Assembly (NCBI RefSeq): GCF_007858535.1
Contig: NZ_CP040174.1
Location: 3,224,001 to 3,288,000, forward strand
Origin: Arthrobacter sp. UKPF54-2
GTDB lineage: Bacteria > Actinomycetota > Actinomycetes > Actinomycetales > Micrococcaceae
Direction of reading: 5' to 3'
DNA length: 64,000 nt
The position numbers and the translations under genes are program-made. Below are positions 1 through 64,000 of the stretch, in pieces. Under the pieces are notes generated by a model. The model ran no database searches and was not told the DNA's origin. It saw nothing but the letters and a program-made list of their open reading frames with translations. Position 1 is the first letter of the stretch; each line of letters starts with the position of its first letter.

Positions 1-234
1 CTGCGCGACCAGGCGCCGATCACGCCCAGCCGTGACGATGTGATTGACGGCGGCGACGAGCTGTTCTTCGTCACCACGATCGCCGCGGAGGACGGGCTGC
101 GCGGCCTGCTCTCCGCTCCGGAGTCCGACGTCGACACCGCCGGGGAGCCGTCCGGTGCGGGCCAGCACCCGGCCGCCGTCGAACCGCACGGCCGCGAGAC
201 CCAGCCCGCCGGCGACGACGGCTTCGAGGGCTGA
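1..234 (+). CDS. trkA: Trk system potassium uptake protein TrkA (C-terminal end, partial)
   Basis: The gene enters from the left edge and only its last 77 codons are visible. They resemble the end of a TrkA_C (RCK_C) domain: the run IDGGDELFFVT fits the last strands of that regulatory domain, which in TrkA proteins gates a membrane potassium channel according to NAD(H) or nucleotide binding in the cytoplasm. A poorly conserved acidic and Pro/Gly-rich tail of about 45 residues follows and ends in DDGFEG. The next genes (DUF3159, OB-fold, DUF3710, dut) follow the order known downstream of the ceoB/ceoC potassium genes in mycobacteria, which supports the call. The N-terminal NAD-binding part lies outside the window. 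Confidence 0.75.
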   Translation: MRDQAPITPSRDDVIDGGDELFFVTTIAAEDGLRGLLSAPESDVDTAGEPSGAGQHPAAVEPHGRETQPAGDDGFEG

Positions 235-295
235 TCCGCCCAAACAGCCCGCAGTTGGTGCCGCGTCCAGGGCTGGAAACGGCAACAGCTGCGGG

Positions 296-1000
296 TCAGC
301 TGGGTTCGACCGGCTCCTCGGCGGGGGCCGGCGCGGGGCGGGTGAGCAGCCAGGCCACCCACATGCCCAGGATGTACAGCGGTGCGCCCATCAGCAGGCG
401 GGTGGTGGCGAGGCCGGCGAGGCCCTGCTCCCCCATGAAATACAGCGGGACCTGGACGAGCAGGCGGAGGACCAGCACCGAGATGATCACCCAGGTGCCG
501 ATGCGGTACGCCTTGACCCTGGCCGGGTGCTTGCGCCAGTCCAGGCCTTCGTTCCGGATGAACCCGAAAAGGAGCCCGGCGAACGGCCACCGCACCGCGA
601 TCGAGATGGACATCGCGACGATGTACCCGAGGTTGGTGAAGAACCCGAGCACGTAGAAGTCCTCGGCTTTGCCGGTGGAATTCGCCAGCCAGGCCGAGAG
701 CCCGACGCCGACAATGCCGGCCAGCGCCTGCGTCAGCGGTTTGCGCTGGAGAAGCCGCGCGACGGTGAACGCCGCGGCCACGGCCAGCGCGGCGACGAGG
801 GCCAGCGGAAGGTCGCGGGCGACGGTGAATGCGACCAGGAACACCAGCCCGGGCAGGATGCTCTCGGCGATGCCCTGGACGCCGCCGGCGCTCTTGAGCA
901 CGTCAATGTTGCCGTTGCCGGAGCGGTGCAGGCCTGCCTTGGCCGCATAGCCTTCGGCGAGCTGGGCCACGGTGGGCTGCTGGTCTTCGGGGGTGCTCAT
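296..1000 (-). CDS. DUF3159 integral membrane protein
   Basis: This is a 234-residue protein of the actinobacterial DUF3159 family, whose function is unknown. After a hydrophilic N-terminus of about 45 residues it has five or six hydrophobic segments (for example SILPGLVFLVAFTVA and GIVGVGLSAWLA), with a conserved-looking cytoplasmic stretch around GFIRNEGLDWRKHPARVKAYR, so it should sit in the cell membrane. The ATG overlaps the stop of the upstream OB-fold gene by 4 bases (ATGA), so translation of the DUF3710, OB-fold and DUF3159 genes is probably coupled. The neighbouring potassium uptake gene suggests, but does not show, a role in ion or envelope homeostasis. Confidence 0.85.
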   Translation of the reverse strand: MSTPEDQQPTVAQLAEGYAAKAGLHRSGNGNIDVLKSAGGVQGIAESILPGLVFLVAFTVARDLPLALVAALAVAAAFTVARLLQRKPLTQALAGIVGVGLSAWLANSTGKAEDFYVLGFFTNLGYIVAMSISIAVRWPFAGLLFGFIRNEGLDWRKHPARVKAYRIGTWVIISVLVLRLLVQVPLYFMGEQGLAGLATTRLLMGAPLYILGMWVAWLLTRPAPAPAEEPVEPS

Positions 1001-1410
1001 TGCTCCTCCTGGCGGGAGAGAATTTCGTAGCGCGGATTGAACATGGTGGGCAGCCCGTCACGCACCGTGACCATCCCCTCGAGCCGGAGCTCCAGGCCGG
1101 CCTTGACGCCGGGGATCCGGCGGCGGCCCAGCCAGATCACGCGGAGCCGGTCCGCGGCGACGGCGGGTCCCTTGCGCCGGACCCCGGCCTGGCCTGACGG
1201 CCCGGCCTGCCCGGCCGCTCGGACGGCTGCGGGGCGGGCCTTGGGCGGCGGGGCGTCATGGTCGGTGATGATGGCGGTGAAGGCGGCCACCTCGCCGGCC
1301 GGGGCATACGTCACGGACTCGATGAAGCCGCGGCACAGCACGCGGCCGCGCTCCGGGAGCCCCCGCACCGGGACGGCGGCGGCTGGTTCCTTGCCGGAGG
1401 CATCAACCAA
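997..1410 (-). CDS. OB-fold nucleic-acid-binding domain protein
   Basis: This is a protein of about 137 residues. The middle part (GRVLCRGFIESVTYAPAGE, then FTAIITDHD) and the end (LRVIWLGRRRIPGV, then LRLEGMVTVRDG) read like the strands of a small OB fold, as in actinobacterial OB-fold proteins of unknown role. A charged, Ala/Pro-rich insert of about 45 residues interrupts the domain. The open frame continues far upstream over the DUF3710 gene, but that part is a shadow. I chose the TTG at 1410, which gives an 8-base overlap with the end of the DUF3710 gene and leaves no gap; there is no ATG or GTG at a better place, so the start is uncertain. The stop overlaps the DUF3159 start. Confidence 0.7.
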   Translation of the reverse strand: MVDASGKEPAAAVPVRGLPERGRVLCRGFIESVTYAPAGEVAAFTAIITDHDAPPPKARPAAVRAAGQAGPSGQAGVRRKGPAVAADRLRVIWLGRRRIPGVKAGLELRLEGMVTVRDGLPTMFNPRYEILSRQEEQ

Positions 1411-2119
1411 TCTGGGTAATCTCCGGTCCGCGCTCGGGCTGGTCAAACTCGGGGGCACCCTGCGGCGCCGCGGCGCCGGAGTCGCGCGGCAGGCGGAGCT
1501 GCAGCAGGTCGCGCGGGGGCATCGGGTTCTCGCCGCGCACCACAACAATCTGGCGGAAGAGGTCCTCGAGTCCGGCGGCGGCGTTGCGGTCCAGCGCGGC
1601 TTCCCCGCCGAGGACGCCGCGGAGGAACCAGCGGGGGCCGTCGACGCCGATGAACCGGGCCACGCGGTAGCCCTCGCTGCCGTCGCCGGCAGGCAGCTTC
1701 GCGACGAGTTCAATGCCGAAGTGGCCCTCGATCTCGTCGACCTGGCCGCCCTGGCTGCCCACGGACTGGCCGATCTGCTCGCGGATTTCGTCCCAGAGGC
1801 CCTCGGAGCGGGGCGCTGCGAAAGCCTGCAGCTGCAGGCTGGAGCCTTCCAGGTCCATGGTCACGGCGACGACGCGCTGGGTGGCTTCCTCGACTTCCAG
1901 CCGGAGCTGCAGTCCTTCGCGCGGGGCAATCAGCAGGGCGCCGAGGTCCACGTAGCCGTCCTGGTTGTCGATTTCCGAGGCGTCATACGGGCCGGACCCG
2001 CGGACGGCGCCGTCCGTGGCCCCGGCGGGTGCACCGGCGTCCACAGCGTCGGCCTCCCGGGTCTCGCCGGTGTCCGTCAACTGCTCCTGCTTGGCTTTCC
2101 TGCCACGCCCAAAAACCAT
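1403..2119 (-). CDS. DUF3710 domain-containing protein
   Basis: This is a 238-residue soluble protein of the actinobacterial DUF3710 family. An acidic, low-complexity N-terminus (about residues 1-45) precedes the domain, which starts near GPYDASEIDNQDGYVDLGALL and includes RVARFIGVDGPRWFLRGVLGG. No enzyme motif is visible and the function is unknown. It is the first gene of a tightly packed group with the OB-fold and DUF3159 genes, and it lies downstream of dut on the same strand with a 78-base gap. This order (dut, DUF3710, OB-fold, DUF3159) is widely kept in actinobacteria, so the proteins may share a process, but the sequence does not say which. Confidence 0.85.
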   Translation of the reverse strand: MVFGRGRKAKQEQLTDTGETREADAVDAGAPAGATDGAVRGSGPYDASEIDNQDGYVDLGALLIAPREGLQLRLEVEEATQRVVAVTMDLEGSSLQLQAFAAPRSEGLWDEIREQIGQSVGSQGGQVDEIEGHFGIELVAKLPAGDGSEGYRVARFIGVDGPRWFLRGVLGGEAALDRNAAAGLEDLFRQIVVVRGENPMPPRDLLQLRLPRDSGAAAPQGAPEFDQPERGPEITQIG

Positions 2120-2197
2120 GGGGTTGTCTCCTTAGTTGTGATCCTGCGCGAAGTTCCTGTCCCCGCGCGGGGAACAGCTGTGTGAAACGGCCGGGGT

Positions 2198-2728
2198 TCA
2201 GGCCCCGGGGGCGCCGAATCCGCCGGTGGAGCCGAAGCCGCCGTCACCGCGGACGGACTCGCTGAGTTCCTGGACGGGCACGAAGTCGGCGTACTCCACA
2301 CGCTGGATGACCATTTGTGCAATTCTATCGCCGCGGCGCAGTTCAATCGCCTGCTCGCGGTCGGTATTCAGCAGTGTCACGGCGATCTCGCCGCGGTACC
2401 CCGCGTCCACCGTGCCGGGAGCGTTCACCACGGTCAGTCCGTGCTTGGTGGCGAGGCCGGAGCGCGGGTGGATCAGGGCCACAAAGCCGTCGGGAAGGGC
2501 GATGGAGACGCCGGTGGGCACCAGCCGCCGCTCCCCCGGCGCGAGCACAACGTCCTCGCGGGCGCGCAGGTCCGCGCCGGCGTCGCCCGGGTGGGCATAC
2601 GAGGGCGGCTCCAGGCCGTCGTCGAGCATTTTGAGCTGCACCTTCAGGGTGGGGGCTCCGAACGCGGAAATGCCGCCGGTTGCGGGCCCTGCCGGCGGGG
2701 CGGTCACGGCCGTCGTTTCTTCAGTCAC
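2198..2728 (-). CDS. dut: dUTP diphosphatase
   Basis: Dut hydrolyses dUTP to dUMP and pyrophosphate, which keeps uracil out of DNA and supplies dUMP for thymidylate synthesis. The protein has 176 residues and all five motifs of the trimeric dUTPase family: HPGDAGADLRA (1), PRSGLA (2), GTVDAGYRGEI with the catalytic Asp and stacking Tyr (3), RGDRIAQMVIQ (4) and the flexible C-terminal arm RGDGGFGSTG (5). A leader of about 25 residues precedes the core. The open frame runs much further upstream; I take the GTG at 2728 as start because it gives the family length and clears the divergent DUF3093 gene. Confidence 0.95.
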   Translation of the reverse strand: MTEETTAVTAPPAGPATGGISAFGAPTLKVQLKMLDDGLEPPSYAHPGDAGADLRAREDVVLAPGERRLVPTGVSIALPDGFVALIHPRSGLATKHGLTVVNAPGTVDAGYRGEIAVTLLNTDREQAIELRRGDRIAQMVIQRVEYADFVPVQELSESVRGDGGFGSTGGFGAPGA

Positions 2729-2849
2729 AGTTCCCCACTGTAACGCCCGCGGGGAGGAACGGCCTACCGGGCCGCCGCGGCTGCCGCGCGCCGGTCGGCC
2801 GCCGCTTGGCCAAGGTGAAAAGGCCCGGAAAAAGTGGAAAGCTGGAGCC

Positions 2850-3332
2850 ATGCCCGAATCCAGCGCCGCCGTGCCTGCCTCCAACACCCCCCACAACGCC
2901 ACCGTCCTCTTTAGTGAGAAGCTCTGGCCCAGTTTTTGGATCTGGCTGGTGGCGGCGGGACTGGCCGGGGCCGGCATCCTGGTGTTCGCGCCGATCAGCA
3001 TCGCCGCGGGGATCACGGCCGCCGTGGTGCTCTTCGTTATCCTGGCCGTGCTTTTGGTCCTGTCCACGCCGACGATCTCGGTCACCGCCGGAACCCTGCG
3101 CGTCGGGCGGGCCACGATTGACCGGGGCTTCGTTGGCGCCGCCGAGGCCTTCCGCGGGGCGGAGGCGACGGCGGAGCGCGGCACCCGGCTCAACGGCCTG
3201 GCGTTTATGTGCATCCGGGGCTGGATCGATCCGGTGGTCCGGATCGAGATCACCGACCCCTCGGACCGCACGCCGTACTGGCTGGCGTCCTCGCGGCACC
3301 CGGACCAGCTCGTCGCGGTCCTGAACGGCTAA
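2850..3332 (+). CDS. DUF3093 membrane protein
   Basis: This is a 160-residue actinobacterial DUF3093 protein. Two close hydrophobic helices (WIWLVAAGLAGAGILVF and GITAAVVLFVILAVLLVL, about residues 30-72) are followed by a soluble beta-rich domain (ISVTAGTLRVG, then VVRIEITDPSDRTPYWLASSR) that resembles a small PH-like fold. The ATG at 2850 lies a few bases after a purine-rich stretch (GGAAAGCTGGAG). It is divergent from dut and convergent with the DUF4193 gene; the dut-DUF3093-DUF4193 cluster is conserved from Mycobacterium to Arthrobacter. Its function is not known. Confidence 0.85.
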   Translation: MPESSAAVPASNTPHNATVLFSEKLWPSFWIWLVAAGLAGAGILVFAPISIAAGITAAVVLFVILAVLLVLSTPTISVTAGTLRVGRATIDRGFVGAAEAFRGAEATAERGTRLNGLAFMCIRGWIDPVVRIEITDPSDRTPYWLASSRHPDQLVAVLNG

Positions 3333-3358
3333 CCCGGGACCAATAAACCCCGCGGCGC

Positions 3359-3658
3359 TTAGCCCTCGCAGTCCTTGCAGTACTTCAGGCCGTCCTTTTC
3401 GCGGGCGATCTGCGAGCGGTGGCGGACGAGGAAGCAGGAGGCACAGGTAAATTCGTCTGCCTGGGCGGGCAGGACCCGGACCAGCAGCTCCTCGCCGGAC
3501 AAGTCAGCGCCCGGGAGTTCGTAGCCTTCGGCGAGGTCGGTTTCGTCTTCATCGACCACCGCGGAAGGCTTGTCCGTACGCCGCGACTTCAGTTCCTCGA
3601 TGGAATCCTCGTTGAGGTCTTCTTCAGTCTTGCGCGGCGCATCGTAGTCTGTCGCCAT
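3359..3658 (-). CDS. DUF4193 small zinc-ribbon-like protein
   Basis: This is a 99-residue protein of the DUF4193 family. The N-terminal 70 residues are very acidic (stretches such as EEDLNEDSIEELKSR and VDEDETDLAEGYELPG). The C-terminal 35 residues hold two cysteine pairs, CASC and CKDC, with a DEF(T)C...YCKDC arrangement that probably binds one zinc ion. Mycobacterial relatives sit at the same place next to dut and DUF3093 and have no firm function, although an acidic tail plus zinc ribbon fits a transcription-associated or nucleic-acid-related role. I chose the ATG at 3658 because the upstream part of the frame lacks family character. Confidence 0.85.
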   Translation of the reverse strand: MATDYDAPRKTEEDLNEDSIEELKSRRTDKPSAVVDEDETDLAEGYELPGADLSGEELLVRVLPAQADEFTCASCFLVRHRSQIAREKDGLKYCKDCEG

Positions 3659-3984
3659 TAGTTGTTGCTCACACTCCGCATTCGTTGGGTTGAGTCGCCG
3701 CCTCCGCACCGGCGGGGGCTGGTAGCCCCCGGTCCCGGCCGGGTTCGGTTCACCGATGTCAACGCCGGGCAAGCGCTTTTTGTGCCCGATGTCGGGCCAT
3801 TTTTACGCGCATCCCCGCCGGAACACCAGAGGCCTGCGGTCCGGGGGCCGCGCGGCCTTCCGCGGGCGCCCCGAATGGGGCGTAAAGTCGCGGAAAATCA
3901 CGGCGCGCCCGCCCTCCTAACCGGAATAGCTGCCTATCGGTGGCAGAGTTTCGAATGTTAGTAATGCCAGGGTGGAGGATTTGT
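3659..3984. other. Intergenic region between DUF4193 and sepH
   Basis: This 326-base stretch separates divergent genes and must carry both promoters. I see no convincing gene in it. A perfect 7-bp hairpin (GGGGGCT-GGT-AGCCCCC) lies at 3714-3730 and a 6-bp GC hairpin (CGCCCC-GAAT-GGGGCG) at 3867-3882. I could not pick out a strong -35/-10 pair with confidence. Confidence 0.5.
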
Positions 3985-5427
3985 ATGCAGGATCTACGGC
4001 TTGTAGGCGTCCACGACGACGGGGAGCATCTCCTGTTGAGTGGCACCGGCGGCGAGATGTTCCAGCTGCCGATCGATGAGGCTCTTCGGGCGGCTGCCAG
4101 CCGGACGCCGGCGAAGGCCGCTTCCGGTGTGGGCACCGCGCCTATTGCCATGTCCCCCCGCGACATCCAGGCCAGGATCCGCAGCGGCGCCACCGCCGCC
4201 GAAGTGGCAGAGCTTTCCGGCATCCCGCTGGCCAAGGTCCAGCGTTACGAGGGTCCCGTGCTGGCCGAGCGCGAGTACGTCGCGCAGCAGGCCCGCAAGA
4301 TCGAGGTCGCTTCCCCGTCCGCCGGGCACGACAGCTACCGTTCCTTCTTCGGCGACCAGCCCGCAATGCTCGATGACATGGTCACTCACCGGCTCCGCGC
4401 CCACGGCGTCGAGCCCTCCACCGTGGAATGGGATTCCTGGCGCCGCCCGGACGGGAGCTGGAACGTGGTGGCCCGCTTCGACGCCCCCTCCGGTGCGCAC
4501 GCCGCGATCGGCGAAGAGCCGCCGGCCATGTGGACGTTCAGCCCGGCGCGGAAGTCGCTGCAGAACGCCAACCGCTGGGCCCAGCAGCTCAGTGAACTCG
4601 AACCGATCGACGGCCCGGTCCCGGCCCGCCGGCTCTCCGCGGTCTCTGACCGCCCCTTTGATTTTGAAACCGACGCCGAAGCCGCGGCACGCACCGCCAC
4701 CGCGCAGCTCAGTGTGGTGCATCCCTTCACCGGCCCGCAGGAAAAGGACGCCGACGGGCTGCTGGACATGCTGCGGTCACGCCGCGGGCAACGCCTGGGC
4801 CTGGACGAGGACGCCGACGACGCCCTGGCGCTGCTGCTGACCAACGGCGTTCCGGCCGCCCACCCCCGCCCCTCCGAGGTCCCGCCGCCGGAAGACACCG
4901 GCGACGACGAGGCCGAGGTTCCCGGCGAACCCGCACCGGCCCCGGAGGAACCGGCACCGGCAGCGAAGACGGAACCGCATGCGGTTCCGGATGCCTTCGC
5001 CCGGCGCCGGGACGCCCGGCCCTCCATGCTCTCCCGGCTGAGTCTGGCGCCGCGGCACCAGGACACCGACGGCGACGACGCGCTGACGCTGCATGACGGG
5101 GTCAGCACCGAAACCCGTGAAATCACGATCGCGGCCTCGCAGCTGCGCCCGGTCCGCACCGGTCCAACGTCCAGCCCCGGGCTGGACGAGCTCCTGGGCG
5201 GCGGTCCGTCGCGGCGCGCCCAGGCCGACTCCCCCGCGGCCCACGGCCAGGATTCCACCTCCGGCGAGACGCGCGGCAGCGAGCCGTCCGACGCGACGGC
5301 GTCGTCCCGCACCGACCCGGCCCGCGGTGACCGGGAGCCGGAAACACCCGAACGCCAGCCGTCCAAGCCCAAGCGCTCCAGCGTTCCCAGCTGGGATGAA
5401 ATCGTCTTCGGCACCCGCAGCGACTAA
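3985..5427 (+). CDS. sepH: Septation protein SepH
   Basis: SepH is an actinobacterial cell-division protein that binds FtsZ and promotes its assembly. The 480-residue product starts with the conserved DUF3071 domain (MQDLRLVGVHDDGEHLLLSG), which contains a helix-turn-helix-like segment (RIRSGATAAEVAELSGIPLAKV, split here only by position, about residues 60-82) and the following RYEGPVLAEREYVAQQAR. The second half is long, disordered and Pro/Ala/Glu-rich. It ends in VPSWDEIVFGTRSD, a C-terminal motif shared by family members. The ATG at 3985 follows a GGAGG-like site at 3974-3979 with about 6 bases spacing, so I prefer it to the upstream ATG codons in frame. Confidence 0.9.
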   Translation: MQDLRLVGVHDDGEHLLLSGTGGEMFQLPIDEALRAAASRTPAKAASGVGTAPIAMSPRDIQARIRSGATAAEVAELSGIPLAKVQRYEGPVLAEREYVAQQARKIEVASPSAGHDSYRSFFGDQPAMLDDMVTHRLRAHGVEPSTVEWDSWRRPDGSWNVVARFDAPSGAHAAIGEEPPAMWTFSPARKSLQNANRWAQQLSELEPIDGPVPARRLSAVSDRPFDFETDAEAAARTATAQLSVVHPFTGPQEKDADGLLDMLRSRRGQRLGLDEDADDALALLLTNGVPAAHPRPSEVPPPEDTGDDEAEVPGEPAPAPEEPAPAAKTEPHAVPDAFARRRDARPSMLSRLSLAPRHQDTDGDDALTLHDGVSTETREITIAASQLRPVRTGPTSSPGLDELLGGGPSRRAQADSPAAHGQDSTSGETRGSEPSDATASSRTDPARGDREPETPERQPSKPKRSSVPSWDEIVFGTRSD

Positions 5428-5498
5428 GACTTCCGCCTGGCGCGTCACCGCCCGTCAGGCTGCGGCCGAAACAGAAAACAGCCCCGCCAGGGAGCGGC

Positions 5499-6767
5499 TC
5501 AGCGCTTCGGAGCCTTCCGGGCCGCCTTGGCTCCGGCCTTCCCCTCGGCCTTGAAGCACAGCAGCGGGACCTCGCGCTCGGCCTTGGTCAGCGAACCGTG
5601 CTGGCCCACCACTTCCATCGCCCTGGCCTGGACCCGGCGGGTGTCATAGAACGCCAGCGCGTCACGGGCGGCAATCATCACATCCCCGATCCGCGCGCTC
5701 ACCGGGCCGCGGACATCTCCGAACAGCCCCGCAGCCACGGCCTCGTCGCGCGTGAAGGCCCAGATCCGGTCGCCGAAGCGTGCCCGCCAGGCCTCCAGCA
5801 GCCGCCGCCGGCCGGCGTCGTCCGCTCCGTCTTCAAGGTAGAGGTGCACCATCCGCGGCTCCCCCGCCGTGTGCCGGACCCCGGCGATCAGTTCCGGGGC
5901 GGCTGAGTAGTCGATCCGCTGCGATTCCGGCACGTCCAGCATGCCGTGGTCGCCCGTGACCATCACCGTGGTGCCGGCGGGGAGGGTGGCGTTGAGCCGG
6001 CGCACGGTGGCGTCCAGCTCTTCGAGCTGGTGCTCCCACTGCGGTGACTGGCAGCCGTAGCGGTGCCCGGCCTTGTCCAGTTCGTGGACATAGAAGTACA
6101 TCAGCGAGCTCTCGGCCCCGGCCATGGCTTCCGCCGCGGCCGCCGTCCGGGCGTGCGAGGTGGTTCCGGCCAGGAAGCGGCCGCCGCGCAGTGCGGCCCG
6201 GGTCATCGCGGAGTCGCTGAACCGCGGCAGCGCGACGGTGCTGACGTCGACGTGTCCGGCGGCCCGCTCAAAAACGGTGGGCATCGGCTGCCACTGCTGC
6301 GGGTCGACGCCGTCGTCCCAGTTGCCCAGCATGTTGACCACGCGGTCCTGGTCCGGGTCGAGGACGTCGTAGCCGACCATGCCGTGCTGCCCGGCGGGCA
6401 GTCCGGTGCCGAAGCTGGCCAGCGACGCGACCGTGGTGGACGGGAAGGCCGCGTCGAGCCCGGCCGGCACGGCGCCCTGGCCGGCCTGCAGCACCGAGCG
6501 CAGGAACGGGGTGTGGGCGGACTTCTGTTTGAGCAGCTGCCGGCCCAGGCCGTCGGCGAGGACCACGCAGACGTGCTTCGCGGCGGGGAGCTTCAGCCGA
6601 TTCTCGAAGCCCGGCACTCCCAGGCTGGCCGCGGCGCTGCTGAGTACTTCGGCGATGGAACGCTCCCCGTAGGCCGGCGGCACTGGCATGGCCGGCTGGC
6701 CGCCTGGCGACGCCAGGGGCGCCTGCGGCGGCGGAACCGGGGACTCTGAGGCGCGGACCGGCACCAT
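5499..6767 (-). CDS. Alkaline phosphatase family / nucleotide pyrophosphatase-type phosphodiesterase
   Basis: This 422-residue enzyme belongs to the type I phosphodiesterase/nucleotide pyrophosphatase branch of the alkaline phosphatase superfamily. The metal-binding and nucleophile motifs are visible: VVLADGLGRQLL (first Asp), FPSTTVASLASFGTG (the Thr nucleophile is expected here), and VTGDHGMLDVP (Asp-His metal ligands). It should hydrolyse a phosphodiester or nucleotide substrate with two metal ions, but the substrate cannot be read from sequence. No signal peptide is evident, and the C-terminus is rich in Lys/Ala. The ATG at 6767 starts one base after the stop of the DUF5998 gene, so the two form an operon with coupled translation. 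Confidence 0.85.
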   Translation of the reverse strand: MVPVRASESPVPPPQAPLASPGGQPAMPVPPAYGERSIAEVLSSAAASLGVPGFENRLKLPAAKHVCVVLADGLGRQLLKQKSAHTPFLRSVLQAGQGAVPAGLDAAFPSTTVASLASFGTGLPAGQHGMVGYDVLDPDQDRVVNMLGNWDDGVDPQQWQPMPTVFERAAGHVDVSTVALPRFSDSAMTRAALRGGRFLAGTTSHARTAAAAEAMAGAESSLMYFYVHELDKAGHRYGCQSPQWEHQLEELDATVRRLNATLPAGTTVMVTGDHGMLDVPESQRIDYSAAPELIAGVRHTAGEPRMVHLYLEDGADDAGRRRLLEAWRARFGDRIWAFTRDEAVAAGLFGDVRGPVSARIGDVMIAARDALAFYDTRRVQARAMEVVGQHGSLTKAEREVPLLCFKAEGKAGAKAARKAPKR

Positions 6768-6768
6768 C

Positions 6769-7512
6769 TCAGCGCTGGTGGCCGCGGCTGAGGCGGTTCC
6801 CGAATACCCCGGCGCGGGGACGCTGGGGCAGGGCCGAGACCCCGTGCGAGGCCGGGGCGGTGGAGCCGGTGTTGACGGCCCGGAGCGCCCGGGCGAAAAG
6901 CTTGGCGTCCTGGACGGCCTGCAGGCCGTCCGCCTCGGCGCTGATCCGCAGCACAATGTCCTCCTGCGCGATGGTGCCGCTGTAGCCGTGGTCGGCCTCG
7001 CACTGCGGGTCGCCGCAGCTGGCGGGGCCCATGTCGAGGCGCTGGCCGCCGGACCAGGCGATGGAGAGGGTCAGCTCCCGCACCGGGTCCGAGGGCTTGT
7101 AGTCCTGCGGCTGCGCGTACACGTAGCTGAGCACCACGGAGCGGATCTGCGTGACCGGGACGGATTCGGTGGAGACCTGGGCGACGATCTGTTCGCCGGC
7201 CTCGTCGAGCTGCTGGTCGTCCACGTGCGTGATGACCAGCATGTCCTCGGTCAGCACCAGCACGGTGATGTGCCGGCGCACCTCGGCCCGGTCGAAGTGC
7301 GTCTCGAGGTGCACCAGGTGGGCCACGCAGTCGCGGCCGTCCAGGGCATCGGCGACGACGTCGGCCACCAGGCGGGGATAGAAGCCGGCCTGCTGGAGGG
7401 CCCCTTCCAGGCTCTGGCCCTGCGCGCTGTGGTCATGCAGGCCGTGGGGCTGCGAACCGTGGCGGGCGGGGACCGGCGCCTGGGGCTTGGATGCTGGAGG
7501 CTGGGAGCTCAT
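6769..7512 (-). CDS. DUF5998 family protein
   Basis: This is a 247-residue soluble protein of the actinobacterial DUF5998 family. It starts with a low-complexity Pro/Ala/Gln leader of about 35 residues. The conserved part runs from LQQAGFYPRLVADVVADAL through HLETHFDRAEVRRHITVLVLT to CGDPQCEADHGYSGTI, where a Cys-x4-Cys pair and nearby His could bind a metal. Its function is unknown. It is immediately upstream of, and almost touching, the phosphodiesterase gene, and the pairing is conserved in actinobacteria. The ATG at 7512 is used; an in-frame ATG three codons earlier (7521) is equally possible. Confidence 0.8.
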   Translation of the reverse strand: MSSQPPASKPQAPVPARHGSQPHGLHDHSAQGQSLEGALQQAGFYPRLVADVVADALDGRDCVAHLVHLETHFDRAEVRRHITVLVLTEDMLVITHVDDQQLDEAGEQIVAQVSTESVPVTQIRSVVLSYVYAQPQDYKPSDPVRELTLSIAWSGGQRLDMGPASCGDPQCEADHGYSGTIAQEDIVLRISAEADGLQAVQDAKLFARALRAVNTGSTAPASHGVSALPQRPRAGVFGNRLSRGHQR

Positions 7513-7558
7513 GGCTTCCATTTTCACAGATCGGCTGGGCACTTGCTAACTGCGCCGG

Positions 7559-10264
7559 CTAACTGCGCATCGCCCGTCTGGCGGTGTCGGTGCGCTGGGC
7601 GGCGTTGGCGATCCGGACGTCCGCGGCCAGGATCACGGCGCCGTCGGGACCGGCCAGGACCGGGTTGAACTCCACCAGGACGATCTCCGGGTGGTTGTCT
7701 TTGAGCCGGGTCAGCCGGGCCGCGAGGTCCTCGAGCGCGGCGGCGTCGACGGCGGGCAGGCCCTGGTAGCCGAAAAGTTTGCGCGCGGCGCGTGGGGCCC
7801 GGATGAAGTCGTGGACGTCCGAGCCGGAGAGCGGCGGGACCCGGTGGGCCCAGTCATCAAGCAGGTTCACCGCGTCCCCGGCCAGCCCGAAGGAGACCAC
7901 GGGTCCCAGCAGCGGGTCCTCGATGGCGCGGAATGTGCAGGCCTGCCCCACCGGGGCCATCGACTGCACCTCCAGGGCCGGCGAACCGTAGCGCTGCAGC
8001 GACTTGCGCATCTGGACGATGTTGCGCCGCAGCGAATCGGCGTCCTGGATGTCCAGGCGGACCCCGCCGAGGTCCAGCCGGTGCCGCAGCGCCGGGTCGG
8101 TGGTCTTCAGCGCCACCGGCCAGCCGAGCCGGTCGGCGGCGGCAACGGCGTCGTCCTCGCTCTCGAAGCCCTCGGAGGGCAGCACCCGGATGCCGTAGAA
8201 GCCCAGCAGCTTGGCGGCCGCTGCCGGATCCAGCCGGACCAGCTGCTCGCCGCCGACGGGCCGGAGCAGTTCCTCCAGGTCCTCGTGGGCGCCGTCCGGG
8301 TCGCAGCCTTCGGGCTCGACGAACAGGCCCTGGTCGCGGACCACCCACTGGGAGTAACGCACCACCGCGGCGAGGGCGGCGACGGCGGCGCCCGGGTTGG
8401 AGTAGCAGGGCACCCCGGCGGCGGCCTCGGCGCCGTCGTCCTCCGCGGCCCCCACCATACCCTCGACGTAGATGGACGGGTCCAGCAGGCCGGTGAACGC
8501 CGCCACCACCGGTTTGCCGGCAGCGGCCGAGCACTCCGCCAGCACCGCGCCGATCTTCTCCACGGTGAGCCCGCGGGCCGGCAGCAGGGCCACCACCACC
8601 GCGTGGACCGAGTCGAGGGTCAGCGTCTCCTGGAGGCTGCGCCGCAGCGCCGGCAGCGCCCGGGACATGCCGGTGTCCAGGTCGACGTCGGCGACGATGC
8701 GCTGCACACCGAGTCCGGCGGCGGCGGCGTTGTCCGCCACCACCTTGCCGAGCGCCCCGGAGTTGCTGAACACGGCGATGCCCGGCCCCTGGGGCAGCGG
8801 CTGGCTGGAGACAATCTGGGCAACGTCCATCAGCTGCTCGATGGTTCCCACCCGGATCACGCCGGCCTGGCGCATCATGGCATCCAGGGCTTCGGGCGGC
8901 GCCTGGGTGGTGCGCACGGCGTGGCCCGGCGGCAGGTTCAGGCCCATGGCGTCGGATTTGGCCACGATCACCGGCTTGGTCCGCGCGAGCCGCCGGGCCA
9001 GCCGGGAGAACTTGCGCGGGTTGCCGATGGATTCGAGGTACAACCCGACCGCGGTGGTGTCGGCGTCGTCCTCCCAGAACTGCATCATGTCGTTGCCGGA
9101 CACATCGGCGCGGTTGCCGGCGGAGAGGAAGGTGGAGATTCCCACCCGGCGCCGGCTGGAGGCGGCGTAGAGCGAGACGCCGATCGCCGCGGACTGGCTG
9201 AACAGGCCGAGGCCGCCGCGGCGGGCGAGCGAGGGCGCCATCGAGGCGTTGAGGGACACGGCGGGGTTGGTGTTGACGATCCCGAGCGAGGCGGGGCCGA
9301 TCACACGCATGCCGTTGGCGCGGGCTTGGCGGACCAGCTCGCGCTGCCGGGCGAGGCCGCGTTCGCCGTCGTCCGCGTAGCCGGCGGTGGCCACCACAAT
9401 TCCCTTGACCCCGGCGTCGGCGCACTCCTGGACCACCTTGGGGACCTCGTCGTACGGGACGGCGATGATGGCGAGCTTGACCGGGCCGGGGACGTCGGAG
9501 AGTTTGGCGAAGGACAGCATGCCGGCCAGTTCGAGGGCCTCGGGATTGATCGCGTAGACCGGGCCGGTGAAATGGCCCTCGATGATGTGCTCCAGCAGCT
9601 GGTAGCCCACGGTGCCACATTTGCGGCTGGCCCCGATCACGGCCACGGAATCCGGCGCGAGCAGTTCCTGGATGCTGCGGGCCTCGGCGCGGTGTTCGCG
9701 GGACTCCATCACGGCGCGGGACTTGTCCGTGGGGTCGATGTTGAACTCGAGGCTGACGACGCCGTCGTCGAAGTGCCGTTTCACGTCGTAGCCGGCGTCG
9801 GAGAAGACCATCAGCATTTTCCGGTTTTCGGGGAGAACCTCGGCGCTGAACTTGCGGATCCCGTTCTCCCTGGCCGCGGCTGCGAGGTGTTCGAGCAGGA
9901 TCGAACCGATGCCGCGGCCCTGGTGTGCGTCGGCGATGTTGAAGGCCACCTCGGCCTCCTCCGGGTCATCGAGCCGGTCGTAGCGGCCGATGCCGATGAT
10001 GTCGCCGCCGATGGTGATCACGAGGGCCACCCGGTCCCTATAGTCGACCTCGGTGAAGCGTTTGAGTTCCTTGGCGGAGAGCTTGGACTTGAAGGCGAAG
10101 AAGCGCATGTAGATGGACTTCTGCGACTGGCCCACGTGGAAGGCCTGCACGGCGTCAGCGTCGGCGGGGTGGATGGGGCGCAGGTGCGCGGTGCCGCCGT
10201 CGCGCAGCACGACATCGGCTTCCCAATGTTCCGGATATACGCCGTCCGCGGGCTGATCCACCAT
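7559..10264 (-). CDS. GNAT acetyltransferase fused to ADP-forming acyl-CoA synthetase-like domain (Pat-type protein lysine acetyltransferase)
   Basis: This 901-residue fusion starts with a GNAT domain (about residues 15-175) whose acetyl-CoA loop QGRGIG is at 115-120. A CoA-binding Rossmann domain follows (VAVIGASRKCGTVG, about 208-221), then succinyl-CoA-ligase-like domains and a C-terminal ATP-grasp domain (LALKTTD-like and LGGVRLDI motifs, about 690-790). Such fusions are the Pat enzymes that acetylate lysines of metabolic enzymes, notably acetyl-CoA synthetase. Here the GNAT part is N-terminal, the order seen in Streptomyces, whereas enterobacterial Pat has it at the C-terminus. The synthetase part may be a sensor rather than an enzyme. 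The gene is divergent from parC with only 67 bases between starts. Confidence 0.85.
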   Translation of the reverse strand: MVDQPADGVYPEHWEADVVLRDGGTAHLRPIHPADADAVQAFHVGQSQKSIYMRFFAFKSKLSAKELKRFTEVDYRDRVALVITIGGDIIGIGRYDRLDDPEEAEVAFNIADAHQGRGIGSILLEHLAAAARENGIRKFSAEVLPENRKMLMVFSDAGYDVKRHFDDGVVSLEFNIDPTDKSRAVMESREHRAEARSIQELLAPDSVAVIGASRKCGTVGYQLLEHIIEGHFTGPVYAINPEALELAGMLSFAKLSDVPGPVKLAIIAVPYDEVPKVVQECADAGVKGIVVATAGYADDGERGLARQRELVRQARANGMRVIGPASLGIVNTNPAVSLNASMAPSLARRGGLGLFSQSAAIGVSLYAASSRRRVGISTFLSAGNRADVSGNDMMQFWEDDADTTAVGLYLESIGNPRKFSRLARRLARTKPVIVAKSDAMGLNLPPGHAVRTTQAPPEALDAMMRQAGVIRVGTIEQLMDVAQIVSSQPLPQGPGIAVFSNSGALGKVVADNAAAAGLGVQRIVADVDLDTGMSRALPALRRSLQETLTLDSVHAVVVALLPARGLTVEKIGAVLAECSAAAGKPVVAAFTGLLDPSIYVEGMVGAAEDDGAEAAAGVPCYSNPGAAVAALAAVVRYSQWVVRDQGLFVEPEGCDPDGAHEDLEELLRPVGGEQLVRLDPAAAAKLLGFYGIRVLPSEGFESEDDAVAAADRLGWPVALKTTDPALRHRLDLGGVRLDIQDADSLRRNIVQMRKSLQRYGSPALEVQSMAPVGQACTFRAIEDPLLGPVVSFGLAGDAVNLLDDWAHRVPPLSGSDVHDFIRAPRAARKLFGYQGLPAVDAAALEDLAARLTRLKDNHPEIVLVEFNPVLAGPDGAVILAADVRIANAAQRTDTARRAMRS

Positions 10265-10331
10265 AGGCTTAGCCTAGCCATAAACTTTTGCAGTACCCGT
10301 TCAGCACCCCGTAGAAGGACCCACCCGCCTC

Positions 10332-12848
10332 ATGGCACGCCGCCAAACCACGCCCCCGGCAGGGGAAACCCCGGACTTCGTCGAGAACATCGTCGACATC
10401 GATGTCACTTCCGAAATGGAAGGCTCGTTCCTGGAGTACGCCTACTCGGTCATCTACTCCCGGGCGCTGCCCGATGCCAGGGACGGCCTCAAGCCCGTGC
10501 AACGGCGCATCCTGTACATGATGAGCGAGATGGGCCTGCGCCCGGACCGCGGCCACGTCAAGAGCGCCCGTGTGGTGGGCGAGGTGATGGGCAAGCTGCA
10601 CCCGCACGGCGACACCGCCATCTACGACGCCATGGTCCGGATGGCGCAGGACTTCTCCCTGCGGCTGCCGCTGATCGACGGCCACGGCAACTTCGGCTCG
10701 CTCGACGACGGCCCCGCAGCCCCGCGGTACACCGAGGCCCGGCTGGCGGCGGCGGCGCTGACCCTGACCGACCACCTCGATGAAGACGTGGTGGACTTCG
10801 TCCCCAACTACGACAACCAGCTCACCCAGCCGGATGTGCTTCCGGCCGCGTTCCCGAACCTCCTGGTCAACGGCGCCACCGGCATCGCCGTCGGCATGGC
10901 CACCAACATGGCCCCGCACAACCTCGCCGAGGTGGTGGCGGCGGCCCGGCACCTGATCGCGCACCCGGACGCCTCGCTCGAGGACATCATGAAGTTCGTC
11001 CCGGGCCCGGACCTGCCCACCGGCGGCCGGATCGTGGGGCTGGACGGCATCCGCGACGCCTACGCCACCGGCCGCGGCTCGTTCAAGACCCACGCCAAGG
11101 TCGACGTCGAACAGCTCTCGGCGCGCCGCACCGGCCTGGTGGTCACCGAGCTGCCGTACATGGTGGGCCCGGAGAAGGTGATCGAGAAGATCAAGGACGC
11201 GGTCAACGGCAAGAAGCTGACCGGCATCAGCGACATCGTGGACCTGACCGACCGGAAGCACGGCCTGCGGCTGGTGATCGAGCTGAAGAACGGTTTCAAC
11301 CCGAACGCGGTGCTGCAGCAGCTCTACCGGTTCACGCCGATGGAGGACTCCTTCGGCATCAACAACGTCACGCTCGTCGACGGGCAGCCGCAGACCCTGG
11401 GCCTGCTCGAGCTGCTCTCCGTCTACGTGAACCACCGGATCAACGTGGTGCGCCGCCGTACCTCCTTCCGGCTGGGTAAAAAGAAGGACCGCCTGCACCT
11501 GGTCGAGGGCATGCTCGTCGCGATCGTGGACATCGACGAGGTCATCCAGATCATCCGGTCCTCGGACGAATCGGCCGAGGCCCGCACCCGGCTGATGTCC
11601 ATCTACGACCTCACCGAAATCCAGGCCAACTACATCCTGGAACTGCGGCTGCGGCAGCTGACCAAGTACTCCCGGATCGAACTCGAGAAGGAACAGGAGG
11701 AGCTGCGCCGCGAAATCGCCGAGCTGCAGGCCATCCTGGACTCCCCCGAGCTGCTGCGCGCGCTGGTCTCCGATGAGCTCGGCGAACTCGCGGACAAGTA
11801 CGGCACTCCGCGCCGGACGGTGCTGCTCGAATCCGAGGCCGTCTCCCCCACGATGGCCGCCGCCCTCGCCGCGCCCGGTGCCAAGGGCAAGGCTGCCCCG
11901 CTGGCCCTGGAGATCGCGGACGACCCCTGCTGGGCCATCCTGACCGCGTCCGGCCAGATCGCCCGCACCGCGAACCAGGACAGCCTGGCCGAGTCCGGTC
12001 CGCGGACCAAGCACGACGTGTTCCGTTCCGTGGTCAAGACCTCCGCGCGCGGCGAGATCGCCGCGGTCACCTCCCAGGGCCGGATGCTGCGGCTCCAGGT
12101 GATGGACATGCCCGTGCTGCCGCCCACCTCCGGCACGCCCAACATGGCCGGCGGCGTTCCGGCCAAGGACTTCATCACGCTGCTCAAGGGCGAATCTTTG
12201 GTGGCGTTCGCCCCGCTGGACCAGGTCCTGGCCATCGGCACGGCGCAGGGTGTGGTCAAGCGCGTCCAGCCGGACTACCCGCTGAACCGTGAGGATTGGG
12301 AAGTGATCGCCCTCAAGGACAAGGACACCGTGGTGGGCGTCGAGCCGGCCGCCGGCGACGACGTCGAGCTGGTCTTCGTGACCCGCCAGGCCCAGCTGCT
12401 GCACTTCAGCGCCTCCGCAGTCCGGCCGCAGGGCCGCACCGCCGGGGGCATGGCCGGGATCAAGCTCGCCGCCGGGGACCGGGTGCTGCACTTCGGCACC
12501 GCCCGCTCCACCGACGACGCCGCCGTCGTGGTCACGATCGCCGGGACGGAGGGCGCGCTGCCGGGCACCGCGCCGGGCGCCGCGAAGGTCACCGCGCTGG
12601 CCGAGTACCCCGCCAAGGGCCGCGGCACCGCCGGCGTCCGCGCGCACCGTTTCCTCAAGGGCGAGGACACCCTGCTCCTCGCCTGGGCCGGCCACGGCCC
12701 GGCGAAGGCATCCTCGCTGGCCGGGGTGGCCCGCTCACTCCCGGGCGAGCACGGCCGCCGCGACGGCTCCGGCATCCCGCTCTCCCAGGCCATCGACGCG
12801 ATCGGCCCGAGCATGGCCTGGGCTGAGGACGGCGCGGCGGAGGGGTAG
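10332..12848 (+). CDS. parC: DNA topoisomerase IV subunit A (second GyrA-like subunit)
   Basis: This 838-residue type IIA topoisomerase A subunit cuts and passes DNA with its ParE partner. The catalytic Tyr is Y133 in APRYTEARL, and the quinolone-determining segment [10 protein letters not shown] has Thr95 and Asp99 where E. coli GyrA has Ser83 and Asp87. A coiled-coil segment (about residues 440-480) and a beta-pinwheel C-terminal domain follow. I do not see the GyrA box (QRRGGKG type) that marks true gyrase, so it is more likely the decatenating enzyme or a GyrA paralogue. The matching B subunit lies about 10 kb away on the other strand. The ATG at 10332 gives the N-terminal MARRQTTPP typical of this branch. 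Confidence 0.9.
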
Positions 12849-12909
12849 GGCCGGGCCCGTTCCGGTCATCCGGTATCCGTGCGGGGCCACCGCAAGCGGC
12901 CAGGTCCGC

Positions 12910-12967
12910 CCATTCGCCTCAGATGGCCGCTAACTTGCCCGGCTGAGCGGCCATCTCTGGCAAATGG
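12910..12967. repeat. Imperfect 58-bp palindrome, REP-like copy 1
   Basis: Two arms face each other: the inner stem AGATGGCCGCT (12921-12931) pairs perfectly with AGCGGCCATCT (12946-12956) around a 14-base loop. After a 2-base mismatch GCC pairs with GGC, and after a 1-base mismatch CCATT pairs with AATGG. Each arm is a copy of the 17-mer TTAGCCAGAGATGGCCG (left 14/17, right 16/17). A second pair of the same 17-mer occurs near 47.1 kb. It lies after parC and before a convergent VOC gene, so it may also end transcripts. Confidence 0.7.
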
Positions 12968-13107
12968 CCGTGGTGGCAACGATCGACCCCGTGTCGGCGC
13001 GATCTTTTGGATGGCACGAAGGGCCGTGACAGCGAACCCCAGAGTCTTTGGGCCCGCGGCTGATCCCGGGCCGCCGCCTGCGGCCGCCCGGGTCTGCCGC
13101 GGGGAAG

Positions 13108-13491
13108 CTACATCCCCGAGTTGATGTTCAGGATGTTGCCCTCGCTGTCCAGGAACCACGCTGCGGAGCTTCCGTCCGGCAGGGTGGCGATGCCGTCTTC
13201 GGTCTTCAGGCCCGGGAAGTCGTAGTCCTCGAATACGACCCCGGCCGCGCGGAGCTCGGCGACGGTGGCCGGCAGGTCGGTGACCGTCCAGCCCATCTGG
13301 GTGTTCTTGGCCGATCCGGCGTTGGACGTCTGGTAGACCAGGAATCTGGTGCCGGCGCCGCACGTGTACATCAAGTTGTCCTCGGCATCCGGGTTATCGG
13401 GTTCGAGTCCGAGCTTGTCGCGGTAGAAACCGCGCGCCCGGGCGAGGTCCGCGGCCGGCAATACGGCGCCGACCGGCTGGTCTTTGAGCAT
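13108..13491 (-). CDS. VOC family protein (glyoxalase/bleomycin-resistance fold)
   Basis: This 127-residue single-domain protein of the vicinal oxygen chelate superfamily shows the paired beta-alpha-beta modules: GAVLPAADLARARGFYRDKLGLEP in the first half and MGWTVTDLPATVAELRAAGVVFED in the second, with a C-terminal strand GNILNIN. Members bind metals and act as lyases, dioxygenases or antibiotic-binding proteins. The usual His/Glu metal ligands are not evident here: the first strand has Ala/Val instead of His, so it may bind small molecules without catalysis. It starts with ATG and is divergent from the DinB gene. The substrate is unknown. Confidence 0.8.
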   Translation of the reverse strand: MLKDQPVGAVLPAADLARARGFYRDKLGLEPDNPDAEDNLMYTCGAGTRFLVYQTSNAGSAKNTQMGWTVTDLPATVAELRAAGVVFEDYDFPGLKTEDGIATLPDGSSAAWFLDSEGNILNINSGM

Positions 13492-13555
13492 GGCTATGTC
13501 CCTTTCCAGGCCCTTCCCCCGGAACGCATCCTACTCCTTCCCTTAGACTGCAGAC

Positions 13556-14074
13556 ATGCCTATCGTGCCCGATCAAAAAGACTGGACCTGGGTGCTCACC
13601 CGGCCGTGCCCCGAGTGCGGTTTTGAGATCTCCGCCTGCACTCCGGCCACGACGCCGGGAAAGCTCGCCAACATGCTGCCGCGCTGGCGCGCCGTGCTGC
13701 GGCGGCCGGACGCAGCGGTCCGTCCGGACGAGGACACCTGGTCGCCGCTGGAGTACGCCTGCCATGTCCGGGACGTGTTCACGCTCTTCGACCACCGCCT
13801 CGACCTCATGCTCACCGAGGACGACGCCCGCTTCGAGGACTGGGACCAGGACCGGACCGCGCTCGAGCAGGACTACGCCGGCTCCGACCCGGCCGAGGTC
13901 AGTGCAGCCTTGACGGCCGAGGGCGAACAGATCGCCGCGTCCTTTGGCCGCGTCCCGGAGCAGGACTGGGCGCGCAAGGGCACCCGCAGCAACGGCTCCG
14001 AGTTCACCGTGCTGACGTTCTCGCAGTACTTCCTGCACGACGTTGTGCACCACCTCCACGATGTGGATGGGTAG
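13556..14074 (+). CDS. DinB family protein
   Basis: This 172-residue protein fits the DinB/DUF664-like four-helix bundle family. Metal-ligand-type histidines occur in ACHVRDVFTLFDHRL (about residues 68-84) and near the end in QYFLHDVVHHLHDVDG, consistent with a three-His metal site. The N-terminal CPECGFE segment adds a possible second metal-binding spot. Some relatives are thiol-dependent S-transferases that use mycothiol or bacillithiol, which would suit an actinobacterium, but no specific reaction can be claimed. It is monocistronic between two minus-strand genes. Confidence 0.8.
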   Translation: MPIVPDQKDWTWVLTRPCPECGFEISACTPATTPGKLANMLPRWRAVLRRPDAAVRPDEDTWSPLEYACHVRDVFTLFDHRLDLMLTEDDARFEDWDQDRTALEQDYAGSDPAEVSAALTAEGEQIAASFGRVPEQDWARKGTRSNGSEFTVLTFSQYFLHDVVHHLHDVDG

Positions 14075-14101
14075 CGCGTGGACGGATAGGCGCGGGGCTG
14101 C

Positions 14102-15091
14102 CTAGAGTTCCTTGTCCCAGGCCATGCTGCGGTTGACTGCCACGTAGCCCATCTTCGTATACAGATCGAGGGCCCCGGTGGGGTTCTCCGAGTCGACGTC
14201 GAGCGAGGCCTTGTCCATTCCGGCGGCGGCGAAGCGGCGCATGGCGTCGGCCAGCAGCGCCCGGGCGATCCCGCGGCCCCGGAACTCCCGGCGCACCCCC
14301 AGCAGATCCGTGTACCCCTCCTTGAAGCCACGGGCCTCGGCACTGTCGGCGTCGTGGCTGGCAATCTGGTAGCCGGCCACCTGGCCTGTGGACTTCTCCA
14401 CGACGACGGCGCTGAGGTCCGGCCGCGCCTGTGGGTCGTTCACCACGAAGCCCCAGGCCTCCTCGTCGCGGGGCTCGCTGCCCCAGTGGTCGCGGAAGGC
14501 GTCGTTGTGGGCCAGGCGCACGGCCTCGTGCAGGGCCGGCCCGAAGTCCACGAGTTCCAGCCCGTCATCGAGGACCGGTTCCGGGAAGCCCACATCCAGC
14601 GGCCGGTGCATCTCGTTGTAGTAGCGGACGATCCGGTAGCCGCAGTCCTCGAAGAGCGAGCCCTGGTGGGTGTGCTGCTCTTCCATGTAGAGGCGCAGCC
14701 TCGGCACGGCGGTCCCGGCGTCGTCGGCGAAGCGCTGCCGGGTCCGGACCTCCAGCCAGCCCAGGAGCCCGGCTCCGACCCCACGGCCCTGCCACTGGGG
14801 GTCCACGCAGCCGAAGCCGACGGCCTTGTCACCGTCCGGGTTCTTCGTCAGCCTGGCATAGGCCCGCGCGACACCCTGGCTGTCGTACCCGAGGATGCTG
14901 TTGGTCGCCACCGGGTTGGTCCGGGACGCCGTGATCTGGGCCAGGTCCTCGCGCCGCTCAAACCAGACAGGCCGCTCGACGGCGGCTGTCCGGGCAATGA
15001 GGGCTGCCCACTCGTCCAGCTCGGCTTCGCCGGCGGGCCGCCAGTCCAGGCGCGGGTCCAGGCTGCTCTGCGGGTCGGTGCGTGCTGTCAT
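14102..15091 (-). CDS. GNAT family N-acetyltransferase with two GNAT domains
   Basis: This 329-residue protein carries two tandem GNAT domains. The N-terminal one has the acetyl-CoA loop in PQWQGRGVGAGLLGW (about residues 97-111), and the C-terminal one in REFRGRGIARALLADAMRRF (about 265-284). The architecture and length resemble mycothiol synthase MshD, but I do not see enough to assign that enzyme, and Arthrobacter genomes hold several double-GNAT proteins. It converges on the DinB gene and is followed by the cyd block on the same strand 20 bases further on, although the spacing upstream of it makes cotranscription with cydDC possible. Confidence 0.8.
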   Translation of the reverse strand: MTARTDPQSSLDPRLDWRPAGEAELDEWAALIARTAAVERPVWFERREDLAQITASRTNPVATNSILGYDSQGVARAYARLTKNPDGDKAVGFGCVDPQWQGRGVGAGLLGWLEVRTRQRFADDAGTAVPRLRLYMEEQHTHQGSLFEDCGYRIVRYYNEMHRPLDVGFPEPVLDDGLELVDFGPALHEAVRLAHNDAFRDHWGSEPRDEEAWGFVVNDPQARPDLSAVVVEKSTGQVAGYQIASHDADSAEARGFKEGYTDLLGVRREFRGRGIARALLADAMRRFAAAGMDKASLDVDSENPTGALDLYTKMGYVAVNRSMAWDKEL

Positions 15092-15112
15092 GGCTACAGG
15101 CTAACGGCGCCC

Positions 15113-18100
15113 CTACCCGCGCGCCAGCAGCGGCTCGGCCTGCGCCACTGCCTGATCGAGGTCAAGCAGGCCATCGTCCGGGCTGACGTCCTCCGGGTTG
15201 TGCGTCACCAGGACCACGGTGCGGCCGGCCAGCCCGCGGCGCAGTTCGCCCAGCATCGCCCGGCCGGCCTCCGCGTCCAAGTGGGCCGTGGGTTCGTCGA
15301 GCAGTATGACATCCGCGCCGGTCAGGAGCGTTCGCGCCACGGCCAAGCGCTGCCTCTCCCCGCCGCTGAGAAAGGCGCCGCCCGGGCCGATGGGGGTGTC
15401 CAGGCCGCCGTCGAGCCCTCTCAGCAGCGGCTCGAGGCCAACGGCGGACAACGCCTCGGCCAGTCGCCGCTCAAGCTCCGCGGCCCTGGCCGCCGCCGGG
15501 AGTTCCCCTTCCGGAAGTCCCAGCATCAGGTTCCCCCGGATGGTCGAGTCGAACAGGTGTGCTTCCTGCGGGCACCAGGCGGCGCGGCCGGTGACGAGCA
15601 GCTGACCCTGCGCCGCCGGCAGGAAGCCGAGCATGGTGGCCAGCAGGGTGGACTTGCCGGACCCGGAGGCGCCCGTCACCGCGAGCCAGCGGCCGGGTTC
15701 GGCGCTGGCGGACAGGCCGCTGAAAACCCGTCCGCCGCCCGGCCACGCCGCCGCCAGGTTCTTCAATTCCACGCCGGGCCGTCCGCCGGGCCGTGCGGCC
15801 GGCGGCACGGCACCGGCCGCTTCCGTTTCCTCCACCGCGAGGACCCCGGAGGCACTGATGCGCCGCAGCACGGACCGCAGCGCCGGGTACTGCCGGACCG
15901 CCGTCGTGATGGCGGCGTACGGCTCCACCAGCGCCAGCTGCAGCAGCACGACGACGGCGACGGTCGCCGGTTCCGCGGCGCCGCGAAGGACCAGGGGCGC
16001 GGCGAGGACGGCGCTGGCCAGCGCGGCGGCCCCGCAGGCCAGGACGGTGAGCCCCTGCCCGAGGCCTTCGGCGAGGGCGGACCGCTGCGACGCGGCCGTC
16101 GCGGCCCGGTCGGCCCGGCGGATGGCGGCCAGGACCGGGGTGCCGACGCCGTTCGCGTGCAGCTCGGCGCGGGCGTCCAGGGCGGCGGCGACGCGGCGCA
16201 GCACCCCGGAGCGCAGTTGTTGTTCGGCGCGGGCGGACATCCGGTCCGCGAGCAGCGCCAGGGCCGGGGCGGCGGCGAGGCTGACGGCGGCGCCGGCCAC
16301 AACGGCCGGCAGGGCTGCCGGCAGGAGCAGCCCGATCCCCGCGGCGGCGGCCGCCCCGGCGGCCAGGGCCGTCAGCGGCGGCAGGACCACGCGCGGCAGC
16401 AGCTCCCGGACGGTGTCAACGTCGTCCACGACGGCGCCCAGGACGTTGCCGCCCTGGAGCAGCCGGCGCAGCGACAGCGCCCGCCGGCTCAGCGACTCCC
16501 ACAGCCGGCCGCGGAGCCGTGTCAGCGCGGTGAAGACGGCGTCGTGCAGGAGCAGCCGTTCGGCATACCGCAGGGCGGCCCGGCCGACGCCGAAGAAGCG
16601 CACCCCCACGATGGCGGTCAGCAGGTACAGGATGGGCGGCTGCTCACTGGCGCGGATGATGAGCCAGCCGGAGAGCCCGGCGAGGGCGACGGCGAACAGC
16701 GCGGCCAGGACGCCGACGGCGCCGGCGGCCGCAAATTTCCCGGCGACCGGCGCCAGCAGCCGGCGCAGCTGGGATGCCGCCGTTCCGGCCCCGGCGGCGT
16801 TGTCCGCCGGGTCAACGGCGCCGGAGGGTTCGTCGTCGGTGGGTTCTGCGCCACAGGGGGCGGCAGGAGTGGGGGATGGATGTGCGGGGGCGGCTTGCCG
16901 GGTGCCGGCGGCCGGGGTGGCGGCGGCCGCCGCCGCGGCGCCGCGGGGGCCTACGGCCACCATCCGGTCCGCGAGTTCCCGGGTTTGCCGGTCGTGGGCG
17001 ACCAGCAGCACGGTGGCTTTCCCCCGCAGCCCGGCGATGCTGCGGCTGACCGCGTCGGCCGAGGCCCGGTCCAGGTGGGCGGTGGGTTCGTCCAGGAGCA
17101 GCACCGTGGCGCCGGCCGTGATCCGGGCCAGCCCGCGGGCCACGGCCACGCGGCGCAGCTCCCCCGGGCTGAGCTCGGCGGGGTGCTTCGCGGCAAGATG
17201 GTCCGCCGCGCAGGCGGCGAGGCAGCGCCTGGCTTCGGCAGTGGCTTCGGGGCTGGCCTGCGCCGGCGTCCGGCCCGGGTCGTCGCCCAGGTAGAGCAGG
17301 ATTTCGTCCAGCACGGTGGGCTCCACCATAACGGGGTGCTGCGGCACCCAGGCAACATCCGCCGTCGTGAATCCTTCCAGCTCACCGGTCAGCTCCGTGC
17401 CGGCGCCGGATCCGATGGTGCCGGCCAGCACACCGAGCACGGTGCTTTTTCCCGCCCCGCTCGGGCCGTCCAGGGCGGCAATCTCCCCGGGAGCCGCGGT
17501 GAAGCTCAGCGGGCCGACGGCGGCGTCCGCGCGCCCGGAGTAGCGCACCGCCAACTCCCTGACGGTAATAGCCGGCGGGCCGGCAGGGGCCAGCCCGGCA
17601 GGGGCCCGGCGGGCGGCCGCGTCCGGGACCAGCGGCACCGGCGCGGCGGCGTCGAGCACCTCGGTGGCGTCGGCCAGCGCGGCGCGGCCCTCGTCGCTGG
17701 CGTGGTGGGCGGTGCCGAGTTCGCGCAGCGGGAGGTAGCAGTCGGGGGCCAGGATCAGGGCCAGCAGCCCGGCCTCGAGCGCCATGTCCCCGTGGACCAG
17801 CCGGACGCCGATGAAAACGGCCACCACGGCGACGGAGATCGTGGCGATGAGTTCCAGGGCCAGCGCCGAGAGGAAGGCGGTGCGCAGGGTCCCCATGGTC
17901 TTGGACCGGTAGTCCTCCGAGATGTCTTCGAGGGCCTTGCGCTGGGCGGCGGCGCGGCCCAGGCCAACGAGCACGGGCAGGCCCTTGGCGAGTTCCAGCA
18001 TGTGGCCGGAGAGCCGGGACAGTGCCGCCTGCGCGTCCCGGACCCGGTCCTCGGTGTAGCGGCCGATCAGGACCATAAACAGCGGCACGAGCGGGACCGT

Positions 18101-18574
18101 CAGGACGATCACGACGGCGCTGATCCAGTCGGCGAACAGGATCCGGGCGCCCAGCAGCAGCGGGATGGCGGCGCAGTTCACCAGGGCGGGCAGGAACTGG
18201 GTGTAGTAGTTGTCCAGCGCGTCCAGCCCGCGGGTGGACAGCACGGCGAGGCCGCCGTCGGCCGGGCCGGCGGCGCGGACGCCGCTGCGCAGGGACCGCT
18301 CGAGCAGCCGCGAGCGCAGTTCCTCCTTCACCCCCAGCGCGGCACGGCGGGCGGCCACGGCCTGCGCCCACACGGTCAGCGAGCGCAGCACCACCCCGGC
18401 CAGGCCCCAGCCCAGCTGATCGGCCCAGGCGGGGCTGTGCGCGATCAGACCCACCAGCATGGCCGCGACCGCCTGCCCCATCAGCACCAGGGACAGGGCT
18501 TTGAGGGCCGCGAGCAGCCCCAGCAGGTAGAGCGCGGAGCGGGTGGCGGGGCCGGCGGGGAACTGCGGTTTCAT
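15113..18574 (-). CDS. cydDC: Fused CydDC thiol ABC exporter, cytochrome bd assembly
   Basis: This 1153-residue protein joins CydD (about residues 1-560) and CydC (about 600-1153), usually two genes in proteobacteria. Each half has an ABC membrane domain and an ATPase domain. The CydD half shows Walker A GPSGAGKST, signature LSPGELRRVAVARG and Walker B VLLLDEPTAHLD; the CydC half shows GASGSGKST, LSGGERQRLAVAR and VILLDEPTAHLD. CydDC exports reduced thiols or otherwise conditions the envelope for haem insertion into cytochrome bd. The ATG at 18574 lies 8 bases after the cydB stop, so the gene belongs to the cydA-cydB-cydDC operon. The 197 codons of open frame upstream are a cydB shadow. Confidence 0.93.
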   Translation of the reverse strand: MKPQFPAGPATRSALYLLGLLAALKALSLVLMGQAVAAMLVGLIAHSPAWADQLGWGLAGVVLRSLTVWAQAVAARRAALGVKEELRSRLLERSLRSGVRAAGPADGGLAVLSTRGLDALDNYYTQFLPALVNCAAIPLLLGARILFADWISAVVIVLTVPLVPLFMVLIGRYTEDRVRDAQAALSRLSGHMLELAKGLPVLVGLGRAAAQRKALEDISEDYRSKTMGTLRTAFLSALALELIATISVAVVAVFIGVRLVHGDMALEAGLLALILAPDCYLPLRELGTAHHASDEGRAALADATEVLDAAAPVPLVPDAAARRAPAGLAPAGPPAITVRELAVRYSGRADAAVGPLSFTAAPGEIAALDGPSGAGKSTVLGVLAGTIGSGAGTELTGELEGFTTADVAWVPQHPVMVEPTVLDEILLYLGDDPGRTPAQASPEATAEARRCLAACAADHLAAKHPAELSPGELRRVAVARGLARITAGATVLLLDEPTAHLDRASADAVSRSIAGLRGKATVLLVAHDRQTRELADRMVAVGPRGAAAAAAATPAAGTRQAAPAHPSPTPAAPCGAEPTDDEPSGAVDPADNAAGAGTAASQLRRLLAPVAGKFAAAGAVGVLAALFAVALAGLSGWLIIRASEQPPILYLLTAIVGVRFFGVGRAALRYAERLLLHDAVFTALTRLRGRLWESLSRRALSLRRLLQGGNVLGAVVDDVDTVRELLPRVVLPPLTALAAGAAAAAGIGLLLPAALPAVVAGAAVSLAAAPALALLADRMSARAEQQLRSGVLRRVAAALDARAELHANGVGTPVLAAIRRADRAATAASQRSALAEGLGQGLTVLACGAAALASAVLAAPLVLRGAAEPATVAVVVLLQLALVEPYAAITTAVRQYPALRSVLRRISASGVLAVEETEAAGAVPPAARPGGRPGVELKNLAAAWPGGGRVFSGLSASAEPGRWLAVTGASGSGKSTLLATMLGFLPAAQGQLLVTGRAAWCPQEAHLFDSTIRGNLMLGLPEGELPAAARAAELERRLAEALSAVGLEPLLRGLDGGLDTPIGPGGAFLSGGERQRLAVARTLLTGADVILLDEPTAHLDAEAGRAMLGELRRGLAGRTVVLVTHNPEDVSPDDGLLDLDQAVAQAEPLLARG

Positions 18575-18582
18575 CGGCGGGG

Positions 18583-19632
<1,050 letters not shown>

Positions 19633-19666
19633 GCTGAAAATCCTCTGCTTCTTGTTCTTGGGGCCG

Positions 19667-21265
19667 TTAGTAGGCGAAGGCCAGGACGTCGTCGGCTTCG
19701 GGTTTGCCGGGCGTGCCGCCGGGCGGGGTCCGGTCCTTGTGGTCCTCGGACGGGACGTGGACCAGTTCGGGCATCGCGGACACGACGCCGCCGCGGATGT
19801 ACTTCACCAGCAGCTTCACCTCCACCACCAGCAGCACCGCGTACACGGCGGTCAGCACCACCAGGGAGGTCAGCAGTTCCCCGGCGGACACGCCCGGGGA
19901 CACGGCCGCGGCGGTGAACATAAAGACCTGGTCGATGCCGCTGAGGTCAGGATTGGGCGCCACCACAAAGGGCTGCCGGCCCATTTCGGTGAAGATCCAG
20001 CCCGCGGCATTGGCGCCAAAGGGTGCCAGGATGCCGAACACGGCGAGGCGCATCAGTCCCCGCGAGGCGGGCACGGTCCCCTTGCGGGTGAGCCAGAGGG
20101 CCACGAGGGCGGCGAGGGCGGCCACACCGCCGAAGCCGATCATCATCCGGAAGCCCCAGTAGGTGACCTCCATGACCGGGACGTACTGGATCTCCTGGCC
20201 CGCACGGTCCCCGTAGATCGGGTTGTCCGGCAGGTGGGTTCCGTAGTCGGCCTTGTACCTCTCCAGCAGGCTGTTCACACCCTTGACCTCGGTGGTGAAG
20301 TCTCCCTTGGCCAGGAAGGACAGGATGCCGGGCACCTCGATCACGGCCACGACGTCGTCGCAGTTCTTGGAGCCGACGTTGCCAACGCTCAGGATGGAGA
20401 AGCCGGTGCCGTCGTGGCAGGCGGCCTCGGCGGCGGCCATCTTCATGGGCTGCTGTTCGAACATGAGCTTGCCCTGCAGGTCCCCGGTGATGGCGGTGCC
20501 GGCGAAGGAAATCATTGCGACGACGGCGCCGATCCGCAGCGAGCGGATCCAGACGGCGTGGTCCGCGCGGTCCCGGCCCGGGATGTCCGATTCGCCGGGG
20601 ATGACCGTGCCGTCGGCGCCGACCGTGTCGATGCCGTCGTGGCGGCGGCGCCACAGGTGGTACCAGGCGATGCCAAGCAGGAAGGCCCCGGCGACGGCGA
20701 GGGCGCCGAACAGGGTGTGGGGCACGGCGACGAGGGCCGTGTTGTTGGTAAAGACTGCCCAGGCGTCAGTCATCACGGGCCGGCCGTTGATCATCTCCAC
20801 GCCGACGGGGTGCTGCATCCAGCTGTTGGCGACAATGATGAAGTAGGCGGAGAACACCGAGCCGATAACGGCGATCCAGAGGCAGGCGAGGTGAACGCCG
20901 CGCTTGAGCTGCTTCCAGCCGAAGATCCAGAGGCCAAGAAAGGTGGATTCGACGAAGAACGCCAGCAGCGCCTCCATGGCGAGGGGAGCGCCGAAGACGT
21001 CCCCGACGAAGCGGCTGTACTCGCTCCAGGCCATGCCGAACTGGAATTCCTGCACGATGCCGGTGGCCACACCCATGATGAAGTTGATCAGGAACAGCTT
21101 GCCCCAGAACTTGGTCATCCGGAGGTACTCCGGTTTGCCCGTGCGGTACCAGAGGGTCTGGATCACGGCCACCACCAGCCCCAGGCCGATTGTGAGCGGC
21201 ACCATCATGAAGTGGTAGACGGTGGTGATGCCGAATTGCCAGCGTGCGATTTCCAAGGCGTCCAA
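19667..21265 (-). CDS. cydA: Cytochrome bd oxidase subunit I
   Basis: CydA holds the three haems of the high-affinity terminal oxidase that reduces oxygen to water with quinol. In this 532-residue protein the haem ligands are visible: His18 (VYHFMMVPLT), His183 (VAVPHTLFGA) and Met375 (FRMMIG), with the proton-path glutamates Glu98 and Glu106 (AMEALLAFFVE). The quinol loop residues Lys275 and Glu280 (QQPMKMAAAE) match Lys252/Glu257 of E. coli. The distance from Lys275 to Arg373 is about 40 residues shorter than in E. coli, so this is a short Q-loop enzyme. Two dyad operators lie 31-73 bases upstream of the ATG and suggest repression by the divergent blaI gene product. Confidence 0.95.
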   Translation of the reverse strand: MDALEIARWQFGITTVYHFMMVPLTIGLGLVVAVIQTLWYRTGKPEYLRMTKFWGKLFLINFIMGVATGIVQEFQFGMAWSEYSRFVGDVFGAPLAMEALLAFFVESTFLGLWIFGWKQLKRGVHLACLWIAVIGSVFSAYFIIVANSWMQHPVGVEMINGRPVMTDAWAVFTNNTALVAVPHTLFGALAVAGAFLLGIAWYHLWRRRHDGIDTVGADGTVIPGESDIPGRDRADHAVWIRSLRIGAVVAMISFAGTAITGDLQGKLMFEQQPMKMAAAEAACHDGTGFSILSVGNVGSKNCDDVVAVIEVPGILSFLAKGDFTTEVKGVNSLLERYKADYGTHLPDNPIYGDRAGQEIQYVPVMEVTYWGFRMMIGFGGVAALAALVALWLTRKGTVPASRGLMRLAVFGILAPFGANAAGWIFTEMGRQPFVVAPNPDLSGIDQVFMFTAAAVSPGVSAGELLTSLVVLTAVYAVLLVVEVKLLVKYIRGGVVSAMPELVHVPSEDHKDRTPPGGTPGKPEADDVLAFAY

Positions 21266-21296
21266 GGCAGTCCCTTTGGCTAGGTTCCCGAGAGTT

Positions 21297-21313
21297 TTCT
21301 ACATTGCGTAGAA
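21297..21313. promoter_or_regulatory. BlaI-type operator dyad 1, cydA-proximal
   Basis: The perfect dyad TTCTAC-N5-GTAGAA lies 31 bases upstream of the cydA start codon. It has the same half-sites and spacing as two other copies in this intergenic region. BlaI/CopY proteins bind dyads with TAC/GTA arms. Confidence 0.7.
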
Positions 21314-21321
21314 CTTGTAAC

Positions 21322-21338
21322 TTCTACAGAGTGTAGAA
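21322..21338. promoter_or_regulatory. BlaI-type operator dyad 2, cydA side
   Basis: TTCTACA-GAG-TGTAGAA is the most symmetrical copy (7-bp arms). Its centre is 25 bp from that of dyad 1, so two dimers could bind next to each other over the cydA promoter. Confidence 0.7.
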
Positions 21339-21454
21339 CAAATCCACACCCTCCCGCACCTCAGCGTGGCACGGCGCGCCGGGGCCCGCAATGGAACGGC
21401 AGCGGGGCCCCGGACGCGCGAAACCGCGCCCTTCGCCATGACACGGCGGCCGTG

Positions 21455-21471
21455 TTCTACCTTATGTAGAA
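21455..21471. promoter_or_regulatory. BlaI-type operator dyad 3, blaI side
   Basis: TTCTAC-CTTAT-GTAGAA has the same 6-5-6 geometry and lies 96 bases upstream of the blaI start. A possible -10 element (TAAATT) lies 19 bases downstream, so bound repressor would cover the expected -35 position. This fits autoregulation. Confidence 0.7.
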
Positions 21472-21567
21472 ACTGGACGCAAAACGCGGTAAATTTAACG
21501 CTGAAGTACTCAGCAACCACCCGGCGCAGACACGGCGTCCGGGAGGCACTCACGAAGGACATACGGA

Positions 21568-21954
21568 ATGGCAAGTCTCGGCGAACTGGAACGGGCAGTG
21601 ATGGACCTGCTCTGGGCAGGCCAGGAGGCTGCGACGGCAAACACCCTGCGGGATCTGCTGGCGCAGAGCACGCGGTCGCCCGGCGACACCGCCGGCCACG
21701 AGGGCAAGGACCTGGCCGTGACCACCGTGTTGACCGTTCTTTCCCGGCTTGAGCGCAAGGGCCTCGTGGAGCGCGAACGCGGCACCCGCCCGCACCGCTA
21801 CCAGGCCGTCTCCAGCCGCGCGGACCACACCGCGGAACTGATGCACGAGGTGCTCGGCTCCGCCCCCGACCGCGAGGCTGTGCTGGCGCGCTTCATTGGC
21901 TCCGTGTCCGCGACCGAGGCGGAAACGCTGCGCAAGCTCCTGGGCCGCAGCTAA
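21568..21954 (+). CDS. blaI: BlaI/MecI/CopY family transcriptional repressor
   Basis: This 128-residue winged-helix repressor has the BlaI start ASLGELERAVMDLLW, a recognition region VTTVLTVLSRLERKGLVERE (about residues 51-70) and a helical dimerisation tail. In staphylococcal BlaI the partner protease cuts an Asn-Phe bond in that tail; here Arg108-Phe109 (VLARFIGS) lies at the comparable place. The gene is 6 bases upstream of an M56 protease gene and divergent from cydA. Three matching dyads in the shared region are probable binding sites, so the likely targets are its own operon and cytochrome bd. A purine-rich site (AAGGAC) precedes the ATG. Confidence 0.88.
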   Translation: MASLGELERAVMDLLWAGQEAATANTLRDLLAQSTRSPGDTAGHEGKDLAVTTVLTVLSRLERKGLVERERGTRPHRYQAVSSRADHTAELMHEVLGSAPDREAVLARFIGSVSATEAETLRKLLGRS

Positions 21955-21960
21955 CACCGG

Positions 21961-22965
21961 ATGTTCTGGACCTCATATTTTCTGGCGGTCCTGGCGATAG
22001 CACTGGCCTGGCCGGTGCCTATCCTTCTTTCCCGCGCCCAGTGGCCGGCCCGCTCCCCCTTTACGGCCATGCTGCTCTGGCAGGCGATCGCCCTTGCCGG
22101 CGGCCTGTCCATGATCGGCGCCATGCTCGTCTACGGCCTGGAACCGGTGGGGGACAACCTCCTGGCGGGCCTCCGGGCCCTGGCCGGTATGGTTTTCCGA
22201 AACGACCCCACGACGGCGCTGGGCTTCTGGCACATCTTTGCGCTCTCCGCCGCGGCGCTGCTGAGCGCCCACCTGGTCTTCACCCTGCTGCTGACCTATT
22301 ACAAGATCCAGCGCCAGCGCCGGCGCCACCGCGAGCTGCTGGCGCTGCTGGCCTCCCCGTCGGCCGACGGTCCCCGGACCATGGTGATCAGCCATGACTC
22401 CCCCGTCGCGTACTGCCTGCCGGGCGGCGCCCGCTCGGTCACGGTGCTCTCGGACGGCCTGATGGCGGCCCTGGAACCGGACGAGCTGCGTGCGGTCCTG
22501 ATCCACGAAAACACCCACCTGAGCCAGCACCACCACCTGCTGCTCTGGGCCTTCGCGGCCTGGCGGCAGGCCCTGCCCTGGCTGCCGACCACGCGGCTGG
22601 CCCAGGAGGCGGTCAACTCGCTGATCGAGATGCTGGCCGACGACGTCGCGCTCAAGACCGAGAGCCGGGCCACCCTGATCAAGGCGATCGCGATTGTGGC
22701 GAGCGGTTCCGCCGGCGCGGCCGCTGGCCCGGCCATGCCAGCGGCCCGGATGGCGTTCGGCGACCCGGCTGCGGAGGCCGATGCCGGCCAGCCGGGCGCC
22801 ACCGGGGGTGCCGGTTCGGCGGCGACCACCGCCTCGCGCGTGAGCCGGCTGCTCTCCCCCCAGCCGCCGCTGCCCGAGCCGCTGCGTCTCGCGGTGCTGG
22901 GCGCCTGCCTGCTGCTGCTGGCGGTGCCCACCGCACTGCTGATCGTCCCCGGCCTGCTCGGCTAG
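21961..22965 (+). CDS. M56 family (BlaR1-like) membrane metalloprotease
   Basis: This 334-residue integral membrane protease has about four hydrophobic helices: near the N-terminus (residues 2-24), 35-58, 86-113 and at the C-terminus (309-332). The zinc site is HENTH at 182-186, with Glu223 (EMLADD) as probable third ligand, and the catalytic domain faces the cytoplasm. M56 proteases of the BlaR1 type cleave BlaI repressors after a signal. This one lacks the extracellular penicillin-binding sensor domain of BlaR1, so the signal must be sensed differently, perhaps through the membrane itself. It is the second gene of the blaI operon (6-base gap). Confidence 0.88.
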   Translation: MFWTSYFLAVLAIALAWPVPILLSRAQWPARSPFTAMLLWQAIALAGGLSMIGAMLVYGLEPVGDNLLAGLRALAGMVFRNDPTTALGFWHIFALSAAALLSAHLVFTLLLTYYKIQRQRRRHRELLALLASPSADGPRTMVISHDSPVAYCLPGGARSVTVLSDGLMAALEPDELRAVLIHENTHLSQHHHLLLWAFAAWRQALPWLPTTRLAQEAVNSLIEMLADDVALKTESRATLIKAIAIVASGSAGAAAGPAMPAARMAFGDPAAEADAGQPGATGGAGSAATTASRVSRLLSPQPPLPEPLRLAVLGACLLLLAVPTALLIVPGLLG

Positions 22966-22987
22966 GGCGCCGGGTCGGGCAGAGGCG

Positions 22988-25096
<2,109 letters not shown>

Positions 25097-25337
25097 GGGT
25101 CGGAAACTCCTTCAGGGATGGAACGTAAAAGACGCTCTTCCTAGGTTAGTCGGCTTCCGGCGCCTCGCCGGGTTGCCACTCCCCCGGACGGACAACCCGG
25201 CGGACACCGCCCCGGACACCGCAGCGGCAGCCGTTACTGAGCCGTGATACGCGGACAGCGAAAGTGGCCCATCCTTGCCATGGATTGTCTGCGAATGCTG
25301 GTTATATAGATGTATCGATCTACTAAGGAGGCCGAAC

Positions 25338-25559
25338 ATGACAACAGCAGTTGCGGACCGCAAACTCACCACCGTTGACCGGTGCGACCGTTGCGGAGCT
25401 CAGGCATACGTCCGGGTTGTTCTCGGAGCCTCCGGCGGTGAACTGCTCTTCTGCGCTCACCATGCACGCGCCGTTGAACCGAACCTTCGGCCGCTCAGTT
25501 CCGACTGGCACGACGAGACGGGCCGCCTCCACGAAAAGGCACCGGTTCCGGTCGACTAG
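25338..25559 (+). CDS. Small DUF7455-like zinc-binding protein
   Basis: This 73-residue protein has a CDRCGAQA motif (a Cys-x2-Cys pair, residues 17-20) and a second FCAHHAR motif (about residues 39-45), together suited to one zinc ion. Its central part AYVRVVLGASGGELLFC is conserved in small actinobacterial proteins found next to the principal sigma factor gene. The function is unknown. The ATG at 25338 is strongly supported by an AAGGAGG site 7 bases upstream. A strong terminator follows at 25571-25603, so the gene is transcribed alone. Confidence 0.85.
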   Translation: MTTAVADRKLTTVDRCDRCGAQAYVRVVLGASGGELLFCAHHARAVEPNLRPLSSDWHDETGRLHEKAPVPVD

Positions 25560-25570
25560 ACGTCCACTCA

Positions 25571-25603
25571 CGAAGGGCCCCTCCATTGCGGAGGGGCCCT
25601 TCG
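25571..25603 (+). terminator. Rho-independent-type terminator after the small zinc protein
   Basis: A perfect 14-bp stem (CGAAGGGCCCCTCC) with a 5-base loop (ATTGC) starts 11 bases after the stop. Only a short T-containing tail (GCGTT) follows. Confidence 0.8.
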
Positions 25604-25657
25604 GCGTTAACCGCCGGGGCGGCATGCCCCGGGCTGGCGGCGGCGTTAAACAAACAA

Positions 25658-25714
25658 CGCGGGGTCCCGTCCCGCCCATGGATCCGAAGACCATGGGCGG
25701 GACGAGACCCCGCG
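25658..25714 (-). terminator. Strong terminator of sigA
   Basis: A 24-bp stem with a single mismatch (arms 25658-25681 and 25691-25714) surrounds a 9-base loop, 17 bases after the sigA stop. Read on the minus strand, the stem is followed by TTGTTTGTTTAA, a proper U-rich tail, so it should be an intrinsic terminator for sigA transcripts. Confidence 0.88.
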
Positions 25715-25730
25715 CTGCCTGAGGTGGTGC

Positions 25731-27065
<1,335 letters not shown>

Positions 27066-27180
27066 AGAAAACCTTTCTAGCAGCGGTCTGCGGAATCACC
27101 ATACGGGCAACACCACTATGACCCTGTCAAGTCCGTGTTTCCCATCAAGCGCAACCACGACCAGCAGAGCCACTTAGTAG

Positions 27181-27206
27181 AACTGCCGGAACGGCCGTAA
27201 TGTTCC
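27181..27206 (-). promoter_or_regulatory. Possible SigR/SigH-type (oxidative stress) promoter of sigA
   Basis: On the minus strand GGAAC is followed after 18 bases by GTT, close to the actinobacterial redox-stress sigma consensus GGAAT-N18-GTT. It lies about 116 bases upstream of the sigA start codon. This is a short motif, so chance is possible. Confidence 0.45.
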
Positions 27207-27341
27207 CTGTTTCCAAGGTTCGTTACACGCACTCAATCCACGGACCCAACCGGGTCTCGCCAACCATTGTCTCACGATTTTCCGGATCAGGGCCTCGAAG
27301 CCGCTCCTGCCGCGTTGTATGGCGCACCGCGCCGGCAGGCG

Positions 27342-28700
27342 TCAGGCGGCGTCGGGATCGAACTTCTGCCACGCGGCGTCCCTGCGCCGCGCCCACCCGC
27401 ACAAGGTCCCGCGGCGGCCCAGCTCGGCCAGCAACTCGGCCAGCCGGTAGCCGGGCTGTTCGGCGTCGGCCGCGCTGAAGAGCGCATCGGCGAACGACCC
27501 GCGGCCGCGGCACCATTCAATCCAGCCCCGGCCGGTGAGGGCAGCGGCTTTTGCCTCCCCGCCGCCGCAGCCGCCGAGGAAGACGAGAACCCGGTCGAGC
27601 CCCGCCAGCCGTGCCCAGTCCGGAGCCGGAGGCAGCAGGCCCAGCAGTACGTCGCCGTACCCCGGGGTCTCCCCGGCAGTGGGGGCCTCCCCCGGCGCCG
27701 GGCCGGGAGCGGGCGCAGCCACGGGGAAGCCGTCGAGCTCGGGCAGCGGGGCCGCCTCGTCCGGCCCGGCGTCGAACACGCCGAACTTCTCGGCTCCGGC
27801 TTCCGCGGCCGCGCGCCCGGCGGCGGCCATGACCAGGACTGCGTCCCGCCAGGGCGCCACGCACAGCGTCGCGCGCAGGTACCCGGCAAGGCCGGCCTGA
27901 AGCGCGGCAGCCGGCACGCCGGCGGACTGCCTCCCGGCGGTATTGCCCGCCGGGCGGTTCGCGGACTCCAGCACGCGCTCCCAGACCTCCAGCACCGCAT
28001 GGAACTGCGCCCGGTTCCGCCACCGGCCGGAGAATTCCCGGGCCCAGCCCTGCTCCGCCTCCAGCGCGGCCGGCTCGTCCGGCGCTGGCGTCCCGCCCGC
28101 GGCCGGGCGACCCCGGGCTGAGCGGCCCGGGGCGGCGCCCACGCTGCTGCCACGGAAGACGAGCTCGGCGTTGAGCCTGCTGTTCCGGATTTCCTCGATC
28201 GGCCGGCCCGGCGGCGCGCAGCAGGACGGGTCGGTGCAGTGGGCGTTGCGCCAGTACCGCGCCCCGATCAGCCAGGCATCCCGCACCGGCAGCCCGGCCG
28301 CGCCGAGGGTGCGCTCCAGTTCAGCCAGGAGCCTCGCCAGGGAGGGAGCGATGTCGCCGTCGGGGACGCCTCCGCCGGCGTCGGGTCCGCCGTCGTCGGC
28401 CGTGTCCCCCTCCGCGCCGTCGTCGGCAGCGCCCTCCGGCGCGGAGAAGATGGCGAGCAGCGCGCCGTCCGCCTCCTCGTCGGCCTCAAGGTAGTCGCGG
28501 ACGGTCCGCGCAAACGCGGCCAGCGCAGGGCCCCGGCACCTGGACGGCTCCGGGAGGTCGACCCGCAGGGTCGCCCCGAGGCGCTTTCCCTGCAAGGTCA
28601 TGGCCACGAGGCTGTTGGCCGGCCAGTAGCCGAGTGAATGCGGGATGAAGCCGAGGATGTCTTCGGGGCCGGTGATTTTCAGATGGTCGGGGGCTGTCAT
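27342..28700 (-). CDS. DUF4192 domain-containing protein
   Basis: This 452-residue actinobacterial DUF4192 protein has the family start LKITGPEDILGFIPHSLGYWPANSLVAMTL, where GYWP and NSLVA are typical. Other conserved parts include AWLIGARYWRNAHCTDPSCCAPPGRPI, whose closely spaced cysteines may bind metal, and the C-terminal LAELLAELGRRGTL. Several Ala/Gly/Asp-rich inserts make it longer than many homologues. The function is unknown. The gene is next to, but separated by 276 bases from, the sigA start, and both are read on the minus strand. Confidence 0.85.
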   Translation of the reverse strand: MTAPDHLKITGPEDILGFIPHSLGYWPANSLVAMTLQGKRLGATLRVDLPEPSRCRGPALAAFARTVRDYLEADEEADGALLAIFSAPEGAADDGAEGDTADDGGPDAGGGVPDGDIAPSLARLLAELERTLGAAGLPVRDAWLIGARYWRNAHCTDPSCCAPPGRPIEEIRNSRLNAELVFRGSSVGAAPGRSARGRPAAGGTPAPDEPAALEAEQGWAREFSGRWRNRAQFHAVLEVWERVLESANRPAGNTAGRQSAGVPAAALQAGLAGYLRATLCVAPWRDAVLVMAAAGRAAAEAGAEKFGVFDAGPDEAAPLPELDGFPVAAPAPGPAPGEAPTAGETPGYGDVLLGLLPPAPDWARLAGLDRVLVFLGGCGGGEAKAAALTGRGWIEWCRGRGSFADALFSAADAEQPGYRLAELLAELGRRGTLCGWARRRDAAWQKFDPDAA

Positions 28701-28774
28701 AGGCCCAGCTTCGTCCGCGCCGGAAGCGGCGGTCAGCCCCGAAGCCTGCTATGTGGACAACCCCGCAAAACCAA

Positions 28775-30106
28775 TCAGGGGGTGCGGCGGCGCTCCGCGA
28801 CGAGCCGGCGCTGCCGGGCGAGGGCCGCCAGCAGCGGCGGCACCACCACGCCCTGCGCCGCCATCTGCCGGCGCACTTTCCGCCGCGTGATCAGGATGGC
28901 CGCGGCACCGGCCACCAGCAGCAGGAACTGCACGCTGAGCGCGATCCGGAACGCGCCGAGGCTGTAAAGCCCTTCGGGCGACAGCCCGGCCAGGTGCAGC
29001 GCATCCAGCGCCAGCCCGATCAGGAAGATCGAGAGCAGGGCGGCGATGAAGCCGCCCACGTTCACGATCCCGGTGGCGGTCCCGATCCGGTGCGCAGGGT
29101 TGAAGGTCCGGGCGAAGTCGAAGCCGATCATCGAGCCGGGGCCGCCGACGGCCAGGACCACCACCAGCCCGGCCAGCAGCCACAGCGGCGACCGCTCCGG
29201 CTGGAGTAGCACCGCGGCCCAGGCCACGGCCGTGGCGCCGGAGATCAGCAGCACCATGGTGGAGCGGCGCAGCGGGTGGCGGGCCACAAAGCTGCCCATC
29301 AGCGGCCCGGCGGCCATCGCGGCGGCGACGTACAGCGCCATCAGGGCGGACACGGTGCCGGTGTCCAGCCCCTGCGCCGAAATCAGGAAAGGGTAGCCCC
29401 AGGTCATCGCGAAGACGGTGCCGCTGAACTGCACGGTGAAGTGGCTCCACAGGCCCAGCCGGGTGCCGGGCTGGCGCCACGCCCGGGACAGTGACACCCC
29501 GGTGGCGCGCAGCCCCTGCGAGGGTTCCGGCGCGGGGTGGCCCGGCGGCAGGTCCTGCAACAGCACCACCACGAGCACGACGGCGAGCCCGGACATCCCG
29601 GCCAGGGTCAGGAACGCCGGGGTCCAGCCTGCCGAGTGCAGGATCAGGGCGAACGGCACCACGGAGAAAAGCTGGCCCAGCTGGCCGGACATGCCGGTCA
29701 GCTGGGTGAGCAGCGGCACCCGGGACGGGGCGAACCAGAGCGGGATCAGCCGGATCACGGACACGAACGTCATGGCGTCCCCGGCGCCCACCAGCACCCG
29801 GCCCAGGACACCGCCCGGGATGCTGTCGGCGAAGGCCAGCTGGAGCTGGCCGAAGCCCATCAGCAGGGCGCCGCCGGCAATCATGGCGCGCGAGCCGAAG
29901 CGGTCCACCAGCACGCCGACGGGAATCTGCAGGGCAGCGTAGACCAGCAGCTGCAGCACGGTGAAAAAGGAGATTTCGGCGGCGCTGGCGTGGAACCGGG
30001 CAGTGGCCTCGAGGCCCACGACGCCGAAGGAGGTGCGCTGACTGACCGCCACCAGGTACGCGAAGACCCCGACGATCCAGATCAGCCAGGCGCGGGGGGA
30101 GGTCAC
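28775..30106 (-). CDS. Major facilitator superfamily transporter
   Basis: This 443-residue protein has twelve probable membrane helices. The MFS loop 2-3 motif is present as VLVDRFGSRAMI (about residues 64-75), and the second half repeats the fold with ARHPLRRSTMVLL. It lacks the 14-helix drug exporter pattern. The substrate cannot be told; MFS members of this type carry sugars, organic acids or drugs in antiport or symport with protons. It is followed on the same strand by a gene for a DUF4192 protein and preceded by PAC2 with 35 bases between, so PAC2 and the transporter may be cotranscribed. Confidence 0.88.
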   Translation of the reverse strand: MTSPRAWLIWIVGVFAYLVAVSQRTSFGVVGLEATARFHASAAEISFFTVLQLLVYAALQIPVGVLVDRFGSRAMIAGGALLMGFGQLQLAFADSIPGGVLGRVLVGAGDAMTFVSVIRLIPLWFAPSRVPLLTQLTGMSGQLGQLFSVVPFALILHSAGWTPAFLTLAGMSGLAVVLVVVLLQDLPPGHPAPEPSQGLRATGVSLSRAWRQPGTRLGLWSHFTVQFSGTVFAMTWGYPFLISAQGLDTGTVSALMALYVAAAMAAGPLMGSFVARHPLRRSTMVLLISGATAVAWAAVLLQPERSPLWLLAGLVVVLAVGGPGSMIGFDFARTFNPAHRIGTATGIVNVGGFIAALLSIFLIGLALDALHLAGLSPEGLYSLGAFRIALSVQFLLLVAGAAAILITRRKVRRQMAAQGVVVPPLLAALARQRRLVAERRRTP

Positions 30107-30141
30107 TCCCCCATTATGCCCCGGCCCGTCCTAAATAGTAT

Positions 30142-31080
30142 TTATTCGCCGGGCTCTTTACGGGCCAGATAGGCCTCGACGGCGGCGCCGAGCGCGTCGG
30201 CGTTGGGGAGCTGGTCGTTCTCGTCGGCGAGCAGCGAGCGGCGCACCGTCCCCTCGGCCTTCTCGTCGTACCGGGTTTCCAGGCGGGAGACGACCTGCTG
30301 GACCTCCTCGGAGGCGTCGATCTGTTCGGCGATCTGCCGGCCGACTTCCCGGCCGGCTTCGCGGAGCCGGTCAGTGGGAAGCATCAGCGAGGTCGCCGCG
30401 CCCAGGTATTCCAGCCCGGCGACGGCGGCCGTCGGGTATTCGGCCTCGGCCAGGTAATGCGGCACGTGGATGACGTAGCCGGCGATGTTCCGGCCCGCCT
30501 CGACCAGGCGCAGCTCCAGGATGTGGCCGACGGCGGCCGGCACCTCGACGGTGGGCTTCCAGACCGAGATCCCCTCGATCAGTTCCGGCCTGTTGCCGTG
30601 CACGGTGACCCCGACCGGGCGGGTGTGCGGCACCGGCATCGGGATGGAGTGGATCCAGGCCGCCAGATTGACGTCAAGTTCCTCCACGATGCCGACCACG
30701 GCGCGGGCGAAGCGCTCCCACTGCAGGTCCGGTTCGAACCCGGCCAGCAGCAGGAACGGCTTGCCCAGCCCGTCCTGCATCCGGTACAGGGCCAGGCGCG
30801 GGGCCTGGTAGTCCTGCAGGTGGTCCTCGACGAAGCTGACCTGCGGCCGCCGGGAGCGGTAGTCGATCAGCTGGTCGGCGTCGAACTCGGCTATGAGCTC
30901 GGACTCCAGGGTGTCCAGCAGTTCCGCGGTGATCTGCTTGACGACGTGGCCGGCGTCGGCGAAGCCGGTGAAGCCCATCAGCAGGTTGAGCCCGCGCAGC
31001 TCGGGACTGCGGAACAGCGCGTCATCACGGACGTACAGAGTCTGGGGGTCCAGCAGGGAGCCTGAAATCCGTTCCATCAC
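30142..31080 (-). CDS. PAC2 family protein (proteasome assembly chaperone-like)
   Basis: This is a 312-residue PAC2-superfamily protein. The conserved core runs from LLMGFTGFADAGHVVKQITAELL through LIDYRSRRPQVSF to the P-rich turn AWIHSIPMPVPHTRPVGVTVHGN. Eukaryotic PAC2 helps proteasome assembly; most actinobacterial members have unknown roles, and Arthrobacter does have proteasome genes, but none are in this window. The C-terminal 70 residues (EAGREVGRQIAEQIDAS to YLARKEPGE) are helical. The start is either GTG at 31080 or the next codon, ATG at 31077; an AAAGGA site 7 bases upstream favours 31080. Confidence 0.85.
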   Translation of the reverse strand: MMERISGSLLDPQTLYVRDDALFRSPELRGLNLLMGFTGFADAGHVVKQITAELLDTLESELIAEFDADQLIDYRSRRPQVSFVEDHLQDYQAPRLALYRMQDGLGKPFLLLAGFEPDLQWERFARAVVGIVEELDVNLAAWIHSIPMPVPHTRPVGVTVHGNRPELIEGISVWKPTVEVPAAVGHILELRLVEAGRNIAGYVIHVPHYLAEAEYPTAAVAGLEYLGAATSLMLPTDRLREAGREVGRQIAEQIDASEEVQQVVSRLETRYDEKAEGTVRRSLLADENDQLPNADALGAAVEAYLARKEPGE

Positions 31081-31383
31081 GGCATGTTCCTTTCGCAGTA
31101 GCAGGTGGTGGGGCGGCGGAGCCGGAGGGCGCGGCGGCCCACGGGCCGTGCCGATACCAGCTACAACGCCCTGCCTGCCGGGGTAATTCCTGCCGCGACT
31201 GTGGGCCAGCTCTCATTAAATTGAACTTCGGCGCCGGGGAGAGACTACGATCGGAGCTGGCCTTATAGATGGCCTTGCAGACACCGGATCGCGTGCAATG
31301 CCGACGGTGGCTCAGGTACCCGTGGCAGGGCGCCGAACATGCAGTTCCTGCCGAAATATCACAGAGAATTGAGGACTGTCCTC
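31081..31383. other. Intergenic region between the PAC2 gene and leucyl aminopeptidase
   Basis: These 303 bases separate divergent genes and hold no convincing small gene. A weak promoter-like pair for the aminopeptidase gene is TTGAAC (about 31220) and TACGAT (about 31247), but the 19-base spacing is not ideal. The GAGGACTGTCCTC palindrome just before the GTG start includes the ribosome-binding site, so a hairpin there could limit initiation. Confidence 0.4.
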
Positions 31384-32910
31384 GTGGTCAAGAATACCGA
31401 AGTCAAACTGAGTGCCATCGCCGGAGACTTGAAGAAGTCGCCGTCCGACGCCCTCGTCGTCGGCGTGGGACAGGGCACCGACGGCCCCGTGCTGCTGGAG
31501 AACCCGCTCTCGGCCAAGGCTGCCGAGGCGCTGGCCGAGTCCCTGGCCGTTCTTGGCCTCACCGGTGCCGCCGACCAAGCGCACCGCCTCCCCGGCCTGC
31601 CCGAGGCCGGCGCGACCGTGCTGGTCCTCGCCGGCGTCGGCAAGGTCGCCGCCGGCGCCCCGCTCTCCGAGGAAGCACTGCGCCGGGCGGCCGGCTCCGC
31701 CGTGCGCCAACTCGCCGGCGTCGCCACCGTCACCCTCGCACTGCCGACGCCGAGCCTGGCCGCCGTCGCGGCCGTCGCCGAAGGCGCCGCGATGGGCGCC
31801 TACTCCTTCACCGAGTACCGCACCGCCAAGGACGGCATCAAGGACCCGGTCAAGAATGTCCGCATCCTCACCGACTTCGCCGCGGACAAGGCACTGGCGC
31901 CCGTGCTCGAGCGCGCCTCCCTGATCGGCAAGGCCGTCAACGCCACCCGCACGCTGGTCAACCAGCCGCCGAGCCACCTGTACCCCGAGTCGTTCGCCGA
32001 CGCCGCCAAGGACCTGGCCAAGGGCCTGCCCGTCAAGGTGACCGTCTGGGACGAGAAGCGCCTGGAGAAGGACGGCTTCGGCGGCATCCTCGGCGTCGGC
32101 AAGGGCTCCACCCGCCAGCCGCGCCTGGTCAAGGTCGAGTACGCCCCGGCCAAAGCCACCGCCAAGATCGCGCTTGTGGGCAAGGGCATCACCTTCGACA
32201 CCGGCGGAATCTCGCTGAAGCCGCACCTGGGCATGGGCGACATGAAGTCGGACATGGCCGGCGCCGCCGTCGTCCTCAACACCGTCCTGGCCCTCGCCGA
32301 ACTGGGCCTGCCGGTCAAGGCCACCGCGTGGCTGTGCATCGCGGAGAACATGCCCTCCGGCGCGGCCCAGCGTCCTGCCGACGTCATGACCATCTTCGGC
32401 GGCAAGACCGTCGAGGTGCTGAACACCGACGCCGAGGGCCGCCTGGTGATGGCCGACGGCATCGTCGCCGCGAGCCAGGAGTACCCGGACGCGATCATCG
32501 ACGTCGCCACCCTCACCGGCGCGCAGCTGATCGCCCTCGGCGACCGCACCGCCGGCGTGATGGGCTCCGATTCGGTCACCGGCGCGATCAAGGCCGCCGC
32601 GGACCGCGCCGGCGAGCTGGTCTGGCCGATGCCGCTGCCCGAGGAACTGCGTCCCAGCCTGGACTCGCAGGTCGCCGACATCGCCAACATCGGCGAACGG
32701 CACGGCGGCATGATGACCGCTGCCGTATTCCTGCGCGAATTCGTCGGCAAGGGCAAGGACGGCGAGCAGATCCCGTGGGCCCACATCGACATCGCCGGAC
32801 CGTCCTTCAACAACGGCAGCCCGTACGGCTACAACCACAAGCAGGGAACCGGCTGCACGGTGCGCACCCTGGTGGCCTATGTCGAGGACCTTCTCTCCAC
32901 GGCCGTCTAG
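31384..32910 (+). CDS. pepA: Leucyl aminopeptidase (M17)
   Basis: This 508-residue cytosolic M17 aminopeptidase removes N-terminal residues from peptides with a two-metal centre and usually forms hexamers. The C-terminal catalytic domain shows the metal-binding KGITFDTGGISLKP, the DMKSDMAGAA segment with metal ligands, and the family signature NTDAEGRLVMAD. The N-terminal 180 residues form the regulatory macro-like domain. I start it at GTG 31384, preceded by GAGGA with 8 bases spacing, instead of the first ATG in frame 15 codons earlier. A very stable hairpin follows the stop. It matches mycobacterial pepB in the conserved pepB-E2-lipB-lipA-glnA order. Confidence 0.93.
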   Translation: MVKNTEVKLSAIAGDLKKSPSDALVVGVGQGTDGPVLLENPLSAKAAEALAESLAVLGLTGAADQAHRLPGLPEAGATVLVLAGVGKVAAGAPLSEEALRRAAGSAVRQLAGVATVTLALPTPSLAAVAAVAEGAAMGAYSFTEYRTAKDGIKDPVKNVRILTDFAADKALAPVLERASLIGKAVNATRTLVNQPPSHLYPESFADAAKDLAKGLPVKVTVWDEKRLEKDGFGGILGVGKGSTRQPRLVKVEYAPAKATAKIALVGKGITFDTGGISLKPHLGMGDMKSDMAGAAVVLNTVLALAELGLPVKATAWLCIAENMPSGAAQRPADVMTIFGGKTVEVLNTDAEGRLVMADGIVAASQEYPDAIIDVATLTGAQLIALGDRTAGVMGSDSVTGAIKAAADRAGELVWPMPLPEELRPSLDSQVADIANIGERHGGMMTAAVFLREFVGKGKDGEQIPWAHIDIAGPSFNNGSPYGYNHKQGTGCTVRTLVAYVEDLLSTAV

Positions 32911-32917
32911 CCGGAAC

Positions 32918-32961
32918 CGCGGCCTTGTGGCCGGGGCTGATACCCCGGCCACAAGGCCGCG
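32918..32961 (+). terminator. Hairpin terminator after leucyl aminopeptidase
   Basis: A perfect 19-bp GC-rich stem with a 6-base loop (CTGATA) begins 8 bases after the stop. There is no U tract afterwards (TGACACTGG), so it may stop transcription poorly by itself or act mainly to protect the 3' end. Confidence 0.75.
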
Positions 32962-33173
32962 TGACACTGGACACAAGCGCTCCACAAACGCCACGGCAAG
33001 GTGGAGCATGTATTAGTGGTTCGCTAAGGTGAACCGTAGTTTCACAGCAATGAGCTTCACAGAAGTAATTCCAAACGAAAGGGAACCGGCCTGCTGGCAT
33101 AATCGCGGCAGAGAAGTTCCAAGACCAGATGATGCGTGTTCTCGTGTCATCGTTCACGCGAGGGAGCGTTTTA

Positions 33174-34559
33174 GTGGCCGATCAGGCAACTGCGCAAGAA
33201 TTCGACATCCTGGTACTCGGTGGCGGCAGCGGCGGCTACGCAACTGCGCTCCGCGCCGTCCAGCTCGGCCTTACGGTCGGCCTCATCGAAAAGGGAAAGC
33301 TCGGCGGCACCTGCCTGCACAACGGCTGCATCCCCACCAAGGCCCTGCTGCACTCCGCCGAACTGGCCGACCACGCCCGTGATTCCGCCAAGTACGGCGT
33401 CAACGTGACCCTGGACAGCATCGACATCAACGCCGTCAACGCGTACAAGGACGGCATCATTGCCGGCAAGTTCAAGGGCCTCCAGGGACTCATCAAGGGC
33501 AAAAAGGGCATCACCGTCATTGAGGGCGAGGGCAAGCTCCAGGGCACCGACACCGTCGTCGTGAACGGCACCGCGTACAAGGGCAAGAACATTGTCCTCG
33601 CGACCGGCTCCTACTCCCGCACCCTGCCCGGCCTCGAAATCGGCGGCAAGGTCATCACCTCCGACGAAGCCCTCACCATGGACTTCATCCCGAAGAGCGC
33701 CATCATCCTCGGCGGCGGCGTGATCGGCGTCGAGTTCGCCTCAGTCTGGAAGTCCTTCGGCGTCGACGTCACCATCGTTGAAGGCCTGCCGTCCCTCGTC
33801 CCAAACGAGGACGCGACGATCGTCAAGAACTTCGAGCGCGCCTTCAAGAAGCGCGGCATCAAGTTCTCCACCGGCGTCTTCTTTCAGGGCGTCGAGCAGA
33901 ACGACGACGGCGTCAAGGTCACCCTCGTCGACGGCAAGACCTTCGAAGCCGACCTTATGCTGGTCGCCGTCGGCCGCGGCCCCGTCACGGCCAACCTCGG
34001 CTACGAAGAGGCCGGGCTGACGATCGACCGCGGCTTTGTCATCACCAACGAGCGCCTGCACACCGGCGTCGGCAACATCTACGCCGTGGGCGACATCGTC
34101 CCGGGCGTCCAGCTCGCCCACCGCGGCTACCAGCAGGGTATCTTCGTGGCCGAGGAAATCGCCGGCCTCAAGCCCGTGGTCGTGGAGGACGTCAACATCC
34201 CCAAGGTCACCTACTCCGAGCCGGAGATCGCCACCGTGGGCTACACCGAGAAGGCTGCCAAGGCCAAGTTCGGCGACGACCAGATCGAGACCCAGGAATA
34301 CAACCTCGCCGGCAACGGCAAGAGCTCCATCCTGGGCACGTCCGGCATCGTGAAGCTGGTCCGCCAGAAGGACGGCCCCGTCGTCGGCGTCCACATGATC
34401 GGCGCCCGCATGGGCGAGCAGATCGGCGAGGCCCAGCTGATCGTGAACTGGGAAGCCTACCCGGAGGACGTGGCCCAGCTGGTGCACGCCCACCCGACCC
34501 AGAACGAGTCGCTCGGCGAAGCCCACCTCGCCCTGGCCGGGAAGCCCCTGCACGGCTAA
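33174..34559 (+). CDS. lpdA: Dihydrolipoyl dehydrogenase (E3)
   Basis: This 461-residue flavoprotein reoxidises the dihydrolipoyl groups of 2-oxoacid dehydrogenase complexes with NAD+. The FAD motif LVLGGGSGGYATALRA is at 13-28, the redox-active disulfide is Cys47/Cys52 (GGTCLHNGCIPTK), the NAD motif is IILGGGVIGVEFAS, and the catalytic His-Glu pair is in HAHPTQNESLGEAH near the end. I start it at GTG 33174 after an AGGGAG site 7 bases upstream. It is 121 bases upstream of the E2 gene on the same strand, with a hairpin between them, so the two may share transcripts at different levels. Confidence 0.95.
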   Translation: MADQATAQEFDILVLGGGSGGYATALRAVQLGLTVGLIEKGKLGGTCLHNGCIPTKALLHSAELADHARDSAKYGVNVTLDSIDINAVNAYKDGIIAGKFKGLQGLIKGKKGITVIEGEGKLQGTDTVVVNGTAYKGKNIVLATGSYSRTLPGLEIGGKVITSDEALTMDFIPKSAIILGGGVIGVEFASVWKSFGVDVTIVEGLPSLVPNEDATIVKNFERAFKKRGIKFSTGVFFQGVEQNDDGVKVTLVDGKTFEADLMLVAVGRGPVTANLGYEEAGLTIDRGFVITNERLHTGVGNIYAVGDIVPGVQLAHRGYQQGIFVAEEIAGLKPVVVEDVNIPKVTYSEPEIATVGYTEKAAKAKFGDDQIETQEYNLAGNGKSSILGTSGIVKLVRQKDGPVVGVHMIGARMGEQIGEAQLIVNWEAYPEDVAQLVHAHPTQNESLGEAHLALAGKPLHG

Positions 34560-34587
34560 CAGCCCGCACCACCGCAAGATCACCGTG

Positions 34588-34624
34588 CTTAGTGCATCCG
34601 GCCGGAAAAGCCGGGTGCACTAAG
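34588..34624 (+). terminator. Hairpin between lpdA and sucB
   Basis: A 15-bp stem with one G-T pair (arms starting CTTAGTGCA and ending TGCACTAAG) encloses a 7-base loop. No T run follows. It could be a partial terminator or an mRNA processing/stability element that sets the lpdA:sucB ratio. Confidence 0.6.
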
Positions 34625-34680
34625 CTCGAACCAGGCAGCAACCATCCGCACCAAAGATCAATAAGGAGAACGGGGACGAC

Positions 34681-36438
34681 ATGTCTGAATCCGTTAACTT
34701 GCCCGCCCTCGGTGAGAGCGTCACCGAAGGAACCGTCACCCGCTGGCTCAAGCAGGTCGGTGACCGGGTAGAGGTGGACGAGCCCCTGCTCGAAGTTTCC
34801 ACCGACAAAGTAGACACCGAGATCCCCTCTCCGATCGCCGGCGTGATCGAGGAAATCCTCGTCGCCGAAGACGAGACCGCCGAGGTCGGCGCACCGCTGG
34901 TGCGCATCGGCGACGGCTCCGGCTCCGGCTCTGCCGAATCAGCTGCCCCGGCCGCCGAGGAAGCCCCCGCTGCCGAAGCTCCGGCCGAGACCCCCGCCGG
35001 CACGGAGGCTCCCGCCCCCGAAGACGAGACCCCGGCAGCTGCCGAGACCCCGGCCGCCGCCCCCGCCGGCGAGGGCCACGAAGTGACCCTTCCCGCCCTG
35101 GGCGAGAGCGTCACCGAAGGCACCGTCACACGCTGGCTGAAGAGCATCGGCGACACCGTCGAGGTGGACGAGCCGCTGCTGGAAGTCTCCACCGACAAGG
35201 TCGACACCGAAATCCCCTCGCCGGTCGCCGGCACCCTGCAGGAAATCCGCGTCGCCGAAGACGAGACGGCCGAGGTCGGTTCCGTCCTCGCCGTGATCGG
35301 CTCCGGCGCCGCCGCCCCGGCACCCGCACCGGCACCCGAGGCTCCCAAGCAGGAAGCTCCGAAGCAGGAAGCCCCGGCTCCGGCCGAGGCACCCAAGCAG
35401 GAGGCTCCCAAGCAGGAAGCCCCAAAGCAGGAAGCCCCGGCTCCGGCCGAAGCACCCAAGCAGGAGGCTCCCAAGCAGGAAGCAGCCCCGGCCGCTCCCG
35501 CAGGCGCGGCTGAGTCCGGCTACGTCACTCCCCTGGTCCGCAAGCTCGCCAACCAGCAGGGTGTGGACATCTCCTCGCTGACCGGCACCGGCGTCGGCGG
35601 CCGCATCCGCAAGCAGGACGTGCTGGCCGCAGCCGAAGCCAAGGCAGCCCCCGCCCCGGCTGCTGCCTCCGCCCCGTCCGCTGCCCCGGCCGCGGCGTCG
35701 GCTGAACTGTCCTCGCTGCGCGGCACCGTGCAGAAGGCCCCGCGCATCCGCCAGGTCATTGCCCGCCGCATGCGCGAGTCGCTGGACATCTCCACCCAGC
35801 TGACCCAGGTCCACGAGGTGGACATGACCAAGGTCGCCAAGCTGCGCGCCAAGGCCAAGAACTCCTTCCAAGCGCAGAACGGCTCCAAGCTGACTTTCCT
35901 GCCCTTCATCGCCAAGGCCGTCGCCGAAGCCCTGAAGCAGCACCCGAAGGTCAACGCCTCCTACGACGAGGACAAGCAGGAGATCACCTACCACAACGCC
36001 GAGCACCTGGCGATTGCCGTAGACACCGACAAGGGCCTGCTGGTTCCGGTCATCGCCGACGCCGGCAACCTGAACCTGGCCGGCCTGGCCGGCAAGATCG
36101 CCGACGTCGCCGACCGCACCCGCAACGGCAAGATCGGCCCGGACGAGCTCTCCGGCGGCACCTTCAGCATCACCAACATCGGTTCCGTGGGCGCCCTCTT
36201 CGACACCCCGATCATCAACCAGCCGCAGGTCGCCATCCTCGGCACCGGCGCGATCGTCAAGCGCGCCGTCGTGGTCTCCGACGAGAACGGCGACGACTCG
36301 ATCGCGATCCGTTCGATGATGTACCTCTCCCTGACGTACGACCACCGCTTGGTGGACGGCGCCGACGCAGGACGCTTCCTGCAGACGCTGAAGGCACGCC
36401 TTGAGGAAGGCGCCTTCGAAGCCGACCTCGGCCTCTAG
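34681..36438 (+). CDS. sucB: Dihydrolipoamide acyltransferase (E2) of 2-oxoacid dehydrogenase
   Basis: This 585-residue E2 carries two lipoyl domains (about 1-77 and 135-210) with the lipoylated lysines Lys43 and Lys173 (STDK in both). A flexible Ala/Pro/Lys/Glu linker with KQEAP repeats follows (about 219-270), then a peripheral-subunit-binding domain ([30 protein letters not shown], about 280-320), and a catalytic core ending with the active-site motif YDHRLVDG. Databases usually name it SucB, but in mycobacteria and corynebacteria the orthologue (DlaT/AceF type) is the E2 of pyruvate dehydrogenase, also used by the 2-oxoglutarate complex, and that role is likely here. Lipoate genes lie 8 kb downstream. 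Confidence 0.93.
35337..35485 (+). repeat. In-frame KQEAP repeat array in the E2 linker
   Basis: Copies of a short unit encoding (A/P)PKQEA recur seven times, in groups separated by PAPAEA blocks. The larger block (two to three KQEAP units plus PAPAEA) is itself repeated. Such linkers let lipoyl domains swing between active sites. Confidence 0.8.
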
Positions 36439-36463
36439 GCTGCGGCCCACCGCGAGGTGAGCG

Positions 36464-36495
36464 AAGGGCACCTTCCCGTCAGGGAAGGTGCCCTT
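36464..36495 (+). terminator. Terminator after sucB
   Basis: A perfect 14-bp stem (AAGGGCACCTTCCC) with the tetraloop GTCA begins 25 bases after the sucB stop. The tail (AGCAATTTGCGG) is only weakly T-rich. Confidence 0.8.
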
Positions 36496-36532
36496 AGCAA
36501 TTTGCGGACACTTTGTCGCTAAGCTAGGTCCC

Positions 36533-36883
36533 ATGAACATCGTCTATAACATCATGGTCTTCCTGCACATCATCGGCGCCGCCATGATTGTCGGTATCTG
36601 GATTGCCCAGATGAAGAAACCCACCGTGCACCCCCGCCAGTTCGACGGCGCCGCCCTGCAGATCATCACCGGCATTGTAATGATGGGCCTCATCCCGGCC
36701 CTGAACATGGAGGCGAACTACTTCAAGCTGGGCATCAAGTTCTCGATCGCCCTCGCCGTGGTGGTCCTCGCGTTCATCGGCAGCCGCAAGTACAAGAAGG
36801 ACGAACCCGTCAGCAAGGGCCTCGCGCACAGCGTCGGCGGCCTTGCCCTGCTCAACGTGGCCATCGCCACCCTCTGGCAGTAG
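36533..36883 (+). CDS. Small integral membrane protein
   Basis: This 116-residue protein consists of four hydrophobic helices (about 4-26, 40-58, 66-84 and 97-115) with short loops. KPTVHPRQFDG joins helices 1 and 2, and SRKYKKDEPVSKG joins 3 and 4. The positive residues suggest those loops are cytoplasmic at the 3-4 turn. I do not recognise a functional family beyond conserved actinobacterial membrane proteins next to the E2 gene. The ATG at 36533 clears the sucB terminator, and an AGG-like site precedes it weakly. A hairpin at 36899-36935 ends the unit. Confidence 0.75.
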   Translation: MNIVYNIMVFLHIIGAAMIVGIWIAQMKKPTVHPRQFDGAALQIITGIVMMGLIPALNMEANYFKLGIKFSIALAVVVLAFIGSRKYKKDEPVSKGLAHSVGGLALLNVAIATLWQ

Positions 36884-36898
36884 TTCCGCCCGCCACAG

Positions 36899-36935
36899 CG
36901 ACGGCGACGCACCCCGCGCGGGTGCGTCGCCGTCG
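36899..36935 (+). terminator. Terminator after the small membrane protein
   Basis: A perfect 16-bp stem (CGACGGCGACGCACCC) with a 5-base loop starts 15 bases after the stop and is followed by TCGTTAAG. Confidence 0.78.
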
Positions 36936-37085
36936 TCGTTAAGCCTGTCCCGACCGGAATATGGCGAGGCGGTCCTCTGAGAGCGGACACCGGGTGCGGC
37001 CGCGGGCCAGACTCCCTAGGATGGGGAACGGCAGGATCCCGCCTACCTGGCCGGATCGCTGATTCAACGACGCTGAGGAGTGGAC

Positions 37086-37514
37086 ATGGCAACAACACGC
37101 ACCGCACACACTGTATGGAACGGCGACTTGATGTCGGGGGCGGGCAACACCACCCTGGACAGCTCCGGGCTCGGCAACTTCGACGTGACCTGGAAGGCAC
37201 GCGCCGAAGCGGCCGAGGGCAAGACCAGCCCGGAGGAACTGATCGCCGCGGCGCACTCGGCCTGTTTCTCGATGGCCTTCAGCCACGCGCTGGCCCAGGC
37301 CGGCCACACCCCGGAGGAAGTCAACACCAAGGCCGACGTCACGTTCGAGCCCGGCACCGGCATCACCGGCAGCCACCTCACGCTGAACGCCCGCGTGCCC
37401 GGCATCTCCGAAGAGGATTTCCAGCGCATCGCTGAGGAAGCCAAGACCGGCTGCCCGGTTTCCGCGGCCCTGACCGGCATCAAGATCACCTTGGACGCCA
37501 CGCTGTCCGCTTAG
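37086..37514 (+). CDS. OsmC family peroxiredoxin-like protein
   Basis: This 142-residue protein is an OsmC/Ohr family member that reduces organic or inorganic hydroperoxides with a pair of cysteines. Both are present: AHSACFSMAFSH (about residue 59) and KTGCPVSAAL (about residue 123). The N-terminal TAHTVWNGDLMSG and the PEELIAAAHSAC segment place it in the OsmC branch rather than Ohr. The ATG at 37086 follows GAGGAG by 5 bases; an in-frame GTG two codons earlier is less likely. It ends at a terminator shared with the convergent tricorn gene. Confidence 0.9.
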   Translation: MATTRTAHTVWNGDLMSGAGNTTLDSSGLGNFDVTWKARAEAAEGKTSPEELIAAAHSACFSMAFSHALAQAGHTPEEVNTKADVTFEPGTGITGSHLTLNARVPGISEEDFQRIAEEAKTGCPVSAALTGIKITLDATLSA

Positions 37515-37536
37515 CAGCCAGCCCCCCCAGGGACGC

Positions 37537-37577
37537 CGAAGGCCCCCGCACCGGATTTCCCGGGGCGGGGGCCTTCG
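37537..37577. terminator. Bidirectional terminator between osmC and the tricorn protease gene
   Basis: A perfect 13-bp stem (CGAAGGCCCCCGC) with a 15-base loop lies in the 72-base gap between the convergent stops, so it can serve both strands. Confidence 0.75.
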
Positions 37578-37586
37578 TGATGTGCG

Positions 37587-40500
37587 CTAGTTTCCCTGCC
37601 GGCGGGCCGGCAACGGGGCCGGACGCACCGTGCGGTAGCCCTCGCGGAGCGGCGGGCGGTCGGTGGGAAGCTCCTGGATCATTTCCTTGAGGGCGCCGAT
37701 GCCGTATTCCAGCTGCGGGTCCGCGCCGGCGGCGTAGGCGTGCGGCGGGAAGGCGACCTCGATGTCGGGGGCCACACCATGGTTTTCGACGCCCCAGCCC
37801 ACACCGCCGGTGAACCAGGTGGCGTAGCGGGGCTGGGTGACTCCGGTGCCGTCCGCGAGGGCGAAGCGGTTGTCGATGCCGACGACGCCGCCCCAGGTCC
37901 GGGTGCCGATGACCGGCCCGATCCCGCGGAGTTTGGACACCTGGGTGATGATGTCGCCGTCGGAGCCGGCAAATTCGTCGGTGAGGATGATGACCGGCCC
38001 GCGCGGGGCATGGTGCGGGTACGTACGCGGCCGCTCGCCGCGCGGCATGCTCCAGCCGGTGACCTTGCGGCCGATCAGCTCGGCCACGAGCTGCGAGGTG
38101 TGGCCGCCGCGGTTGCGGCGGACGTCCACAATCAGGCCGTCGAGCGAGGTTTCGGTGTCCAGGTCGCGGTGCAACTGGGCCCAGCCATTGGCCATCATGT
38201 CCGGGATGTGCAGGTACCCAAAGGTCCCGTGCGAGGCCTCCCGCACCGTGCGGCGGTTGGATGCGACCCATTCCTGGTAGCGCAGCCGTTCCTCGTCCTT
38301 CACCGGCACGACGGCGACACGGCGCTGCTTCCCTGCCTGGTCACCGTGTCCGACGCCGTTGCGCAGGGTCAGTTCGACGGCGCGGCCGGCGGCTCCGGCC
38401 AGCTGAACGGCCGGGGTGAGAGCCTCGGAGAGTTCGACGCCGTCGATGGCCAGCAGGACATCGCCGACCCGGGCGTCCGCCCCGGGCCGGGTCAGCGGCG
38501 AGGTCGCGAGCGGGTCCGAGGATTCACCGGCCAGGATGCGGGTGATTTCCCAGCCCTCGCCGTTGAAGGCGAGGTCCGCACCGAGGCGGCCCTGGCCGTT
38601 GCTGCCGTTCTCCGTCACCAGTGCCGGACGGACGTAAGCGTGTGAGGTGCCCAGCTCGCCGTGGAGCTCCCAGAGCAGGTCCACGAGGTCATCGTGCGAG
38701 CCGAGGCGTTCCACGATCGGCCGGTAGCGGGCATGCACGGAGTCCCAATCCTGGCCGGCCATGTCCTCGGTCCAGAAGAAATCGCGCTGCAGGCGCCAGG
38801 CCTCGTCGAAGGCCTGCCCCCAGACGCTGACCGGATCCAGTCGGACCCGGATGCGGTTCAGATCGACCTTAACCAGCTGCCCGGAGTCCTCATCAGCCTT
38901 GGCTGCGGCCGGTGAGACGCGGATCTGCTTGTCCTGGACGAGGACAACCTTTTCGCCGTCGCCGGTGAGCCGGTAGCTGTCCAGGGCCTCGACGATCGTG
39001 GAGGTGCGGCGCTTGGCCAGGTCGAAGCGGACCAGGCTCGGGGCCGCGTTCTTGTCCTCCAGCGTGGCCCGGCCCTCCCCCGTCACGCCAGCCAGCTCGT
39101 GGTCGAGCCAGAGCAGCGCACCGGCGGTGGCGGAGAGGTCGGAGTAGTTGCCCTGCGGGACCGGGACGTTGATCACGCGGTGCGCCAGCCCCTCGGCGTC
39201 GACCCTGACCGACACCGCATCCTCGGTGCCGGCCGTCTCGGCGGCGCCGGCGGAGTCTGCGCCATCGCCGGGGAGGGCAATGCTCGGCCCGAACGGGGAC
39301 GGGGTGTCGGCGGCCAGGGCGACGAGGTAGGGCTTGATCGGGCTCGGGAAGGACAGGTCGAAAGAGTGTCCGTCGTAGACCGGGTCGAAACTGCGGTTGG
39401 AAAGGAAGGCAAGGAACTTGCCGTCGGGGGTGAAGGCGGGCGACTCGTCCCGGAACCGGCCGTCGGTGACGTCGATGATCACGGGCCGGGCGGGAGTCTC
39501 CCCCGTGCCCGTTTCAGCCGGGCCTGTTCCGGCCGCGATCCCGGCAAGCCGGAGCCGGGTGCGGGAACCGAAGGAGGTGACCGGCTCGGCCCAGCCCAGC
39601 CACGCCGAGTCCGGCGACCAGCTGAAGCCGTCGATGCTGCCCTCGCCGATGCTGCTCAGCACAGAAAGGGCGCCGGTGCGGGTGTCCGCGAGGTAGACGT
39701 CGCCGAAGGAGGTGCCGACGGCGACCCAGTTGCCGTCCGGGCTGGCCTCCAGGGCGCTGGCGCGGCTCGGCTTCGGGAAGTCGATCCGGGTGAGCTGCGC
39801 GGCGGCATGCGCTGCGCCGTCCCGGGACCCGCCGTCGTGGACCGTCGCGTCCGTGGCGGCGCCGTCGGCGGCGTCACCGTTGTGGGCGTGGCCGTCAGAG
39901 TCCGTGGCGGTGGCGGCCGCGTCCGGCCGGGTCAGGGCTGCGGCGGAGACGGGACGGGGCAGCGGCGTGCCGCTGTCCCCGTCGTGCCCGGCCCTGGCGG
40001 CAGCCGCCGGGGCGGTTGCCGGGCCGCCGTGCACGGGGGCCGCGATGGCCTTCAGGTAGAGGGCTTCGGCTCCCCCGTGGTCCGCGACGTAGGCGATCCG
40101 GCCGGCGCCGAACGGGCGGGGCAGGCGTGCGCGGACGCCGGCGGTGGCCTCCACAATGCGCGAGGGGCCGTCCTTGTGCCGCAGCCAGTGCAGGGTGCCG
40201 TGGGCTTCCACCGCGCTGGCGTCGCCGGTGTGGTCCGGGATGACGTCGCCCAGGTGGCGGGAGGGCTTCAGCGCGGTGGAGCGCCGGGCCTGCGAGGCCG
40301 AGCCCAGGGTGATGTCGAGCTTGACCGCGTCCGCGTCGGGGCCGGCCAGCAGCCAGAGTTCACCGGCGGATTCGAAGACCACCCGTTCACCGTCCGTGGC
40401 GGCATGCCGGACGTAGAAGTCCTCGTGATCCGTGTGGCGGCGCAGGTCCGTGCCGTTGGGCAGCACCGAGTACAGGTTGCCGTAGCCCTCGTGGTCGGAA

Positions 40501-41123
40501 AGGAAGGCGATCCGGCCGCGAACCCACATGGGGTCGGTCAGGTTGCCGTCGAGTTCCGGGACGAACCGTTCGAACTCGCCGTTCCCGTCCGCGTCGATCC
40601 AGAGCTTGCCGGCCGTGCCGCCGCGGTAGCGCTTCCACCAGGCCGGTTCGCGGGAAAGCACACTGGCCAGGACCACGGGCCGTTCGTCCCCGACCACGGT
40701 GCCGAAGGCCACCGATTCGACGGGCCCGAACGGCAGTTCCTCGGCCCAGCCGCCGTCCACCGGCAGGCTGTAAGCGTGGGTCAGGCGGCTGTCTGCCTGC
40801 CGGAAGGCACTGGTGACCACCACGTCGCCGTCGGGGGTAAACCCCTTGACCCGGGTGGAGCTGTGGCCGAAGTAGCTAAGCTGCCGGTATCCGCCGCCGT
40901 CGACGTCCGCGGTCACGACCTCCGGGGCGGTGCCCTGGACGACCGTCCACACCAGGCGCTGCCCGTCGGGGCTGAAGCGGGGGTTGCGGGCGGGCAGCTG
41001 CAGCGAGGAAACCCGCCAGGCGCGGCCACCGTCAAGAGGCGCAATCCAGACGTCGTCCTCGGCCACGAAGGTGACCAGATCGCCGTGCAGATGCGGAAAA
41101 CGGAGGTAGCTCGAATTGGTCAT
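37587..41123 (-). CDS. Tricorn-type S41 protease
   Basis: This 1178-residue protein is a tricorn homologue, a large cytosolic protease that trims peptides made by the proteasome or other proteases. A beta-propeller of repeated WD40/TolB-like blades occupies the first 360 residues (FSPDGQRLVW, GFTPDGDVVVT, AFLSDHEGYGNLY), and a second propeller follows (about 445-690). Next come the C1 domain with GTSHAYVRP (catalytic His), a PDZ domain (LTRPGADARVGDVLLAIDG) and the C2 domain with the nucleophile Ser1054 in EFAGSDGD. A low-complexity insert of about 80 residues (364-443) joins the propellers. No signal peptide is seen. Confidence 0.92.
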   Translation of the reverse strand: MTNSSYLRFPHLHGDLVTFVAEDDVWIAPLDGGRAWRVSSLQLPARNPRFSPDGQRLVWTVVQGTAPEVVTADVDGGGYRQLSYFGHSSTRVKGFTPDGDVVVTSAFRQADSRLTHAYSLPVDGGWAEELPFGPVESVAFGTVVGDERPVVLASVLSREPAWWKRYRGGTAGKLWIDADGNGEFERFVPELDGNLTDPMWVRGRIAFLSDHEGYGNLYSVLPNGTDLRRHTDHEDFYVRHAATDGERVVFESAGELWLLAGPDADAVKLDITLGSASQARRSTALKPSRHLGDVIPDHTGDASAVEAHGTLHWLRHKDGPSRIVEATAGVRARLPRPFGAGRIAYVADHGGAEALYLKAIAAPVHGGPATAPAAAARAGHDGDSGTPLPRPVSAAALTRPDAAATATDSDGHAHNGDAADGAATDATVHDGGSRDGAAHAAAQLTRIDFPKPSRASALEASPDGNWVAVGTSFGDVYLADTRTGALSVLSSIGEGSIDGFSWSPDSAWLGWAEPVTSFGSRTRLRLAGIAAGTGPAETGTGETPARPVIIDVTDGRFRDESPAFTPDGKFLAFLSNRSFDPVYDGHSFDLSFPSPIKPYLVALAADTPSPFGPSIALPGDGADSAGAAETAGTEDAVSVRVDAEGLAHRVINVPVPQGNYSDLSATAGALLWLDHELAGVTGEGRATLEDKNAAPSLVRFDLAKRRTSTIVEALDSYRLTGDGEKVVLVQDKQIRVSPAAAKADEDSGQLVKVDLNRIRVRLDPVSVWGQAFDEAWRLQRDFFWTEDMAGQDWDSVHARYRPIVERLGSHDDLVDLLWELHGELGTSHAYVRPALVTENGSNGQGRLGADLAFNGEGWEITRILAGESSDPLATSPLTRPGADARVGDVLLAIDGVELSEALTPAVQLAGAAGRAVELTLRNGVGHGDQAGKQRRVAVVPVKDEERLRYQEWVASNRRTVREASHGTFGYLHIPDMMANGWAQLHRDLDTETSLDGLIVDVRRNRGGHTSQLVAELIGRKVTGWSMPRGERPRTYPHHAPRGPVIILTDEFAGSDGDIITQVSKLRGIGPVIGTRTWGGVVGIDNRFALADGTGVTQPRYATWFTGGVGWGVENHGVAPDIEVAFPPHAYAAGADPQLEYGIGALKEMIQELPTDRPPLREGYRTVRPAPLPARRQGN

Positions 41124-41197
41124 CGTTCGATCATAGTCAAAACGGACGCGGCCTCCGGGGAGGTTCCCCTGCCGTGCCGGGCATGGTGAGATGGATC

Positions 41198-42091
41198 ATG
41201 CGAATCCTTGTTGCCGGCGCCTCCGGGCTGATCGGAACCGCCCTTTCCGGCACGCTGCGCGGCAGCGGGCACGACGTCGTCAGCCTCGTCCGGCGGCCGG
41301 CCGCCTCGGCCGCCGAGTTCCAATGGGACCCCGCCGCCGGACGGATCGACGACGTTGCCCTCAAGGGCGCCGACGCCGTCATCAACCTCTCCGGCGCCGG
41401 CATCGGCGACCGGCCCTGGACGCGGCGCCGGATCAACGAACTGGGCACCTCGCGGCTCGGCGCGACTCGGACCCTGACGGCGGCGATGGGCCGGATGGAC
41501 ACCCCGCCCGCGGTCTTCCTGAGCCAGTCCGCCTCCGGCTATTACGGCAACGCCGGGTCCGCGGTGCTCCGGGAGAACGCTCCCGCAGGGAACGGCATCC
41601 TGGCCCGGATCTGCGTTGACTGGGAGGCCGCCGCGCACGAGGCGCCGGCCGGGGTCCGGGTGGTCACCGCCCGCACCGGCGTCGTCCTGAGCCGCAGCGG
41701 AGGGGCGCTGGGCCGGTTGCTGCCCCTGCTGCGCCTGGGCGTGGGCGGCCCCCTCGGCAACGGCCGCCAGTACTGGCCGTGGATCACGCTTCCGGATGTG
41801 GCGGGTGCCTTCGAATTCCTGCTCTCCGCGCCCCTGGCCGGGCCGGTCAACATCTGCGCGCCGGAAAGCGCGGACGTGAACTCGTTGATCACGGCGCTGG
41901 CCGGGGCGCTCCACCGGCCGGCCCTGCTGCGGGTGCCCGCGCCGGTCCTGCGCCTCGTGCTGGGCCAGCTGGCCAACGAGCTGCTGCTGGCCAGCCAGCG
42001 GATGGAGCCCCCGGCCCTGGCCGGTGCCGGGTTCCATTGGCAGCACCCCTCCCTCGCCGAGGCCGCCGCCTGGGTGGCGGGCCGGTCCTAG
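41198..42091 (+). CDS. TIGR01777 family NAD-dependent epimerase/dehydratase-like protein
   Basis: This 297-residue extended short-chain dehydrogenase-type protein has the nucleotide-binding motif VAGASGLIGTALSGTLRGSG at residues 4-23, the family segment DAVINLSGAGIGDRPWTRRR, and SQSASGYYGNAG where the Tyr takes the catalytic place, followed by LARICVDWEAAA. The TIGR01777 branch (SulA/YfcH type) has no established substrate. The same family lies next to the E2 and lipB genes in mycobacteria, so the position is conserved. The ATG at 41198 is used; it is divergent from the tricorn gene and overlaps the convergent kinase gene by 4 bases at the end. Confidence 0.9.
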   Translation: MRILVAGASGLIGTALSGTLRGSGHDVVSLVRRPAASAAEFQWDPAAGRIDDVALKGADAVINLSGAGIGDRPWTRRRINELGTSRLGATRTLTAAMGRMDTPPAVFLSQSASGYYGNAGSAVLRENAPAGNGILARICVDWEAAAHEAPAGVRVVTARTGVVLSRSGGALGRLLPLLRLGVGGPLGNGRQYWPWITLPDVAGAFEFLLSAPLAGPVNICAPESADVNSLITALAGALHRPALLRVPAPVLRLVLGQLANELLLASQRMEPPALAGAGFHWQHPSLAEAAAWVAGRS

Positions 42092-43824
42092 TCCCCGGCG
42101 CCGGGGAGGATCTCCTGGATCCGCCACCTGCCGTCCACCGGCACCAGGACCAGGCGGAGCCGGCGTTCCCCCGCGGCGGCCGCTTCGGCCACGACCGAGC
42201 CGCCGGCGTCGAGCTCGCGGTACGGCGGCGAGGCCACGCTGAGGGCCACTACGGCCCGCGCGGGGGTGCTTTCCGGCTGGCTCTCGACCAGCGAGAGCCG
42301 GGCCTCGAACCCCTCCAGCAGATGGCCCGATTCCGCCAGCCTTGCACCCAGCGCGGCGTCCGCGGCGGCAGCCGGCGACGCCGGGACGTTGACGCTCTCC
42401 AGCAAGCCGAGGCTTCCCGTTGCGAGGGCATAGGAACGCAGGCCGGCGAGGCCCCGGACGGCGTCCTCCGGCCGTGGTGCCGCGAGCAGCTCCTGGAATT
42501 CCGCGGGAACGTCCCGGGGTGCCCCGGCCGCGTCCGGGCTGGCTTGCGCGCCTTGTCCGGAGGCAGGTGCAGGGTCCACGGATGGTCCGGGCGCCGGCCC
42601 GGCAAGCAGCGGCGCCCCGACAATGCCGCCGGCCGTGACGAGGGCTGCCAGCACGAATGCCGCCGCAGTCCGCCGGACGCCTGCCCGGCGGACGCCTGCC
42701 CGGCGCAGACGCTGCACCCGGCCAAGCGATCCTGCATGCCGTGCGCGGTCTGCCCCTCCGCTAGCGGCATCGGTCCCGGCTCGCTGCGTCGATACAGCGA
42801 GTGCGGGGCGAAGCCGCGAGTCAGCCGTCGGACGCCGTCCCCGGCCGCGCCCTCCCCGCGACCGGCCCTGCCAGGCCCGGAGCCAGGCCCGGAGCCGTGC
42901 CGTCCGGCGCGCCCTCGCACTCACGGGCATGGAGCGCCGGGTCAGCAGCTGAGGCAGCACGGTCGGGTGCACCGACGCCGAGAGGTCCACGGGCGCTGCG
43001 GGCGCGCTGCGGAAGACGGCGGCCGCGAGTTCTGCCGCGGACGGCCGCTGGCGCCGGTCGGAGCGCAGTCCCGCCTCGAGGGCCTCTGCGAGCCCGGCCG
43101 GAACCCCCGGAACCAGCAGCGGCAGCGGCGGCCGCTGCGTCTCCGGCTCCGGCGCCCTGCCGGTCAGGCAGAACCAGCCCAGGGCCGCCACGGAATAAAC
43201 GTCACCCTCCGGCTGAAGCCCGGCCCGGACGGCATCAACCGGCGCTGGGTCGCGGAACCCGTCCGTGCCGGGGCGGGACGGTGCCCCCGGGTCCGCCAGC
43301 ATCCGGGCCACACCGAGGTCGGAGAGCAGCGGCTTGCCCCGGGCGGTGAACAGCACGTTGCCGGGTGAGACGTCGCCGTGGGTAAAGCCGTTTCCGTGCA
43401 GATAGGCCAGCGCCTGCGCGATCGGCGTCAGGATCGTGACGGCTTCCCCCGGCGTGAGGCTGCCGCGCGCGGCCAGCAGCGCCGCCAGTGATCCGCCGGG
43501 CGCATAATCCAGCACCAGGCCCAGACCCGCGGCATCGCCGCTCCCGTCGCGCAGCCGCACCACGGCGCGGGCCTTGACGAGGTGTTCGTGCTCGAGCACG
43601 GAGAGGATCCGTACCTCGCGCCGCACGGCCTCCTCGGCGTCGTCCGGCGCCGTTGGCCCGGCACCGGCAAAACACTTCAGCGCGACGTCACGGCGCGTCA
43701 CATGGTCCGTGGCCAGCCAGACGGCGGCGGTTCCGCCGCGCCCCAGCAGCCGGCCGACGTCGTACCCGGGAACCTCCGGGGCCCGCCCGGCGGCAGGCAG
43801 GGAAGGCAGCGTGTCATCATCCAT
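42088..43824 (-). CDS. Membrane-anchored serine/threonine protein kinase with degenerate motifs
   Basis: This 578-residue protein has an N-terminal kinase domain (about 19-275), a basic linker, one membrane helix (about 387-409) and an extracytoplasmic C-terminal domain of about 165 residues. The glycine loop LLGRGGTAAVW, Lys50 and Glu70 are present. The catalytic loop is HGDVSPGN (149-156), with HGD instead of HRD, and the metal motif is DLG (169-171) instead of DFG. The catalytic Asp151, Asn156 and Asp169 remain, so activity is possible. The linker is unusually rich in Arg (about 303-332) and includes an exact in-frame duplication of RRAGV. The external domain has no recognised fold. Confidence 0.85.
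   Translation of the reverse strand: MDDDTLPSLPAAGRAPEVPGYDVGRLLGRGGTAAVWLATDHVTRRDVALKCFAGAGPTAPDDAEEAVRREVRILSVLEHEHLVKARAVVRLRDGSGDAAGLGLVLDYAPGGSLAALLAARGSLTPGEAVTILTPIAQALAYLHGNGFTHGDVSPGNVLFTARGKPLLSDLGVARMLADPGAPSRPGTDGFRDPAPVDAVRAGLQPEGDVYSVAALGWFCLTGRAPEPETQRPPLPLLVPGVPAGLAEALEAGLRSDRRQRPSAAELAAAVFRSAPAAPVDLSASVHPTVLPQLLTRRSMPVSARARRTARLRAWLRAWQGRSRGGRGRGRRPTADSRLRPALAVSTQRAGTDAASGGADRARHAGSLGRVQRLRRAGVRRAGVRRTAAAFVLAALVTAGGIVGAPLLAGPAPGPSVDPAPASGQGAQASPDAAGAPRDVPAEFQELLAAPRPEDAVRGLAGLRSYALATGSLGLLESVNVPASPAAAADAALGARLAESGHLLEGFEARLSLVESQPESTPARAVVALSVASPPYRELDAGGSVVAEAAAAGERRLRLVLVPVDGRWRIQEILPGAGD
42674..42703 (-). repeat. Perfect 15-bp tandem duplication inside the kinase gene
   Basis: Two adjacent identical copies of CGGACGCCTGCCCGG encode the repeated RRAGV just before the membrane helix. 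The reading frame is kept. Confidence 0.85.
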
Positions 43825-43931
43825 AGCTCAGGAATAGCCGATCCGCGCCGTCCCTGCAGAAGTTATCCACAGGCATGAGAGCTTCGCCACAGAATCGGTC
43901 CGCAGAAGCGCCGAGGACTAAGCTGGATGCC

Positions 43932-44600
43932 ATGACTCTTGAGTTCTCCCAGCTGGGTCTCGCTCCCGACTTCGTCGACTACACCCGCGGCTGGGACATC
44001 CAGCGCGAGCTGCACGAGAAAGTCGCCGCCGGAACCGCCCCCAGCACCGTTCTGCTGCTCGAACATTCCGCGGTCTACACCGCCGGCAAGCGCACCGAAG
44101 ACCATGAACGCCCCTTCGACGGGACCCCCGTGGTGCCGGTGGACCGCGGCGGCAAGCTGACCTGGCACGGTCCGGGCCAGTTGGTGGGCTATCCCATCAT
44201 CAAGCTGAAGAACCCGGCTGGCATCCGGGACTACGTCGAGCGCCTCGAAGCCGTCATCATCGCCGTCCTGGCCGACTACGGCATCGACGCCGTCCGGATC
44301 AAGGGCCGAGCGGGCGTCTGGATCGACCAGGACGAGAAGGGCCCGGCGCGGAAGATCGCCGCCATCGGTATCCGCGTCCACGAGGGCGTGACCATGCACG
44401 GCTTCGCGATCAACTGCAACAACGACCTGGCGCCCTACGCCCAGATCATCGCCTGCGGCATCACCGACGCCGGCGTCACCACGATCGCGCAGGAGACCGG
44501 CCGGGACGTCACGCCCGCTGACCTCGTGTCGCGGATCACCGAGGAACTGCGCAACAATGAAGAAGCCCTAGTTGCAACCCATGAAGGAGCCCTACTGTGA
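43932..44600 (+). CDS. lipB: Lipoyl(octanoyl) transferase
   Basis: LipB moves octanoyl from acyl carrier protein to lipoyl domains of E2 and related proteins, the first step of lipoate synthesis. The 222-residue protein has the conserved [13 protein letters not shown], the KIAAIGIRV segment with the active Lys, [11 protein letters not shown], and the nucleophile Cys in IIACGI. The ATG at 43932 matches the family start; upstream frame is not conserved. The stop overlaps the lipA GTG by 4 bases, so the two genes are translationally coupled. Confidence 0.95.
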
Positions 44601-45604
44601 CACTGGCACCAGAAGGCCGGAAGATGCTGCGCATCGAGCAGCGCAATGCGGCCACCCCGGTGGAGCGGAAGCCCGAATGGATTAAGGCCAAGGTCCAGAT
44701 GGGCCCGGAGTTCGTCCAGCTCAAGAACCTGGTCAAGAAGGAAGGCCTGCACACCGTGTGCGAGGAGGCCGGCTGCCCCAACATCTTCGAATGCTGGGAA
44801 GACAAGGAAGCGACCTTCCTGATCGGCGGCTCCGAATGCACCCGGCGCTGCGACTTCTGCCAGATCGACACCGGCAAACCCTCCCCCGTGGACATGTTCG
44901 AACCCACCAAGGTGGCCCGCTCGGTCCAGGCCATGCAGCTGCGCTACGCCACCGTCACCGGCGTGGCCCGCGACGACCTCGCCGACGAGGGCGTCTGGCT
45001 CTACGCCGAAACCGTCCGCAAGATCCACGAACTGAACCCCGGCACCGGCGTCGAGCTGCTGATCCCGGACTTCTCCGGCAAACCCGAACACATCGCGGCG
45101 ATCTGCGACTCCAAACCCGAAGTCTTCGCGCACAACGTCGAAACCGTGCCGCGGATCTTCAAGCGCATCCGCCCCGCGTTCCGCTACGAACGCTCCCTCG
45201 ACGTCATCACCCAGGGCCGCAACCTCGGCATGGTCACCAAATCCAACCTGATCCTGGGCATGGGCGAGACCCGCGAGGAAATCTCCGAAGCGCTGCGCGA
45301 CCTGCACGAGGCCGGCTGCGACCTGATCACCATCACCCAGTACCTGCGCCCGAGTGAACGCCACCTCCCGGTGGACCGCTGGGTCAAGCCGCAGGAATTC
45401 GTCGACCTGCAAAACGAGGCCGACGAGATCGGCTTCCTCGGCGTCATGTCCGGGCCCCTGGTGCGCTCCTCCTACCGCGCCGGCCGGCTCTGGGCCACCG
45501 CCATGCGCAAAAAGGGCTGGGAAATCCCGGCCGAACTCGCGCACATCGAAAGCTCAGGCAGCACCCGCCAGGAAGCCAGCTCACTCCTCGCGGCGCACTC
45601 CTGA
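44597..45604 (+). CDS. lipA: Lipoyl synthase
   Basis: LipA is a radical SAM enzyme that inserts two sulfur atoms into octanoylated lipoyl domains. The 335-residue protein has the auxiliary cluster motif C-x4-C-x5-C ([12 protein letters not shown]) and the radical SAM motif CTRRCDFC that binds the second [4Fe-4S] cluster; the C-terminal RSSYRAG contributes the Ser ligand. The start is GTG, placed inside the lipB stop region (44597-44600 overlap), so production of both is coupled. The likely substrates nearby are the two lipoyl domains of the E2 gene product. Confidence 0.96.
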
Positions 45605-45629
45605 ACAACCCCGCACACCCATGCCGCCC

Positions 45630-45664
45630 AGGGCCGGCGCCGGAGCAATCCGGTGTCCGGCCCT
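45630..45664 (+). terminator. GC hairpin after lipA
   Basis: AGGGCCGG-CG-CCGG pairs with CCGG-TGT-CCGGCCCT around a 6-base loop, 26 bases after the stop. The stem has an internal loop and no T run, so termination is likely partial. A TAGAAT element (45680-45685), a good -10 match, lies just after it and only 9 bases before the next ATG. Confidence 0.55.
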
Positions 45665-45694
45665 GAGCCGTGGATCACGTAGAATTAAGGCACT

Positions 45695-46456
45695 ATGGCG
45701 AATTCCCCTGACTCCAGCACGTCCACTTCTTCAGCCGATGCGCCGAAGCGTGGCCTTTTTTCCCGCAAGCCCAAGGAAGCCAAGGTCAAGAAGCCGAGCC
45801 GGCTGAAGCAGATCCGCGAAGTCTTCCAGATGACGCGCCGCCACGATCCGATGGTCCCGTGGCTGATGCTGCTGGCCTTCCTCGGCGTCGTGGCTGTCAG
45901 CTTCCTGGTGGGATTCCTGCTGGAGAACTGGATCACTGGGCTGATCATCGGCATTCCGCTGGGTATCCTCGCGGCCACGCTGATCCTCTCCCGCCGCGCC
46001 GAACGTGCGGCCTTCGCCCAAATTGAGAACCAGCCGGGCGCCTCGGGCGCCGCCCTGGGCACCCTCCGCCGCGGCTGGATCACCGAGGAGCAGCCGGTCG
46101 CCGTGAACCCGCGCACCCAGGACGCCGTGTTCCGCGCCATCGGCCGGCCCGGCGTCGTGCTGGTCAGCGAAGGTCCCAGCCACCGCGTCAAGCCCCTGCT
46201 CGACGGCGAACGCAAGCGCCTCGCACGCATCCTGCCCAACGTCACCATCCACGTGATCGAGAGCGGCCGGGGCGAGGGCCAGACCCCGATCAGCCAGGTC
46301 GCCAAGAAGATGGGCAAGATGAAAAACGAACTGACCAAGACCGAGGTCAGCACTGTCTCCAAGCGCATCTCCTCACTTGGCAACCGCCTGCCGATCCCGA
46401 AGGGCATCGACCCGTACAAGGCCCGCCCGGACCGCAAGTCGGCCCGCGGCCGCTAA
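45695..46456 (+). CDS. DUF4191 family membrane protein
   Basis: This 253-residue protein belongs to the DUF4191 family. A basic N-terminal segment (KRGLFSRKPKEAKVKKPSRLKQ, described here by position, about 19-40) precedes two helices (about 54-74 and 79-94: LMLLAFLGVVAVSFLVGFLL and ITGLIIGIPLGILAATLIL). A soluble part includes GWITEEQPVAVNPRTQDAVFRAIGRPGVVL and ends in a Lys-rich tail. The function is unknown. It occurs after lipA and before glnA1 in mycobacteria too (Rv2219 position), so the locus is stable. A -10-like TAGAAT ends 9 bases before the ATG, so its own transcript has a very short leader. Confidence 0.88.
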   Translation: MANSPDSSTSTSSADAPKRGLFSRKPKEAKVKKPSRLKQIREVFQMTRRHDPMVPWLMLLAFLGVVAVSFLVGFLLENWITGLIIGIPLGILAATLILSRRAERAAFAQIENQPGASGAALGTLRRGWITEEQPVAVNPRTQDAVFRAIGRPGVVLVSEGPSHRVKPLLDGERKRLARILPNVTIHVIESGRGEGQTPISQVAKKMGKMKNELTKTEVSTVSKRISSLGNRLPIPKGIDPYKARPDRKSARGR

Positions 46457-46479
46457 GGGCGCCCGCGCCTTAAGCGAAC

Positions 46480-46522
46480 GAACGCCCCGGTTACCGGCAT
46501 CATGCCAGGGACCGGGGCGTTC
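46480..46522 (+). terminator. Terminator after the DUF4191 gene
   Basis: A perfect 12-bp stem (GAACGCCCCGGT) encloses a 19-base loop that itself can form a 5-bp hairpin (GGCAT-C-ATGCC). The tail CGCTTTGG has a short T run. Confidence 0.75.
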
Positions 46523-46641
46523 CGCTTTGGCCCCCTCATCCCACGTGTCCGACGCCGGTGCCGCACCGCCGGCCGGCAGCGCAGCCGCCGTCGTTCCGGC
46601 CGCCGCTTATGCCGCCACCCCAACCGAATCCGGAGAGCTCC

Positions 46642-47004
46642 ATGAAACGTCCCTCGAAGTCCGCCGTCGTCAGGATTTTCCGCGTGCTGGCCATCGCCGA
46701 AGCCTTCAGCTGGGCGGCGCTGCTGGTGGGGATGTTCCTCAAATGGGTGCTCCGCACCACCGAACTGGGCGTGGAGCTCGCCGGCCCGGTGCACGGGGCG
46801 TTCTTCATCGGCTACGGAATCTCGGCCCTGGCGCTGTGGCGGCTGCAGCGGTGGCCGTTCCTGGTGGCGCTCTTTGCCGGATTCTCCGCGGTCCTGCCGT
46901 TCACCACCGTTTGGTTCGAGCGCTGGGCCGGCCGCCGCGGCTACCTCTCCGTCCGCGACGGCGAGGACGACCTGGCCCGTGCCCAGGAGCCGGCGCGGGT
47001 CTAA
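46642..47004 (+). CDS. DUF3817 membrane protein
   Basis: This 120-residue protein of the DUF3817 family has three hydrophobic helices: IFRVLAIAEAFSWAALLVGM, VELAGPVHGAFFIGYGISALALW and WPFLVALFAGFSAVLPFTTVWFE. The conserved His in GPVHG and the Glu of AEAFSW are typical of the family, whose role is unknown. Proteins of this kind are common in actinobacteria. The ATG at 46642 follows GGAGAG by 3-4 bases. The stop is followed by the second REP-like palindrome. Confidence 0.85.
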   Translation: MKRPSKSAVVRIFRVLAIAEAFSWAALLVGMFLKWVLRTTELGVELAGPVHGAFFIGYGISALALWRLQRWPFLVALFAGFSAVLPFTTVWFERWAGRRGYLSVRDGEDDLARAQEPARV

Positions 47005-47082
47005 GTCCCAACGGCGCGCTTGGCGATCCGGTGCGTTTCTTCGCTGCGCCGGTCAGCCCTCCCGGGCTGGCCTCCGGCCGCT

Positions 47083-47146
47083 CGGCGATTAGCCACGGAT
47101 GGCCGCCATGCGGGGCGGGATGCCGGCCATCTCTGGCTAAGCGCTG
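47083..47146. repeat. Imperfect palindrome, REP-like copy 2
   Basis: TTAGCCA-CG-GATGGCCG (47089-47105) faces CGGCCATC-TC-TGGCTAA (47124-47140). Both arms match the 17-mer TTAGCCAGAGATGGCCG (left 15/17, right 17/17) found also in the copy near 12.9 kb. The element is framed by two similar 20-bp direct segments, GCGCTTGGCGATCCGGTGCG at 47016 and a GCGCTGGGCG...GGTGCG variant at 47141. Confidence 0.7.
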
Positions 47147-47159
47147 GGCGTTCGGTGCG

Positions 47160-47597
47160 CTACATCCGGACGAGAATCGTGTTCATGGCCTTGTCGTGCA
47201 GACCACGGTGATCCGGGTCGAAGATGACCGCGGGGATCACGAGGCACAGCAGCACACTGCGGACCAGGGCCGGAAGCGGGCCCGCGGGGCCGCCGCCGAG
47301 CCGAAGGACATGGATGCCCATGATGCGGTGGCCGATGCTGTAACCCAGCGTGCCCACCAGCAGCGCCTGCTCCACGGCGAACACGGCCAGGGTTGCCCAG
47401 GAGTTCCCGCCAAAGGCGAAGTTGCTGATCAGCAGGGCGATCCCCCAGTCGATGCAAATGGCGAGGATCCGCCGTCCGGCCCGCGCGATGGAGCCGGGGC
47501 CGGACTCGGGCAGGCCGAGGCGCTCTCCCGGGTACTTGGAGATGCCGGAGGTGTCCGGTCCGCTGAGCCAGGAGCCTATGTCTTTGCGATCAACCAC
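47160..47597 (-). CDS. RDD family membrane protein
   Basis: This 145-residue protein has the RDD fold: a first helix with the Arg-Asp signature (ARAGRRILAICIDWGIALLIS), a second helix (WATLAVFAVEQALLVGTLG) followed by the conserved GHRIMGIHVLRL, and a third (LVRSVLLCLVIPAVIF) followed by DRGLHDKAMNT-type residues (DHRGLHDKA). RDD proteins are thought to act in ion exchange or transport; none is specific here. Mycobacteria also keep an RDD gene next to glnA1. It converges on DUF3817 with the palindrome between and is divergent from glnA1. Confidence 0.88.
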   Translation of the reverse strand: MVDRKDIGSWLSGPDTSGISKYPGERLGLPESGPGSIARAGRRILAICIDWGIALLISNFAFGGNSWATLAVFAVEQALLVGTLGYSIGHRIMGIHVLRLGGGPAGPLPALVRSVLLCLVIPAVIFDPDHRGLHDKAMNTILVRM

Positions 47598-47724
47598 CCT
47601 CCAAGCCTATCGGCTCCGGCAGGCCTCCACGGATGTTCACAATGTGGACTTTCCGTGGTCATACAGCGGACCCGGATAGGCCACACTGTGGACAGCGGCT
47701 AGCTTTAACACGTCAGCGCATTCT

Positions 47725-47762
47725 GTAACCTGCCCGAAACAAAGCGGACACCGCGGGGAAAT
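47725..47762 (+). promoter_or_regulatory. GlnR operator upstream of glnA1
   Basis: The region reads GTAAC-N6-GAAAC-N6-GACAC-N6-GAAAT, matching the GlnR consensus (gTnAC-n6-GaAAC, repeated with 6 bases between) in spacing throughout and in 18 of 20 defined bases. It lies about 133 bases upstream of the glnA1 start. GlnR is the OmpR-type global nitrogen regulator of actinobacteria and normally activates glnA under nitrogen limitation. Confidence 0.75.
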
Positions 47763-47894
47763 CCCGTGTCCTTAGGGTGGTAACAGTTGCCAGCGGCATC
47801 GTAGGCGGGGTGAACATTGCGTTTTCCCCGCCGTCGGACTGCGCTGGACCACACGGCCCGACGGCCAGATCTTTCATATGCGTAAGGAGCATAG

Positions 47895-49319
47895 ATGTTC
47901 AAGACTGCGGACGAAGTCCTCAAGTTCATCAAAGACGAAGACATCAAATTCGTCGATATCCGCTTCACCGACCTCCCGGGCGTCCAGCAGCACTTCAACG
48001 TGCCCGCCAAGAGCGTTGACGCGGACTTCTTCGTCAACGGCCAGCTCTTCGACGGCTCGTCGATCCGCGGTTTCCAGGGTATCGCCGAGTCGGACATGCA
48101 GCTCATCCCGGACGTCACGACGGCGTTCGTCGACACCTTCCGCATCGAGAAGACCCTCGCGCTAAACTTCTCCATCGTGAACCCCCGCACGGGTGACCCG
48201 TACCACCGCGATCCCCGCGGCGTGGCCGAGAAGGCCGAGGCCTACCTGGCCTCCACCGGCATTGCCGACACCGCGTTCTTCGCTCCCGAGGCCGAGTTCT
48301 TCGTCTTCGACAACGTCCAGTACCAGTCCTCCCCGCAGGGCAGCTTCTACAAGATCGACTCCGAGGAAGCGCACTGGAACACCGGCCGCGAGGAAGAGGG
48401 CGGAAACCTCGGCTACAAGACCCCGGTCAAGGGCGGCTACTTCCCGGTCTCCCCCACCGACAAGCAGGCCGACCTGCGCGATGCCATGTGCATCGCCCTG
48501 GACGAGGCCGGCCTGGAGGTTGAGCGCAGCCACCACGAGGTCGGTTCCGCCGGCCAGGCCGAGATCAACTACAAGTTCACCACGCTGACCCACGCGGCCG
48601 ATGACCTGCAGAAGTTCAAGTACGTCATCAAGAACACCGCGGACGCCTGGGGCAAGTCGGTCACCTTCATGCCGAAGCCGGTCTTCGGCGACAACGGCTC
48701 GGGCATGCACTGCCACCAGTCGCTGTGGAACGGCGGCGAGCCGCTGTTCTACGACGAGAAGGGCTACGCCGGCCTGTCCGACACCGCCCGCTGGTACATC
48801 GGCGGCCTGCTGAAGCACTCCTCCGCCGTGCTGGCCTTCACCAACCCGACGGTGAACTCCTACCGCCGCCTGGTCAAGGGCTTTGAGGCCCCGGTCAACA
48901 TGGTCTACTCGCAGGGTAACCGCTCGGCCGGTATCCGTATCCCGATCACGGGCTCCAACCCGAAGGCGAAGCGCATCGAGTTCCGCGCTCCGGACCCCTC
49001 CTCCAACCCGTACCTGGCCTTCGCTGCCCAGCTGATGGCCGGTATCGACGGCATCCGCAACCGCATCGAACCCCCCGCACCGATCGACAAGGACCTCTAC
49101 GAGCTCCCCGCCGAGGAAGCCAAGGACATCCCCAAGGCCCCGGGCACGCTTGAGGAGGCCCTGGAAGCCCTGGCCGAGGACAACGAGTTCCTGCAGGCCG
49201 GCGGCGTCTTCACCCAGGACCTGATCGACACCTGGATCGAGTACAAGTACGAGAACGAGATCCGTCCGCTCTCGCTGCGCCCGAACCCGTACGAGTTCGA
49301 GCTCTACTACGGCGTCTAA
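47895..49319 (+). CDS. glnA: Glutamine synthetase type I (GSI-beta, adenylylatable)
   Basis: This 474-residue enzyme makes glutamine from glutamate, ammonia and ATP as a dodecamer. Visible motifs are the N-terminal [15 protein letters not shown], the metal/ATP region [24 protein letters not shown], the loop [11 protein letters not shown], the ATP-binding [23 protein letters not shown] and the adenylylation site [10 protein letters not shown] (the Tyr in LYEL). GlnE, the modifying enzyme, is encoded nearby. The ATG follows TAAGGAG by 6 bases. A GlnR box is 133 bases upstream, so nitrogen control occurs at both the transcript and protein levels. A classical terminator follows. Confidence 0.97.
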
Positions 49320-49351
49320 TCGCCAGAGTCTTCCGTCAACGGATGGCACGA

Positions 49352-49383
49352 CGGCGGCCCCCACCTTCTGGTGGGGGCCGCCG
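49352..49383 (+). terminator. Terminator after glnA
   Basis: A perfect 14-bp stem (CGGCGGCCCCCACC) with a 4-base loop (TTCT) starts 32 bases after the stop and is followed by GTCTTTAAG. Confidence 0.88.
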
Positions 49384-49403
49384 GTCTTTAAGCAACGGCC
49401 TCG

Positions 49404-49551
49404 TCAGGACACGGCTACTCCCCGGTCGTGCCGTCGATCCTCACGCCATACCCGCCAGGCCTCGTCGCCGGCGTCGGCGTCGGCGGTTGCCCCGTCGAAG
49501 TCCCCGTCCGGGTCCGCTGCGGAATGAAAGCCCGGCGGTGTTTGTGCTCAT
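49404..49551 (-). pseudogene. Possible frameshifted 48-residue protein gene
   Basis: Read from ATG at 49551 on the minus strand the frame begins MSTNTAG and soon turns to Arg-rich low complexity. Removing one base of the GGG run after codon 6-7 gives a continuous 48-residue frame: after MSTNTAGFHSAADPD come acidic Ala-rich residues and the credible end GDEAWRVWREDRRHDRGVAVS. The 148-base span equals 49 codons plus one base. A GGATGG site is 5 bases upstream of the ATG. It lies 24 bases after the GNAT gene on the same strand. It could be a real decayed gene or a sequencing indel; its function is unknown. Confidence 0.35.
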
Positions 49552-49575
49552 GCGCGCCATCCTGTGACGGGCCGG

Positions 49576-50091
49576 TCAGAAGGCCCGGTACATGGTCCGC
49601 TGCGGGCCCGCGTCGCCGCCCAGGTACTGCCCGCGGTCCTCGAAGCCGGCCTTGCGGTAGGCGGCCTGCCCGGCAGGATTCTCTTCGTTGACGGAGAGGA
49701 CGACGCCGGCCTGCGCGCCGCCGAGGGCTGCCGTCAGTTTCGCTGCCGTGCGCACGGCGGCCTCCGCTGCCAGCGTGCCCAGGCCCCGGCCCTGCTGCCG
49801 GCGGTCGATCAGGAAGCCGCGCAGCAGCCAGACCGAGGTGTCGTCCGACCAGCCGGCCAGGGTCGCCGCGCCAGTCTGCAGCGTCAGGACCCCGACGGCG
49901 GATCCGTCGACGTCGATGACGAAGGGGTGCCGGGCGTCCTCCTCGAGGCCCATGAGCATCATCCGCAGCGGGTCTCCGACAAAGCGGCGCTGCCCCTCGC
50001 CGAGCTTAAGTTCGGCGACCTCCCCCAGCTTCACGGCGCGCGCGTCGTCGTCGAGGTCCTTCAGAGGCAGCAGCCACACGTGTTCAGGCAT
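49576..50091 (-). CDS. GNAT family N-acetyltransferase
   Basis: This 171-residue single GNAT protein has the acetyl-CoA loop in RQQGRGLGTLAAEAAVR (about residues 97-113), an upstream strand WLLRGFLID and the end ENPAGQAAYRKAGFEDRG typical of GNAT domains. The N-terminal MPEHVWLLPLKDLDDD lacks extra domains. The acceptor is unknown. The open frame continues 17 codons upstream, but the ATG at 50091 gives the normal start. It is downstream of glnE on the same strand with a 77-base gap, so it could be read with glnA2-glnE. Confidence 0.82.
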   Translation of the reverse strand: MPEHVWLLPLKDLDDDARAVKLGEVAELKLGEGQRRFVGDPLRMMLMGLEEDARHPFVIDVDGSAVGVLTLQTGAATLAGWSDDTSVWLLRGFLIDRRQQGRGLGTLAAEAAVRTAAKLTAALGGAQAGVVLSVNEENPAGQAAYRKAGFEDRGQYLGGDAGPQRTMYRAF

Positions 50092-50168
50092 GACAGAAGC
50101 GTATCCAACGACGGGGCGGCACCGCCGCCATCGCCTCGCCACCGCAGGCCCGGCAGTGTCCGGCGTGC

Positions 50169-53100
50169 CTACTGGCCGTAGAAGACCCGCTCAAACACGG
50201 CGCGGGCCCGCCGGCTGAGCCGCAGGTAGTCCTCCTCAAGCGCGGCGGCGTTCCCCTGGCCGTAGCCGCACCAGCGGGCTACCGCCTCCAGGTCGCGCCG
50301 GGAGGAAGGCAGCAGGTCCGAGGCACGGCCGGTCCAGATCACGTTCGCCGAGCGGATCCGGCTCGCAAGCCGCCAGGCCCGCAGCAGCAGCACCACCTCG
50401 CCGGCCTCCAGCAGCCCCAGCTCGGCGGCCGCTTCCAGGGTCTGCACCGTGGAGGTGGTCCGCAGCTCCGGGTGCCGGCCGGCATGCCGCAGCTGCAGCA
50501 GCTGGGCGAGCCATTCGACATCGCTCAGGCCGCCCCGGCCCAGCTTCAGGTGCCGGGCCGGATCCGCGCCGCGGGGCAGGCGCTCGGCCTCGATCCGCGC
50601 CTTGACCCGCCTGACCTCGCGGACATCCTGGTCGGTAATCGTTTCGGGGTACCGGATCGGGTCGATCAGCGTCACGAAGTCGACGGCGAGGTCGTCGTCG
50701 CCGGCCATCGGCCGGGCCCGCAGCAGCGCCTGGGCCTCCCAGATAAGGGACCAGCGGCGGTAGTACTCGGCGTAGGACTCCAGCGACCGCACCATCGGCC
50801 CGGCCTTGCCTTCCGGGCGCAGGTCCGCGTCCACCATCAGCACCCGCTCGGCCAAGATGGCGGGTTTGAGCGGCTGGGTCAGCAGGCTCGAGAGTTTGCC
50901 GACGATCATAGCCGCCTGCTGCTGCGCCTCGTCCTCCGGGACGCCGGGCAGCCCGCGGTGCACGTACATCACATCGGCGTCGGAGCCGTAGCCGATCTCC
51001 CGGCCGCCCTGTCGCCCCATCGCCACCACCAGCACCCGGGTCTTGAGCGGCCCGCCGGCCGCAACGACCGTCTCCGCCACCCGGAGGGCGCCCAGCACCG
51101 CGGCGCGGTCCGTGTCGGCCAGCGCCGCGCCTACCTGGTCCTGGTCCAGCAGGCCGGCGCTGTCGGCGATGGCGATCCTGAGGATTTCCCGGCGCCGGAT
51201 CAACCGGATCAGGCGCATGGCGCTTTCCGGGTCGGCGTGCCGGGACATCTTGGAGGTGATCTCCAGCCACTGCGCCTCATAGCTGAGCGGGACCAGGTCC
51301 TTGTCTGAGCCGAGCCAGGCCACCGACTCCGGCGAGACCTCCAGCAGGTCCGAGATGAGCCTGGAGTTGGAGAGCACATGGCAAAGCCGCTCGGCCGCGG
51401 CCGTCGAATCCCGGAGCAGGCCGAGGTACCAATGGGTGGTGCCGAGCGCTTCGCTGACGCGGCGGAAGGCCAGCAGCCCGCCGTCGGGGTCCACCCCTTC
51501 GGCGAGCCAGCCAAGCAGGATGGGCAGCAGTTGCCGCTGCAGCGCGGCGCGGCGGCTGACCCCGCCGGTAAGCGCCTCGATGTGCCGCATGGCGCCGGGC
51601 GGGTCGAGGTAGCCGAGCGCGGCGAGCCGGCCCTGCGCGGCCTCCGGGGTGAGCCGGGCTTCCTCGCTGCTGAGCGCGGCGGCGGTGTTCAGCAGCGGCC
51701 GGTAGAAGATGCGTTCGTGCAGTTCGCGGACGGAGCGCTTTGTCTTACGCCACGCCGCGAGCAGCGCGTCGGGGTGCGGGCGTTCGTTGGAGAACGGGCC
51801 CAGCACGGCCTTCGCGAGGGACCGCAGCGAGGCCTCCTTGACCGGCATGAGGTGGGTGCGGCGCAGCTGGAAGAGCTGGATCCGGTGTTCGAGCAGCCGC
51901 AGGTAGCGGTAGTCCCGGTCGAATTCCTTGGCGTCGGAGCGCCCGATGTAGCCGCCGGCGGAGAGCGCGGCGATGGCCGAGGTGGTGTCCCGGCAGCGCA
52001 GGGTCTCGTCCGACTTGCCGTGCACCAACTGGAGCAGCTGGACCGTGAATTCGACGTCGCGCAGCCCGCCGCGGCCGAGCTTGATCTGCCGCTGCTCCTC
52101 CTCGGCCGGGATGTGTTCGGTGACGCGCCGGCGCATGGACCGGACCGATTCGACAAACCCTTCGCGGCCGGCGGAGGCCCAGATCAGCGGCGCGACGGCG
52201 GCCTCGTAGCGGGCACCGAGGGCGGCGTCCCCGGCGATGGTCCGGGCCTTGAGCAGCGCCTGGAACTCCCAGCTCTCGGCCCAGCGTGCGTAGTAGCTCT
52301 CGTGCGAGGCGAGGGTGCGCACCAGCGGCCCGGATTTGCCCTCCGGCCGGAGGTTGGCGTCGACCTCCCAGAGCCCGGGTTCCCGGCTCGTGGACATGAT
52401 GGCCCGCGAAATCCCCGAGGCCAGGGCGGTGCCGATCGTGTTCGCGCGCGGGTCCTCCAGCGTGCCGGCGTCGATCACGTAGATGACGTCGACGTCGGAA
52501 ATGTAGTTCAGTTCGCGGGCCCCGCATTTGCCCATGCCGATCACGGCGAGGCCGACGTCGGCCACCTCCGCGGCGCTGAACTGTTCGGCCGCCTCGGCCC
52601 GGGACACGGCCAGGGCTGCCTCGATGGCGGCGCCGGCCAGGTCTGCGAGCTCGGCACCGACGGCGGGCAAGTAGTCCAGCGGGTCGGCCGCGCACAGGTC
52701 CTTGACCGCCAGCTCCACGAGTCCGCGCCGGTAGGCCGTGCGGAGCGCGGCGTACGCTTCCTGCCCGGCCAGGCCCGCGACCGGACGGGCAGCTTTGGGA
52801 TCGGCGCGGACCGACTGCAGCAGGCGGGCGCGGAGCGCGGCGGCGTCGGCGGGGGCAGGTTCGGGGCTGGGCCTCGTGTGGAAGGCGTCCAGGTGTTCCG
52901 GGTGCCGGATGAGGAACTCGCCGAGCGCCTCCGACGCGCCGAGCACCCGGTAGAGCGGTTCGCTGCGGTCCGGCTCCGCCGCGGCCAGCTCGCGCAGGTC
53001 CGGGTGCTTTTCGATCAAACGCACCAGCGACTGGAGCGCCGTGTCCGGGTTGGCGGCCAGCGCCAGCCCGGCGAACAGCGCATCCTGGTCCAGGCCGTCC

Positions 53101-53180
53101 AGCTCAGGGGCGGCCAGGAACCGCTCGCCCTTCTCGAGGTCGTTGAACCCCGCGGCGATGAGGCGCCGTGCCAGGCTCAC
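50169..53180 (-). CDS. glnE: Glutamine synthetase adenylyltransferase/deadenylase
   Basis: GlnE attaches AMP to the tyrosine of glutamine synthetase and removes it again. The 1003-residue protein has two nucleotidyltransferase domains: the N-terminal deadenylase part with GKCGARELNYISDVDVIYV and the C-terminal adenylylating part with GRQGGREIGYGSDADVMYVH, where the Asp-x-Asp pairs bind metal. Helical linkers and a GlnD_UR-type region (GRGGLRDVEFTVQLLQL and GRGGLSDVEWLAQLLQL) follow each. It begins 9 bases after the glnA2 stop, so glnA2-glnE form an operon. The natural target is the nearby glnA product. The same three-gene order exists in mycobacteria. Confidence 0.95.
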   Translation of the reverse strand: MSLARRLIAAGFNDLEKGERFLAAPELDGLDQDALFAGLALAANPDTALQSLVRLIEKHPDLRELAAAEPDRSEPLYRVLGASEALGEFLIRHPEHLDAFHTRPSPEPAPADAAALRARLLQSVRADPKAARPVAGLAGQEAYAALRTAYRRGLVELAVKDLCAADPLDYLPAVGAELADLAGAAIEAALAVSRAEAAEQFSAAEVADVGLAVIGMGKCGARELNYISDVDVIYVIDAGTLEDPRANTIGTALASGISRAIMSTSREPGLWEVDANLRPEGKSGPLVRTLASHESYYARWAESWEFQALLKARTIAGDAALGARYEAAVAPLIWASAGREGFVESVRSMRRRVTEHIPAEEEQRQIKLGRGGLRDVEFTVQLLQLVHGKSDETLRCRDTTSAIAALSAGGYIGRSDAKEFDRDYRYLRLLEHRIQLFQLRRTHLMPVKEASLRSLAKAVLGPFSNERPHPDALLAAWRKTKRSVRELHERIFYRPLLNTAAALSSEEARLTPEAAQGRLAALGYLDPPGAMRHIEALTGGVSRRAALQRQLLPILLGWLAEGVDPDGGLLAFRRVSEALGTTHWYLGLLRDSTAAAERLCHVLSNSRLISDLLEVSPESVAWLGSDKDLVPLSYEAQWLEITSKMSRHADPESAMRLIRLIRRREILRIAIADSAGLLDQDQVGAALADTDRAAVLGALRVAETVVAAGGPLKTRVLVVAMGRQGGREIGYGSDADVMYVHRGLPGVPEDEAQQQAAMIVGKLSSLLTQPLKPAILAERVLMVDADLRPEGKAGPMVRSLESYAEYYRRWSLIWEAQALLRARPMAGDDDLAVDFVTLIDPIRYPETITDQDVREVRRVKARIEAERLPRGADPARHLKLGRGGLSDVEWLAQLLQLRHAGRHPELRTTSTVQTLEAAAELGLLEAGEVVLLLRAWRLASRIRSANVIWTGRASDLLPSSRRDLEAVARWCGYGQGNAAALEEDYLRLSRRARAVFERVFYGQ

Positions 53181-53189
53181 CGCGGCCGC

Positions 53190-54530
53190 CTAGAGGATGG
53201 CCAGGTTGCGCTGCAGCTCGTAGGGCGTCACCTGCAGGCGGTAATCCTGCCACTCGGCGCGCTTGTTGCGCAGGAAGTGCTCGAAGACCTGCTCGCCCAG
53301 GATCTGCGGCATCAGCTCGGAATCCTCCATGGTGCGGATGGCGTCGTGCAGGCTGGCCGGAAGCGGGTCGTGGCCCATCGCGCGGCGCTCGGCCGAGCTC
53401 AGCGACCAGATGTCGTCCTCGGCAGCGGCGGGCAGCTGGTAGCCCTCTTCGATGCCCTTGAGCCCCGCGCCCAGCAGCACCGCGTAGGCGAGGTAGGGGT
53501 TGGCGGCCGAGTCGATGCCGCGGTATTCGATCCGCGCGGACTGGCCCTTGCCGGGCTTGTACAGCGGAACACGGACCAGCGCGGAGCGGTTGTTGTGCCC
53601 CCAGCTCAGGTAGCTCGGGGCTTCTCCCCCGCCCCAGAGCCGCTTGTAGGAGTTCACGAACTGGTTGGTGACGGCGGTGAACTCGGGGGCGTGCTTGAGG
53701 ATGCCGGCGATGAACTGCCGTGCGGTCTCGGAGAGCTGGAACTCCGCACCGGCCTCGTAGAAGGCGTTGGTGTCGCCCTCGAACAGGGAGAAGTGGGTGT
53801 GCATGCCGGAGCCGGGGTGCGCGGTGAACGGCTTGGGCATAAAGGTGGCGTAGGTGCCCTGCTGCAGCGCGACTTCCTTGATCACGGTGCGGAAGGTCAT
53901 GATGTTGTCGGCCGTCTGCAGGGCGTCCGCGTAGCGCAGGTCGATCTCGTTCTGGCCGGGCCCGGCCTCGTGGTGGCTGAACTCCACCGAGATGCCGACG
54001 GATTCGAGCATGGTCACCGCCGTGCGGCGGAAGTCCTGGGCGACGCCGCCGGGGACGTGGTCGAAGTAGCCGCCCTCGTCCACCGGGACCGGCGCGCCGT
54101 CGGGGCCGGGCTGCTGGGACTTGAGCAGGTAGAACTCGATTTCGGGGTGGGTGTAGCAGGTGAAGCCCATGTCCGCGGCCTTGGCCAGGTTGCGCTTGAG
54201 CACGTTGCGCGGGTCCGCCGCGGAAGGCTCGCCGTCGGGCGTCAGGATGTCGCAGAACATCCGCGACGTCGCTTCGGTCTCGCCGCGCCACGGCAGGATC
54301 TGGAAGGTGGAGGGGTCCGGCTGGGCCAGCATGTCGGACTCGAAGACGCGGGCCAGGCCCTCGATCGAGGAGCCGTCGAAGCCCAGGCCCTCCTCGAAGG
54401 CGCCTTCCACTTCGGCCGGGGCCAGCGCCACCGACTTCAGCGATCCCACGACGTCGGTGAACCAAAGGCGCACGAAGCGCACATCGCGCTCTTCGATCGT
54501 CCGCAGGACAAACTCTTGCTGGCGGTCCAT
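53190..54530 (-). CDS. glnA2: Glutamine synthetase type I, GlnA2-like (non-adenylylated)
   Basis: This 446-residue GSI protein has the core motifs RFVRLWFTDVVGSLKSVAL, GFDGSSIEG, HPEIEFYLL, HHEAGPGQNEIDLRY, PGSGMHTHFSLF and NNRSALVRVP. At the place where GlnA has the modified Tyr, the sequence is DDIWSLSSAERRAMG, with Trp instead of Tyr-Glu, so GlnE cannot adenylylate it. It is about 28 residues shorter than GlnA. In mycobacteria GlnA2 makes glutamine or related amides under particular conditions. The ATG at 54530 follows an AAAGAGG site. It is divergent from panB. Confidence 0.92.
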   Translation of the reverse strand: MDRQQEFVLRTIEERDVRFVRLWFTDVVGSLKSVALAPAEVEGAFEEGLGFDGSSIEGLARVFESDMLAQPDPSTFQILPWRGETEATSRMFCDILTPDGEPSAADPRNVLKRNLAKAADMGFTCYTHPEIEFYLLKSQQPGPDGAPVPVDEGGYFDHVPGGVAQDFRRTAVTMLESVGISVEFSHHEAGPGQNEIDLRYADALQTADNIMTFRTVIKEVALQQGTYATFMPKPFTAHPGSGMHTHFSLFEGDTNAFYEAGAEFQLSETARQFIAGILKHAPEFTAVTNQFVNSYKRLWGGGEAPSYLSWGHNNRSALVRVPLYKPGKGQSARIEYRGIDSAANPYLAYAVLLGAGLKGIEEGYQLPAAAEDDIWSLSSAERRAMGHDPLPASLHDAIRTMEDSELMPQILGEQVFEHFLRNKRAEWQDYRLQVTPYELQRNLAIL

Positions 54531-54803
54531 GGTGCCTCTTTCCGGGTTTACGTCCGTGCCCCGACGCGCCCCGACTGTTCGTCGTCGGTGGCGCCCGCGG
54601 CTGCTCACGAATCACTCTACTAAGCATTCCCGGCGATTGCTGGAGTAGCGCACCGGCGTAACACACCGTTAACACCCCGGCATCCGGGGCACCGTTCCGG
54701 CGTTGCGGAGGCCCTCCCCGGAGGCCGCCTTTGTGACGGGTCTCACCGGGCCGCCGGGACCGCCATGTAGCTAGTACCCCCGGTATCGCACTACGCTCAT
54801 GGC

Positions 54804-55739
54804 ATGGCCCCCAGCAACAGCCCCGAATCCAGCATGTCCGCCGAGCTCCCCGCGCCTTATGGCAGCGGCCCCGCAGCCAACGCCACGGCAGCCACAGACA
54901 TTGCCGCCAAAGATACTGCGGCCACGGTCACCGCTCCGAACCCCGTCGCCCGGATCCGCACCCACCACCTGCGCCAGGCGAAGCTCAACGGCGAGCACTT
55001 CGCAATGCTGACCGCGTACGACCAGTACACCGCCGAGATTTTCGACCAGGCCGGCATCGAGGTGCTCCTGGTGGGCGACTCGGCCTCCAACAATGTCTTC
55101 GGCAATGAGACCAGTCTGCCGGTCACCGTCGATGAGCTGATCCCGCTGTGCCGGGCCGTCACCCGCTCCGCCCGGCGGGCCCTTGTGGTGGCCGACCTGC
55201 CGTTCGGCAGCTACGAAGTGTCCGCCCAGCAGGCAGTGGCGACTGGCGTGCGCTTCCTCAAGGAAGGGCTTGCGCACGCGGTCAAGATCGAGGGCGGTAA
55301 GTTCTACGCCGAGACGGTGCGGGCCATGGTCCAGGCTGGTATCCCCGTGATGGCACACATCGGCTTCACGCCGCAGAGCGAGCACGCCCTCGGCGGCTAC
55401 CGCGTCCAGGGCCGGGGCGACGATGCCCAGCGCCTGATCGACGACGCCGTCGCCCTTGCCGACGCCGGGGCGTTCTGCGTGCTGATGGAGATGGTTCCGG
55501 CGCCGACGGCGGCTGCCGTGGACGCCGCCGTCGAGGTCCCCACGATCGGGATCGGGGCCGGCAACGCTACCACCGGCCAGGTGCTGGTGTGGCAGGACAT
55601 GGCCGGGCTGCGGGGCGGAAAGATGGCCAAGTTCGTCAAGCAGTACGCGGACCTGCGGACCACGCTGAGCGACGCCGCCAAGGCCTACGGCGACGACGTC
55701 CGCTCGGGCCAGTTCCCCGGCCCGGAGCAGTCGTTCTAG
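54804..55739 (+). CDS. panB: 3-methyl-2-oxobutanoate hydroxymethyltransferase
   Basis: PanB is the first committed enzyme of pantothenate synthesis: it transfers a hydroxymethyl group from methylenetetrahydrofolate to 2-oxoisovalerate. The 311-residue protein carries an unusually long N-terminal extension of about 45 Ala/Thr-rich residues before the conserved core ([24 protein letters not shown]). The Mg ligands are in LLVGDSASN and [10 protein letters not shown], and the catalytic Glu in LMEMVPAP. The start could also be the ATG at 54834, and no clear ribosome-binding site is present. panC is not in the window. Confidence 0.93.
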
Positions 55740-55776
55740 CGCTGGGTGGCACCGAGCCGGGAGAACGCCGGCGGCC

Positions 55777-56352
55777 TTAGCTGTTGGCCGCCGCGGAGCC
55801 GTCCTCGCTCTTGATCGCGGACACCTCGAACTCCAGGGTGATCTTGTCCGAAACCAGCACGCCGCCCGAGTCCAGGGCGGTGTTCCACTTGAGCCCGAAG
55901 TCCTGGCGGTCGATCCGGCGTGAGCCCTCGAAACCCGCCCGGAGGTTGCCCATCGGGTCACGCTCGACGCCGATGAAGTCGATGGGGATGGAGATTTCCT
56001 TGGTGACGCCCCGGATGGTGACGTCCCCGCTGACGATGAAGTGGCCTTCGTCAACCTGGTCCACCCGGCTGCTCACAAAGGTGATCTCCGGAAACTGCGG
56101 GGCGTCAAAGAAATCGTTGGTCCGCAGGTGCTGATCGCGGTCCGCGTTGCGGGTGTCGATGCTCGCGACCTTGACGGTCAGCTCGACCTTGGATCGCTCC
56201 GGGTTCTCCGGGTCCACGGTAATCAGCCCGTCGAAATCATTAAAGGCTCCGCGGACCTTCGTCACCATGGCGTGCCGGGTGGAGAAGCCGATGCGCGTGT
56301 GGGTTGGGTCGAATCGCCACTGTCCTGCGTATTCGGGCCTGAGTTCGGCCAT
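55777..56352 (-). CDS. YceI family protein
   Basis: This 191-residue protein has the YceI lipocalin-like fold: PTHTRIGFSTRHAMVTKVRGAFNDF at the start, SIDTRNADRDQHLRTNDFFDAPQFPEITF in the middle and VERDPMGNLRAGFEGSRRIDRQDFGLKWN later. YceI proteins bind isoprenoid or fatty-acid chains. No signal peptide is present, so this version stays in the cytoplasm, in contrast to periplasmic E. coli YceI. It converges on panB with 37 bases between stops. Confidence 0.92.
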   Translation of the reverse strand: MAELRPEYAGQWRFDPTHTRIGFSTRHAMVTKVRGAFNDFDGLITVDPENPERSKVELTVKVASIDTRNADRDQHLRTNDFFDAPQFPEITFVSSRVDQVDEGHFIVSGDVTIRGVTKEISIPIDFIGVERDPMGNLRAGFEGSRRIDRQDFGLKWNTALDSGGVLVSDKITLEFEVSAIKSEDGSAAANS

Positions 56353-56441
56353 GATATGCCTCCTTGCGGGACCGGCCGAGCCGGTACCCGGATGTGGGTA
56401 GAGATGGTTGCGAACGGAAGTCCGGCTGGAGTGCCGCTGTG

Positions 56442-56606
56442 TTAGTCGTCTTCGCCCTTGTCCCAGGCCTCGTTGCGGGCTTTGACCTTTTCGAGGGCAT
56501 GTTCCGCTTCTTCGCGGGTCTTGTAGGGGCCGATCAGCTGGCTCCAGTCGGACATGGCGTCTTCCTCGATCTCGTGGGTGTTGACGTTATACCAGTATTC
56601 GGTCAT
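56442..56606 (-). CDS. Small 54-residue SPOR-domain-like protein
   Basis: This short gene encodes 54 residues beginning MTEYWYNVNTHEIEEDAMSD and ending EAWDKGEDD. The middle WSQLIGPYKTREEAEHALEKV has the Gly-Pro-Tyr and x-x-Ala-x-x-Ala pattern of SPOR repeats, which bind denuded peptidoglycan, but it has no membrane anchor or signal, so a cytoplasmic role is likelier. It is rich in Glu/Asp and Lys. It starts at ATG 56606 after an AGGAG-like site (GAGGAGCCCCG). It is transcribed away from map, and the pair is common in Arthrobacter. Confidence 0.82.
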   Translation of the reverse strand: MTEYWYNVNTHEIEEDAMSDWSQLIGPYKTREEAEHALEKVKARNEAWDKGEDD

Positions 56607-56668
56607 CGGGGCTCCTCTGTGCTCGGCTGGGTTCCGGCTGTTTTTCGGGCTGGTTTCGGGCTCTTCTT

Positions 56669-56705
56669 CGACATTTTCAGCCTGTTTTCCGACATTTTCA
56701 GCCTG
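56669..56705. repeat. Two 16-bp direct repeats upstream of map
   Basis: CGACATTTTCAGCCTG occurs at 56669-56684 and again at 56690-56705, a 21-bp period (two helical turns). The second copy covers the expected -35 region of the map promoter. Confidence 0.75.
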
Positions 56706-56725
56706 CGGCCGCGGGCTTATAGAAT
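56697..56725 (+). promoter_or_regulatory. Probable map promoter giving a nearly leaderless transcript
   Basis: TAGAAT at 56720-56725 (also TATAGA at 56718) is a good -10 element and ends 6 bases before the ATG of map, so the transcript probably begins at or next to the start codon. The -35 region (about TTCAGC) is poor and overlaps a direct repeat, which suggests control by an activator or repressor. Confidence 0.6.
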
Positions 56726-56731
56726 CAATCT

Positions 56732-57610
56732 ATGCCTTCTCTGACCTCGACTGCACCCATCGGCACCCTTGTCCCGGGAACAGTCAGCCCCCAGCTCGCC
56801 GTGCCGGCCTCGATTCCGCGCCCCGAGTACGTCGGCAAGCCAGCCCCGGCCAAGTTCACGGGCTCCGAGGTCAAGTCCGCCGAGACCATCGAGAAGATCC
56901 GCATCGCCTCGCGGATTGCCGCCCAGGCGATTGTGGAGGTCGGCAAGCACATCGCGCCCGGTGTCACCACCGACCAGCTGGACCGGGTGGGGCACGAATT
57001 CCTCCTCGACCACCAGGCGTACCCGTCCACTCTCGGCTACCGGGGCTTCCCCAAGTCCCTCTGCTCCTCGCTCAACGAGGTGATCTGCCATGGCATCCCG
57101 GACAGCACGGTGGTGCAGGACGGCGACATCCTCAACATCGACATCACGGCCTTCATCGGCGGCGTGCACGGCGACACCAACTACACCTTCCTCGTCGGCG
57201 ACGTCGACGAGGAATCCCGGCTGCTGGTCGAACGCACGGAAGAGTCGCTGCGCCGAGCCATCCGCGCGGTGGCGCCGGGCCGCGAAATCAACGTGATCGG
57301 CCGGACCATCGAGTCCTACGCCAAGCGCTTCGGCTACGGCGTCGTCCGGGACTTTACCGGGCACGGCGTCGGCGAAGCCTTCCACACCGGGCTGATCATC
57401 CCGCACTACGACGCCGCGCCCGCCTACAACACCGTGATGGAGGCCGGTATGGTCTTCACGATCGAGCCCATGCTCACGCTGGGCACCGTCGAGTGGGACA
57501 TGTGGGCCGATGACTGGACCGTCGTGACCCGGGACCGCAAGCGCACCGCCCAGTTTGAGCACACCCTGCTGGTCACGGAGTCCGGCGCCGAGGTCCTCAC
57601 CCTCCCCTGA
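56732..57610 (+). CDS. map: Methionine aminopeptidase type I
   Basis: Map removes the initiator methionine from nascent proteins with a two-metal site. The 292-residue protein has an N-terminal extension of about 40 residues with PEYVGKPAP, a linker typical of actinobacterial type 1c enzymes, before the pita-bread domain. Metal ligands are seen as the Asp pair in [12 protein letters not shown], His in GHGVGEAFH, Glu in FTIEPML and Glu in FEHTLLVT. The ATG at 56732 sits 6 bases after a -10 element, so translation is probably leaderless. ppgK follows after 49 bases on the same strand. Confidence 0.94.
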
Positions 57611-57659
57611 CCCCGCACCACCGAAGACCCACCCCGACCCTGCCACGAACGGAAGCCCA

Positions 57660-58463
57660 TTGGCCAAGAAGGACGATAAGTCGAAGAAGAACGCCCCGCT
57701 GATCGGCATCGACATCGGTGGCACCGGCATCAAGGGTGGAATTGTTGACCTGAAGAAGGGCAAGCTGGTGGGCGACCGCCTCCGCGTGCCCACCCCGCAG
57801 CCGTCCACCCCCGAAGCCGTCGCGGAGGTCGTCGCCCAGGTTGTGGCGGAACTGTCCAAGCGCCCGGACGCCCCGGCCGCGGATTCCCCGGTCGGCGTGA
57901 CCTTCCCGGGCATCATCCAGCACGGCGTGGTCCACTCCGCGGCCAACGTCGACCACTCGTGGCTGAACCTTGACATCGACGCGCTGCTTACCGCCCGCCT
58001 GGGCCGGCCGGTTGAGGTCATCAACGACGCCGACGCCGCCGGCCTCGCCGAGGCGCGCTACGGCGCGGGCGAAGGCGTCGCGGGCACCGTCCTGGTGATC
58101 ACCCTCGGCACCGGGATCGGCTCGGCCTTCATCTTCAACGGCAAGCTCGTTCCGAACGCGGAGCTGGGCCACCTGGAAATCGACGGCTACGACGCCGAGA
58201 GCAAGGCCTCCGCCGTCGCCCGTGAGCGCGACGGGCTGAGCTGGGCCGAATACAGCGTGCTGCTGCAGCGCTACTTCTCCCACGTCGAGTTCCTCTTCTC
58301 CCCCGAACTCTTTATCGTCGGCGGCGGCATCTCCAAGCGGGCCGACGAGTACCTGCCGCACATGTCGCTGCGCACGCCGATCGTCCCGGCCGAACTGAAG
58401 AACGACGCGGGCATCGTGGGCGCGGCGATCGAGGTGGCCCTGACGCACAAGCTGGCCAAGTAG
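57660..58463 (+). CDS. ppgK: Polyphosphate glucokinase
   Basis: PpgK phosphorylates glucose with polyphosphate (or ATP) to give glucose 6-phosphate in actinobacteria. The 267-residue ROK-family protein has the phosphate loop IGIDIGGTGIKGGIVD near the start, the NDADAAGLAEARYG motif with the catalytic Asp, and TLGTGIGSAF. The length and the PpgK-type spacing match the strictly polyphosphate-using branch. I start it at TTG 57660, 49 bases after map, with GGAAG 4-8 bases upstream; the N-terminal AKKDDKSKKN leader is basic. A stable hairpin follows the stop. Confidence 0.92.
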   Translation: MAKKDDKSKKNAPLIGIDIGGTGIKGGIVDLKKGKLVGDRLRVPTPQPSTPEAVAEVVAQVVAELSKRPDAPAADSPVGVTFPGIIQHGVVHSAANVDHSWLNLDIDALLTARLGRPVEVINDADAAGLAEARYGAGEGVAGTVLVITLGTGIGSAFIFNGKLVPNAELGHLEIDGYDAESKASAVARERDGLSWAEYSVLLQRYFSHVEFLFSPELFIVGGGISKRADEYLPHMSLRTPIVPAELKNDAGIVGAAIEVALTHKLAK

Positions 58464-58482
58464 CCCGGGCCTTAAAGTGGAG

Positions 58483-58522
58483 CCGGTGGTGGCCACGGCT
58501 TCCCCTCCGCTGCCACCACCGG
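58483..58522. terminator. Terminator between ppgK and nrdR
   Basis: A perfect 11-bp stem (CCGGTGGTGGC) with an 18-base loop lies between the convergent genes ppgK and nrdR and may serve both. Confidence 0.7.
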
Positions 58523-58535
58523 AACTTGGTCGAGC

Positions 58536-59027
58536 CTAGAGCGGGCTCTTTTGCGAGTTTTTGCCTTCCAGCCCCTTGGACTCGGCCTCGTGTCGGAGCA
58601 GGGCGATGGCGGACTCGAAGTCTTCCAGCGATTCGAAGGCTTGGTACACGCTCGCGAAGCGCAGGTAGGCCACCTCGTCGAGGCGCTGCAAGGGGTTGAG
58701 GATCGCGAGGCCCACTTCGTGGGCGTCGATTTCGGCGGCGCCGGAGGCCCGGATGGTCTCCTCGACCTCCTGGGCGAGCATGGCGAGGTCGTCCTCGGTG
58801 ACGGGCCTGCCCTGGCAGGCCTTCCGCACCCCGTTGATCACCTTGCTGCGGCTGAACGGCTCGCCGACGCCGGAGCGCTTGATCACGGTCAGGCTGGTGG
58901 TTTCCACGGTGGTGAAGCGGCGCCCGCATTCGGGGCACTGGCGGCGGCGGCGGATCGCGGAGCCGTCGTCGGCGATGCGGCTGTCAACTACCCGCGAGTC
59001 AGGGTTGCGGCAGAACGGGCAATACAC
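58536..59027 (-). CDS. nrdR: Transcriptional repressor NrdR
   Basis: NrdR senses nucleotides through an ATP-cone and represses ribonucleotide reductase genes. The 163-residue protein has the zinc ribbon CPFC...CPEC (residues 3-6 and 31-34) with [15 protein letters not shown], then the ATP cone ([24 protein letters not shown]). The GTG at 59027 follows GGGAGG by 7 bases and gives the exact family start VYCPFC; the ATG 10 codons upstream has no support. No nrd genes are in the window. A degenerate NrdR-box-like palindrome lies in its upstream region. Confidence 0.94.
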
Positions 59028-59138
59028 GTCGGTTCCTCCCCTGTCGCAAGCCTGCACACCCCTGAAGGTGCCGCAGCACCGTTGCGGTGCTTCCGGAATC
59101 AGTTTACGACTAGATGTTGCTGAATAACAAGCCTGTAA

Positions 59139-59154
59139 TTACTACATGTTGTGG
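59139..59154 (-). promoter_or_regulatory. Possible NrdR box
   Basis: The minus-strand sequence CCACAACATGTAGTAA matches the NrdR box consensus at 11 of 16 positions, including the CwA and TwG arms. It lies about 112 bases upstream of the nrdR start and just after hisD. NrdR boxes usually come in pairs and I see only one. Confidence 0.3.
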
Positions 59155-59175
59155 TTGGGGGCGCCCCGCGGCACC

Positions 59176-60597
59176 CTAGCTACCGGCGGCGAACCGGGCG
59201 GTGACGGCCTCGCCGTGGGCCGGCAGGTCCTCCGCGCCGGAGAGGCTGACGATATGCCCGCTGACTTCCGCGAGGGCGTCCTTGCTGTAGTTGACCACCT
59301 GGATGGCGCGCAGGAATGTGGTCACGTTCAGCCCGGAGGAGAACGCCGCGGTTCCGCTGGTGGGCAGCACGTGGTTGGACCCGGCGCAGTAATCGCCCAG
59401 GCTGACCGGGCTGTAGTCCCCCACAAAGATGGCGCCGGCGTTGCGGATCCGGCCGGCGACGGCGGCGGCGTCGGCGGTCATGATTTCGAGGTGTTCGGCG
59501 GCGTACGCGTCGCAGGCGGCGATGCCCTGCGCCAGGTCCTCGACGAGGACAACGCCGGACTGCGGACCGGACAGGGCCTGGCGGACCCGGGCGCTGTGCT
59601 TGGTCGCGGCTGCCTGGATGTCGAGTTCGCGACGGACGGCGGCGGCGAGCTCGTCCGAGTCCGTGATCAGCACGGAGGCCGCCTGCGGATCATGCTCGGC
59701 CTGGCTGATGAGATCGGCCGCGACCAGGGCCGGCCGGGCCGTCGCGTCGGCCAGGATGGCGATTTCGGTGGTGCCGGCCTCCGAGTCAATCCCCACCACA
59801 CCCTTCACGAGCCGCTTGGCGGTGGCGACGAAGATGTTTCCGGGCCCGGTGACGACATCGACAGCGTCAATGCCGGCGTCGGATTCATTCCTGGTGCCGC
59901 CGGGGATGCCGTAGGCGAAGGCGGCGATGGCCTGGGCGCCGCCGATCGCGTAGACCTCGTCGATGCCCAGCAGGCATGCGGCCGCCAGGATCGTGGGGTG
60001 CGGCAGGCCGCCAAAGTCCTTCTGCGGCGGTGAGGCCAAGGCGATGGATTCTACGCCGGCGGCCAGTGCCGGGACGACGTTCATAATGACCGAGGAGGGG
60101 TAGACGGCCAGGCCGCCGGGGACGTAGAGCCCGACGCGGGCCACCGGGACCCAGTTCTGGCTGACCATGGCGCCCTCGCCGAGTTCGACGTCGGTGTCGG
60201 CCGGGTGCTGCGCGTCGGCAAAGCGGCGTGCCCGGCGGATGGATTCCTCGAGGGCGGCGCGCACCGCCGGGTCCAGCCCGGCCAGGGCGGCCGTGAGCGC
60301 CGCGGCGGGAACGCGTGGGTGGGCCTGGTCGACGCCGTCGAAGGTCAGGGCCAGCTCCCGCAGGGCCTCGAAGCCCTGGGAGCGGACGGCCGAGATGATG
60401 TCCAGGACCTTTTGCTCGGCGTCGGCCACGGTCCCGTGCTGGGCCCGCGGGACGGCGGCGCGGAGCCCCGCGAGGGACAACCGCTGGCCGCGGACGTCCA
60501 CGGTGCGGAACTGCACGGCACGGGCATCAACGGCGGGAGAATCTACGGTGCGGTCGTTGAGGGCGGCGGAGACTGGGCTGTCAGCAGTTGGGGTCAC
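59176..60597 (-). CDS. hisD: Histidinol dehydrogenase
   Basis: HisD oxidises histidinol to histidine in two NAD-dependent steps. The 473-residue protein includes [19 protein letters not shown], the zinc-binding region [14 protein letters not shown] (with Gln and His ligands), AEHLEIM (the catalytic Glu-His pair) and [18 protein letters not shown] leader of about 30 residues precedes the core; the ATG at 60597 is used. No other his genes are in the window, so histidine genes are split. hisD and nrdR are on the same strand with a 148-base gap. Confidence 0.95.
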
Positions 60598-60668
60598 GCG
60601 ACCATTTTACGCGCCGGCAGGTCCGGTCCCTGACCGGGCCGCGTCCGGCCGGCGGCATCAGGCGCCCG

Positions 60669-61292
60669 TCAGGCCTCCGGTCCGGGTGCCGGCGCGGGCG
60701 CCGGCTCGGTCTCGGGCTCGGTGTGGCCGAACACCGTGGCGAAGAAAATGGCCAGAGCTGTGGCGGCTGGCCAGATGAGCAGCAGGGCGTAGGCACGCAG
60801 CGAAAAGGCGATGCTGGCGCTGGCCGAGGTGTCCTCCGAGGCGCCCCACCAGCTGCCGGCGAGCACACCGGTCCCCCACGCCAGGAGGGCACCCGCGGCG
60901 CCGGCCGCGACGGCCAGGACCACCGTCGCCGAGCCCAGCCGTGCGGGCCGGTTGCCGGCGACCAGGACCCCGGCAAGGCAGCCTGCCAGCAGGAACAGCG
61001 CGGCCAGCACCAGGTCCCGCGGCAGCCAGGTTTCGGGGTTGCTGCCGGTGCCCAGCGCCGGGTCGCGGGTGATCAGGTTGAGGCCGGTCGGCGCCAGCAG
61101 CCACCAGAGCAGGCCTACCGGAAGCCCGGCCGCCGCGATCGCCACCAGCCCCTTCCACGGCAGTCCGTTCCACTGCACGTCCTGCCAGGGCAATCCCCGC
61201 CAGGGGACCGCGCGGCGGGGCGGGACAGCGGTGCCAGGCCCGGTAGCGTGGTCGTGGTGGTCAACGGGCAGGTGCACCGCGGGTTGTGTCAT
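60669..61292 (-). CDS. Hypothetical membrane protein
   Basis: This 207-residue protein of no recognised family begins with a His/Pro-rich cytoplasmic leader (MTQPAVHLPVDHHDHATG). Four hydrophobic helices follow (about 53-72, 97-117, 124-147 and 165-187), then the acidic Pro-rich tail EPETEPAPAPAPG. A short motif PWRGLPWQDVQWNGLPWKGL repeats Trp-containing units before helix 1. It resembles the short DUF2567-type proteins only in architecture, and I make no functional claim. It lies between hisD and the divergent flavin reductase gene. Confidence 0.7.
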   Translation of the reverse strand: MTQPAVHLPVDHHDHATGPGTAVPPRRAVPWRGLPWQDVQWNGLPWKGLVAIAAAGLPVGLLWWLLAPTGLNLITRDPALGTGSNPETWLPRDLVLAALFLLAGCLAGVLVAGNRPARLGSATVVLAVAAGAAGALLAWGTGVLAGSWWGASEDTSASASIAFSLRAYALLLIWPAATALAIFFATVFGHTEPETEPAPAPAPGPEA

Positions 61293-61454
61293 GCAATAAA
61301 TCTTAACAACGGATCCGGCGGGGCCGGACATTACGCCGCCGCACGCCACGTGACGCGCCGCGGAGCCGATGCGGGGCCGCGAATACCGCAGGGCGCGCCC
61401 GGCGGAATACGCTGGCAGGAAGCACCGGTGACAATTGCAGGGAGATGACGCACA

Positions 61455-61955
61455 GTGGCCTCAGCCGAAGAAGCCTTCGAGGGAACGTTCAAGGAGATGT
61501 TCCGCCGCCATGCGGCCGGCGTCGCGATCATCACGGCGAACTACAACGGCGTCCCCTATGGTTTCACCGCCACCTCGGTGGCGTCGCTCTCGGCCAAGCC
61601 GCCGCGATTCACCTTCAACATGGCCCGCACCTCCAGCTCCTGGCCCGCGGTGGCCAACTCCGGCTATATCGGGGTGCATATGCTCGGCCTAGACAACCAG
61701 GAGCTCGCCGACCGCTTCGCCCGCGGCCGCAACCGGTTCGAGGGCGACCACTGGGAGCTCGGCCCGCACGAGGTGCCGATCCTCAAGGATGTGTCCGGCT
61801 GGCTGATCGGCAAGATCCAGATGCGGCTCTCCTTCGAGAACAACGCCGTCGTGGTCGTCGAGGTGGTCGCCGGCGAGGTCGGTGAGCAAGGCGTGCCGCT
61901 GCTTTACCACGGCGGCAGCTACAGCCAGCCGGTGCCGCTCGACTACGAGATCTAG
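61455..61955 (+). CDS. Flavin reductase family protein
   Basis: This 166-residue protein has the FMN-binding split-barrel of flavin reductase-like domains: MFRRHAAGVAIITANYNGVPYGFTATSVASLS and FNMARTSSSWPAVANSGYIGVHML. Related proteins supply reduced flavin to monooxygenases or bind flavin for other uses. No dedicated monooxygenase lies nearby, so the partner is unknown. The ATG at 61455 is preceded by the GGGAG-like site GCAGGGAGATGACGCACAGTG. It converges on dnaE with 14 bases between stops. Confidence 0.85.
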   Translation: MASAEEAFEGTFKEMFRRHAAGVAIITANYNGVPYGFTATSVASLSAKPPRFTFNMARTSSSWPAVANSGYIGVHMLGLDNQELADRFARGRNRFEGDHWELGPHEVPILKDVSGWLIGKIQMRLSFENNAVVVVEVVAGEVGEQGVPLLYHGGSYSQPVPLDYEI

Positions 61956-61969
61956 GCCTACCGCCCGGC

Positions 61970-64000
61970 CTAGCCGTCGAGGCAGGTCGGGCCGAGGAGG
62001 ACCTTCAGGTCGCCGAACAGCGAGGGGCTGGGATTGACCCGCAGATGCACGGGCAGCCCCATGACCTCCACGCGGGAGTCGCCGTGCAGATGCAGCCGGA
62101 CCTCCGACTTGCCGCGGTGGGTCCGGAGCACCTCGCCGAGTTCGTTAACCACGGCCTCGGTGGCCTTGTGCGTCGGCATGGTGATCACCAGCGGCCCGTC
62201 CAGGCCTTCGCTGAGGTCCGGGACCGAGAGTTCCATGCAGTTCAGGGCCACGGCCCCGTCGTCGCGGCGCTGCAGCCGACCCTTGACGACGACGATCAGG
62301 TCCTCGGCCAGCACCGACGCGATCGGGCCGTAGACCTGGCCGAAGAACATCACTTCCACCGAGCCGCCGAGGTCTTCGATTTCGGCGCGGGCGTAGGCGT
62401 TGCCGCTGGCCTTGGCGATCCGCCGGCTCAGTGAGGTGATCATGCCCGCGATGGTGATGATGGCGCCGTCATGCGGTCCGTCCTCGGCGATGATCGAGGT
62501 GATGGACTGGTCCGCGTGCTGGCTCAGCAGCCCCTCGAGGCCCTGCAGCGGGTGGTCCGAGACGTAGAGCCCGAGCATGTCGCGTTCGAAGGACAGCTTG
62601 TCCTTCTTTTCCCACTCGGGCAGGTCCGGGATCTCGATGCTGAGCGAGGACTCCGACTCGGTGTCCTCGAAGCCGGCGAACAGGTCAAACTGCCCGATCG
62701 CCTCGTTGCGCTTAAGCGTGATGACAGAGTCGATGGCCTCTTCGTGGATCATGGCCAGGGCCCGGCGGTGGTGGCCGAGCGAGTCGAAGGCCCCGGCTTT
62801 GATCAGCGATTCGATGGTGCGCTTGTTGCAGACGACGGCCGGCACCTTCATCAGGTAGTCCTTGAAGGAGGTGTAGGCGCCTTCGCGTTCGCGTGCGGCC
62901 ACCATCGCGTCGACAGCGTTGGCGCCGACGTTGCGGATGGCGCCCATGCCGAAGCGGATGTCGTTGCCCACCGGGGTGAAGTTGAGCGCGGACTCGTTGA
63001 CGTCGGGGGGCAGCACCGTGATGCCCATGCGGCGGCATTCGTTCAGGTAGATCGCCGACTTGTCCTTGTCGTCGCCGACGGAGGTCAGCAGGGCAGCCAT
63101 GTATTCCGGCGCGTAGTGCGCCTTCAGGTAGGCGGTCCAGTAGGAGATCACACCGTATGCGGCCGAGTGGGCCTTGTTGAATGCATAGTCGGAGAAGGGC
63201 AGCAGGATGTCCCAGAGGGTCTTGACCGCCTCCATGGAGTAGCCGTTGTCCTGCATGCCCTGGGAGAAGCCGGCGAACTGTTTGTCCAGCTCTGACTTCT
63301 TCTTTTTGCCCATGGCGCGGCGCAGGATGTCGGCCTGGCCGAGGGTGTACCCGGCCAGCTTCTGCGCGACGGCCATGACCTGCTCCTGATACACGATCAG
63401 GCCGTAGGTGCCGCCGAGGATCTCCGCGAGCGGCTCCTCCAGCTCGGGGTGGATCGGGATGACTTCCTGGATGCCGTTCTTGCGCAGCGCGTAGTCGGTG
63501 TGCGCGTTGGCGCCCATGGGTCCCGGGCGGTACAGCGCCAGGACGGCGGAGATGTCTTCGAAGTTGTCAGGCTTCATCAGCTTCAGCAGCGACCGCATCG
63601 GTCCGCCGTCGAGCTGGAAGACCCCGAGGGTGTCGCCGCGGGCCAGCAGCTCGTAGGAGGCGGCGTCGTCCAGGGCCAGTGCCTCGAGGTCCAGGTCCAC
63701 GCCGCGGTTCATCTTGATGTTTTCCAGGGCGTCGGAAATGATCGTCAGGTTCCGCAGGCCGAGGAAGTCCATCTTGATCAGGCCGAGGCCCTCGGAGGTC
63801 GGGTAGTCGAACTGCGTGATGACCTGGCCGTCCTGGAAGCGGCGCATGATCGGGATGACGTCGATGATGGGGTCCGAGGACATGATGACGCCGGCGGCGT
63901 GCACGCCCCACTGCCGCTTCAGGCCTTCAATGCCTAGGGCGGTCTCAAAGACCTTCGCGGCTTCCGGGTCGGTGCTGATCAGCTGCCGGAAATCGCCGGC
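61970..64000 (-). CDS. dnaE: DNA polymerase III subunit alpha (partial)
   Basis: The gene runs off the right edge and 676 residues of its C-terminal half are visible. The stretch GVHAAGVIMS, then GLIKMDFLGLRNLTII, carries the third catalytic Asp of the palm domain. VIPIHPELEEPLAEILGGTYGLIVYQEQVM is the fingers region. Later come AFNKAHSAAYGVISYWTAYLKAHY, the helix-hairpin-helix region (GAIRNVGANAVDAMVA), and an OB-fold domain (IITIAGMITSLSRRI, YARAEIEDLGGSVEVMFF). DnaE is the main replicative polymerase of actinobacteria. The missing N-terminus would hold the PHP domain. Confidence 0.95.
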   Translation of the reverse strand, partial: AGDFRQLISTDPEAAKVFETALGIEGLKRQWGVHAAGVIMSSDPIIDVIPIMRRFQDGQVITQFDYPTSEGLGLIKMDFLGLRNLTIISDALENIKMNRGVDLDLEALALDDAASYELLARGDTLGVFQLDGGPMRSLLKLMKPDNFEDISAVLALYRPGPMGANAHTDYALRKNGIQEVIPIHPELEEPLAEILGGTYGLIVYQEQVMAVAQKLAGYTLGQADILRRAMGKKKKSELDKQFAGFSQGMQDNGYSMEAVKTLWDILLPFSDYAFNKAHSAAYGVISYWTAYLKAHYAPEYMAALLTSVGDDKDKSAIYLNECRRMGITVLPPDVNESALNFTPVGNDIRFGMGAIRNVGANAVDAMVAAREREGAYTSFKDYLMKVPAVVCNKRTIESLIKAGAFDSLGHHRRALAMIHEEAIDSVITLKRNEAIGQFDLFAGFEDTESESSLSIEIPDLPEWEKKDKLSFERDMLGLYVSDHPLQGLEGLLSQHADQSITSIIAEDGPHDGAIITIAGMITSLSRRIAKASGNAYARAEIEDLGGSVEVMFFGQVYGPIASVLAEDLIVVVKGRLQRRDDGAVALNCMELSVPDLSEGLDGPLVITMPTHKATEAVVNELGEVLRTHRGKSEVRLHLHGDSRVEVMGLPVHLRVNPSPSLFGDLKVLLGPTCLDG

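Follow-up and report, generated by a model that had tools for sequence, protein, structure and literature searches.

The cydA-blaI locus

The window analysed here is a 64,000-nucleotide stretch of DNA from Arthrobacter sp. UKPF54-2. It carries cytochrome bd genes and, divergently oriented, a gene for a BlaI-type repressor followed by one for a membrane protease. Between the two gene groups lie three dyads. The features are as follows.

15113..18580, minus strand: cydDC, fused CydD-CydC exporter (TIGR02857 and TIGR02868 in one ORF; approximate start)
18583..19632, minus strand: cydB, cytochrome bd subunit II (PF02322, E 1.7e-101)
19667..21265, minus strand: cydA, cytochrome bd subunit I (PF01654, E 1.5e-151; TTG start at 21265)
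21297..21313, no strand: BlaI dyad 1, TTCTACATTGCGTAGAA, cydA side, predicted operator
21322..21338, no strand: BlaI dyad 2, TTCTACAGAGTGTAGAA, cydA side, predicted operator
21330..21335, minus strand: candidate cydA -10 hexamer TACACT within dyad 2, picked by eye in the spacer of that dyad, which is conserved
21455..21471, no strand: BlaI dyad 3, TTCTACCTTATGTAGAA, blaI side, predicted operator
21490..21495, plus strand: candidate blaI -10 hexamer TAAATT, picked by eye from conserved columns
21568..21954, plus strand: blaI, BlaI/MecI/CopY-type repressor (128 aa; PF03965, E 2.3e-20)
21961..22965, plus strand: M56/M48-type membrane metalloprotease, BlaR-like (334 aa; HENTH at 182-186)

The repressor belongs to the Penicillinase_R winged-helix family, whose profile (PF03965) spans residues 4-125 at 73.5 bits against a cut-off of 22.6. 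Its closest solved chain is 2g9w, deposited as a conserved hypothetical protein, which we take to be Rv1846c of M. tuberculosis. The repressor scores 26.1 bits against the NCBIfam CopY_TcrY model, below its cut-off of 121.95. Its translation contains no cysteine, so the metal-binding cysteines of the CopY type are missing. A second Penicillinase_R match in the genome (784787) was rejected as a rival BlaI, since its best Pfam match is MarR and a BlaI protein search returned one BlaI.

The protease gene begins 6 bp past the blaI stop. Its product scores above the cut-off for M48 (PF01435, 37.6 vs 20.3 bits) and below that for M56, the BlaR1 peptidase family (PF05569, E 1.8e-5, 24.5 bits, cut-off 31). 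Like the membrane zinc proteases BlaR1 and MecR1, it has an HExxH motif, here accompanied by E223, and is encoded beside a repressor gene. Five transmembrane-like segments were recognized, four of them strong and the one at 237-256 weaker. There is no extracellular penicillin-binding sensor, as the protein stops at its last transmembrane-like segment (303-334). A sequence search of the PDB with the protease gave no match with an E of 0.1 or below. The motif A[YF]C[LVI]P, which precedes the active site, is present in 80/80 named loci and in all 29 further loci listed, 5 of them from Micrococcaceae.

Dyads in the intergenic gap and across the genome

The preliminary description had noted three dyads of common half-site and geometry, two on the cydA side and one on the blaI side. 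We found all three, at 21297, 21322 and 21455, to be perfect 17-bp copies of TTCTAC-N5-GTAGAA placed as described. When up to two mismatches were allowed, the window held 5 matches; 100 shuffles averaged 0.14, and none of them reached 5. The cydA start codon is 31 bp from dyad 1 and 56 bp from dyad 2, and the blaI ATG stands 96 bp past the end of dyad 3. All three lie in the gap between cydA and blaI, which mechanical unfiltered ORFs do overlap. A consensus scan of the cydA-blaI intergenic region returned no sigma-70-type promoter, the two by-eye -10 candidates included. The -35 partner of TAAATT would overlap dyad 3.

The search of the whole genome (3.52 Mb) that had been proposed returned 7 perfect copies of the half-site pair, against 1 for the reversed control. 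Three lie in the cydA-blaI gap and the other four outside composition-filtered ORFs, at hmp (flavohemoglobin), at hemQ, at a histidine phosphatase/cytochrome c biogenesis operon and at a gene for a small membrane protein without an assigned function. Spacers of 0-20 were permitted, and all seven copies had N5; the dyads elsewhere rule out that this spacer is a peculiarity of the window. With one mismatch, sites were also found upstream of the ATP synthase operon, of qcrC and of an ABC-transporter gene, the last of which precedes ctaA in one relative. At up to two mismatches the motif was rarer than its reversed control (63 vs 135). Since there is no enrichment at that level, only sites with none or one are informative, and genome-wide two-mismatch matches were excluded from inference. 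A chance origin of the sites is ruled out by the shuffles, the fixed N5, the control counts and the conservation described below.

Conservation and association with BlaI

The preliminary description had staked its reading on the dyads being conserved upstream of cydA in relatives that keep the gene pair, and they are. cydA is divergent from blaI in 78/80 named relatives, with three perfect dyads in 77 of those 78 and two perfect plus one single-mismatch dyad in the remaining one. Among 76 aligned sequences, preselected for three perfect dyads, all 36 half-site columns are invariant, as against 34/251 other intergenic columns at 95% or above; 5/80 named loci were dropped from the alignment because the 450 bp next to blaI did not contain all three sites in perfect form. 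In the same preselected set dyad 1 has 43 distinct spacers between invariant half-sites, and dyad 2 a conserved spacer with 5 variants. Dyad 3 starts 112-113 bp upstream of blaI even when 3.5-3.8 kb separate cydA from the locus or no cydA occurs within 6 kb. One genome (G145) carries two cydA copies on contigs other than that of blaI, and each has kept the tandem dyad pair.

Across 149 Micrococcaceae genomes the dyad is present in 126/127 that encode BlaI, compared with 2/18 that do not. The former contain 683 sites, where the reversed control gives 59, and the latter 2, where it gives 3. Four genomes of one genus (g11), in which BlaI matched only weakly, were kept out of these counts (4 sites, 1 control). 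The Fisher p of 3e-18 for co-occurrence overstates independence because the BlaI-lacking genomes are confined to three genera.

The half-site also changes with the protein. Residue 55 of the recognition helix is L or H with TTCTAC in four families and M with TACTAC-like sites in five; a further family (f35, n=7) has no clear assignment, with 5 ties, 1 TAC and 1 TTC. The comparison left out 7/48 BlaI loci outside Micrococcaceae (L273-L276, L279-L281), more distant loci at which such a dyad was not found. It is the co-occurrence, the retention beside blaI after cydA has relocated and the covariation of half-site and helix that tie the dyad to BlaI, and the TTCTAC-N5-GTAGAA dyads are very probably BlaI operators. 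In the genomes of family f15 the same dyad occurs near a BlaI/M56 paralogue adjoining PepSY proteins, so the motif alone does not delimit a respiratory regulon.

Predicted target genes beyond cytochrome bd

In at least one relative, the dyad was found upstream of hemQ, hmp, cytochrome c biogenesis genes, ATP synthase genes, qcrC, ctaC, ctaB, SURF1, sdhC and copper genes; part of this collection of loci took in 30 of 34 genomes. The ctaB, SURF1 and sdhC sites are single sightings, all in one genome with 15 sites (G012). hemQ has an upstream site with at most one mismatch in 19/26 BlaI-encoding genomes, compared with 0/26 for both controls and 0/4 in genomes lacking BlaI. It has none in 7/26, and at two mismatches downstream controls match in 4/26. 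For atpB/atpI the corresponding count is 21/28 (controls 1/28 and 0/28). TTCTAT is present in 17/21 of the atp sites, many with a common spacer, so part of the atp signal may be promoter sequence; 2/21 lie much nearer atpB. The qcrC site is less regular, at one mismatch or fewer in only 5/27 BlaI-encoding genomes and at two in 8/27.

By hand tally in eight other genomes, 44/59 perfect sites examined stand no more than 350 bp upstream of either blaI or a known respiration-linked gene, a class comprising respiratory, heme, cytochrome c, NO-detoxification and copper genes. Of the others, 6/59 have no listed target and 9 are at genes without a clear respiratory link. In family f6, 6/13 loci read have no assigned target. 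We read the dyad-bearing promoters as a putative respiratory-chain regulon wider than cytochrome bd. The earlier proposal that the dyads are BlaI sites controlling the cyd genes thus holds in its first part, as very probable operators that are conserved and covary with the protein, and is too narrow in the second, as several respiratory targets appear.

Discussion

What was computed directly is where the dyads lie, how well they are conserved, how they associate with BlaI and which genes adjoin them. These results are consistent with a regulon of respiratory genes that BlaI probably binds and represses, with relief by the protease when respiration is impaired; we consider this reading likely. 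A BlaI dimer would bind TTCTAC-N5-GTAGAA at cydA-blaI and at the other loci, most likely repressing its own operon together with the respiratory targets. The adjoining membrane protease would most likely cleave BlaI upon impairment of the respiratory chain, and such cleavage would lift repression from the oxidase, heme, cytochrome c and ATP synthase genes at the same time.

A simpler arrangement would place only blaI and cydABDC under BlaI, the other copies being due to chance or to another regulator. The concentration of 3/7 genome copies in one gap fits it, as do genera g6 and g14, in which the gap has a site in 4/4 BlaI-encoding genomes examined, the sole perfect copy of the genome in three and a one-mismatch site in the fourth. 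However, the remaining four copies here are intergenic, identical target genes recur across genera, and hemQ sites are missing from all four BlaI-lacking genomes examined. We therefore regard a switch restricted to cytochrome bd as unlikely.

It is equally improbable that the regulon is a CopY-type metal sensor circuit that responds when copper or heme runs short for assembling oxidases. BlaI is cysteine-free and lacks the metal-binding cysteines of CopY, and ATP synthase, hmp and sdhC suit respiration more widely than copper. Still, genes for CopC, CopD-CtaG, SURF1, CtaB and HemQ lie behind dyads in relatives, with that for CtaA in the same cluster, and in M. tuberculosis sigC is reported in the BlaI regulon (PMC8265638) and to prevent copper starvation (PMC7924339). 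The protease might nonetheless take copper or heme as its signal.

The homology with the BlaI-BlaR pair raises the question of a classical response, in which the protease senses wall damage or beta-lactams, resistance is the main output and cyd a side target. The M. tuberculosis repressor is indeed described as the major repressor of blaC (PMC8265638). At the five perfect-site loci here, however, no beta-lactamase or penicillin-binding protein was identified, the protease ends at its final membrane segment, and at an E of 0.001 or below Pfam matches it to neither a penicillin-binding nor a transpeptidase domain, which makes such a response very improbable. It is scarcely credible that the dyads act as RNA hairpins or as promoter elements rather than as a protein operator. 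The cydA leader may include dyad 1, a -10 hexamer may be part of dyad 2, and the spacer is conserved among the atp sites, but N5 is fixed in length across 43 different dyad 1 spacers, the half-site covaries with the BlaI helix, and the dyads precede unrelated genes by differing distances.

For the respiratory regulon that we favor, we tentatively suggest a further step, possible rather than probable: the actinobacterial BlaI-M56 pair might be in essence a regulator of the entire aerobic respiratory chain, to which control of beta-lactamase was added later in mycobacteria, and the M56 protease might sense the state of the respiratory membrane, not beta-lactams, perhaps through the cysteine of A[YF]C[LVI]P. 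If the regulon is real, terminal oxidases, heme, cytochrome c and ATP synthase would be coupled through one regulator across a large bacterial group. That group is mainly aerobic. Dyad targets without a known role would be candidate new respiratory genes.

Comparison with known systems

CopY of lactic acid bacteria senses copper via C-terminal cysteines. It is of the same repressor family, and copper genes are among the dyad targets in relatives; unlike CopY, the present BlaI is cysteine-free and paired with a protease. Classical BlaI sites have the form TACA-N2-TGTA, with N4 between TAC and GTA. The N5 found here thus differs from the S. aureus BlaI-BlaR1 and MecI-MecR1 systems, as do the absence from the protease of the beta-lactam-binding extracellular sensor of S. 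aureus BlaR1 and the predicted respiratory targets, theirs being resistance genes. Autoregulation, inferred here, is shared, and so are a BlaI-family repressor beside a membrane zinc protease and TAC/GTA dyads (in part, PMC5473688).

A precedent for N5 is BlaI_0696 of C. thermocellum, whose DAP-seq motif consists of inverted repeats five nucleotides apart, with two motif matches per target and a GTCTAT half-site; a gel shift with the motif probe differed modestly from the negative probe (PMC8457756). Its regulon is small, three operons for which the authors suspect an antibiotic response (PMC8457756), compared with the TTCTAC half-site and wider predicted regulon here. No respiratory BlaI regulon outside mycobacteria was recognized among the literature matches listed, which is weak evidence of absence given their sparse coverage of subscription journals.

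The closest parallel is BlaI-BlaR of M. tuberculosis, Rv1846c-Rv1845c (PMC5473688; PMC5874750; PMC8265638; PMC12565901). PMC5473688, citing Sala 2009, reports BlaI at the cytochrome bd and ATP synthase promoters, both among the predicted targets here. Respiratory BlaI targets are consequently not wholly new, and the respiratory use put forward in the preliminary description is less new than it implied. The same paper describes BlaR as having no extracellular sensor domain, as is the case here, and for that reason calls the way in which M. tuberculosis responds to beta-lactams unknown. The two systems differ in that M. tuberculosis BlaI also controls blaC and sigC, in the half-site (TTCTAC here, TAC(T/G)AC upstream of blaI in 6/7 genomes of family f22, whose BlaI is 2g9w-like by eye), in the divergent position of blaI and cydA here, and in the extension of the predicted regulon to heme, cytochrome c, oxidase assembly and flavohemoglobin. 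A soil genus with the same kind of pair beside cydA, an exact predicted operator and a predicted respiratory regulon makes the question raised for M. tuberculosis directly testable.

Results

Three copies of one dyad lie between cydA and blaI

The genes on either side of the predicted operators are the following:

19667-21265, minus strand, cydA
21568-21954, plus strand, blaI, encoding a full-length Penicillinase_R protein
21961-22965, M56/M48-type membrane metalloprotease gene, beginning 6 bp downstream of blaI

A window search placed perfect copies of TTCTAC-N5-GTAGAA at 21297 and 21322 (dyads 1 and 2, on the cydA side) and 21455 (dyad 3, on the blaI side), all between cydA and blaI, which bears out the preliminary description of three dyads with identical half-sites and geometry. 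Matches with up to two mismatches numbered five in the window, against 0.14 expected from dinucleotide shuffles, and this trio comprised the perfect ones. The cydB and fused cydDC genes share the strand of cydA, opposite to blaI; the CydD-CydC fusion is a single open reading frame (window 15113-18580).

The genome, one contig of 3.52 Mb in which the window spans 3224001-3288000, contains seven perfect dyads. When spacers of 0-20 were permitted, all seven perfect copies had N5; the reversed motif, given the same freedom, occurred six times, and once at N5. At two mismatches the dyad was not enriched over the reversed control in the whole genome (63 versus 135), and the analysis was therefore restricted to sites with no more than one mismatch.

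The arrangement is conserved in relatives

A BlaI scan provided 80 named loci, the best 80 of 165, titled Arthrobacter, Pseudarthrobacter, Paenarthrobacter and once Micrococcaceae. In 78 of them cydA is divergent from blaI, and 77 of these 78 contain exactly three perfect dyads, so the dyads are indeed conserved in relatives that keep the pair; the other (L067) has two perfect copies and one with a single mismatch. At two loci (L028 and L035) the start codons of cydA and blaI are 3.8 and 3.5 kb apart, and two dyads still adjoin cydA while one starts 112 bp from blaI despite the distance. Two more (L029 and L030) have no cydA within 6 kb, and blaI retains its own dyad.

In an alignment of the window with 75 loci, all 36 half-site columns were invariant, whereas of the 251 remaining intergenic columns 34 reached ≥95%. 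The invariance is due partly to selection because the aligned loci were chosen for three perfect dyads; the 77/78 figure is free of this effect. Distinct spacers in the same alignment numbered 43 for dyad 1, 5 for dyad 2 and 16 for dyad 3. By eye, the conserved dyad 2 spacer would put a cydA -10-like TACACT within the operator, and the blaI -35 would share bases with dyad 3; a consensus promoter scan of the intergenic region found no promoter.

Dyad and BlaI occur together and covary

Perfect dyads were present in 132 of 149 Micrococcaceae genomes, and a BlaI match at E ≤1e-8 in 131. After removal of four genomes with a weak BlaI match only, the dyad was present in 126 of 127 genomes with BlaI (683 sites versus 59 control) and in 2 of 18 without it (2 versus 3). 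Fisher p for the association was 3e-18, without kinship correction and with the BlaI-lacking genomes belonging to three genera. The four BlaI-containing genomes in two of those genera all have the cydA-blaI-M56 cassette, and its gap contains a perfect dyad in three of them (the sole perfect copy of each genome) and a one-mismatch dyad in the fourth; in these two genera the dyad simply moves with the cassette. One genome (G145; L164, L169) has two cydA copies on contigs other than that of blaI, each with its own tandem dyad pair.

Across the class, residue 55 of the BlaI recognition helix covaried with the upstream dyad. Leucine or histidine went with TTCTAC-N5-GTAGAA (116/116 in family f1, 6/6 in f19, 3/3 in f6, 10/11 in f36), and methionine with TACTAC-N5-GTAGTA-like dyads (7/7 in f38, 3/3 in f45, 6/7 in f22, 1/1 each in f47 and f53). 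Of the three f6 matches within 200 bp of blaI, two had two mismatches, and the perfect tandem dyads in that family adjoin cydA. The seven f35 loci divided into five ties, one TAC and one TTC. A further seven, more distant BlaI loci yielded no such dyad and were left out of the count.

By our count, the exact dyad occurs in 56 of 297 genomes of the order (21 Micrococcaceae, 17 f6, 12 f19, 4 f15 and 2 elsewhere). Outside Micrococcaceae, cydA was near blaI in 22 of 48 BlaI loci (f19, f36, f38, f45, f47 and f53; flanks of 1.2-1.5 kb), a non-random sample of 28 top matches and 20 hand-picked from lower ranks. It was divergent in all of them except L258, where it follows the protease gene; CydA identity was established by Pfam for one f36 and one f38 locus. 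No cydA adjoined the seven loci of f22, whose BlaI resembles chain 2g9w. BlaI/M56 paralogues with the same dyad were seen in f15 (L219, L294, L295), the last two near PepSY-TM proteins, so the dyad also appears to be in use outside a respiratory setting.

The predicted regulon extends beyond cyd

The genome-wide search found the four perfect copies beyond the cydA-blaI trio upstream of hmp, of hemQ, of a cluster comprising histidine phosphatase, resA and ccs genes, and of a gene for a membrane protein of 116 aa. The hmp gene adjoins an Rrf2-type gene, whose homologue in another genome (G009) resembles NsrR. The 116-aa protein (L195:978-1328; genome 1246977-1247327), without a match in Pfam or NCBIfam, is a candidate respiratory gene product; its gene lies behind the dyad also in four other genomes (L158, L168, L188, L199). 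A second small membrane protein, likewise without a Pfam or NCBIfam match, follows the dyad in two genera (L200:2069-2467 and L178:2061-2441).

Eight genome copies had one mismatch, two inside and six outside composition-filtered ORFs. Among the latter, three precede atpI-atpB, qcrC and an ABC-transporter gene, and three were left unassigned. The dyad precedes the ABC transporter gene at genome position 3004017, and likewise in L182 and L202; in these two loci the transporter gene is divergent from a gene for a SufR-like regulator, and in L202 ctaA then follows the ABC cluster. Such an arrangement may bring the supply of Fe-S and of heme A into the regulon. A one-mismatch dyad (genome 493580; L011:1501-1517) lies about 200 bp upstream of a gene that by eye resembles sucC.

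Targets were compared across genera with one genome per genus (34 genomes, with loci capped at 30 for each gene) and with downstream and reversed controls. With at most one mismatch, hemQ had an upstream site in 19 of 26 BlaI-containing genomes (controls 0 and 0) and in none of four lacking BlaI; two mismatches still gave 19 (controls 4 and 0). For atpB/atpI, 21 of 28 genomes had a site, versus 1 and 0 in the controls and none in the single genome lacking BlaI. Seventeen of these 21 sites contain TTCTAT, and 19 lay 827-1046 bp from atpB, the position of the atpI start in this genome. Only 5 of 27 had a qcrC site (controls 0 and 0; 0/3 without BlaI), rising to 8 of 27 at two mismatches (controls 0 and 1).

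In eight other genomes, 59 of 62 perfect sites were examined, the three left out being at the G009 cydA-blaI gap. By our tally, based on gene identity by Pfam/NCBIfam or similarity to genes so identified, 44 lay no more than 350 bp upstream of either blaI or a recognized gene of respiration, heme, cytochrome c, NO detoxification or copper; nine were at genes whose link is unknown or unclear, and six had no listed gene. A target match at 53 of the 59 is partly circular, because some target queries came from the same loci. The ctaB, SURF1 and sdhC genes were seen once each, all in G012, a genome with 15 sites. Of thirteen f6 loci, three are at cydA, one each at flavohemoglobin and CtaG, and two at universal stress genes, one of these identified by eye; the other six have no assigned gene.

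Discussion

The dyad sites, their conservation and their neighbouring genes were observed, and the best reading of them is an aerobic-respiration regulon under BlaI repression, which proteolysis through the M56 partner would lift when respiration is impaired; binding, repression, cleavage and signal are inferred. BlaI would repress respiratory genes by binding the predicted operators, and upon impaired respiration its M56 partner would cleave it, lifting repression. The core of the BlaI-cyd circuit proposed in the preliminary description is supported, but its restriction to cyd and the blaI operon is not, as dyads also precede hmp, hemQ, the resA-ccs cluster and atpI-atpB.

The protease contains four strong and one weaker TM-like segment, together with HENTH at residues 182-186 and E223. 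A cysteine in A[YF]C[LVI]P, 30 residues N-terminal to HExxH, was present in all 80 named loci and in 29 further listed loci (5 Micrococcaceae), and could possibly be a redox or metal switch. In this protein, residue 152 is that cysteine of actinobacterial M56 proteins. Since the translated BlaI has no cysteines, the signal is expected to come via the protease.

Because the protease terminates with its last TM-like segment, it differs from BlaR1 in lacking an extracellular beta-lactam sensor; mycobacterial BlaR is likewise described as without a sensor domain (PMC5473688, citing Sala 2009). The same source reports that M. tuberculosis BlaI binds the cytochrome bd and ATP synthase promoters, both of which are predicted targets here, and the novelty first claimed for a respiratory BlaI is correspondingly smaller. 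Gel shifts place BlaI at the promoter of Rv1303, an ATP synthase operon member (PMC12565901), and members of the BlaI regulon include sigC and atpH (PMC8265638), SigC being reported to prevent copper starvation (PMC7924339). One BlaI of C. thermocellum has a motif of inverted repeats with five nucleotides between them (PMC8457756), the separation found here. Given these reports from M. tuberculosis and C. thermocellum, this kind of system was already known. Among the papers listed by our literature searches (at most 20 per search), none was recognized as describing such a respiratory BlaI system outside mycobacteria. What the present analysis adds is the cassette with divergent cydA, an exact operator, a predicted respiratory regulon of this breadth, and covariation of BlaI helix and operator.
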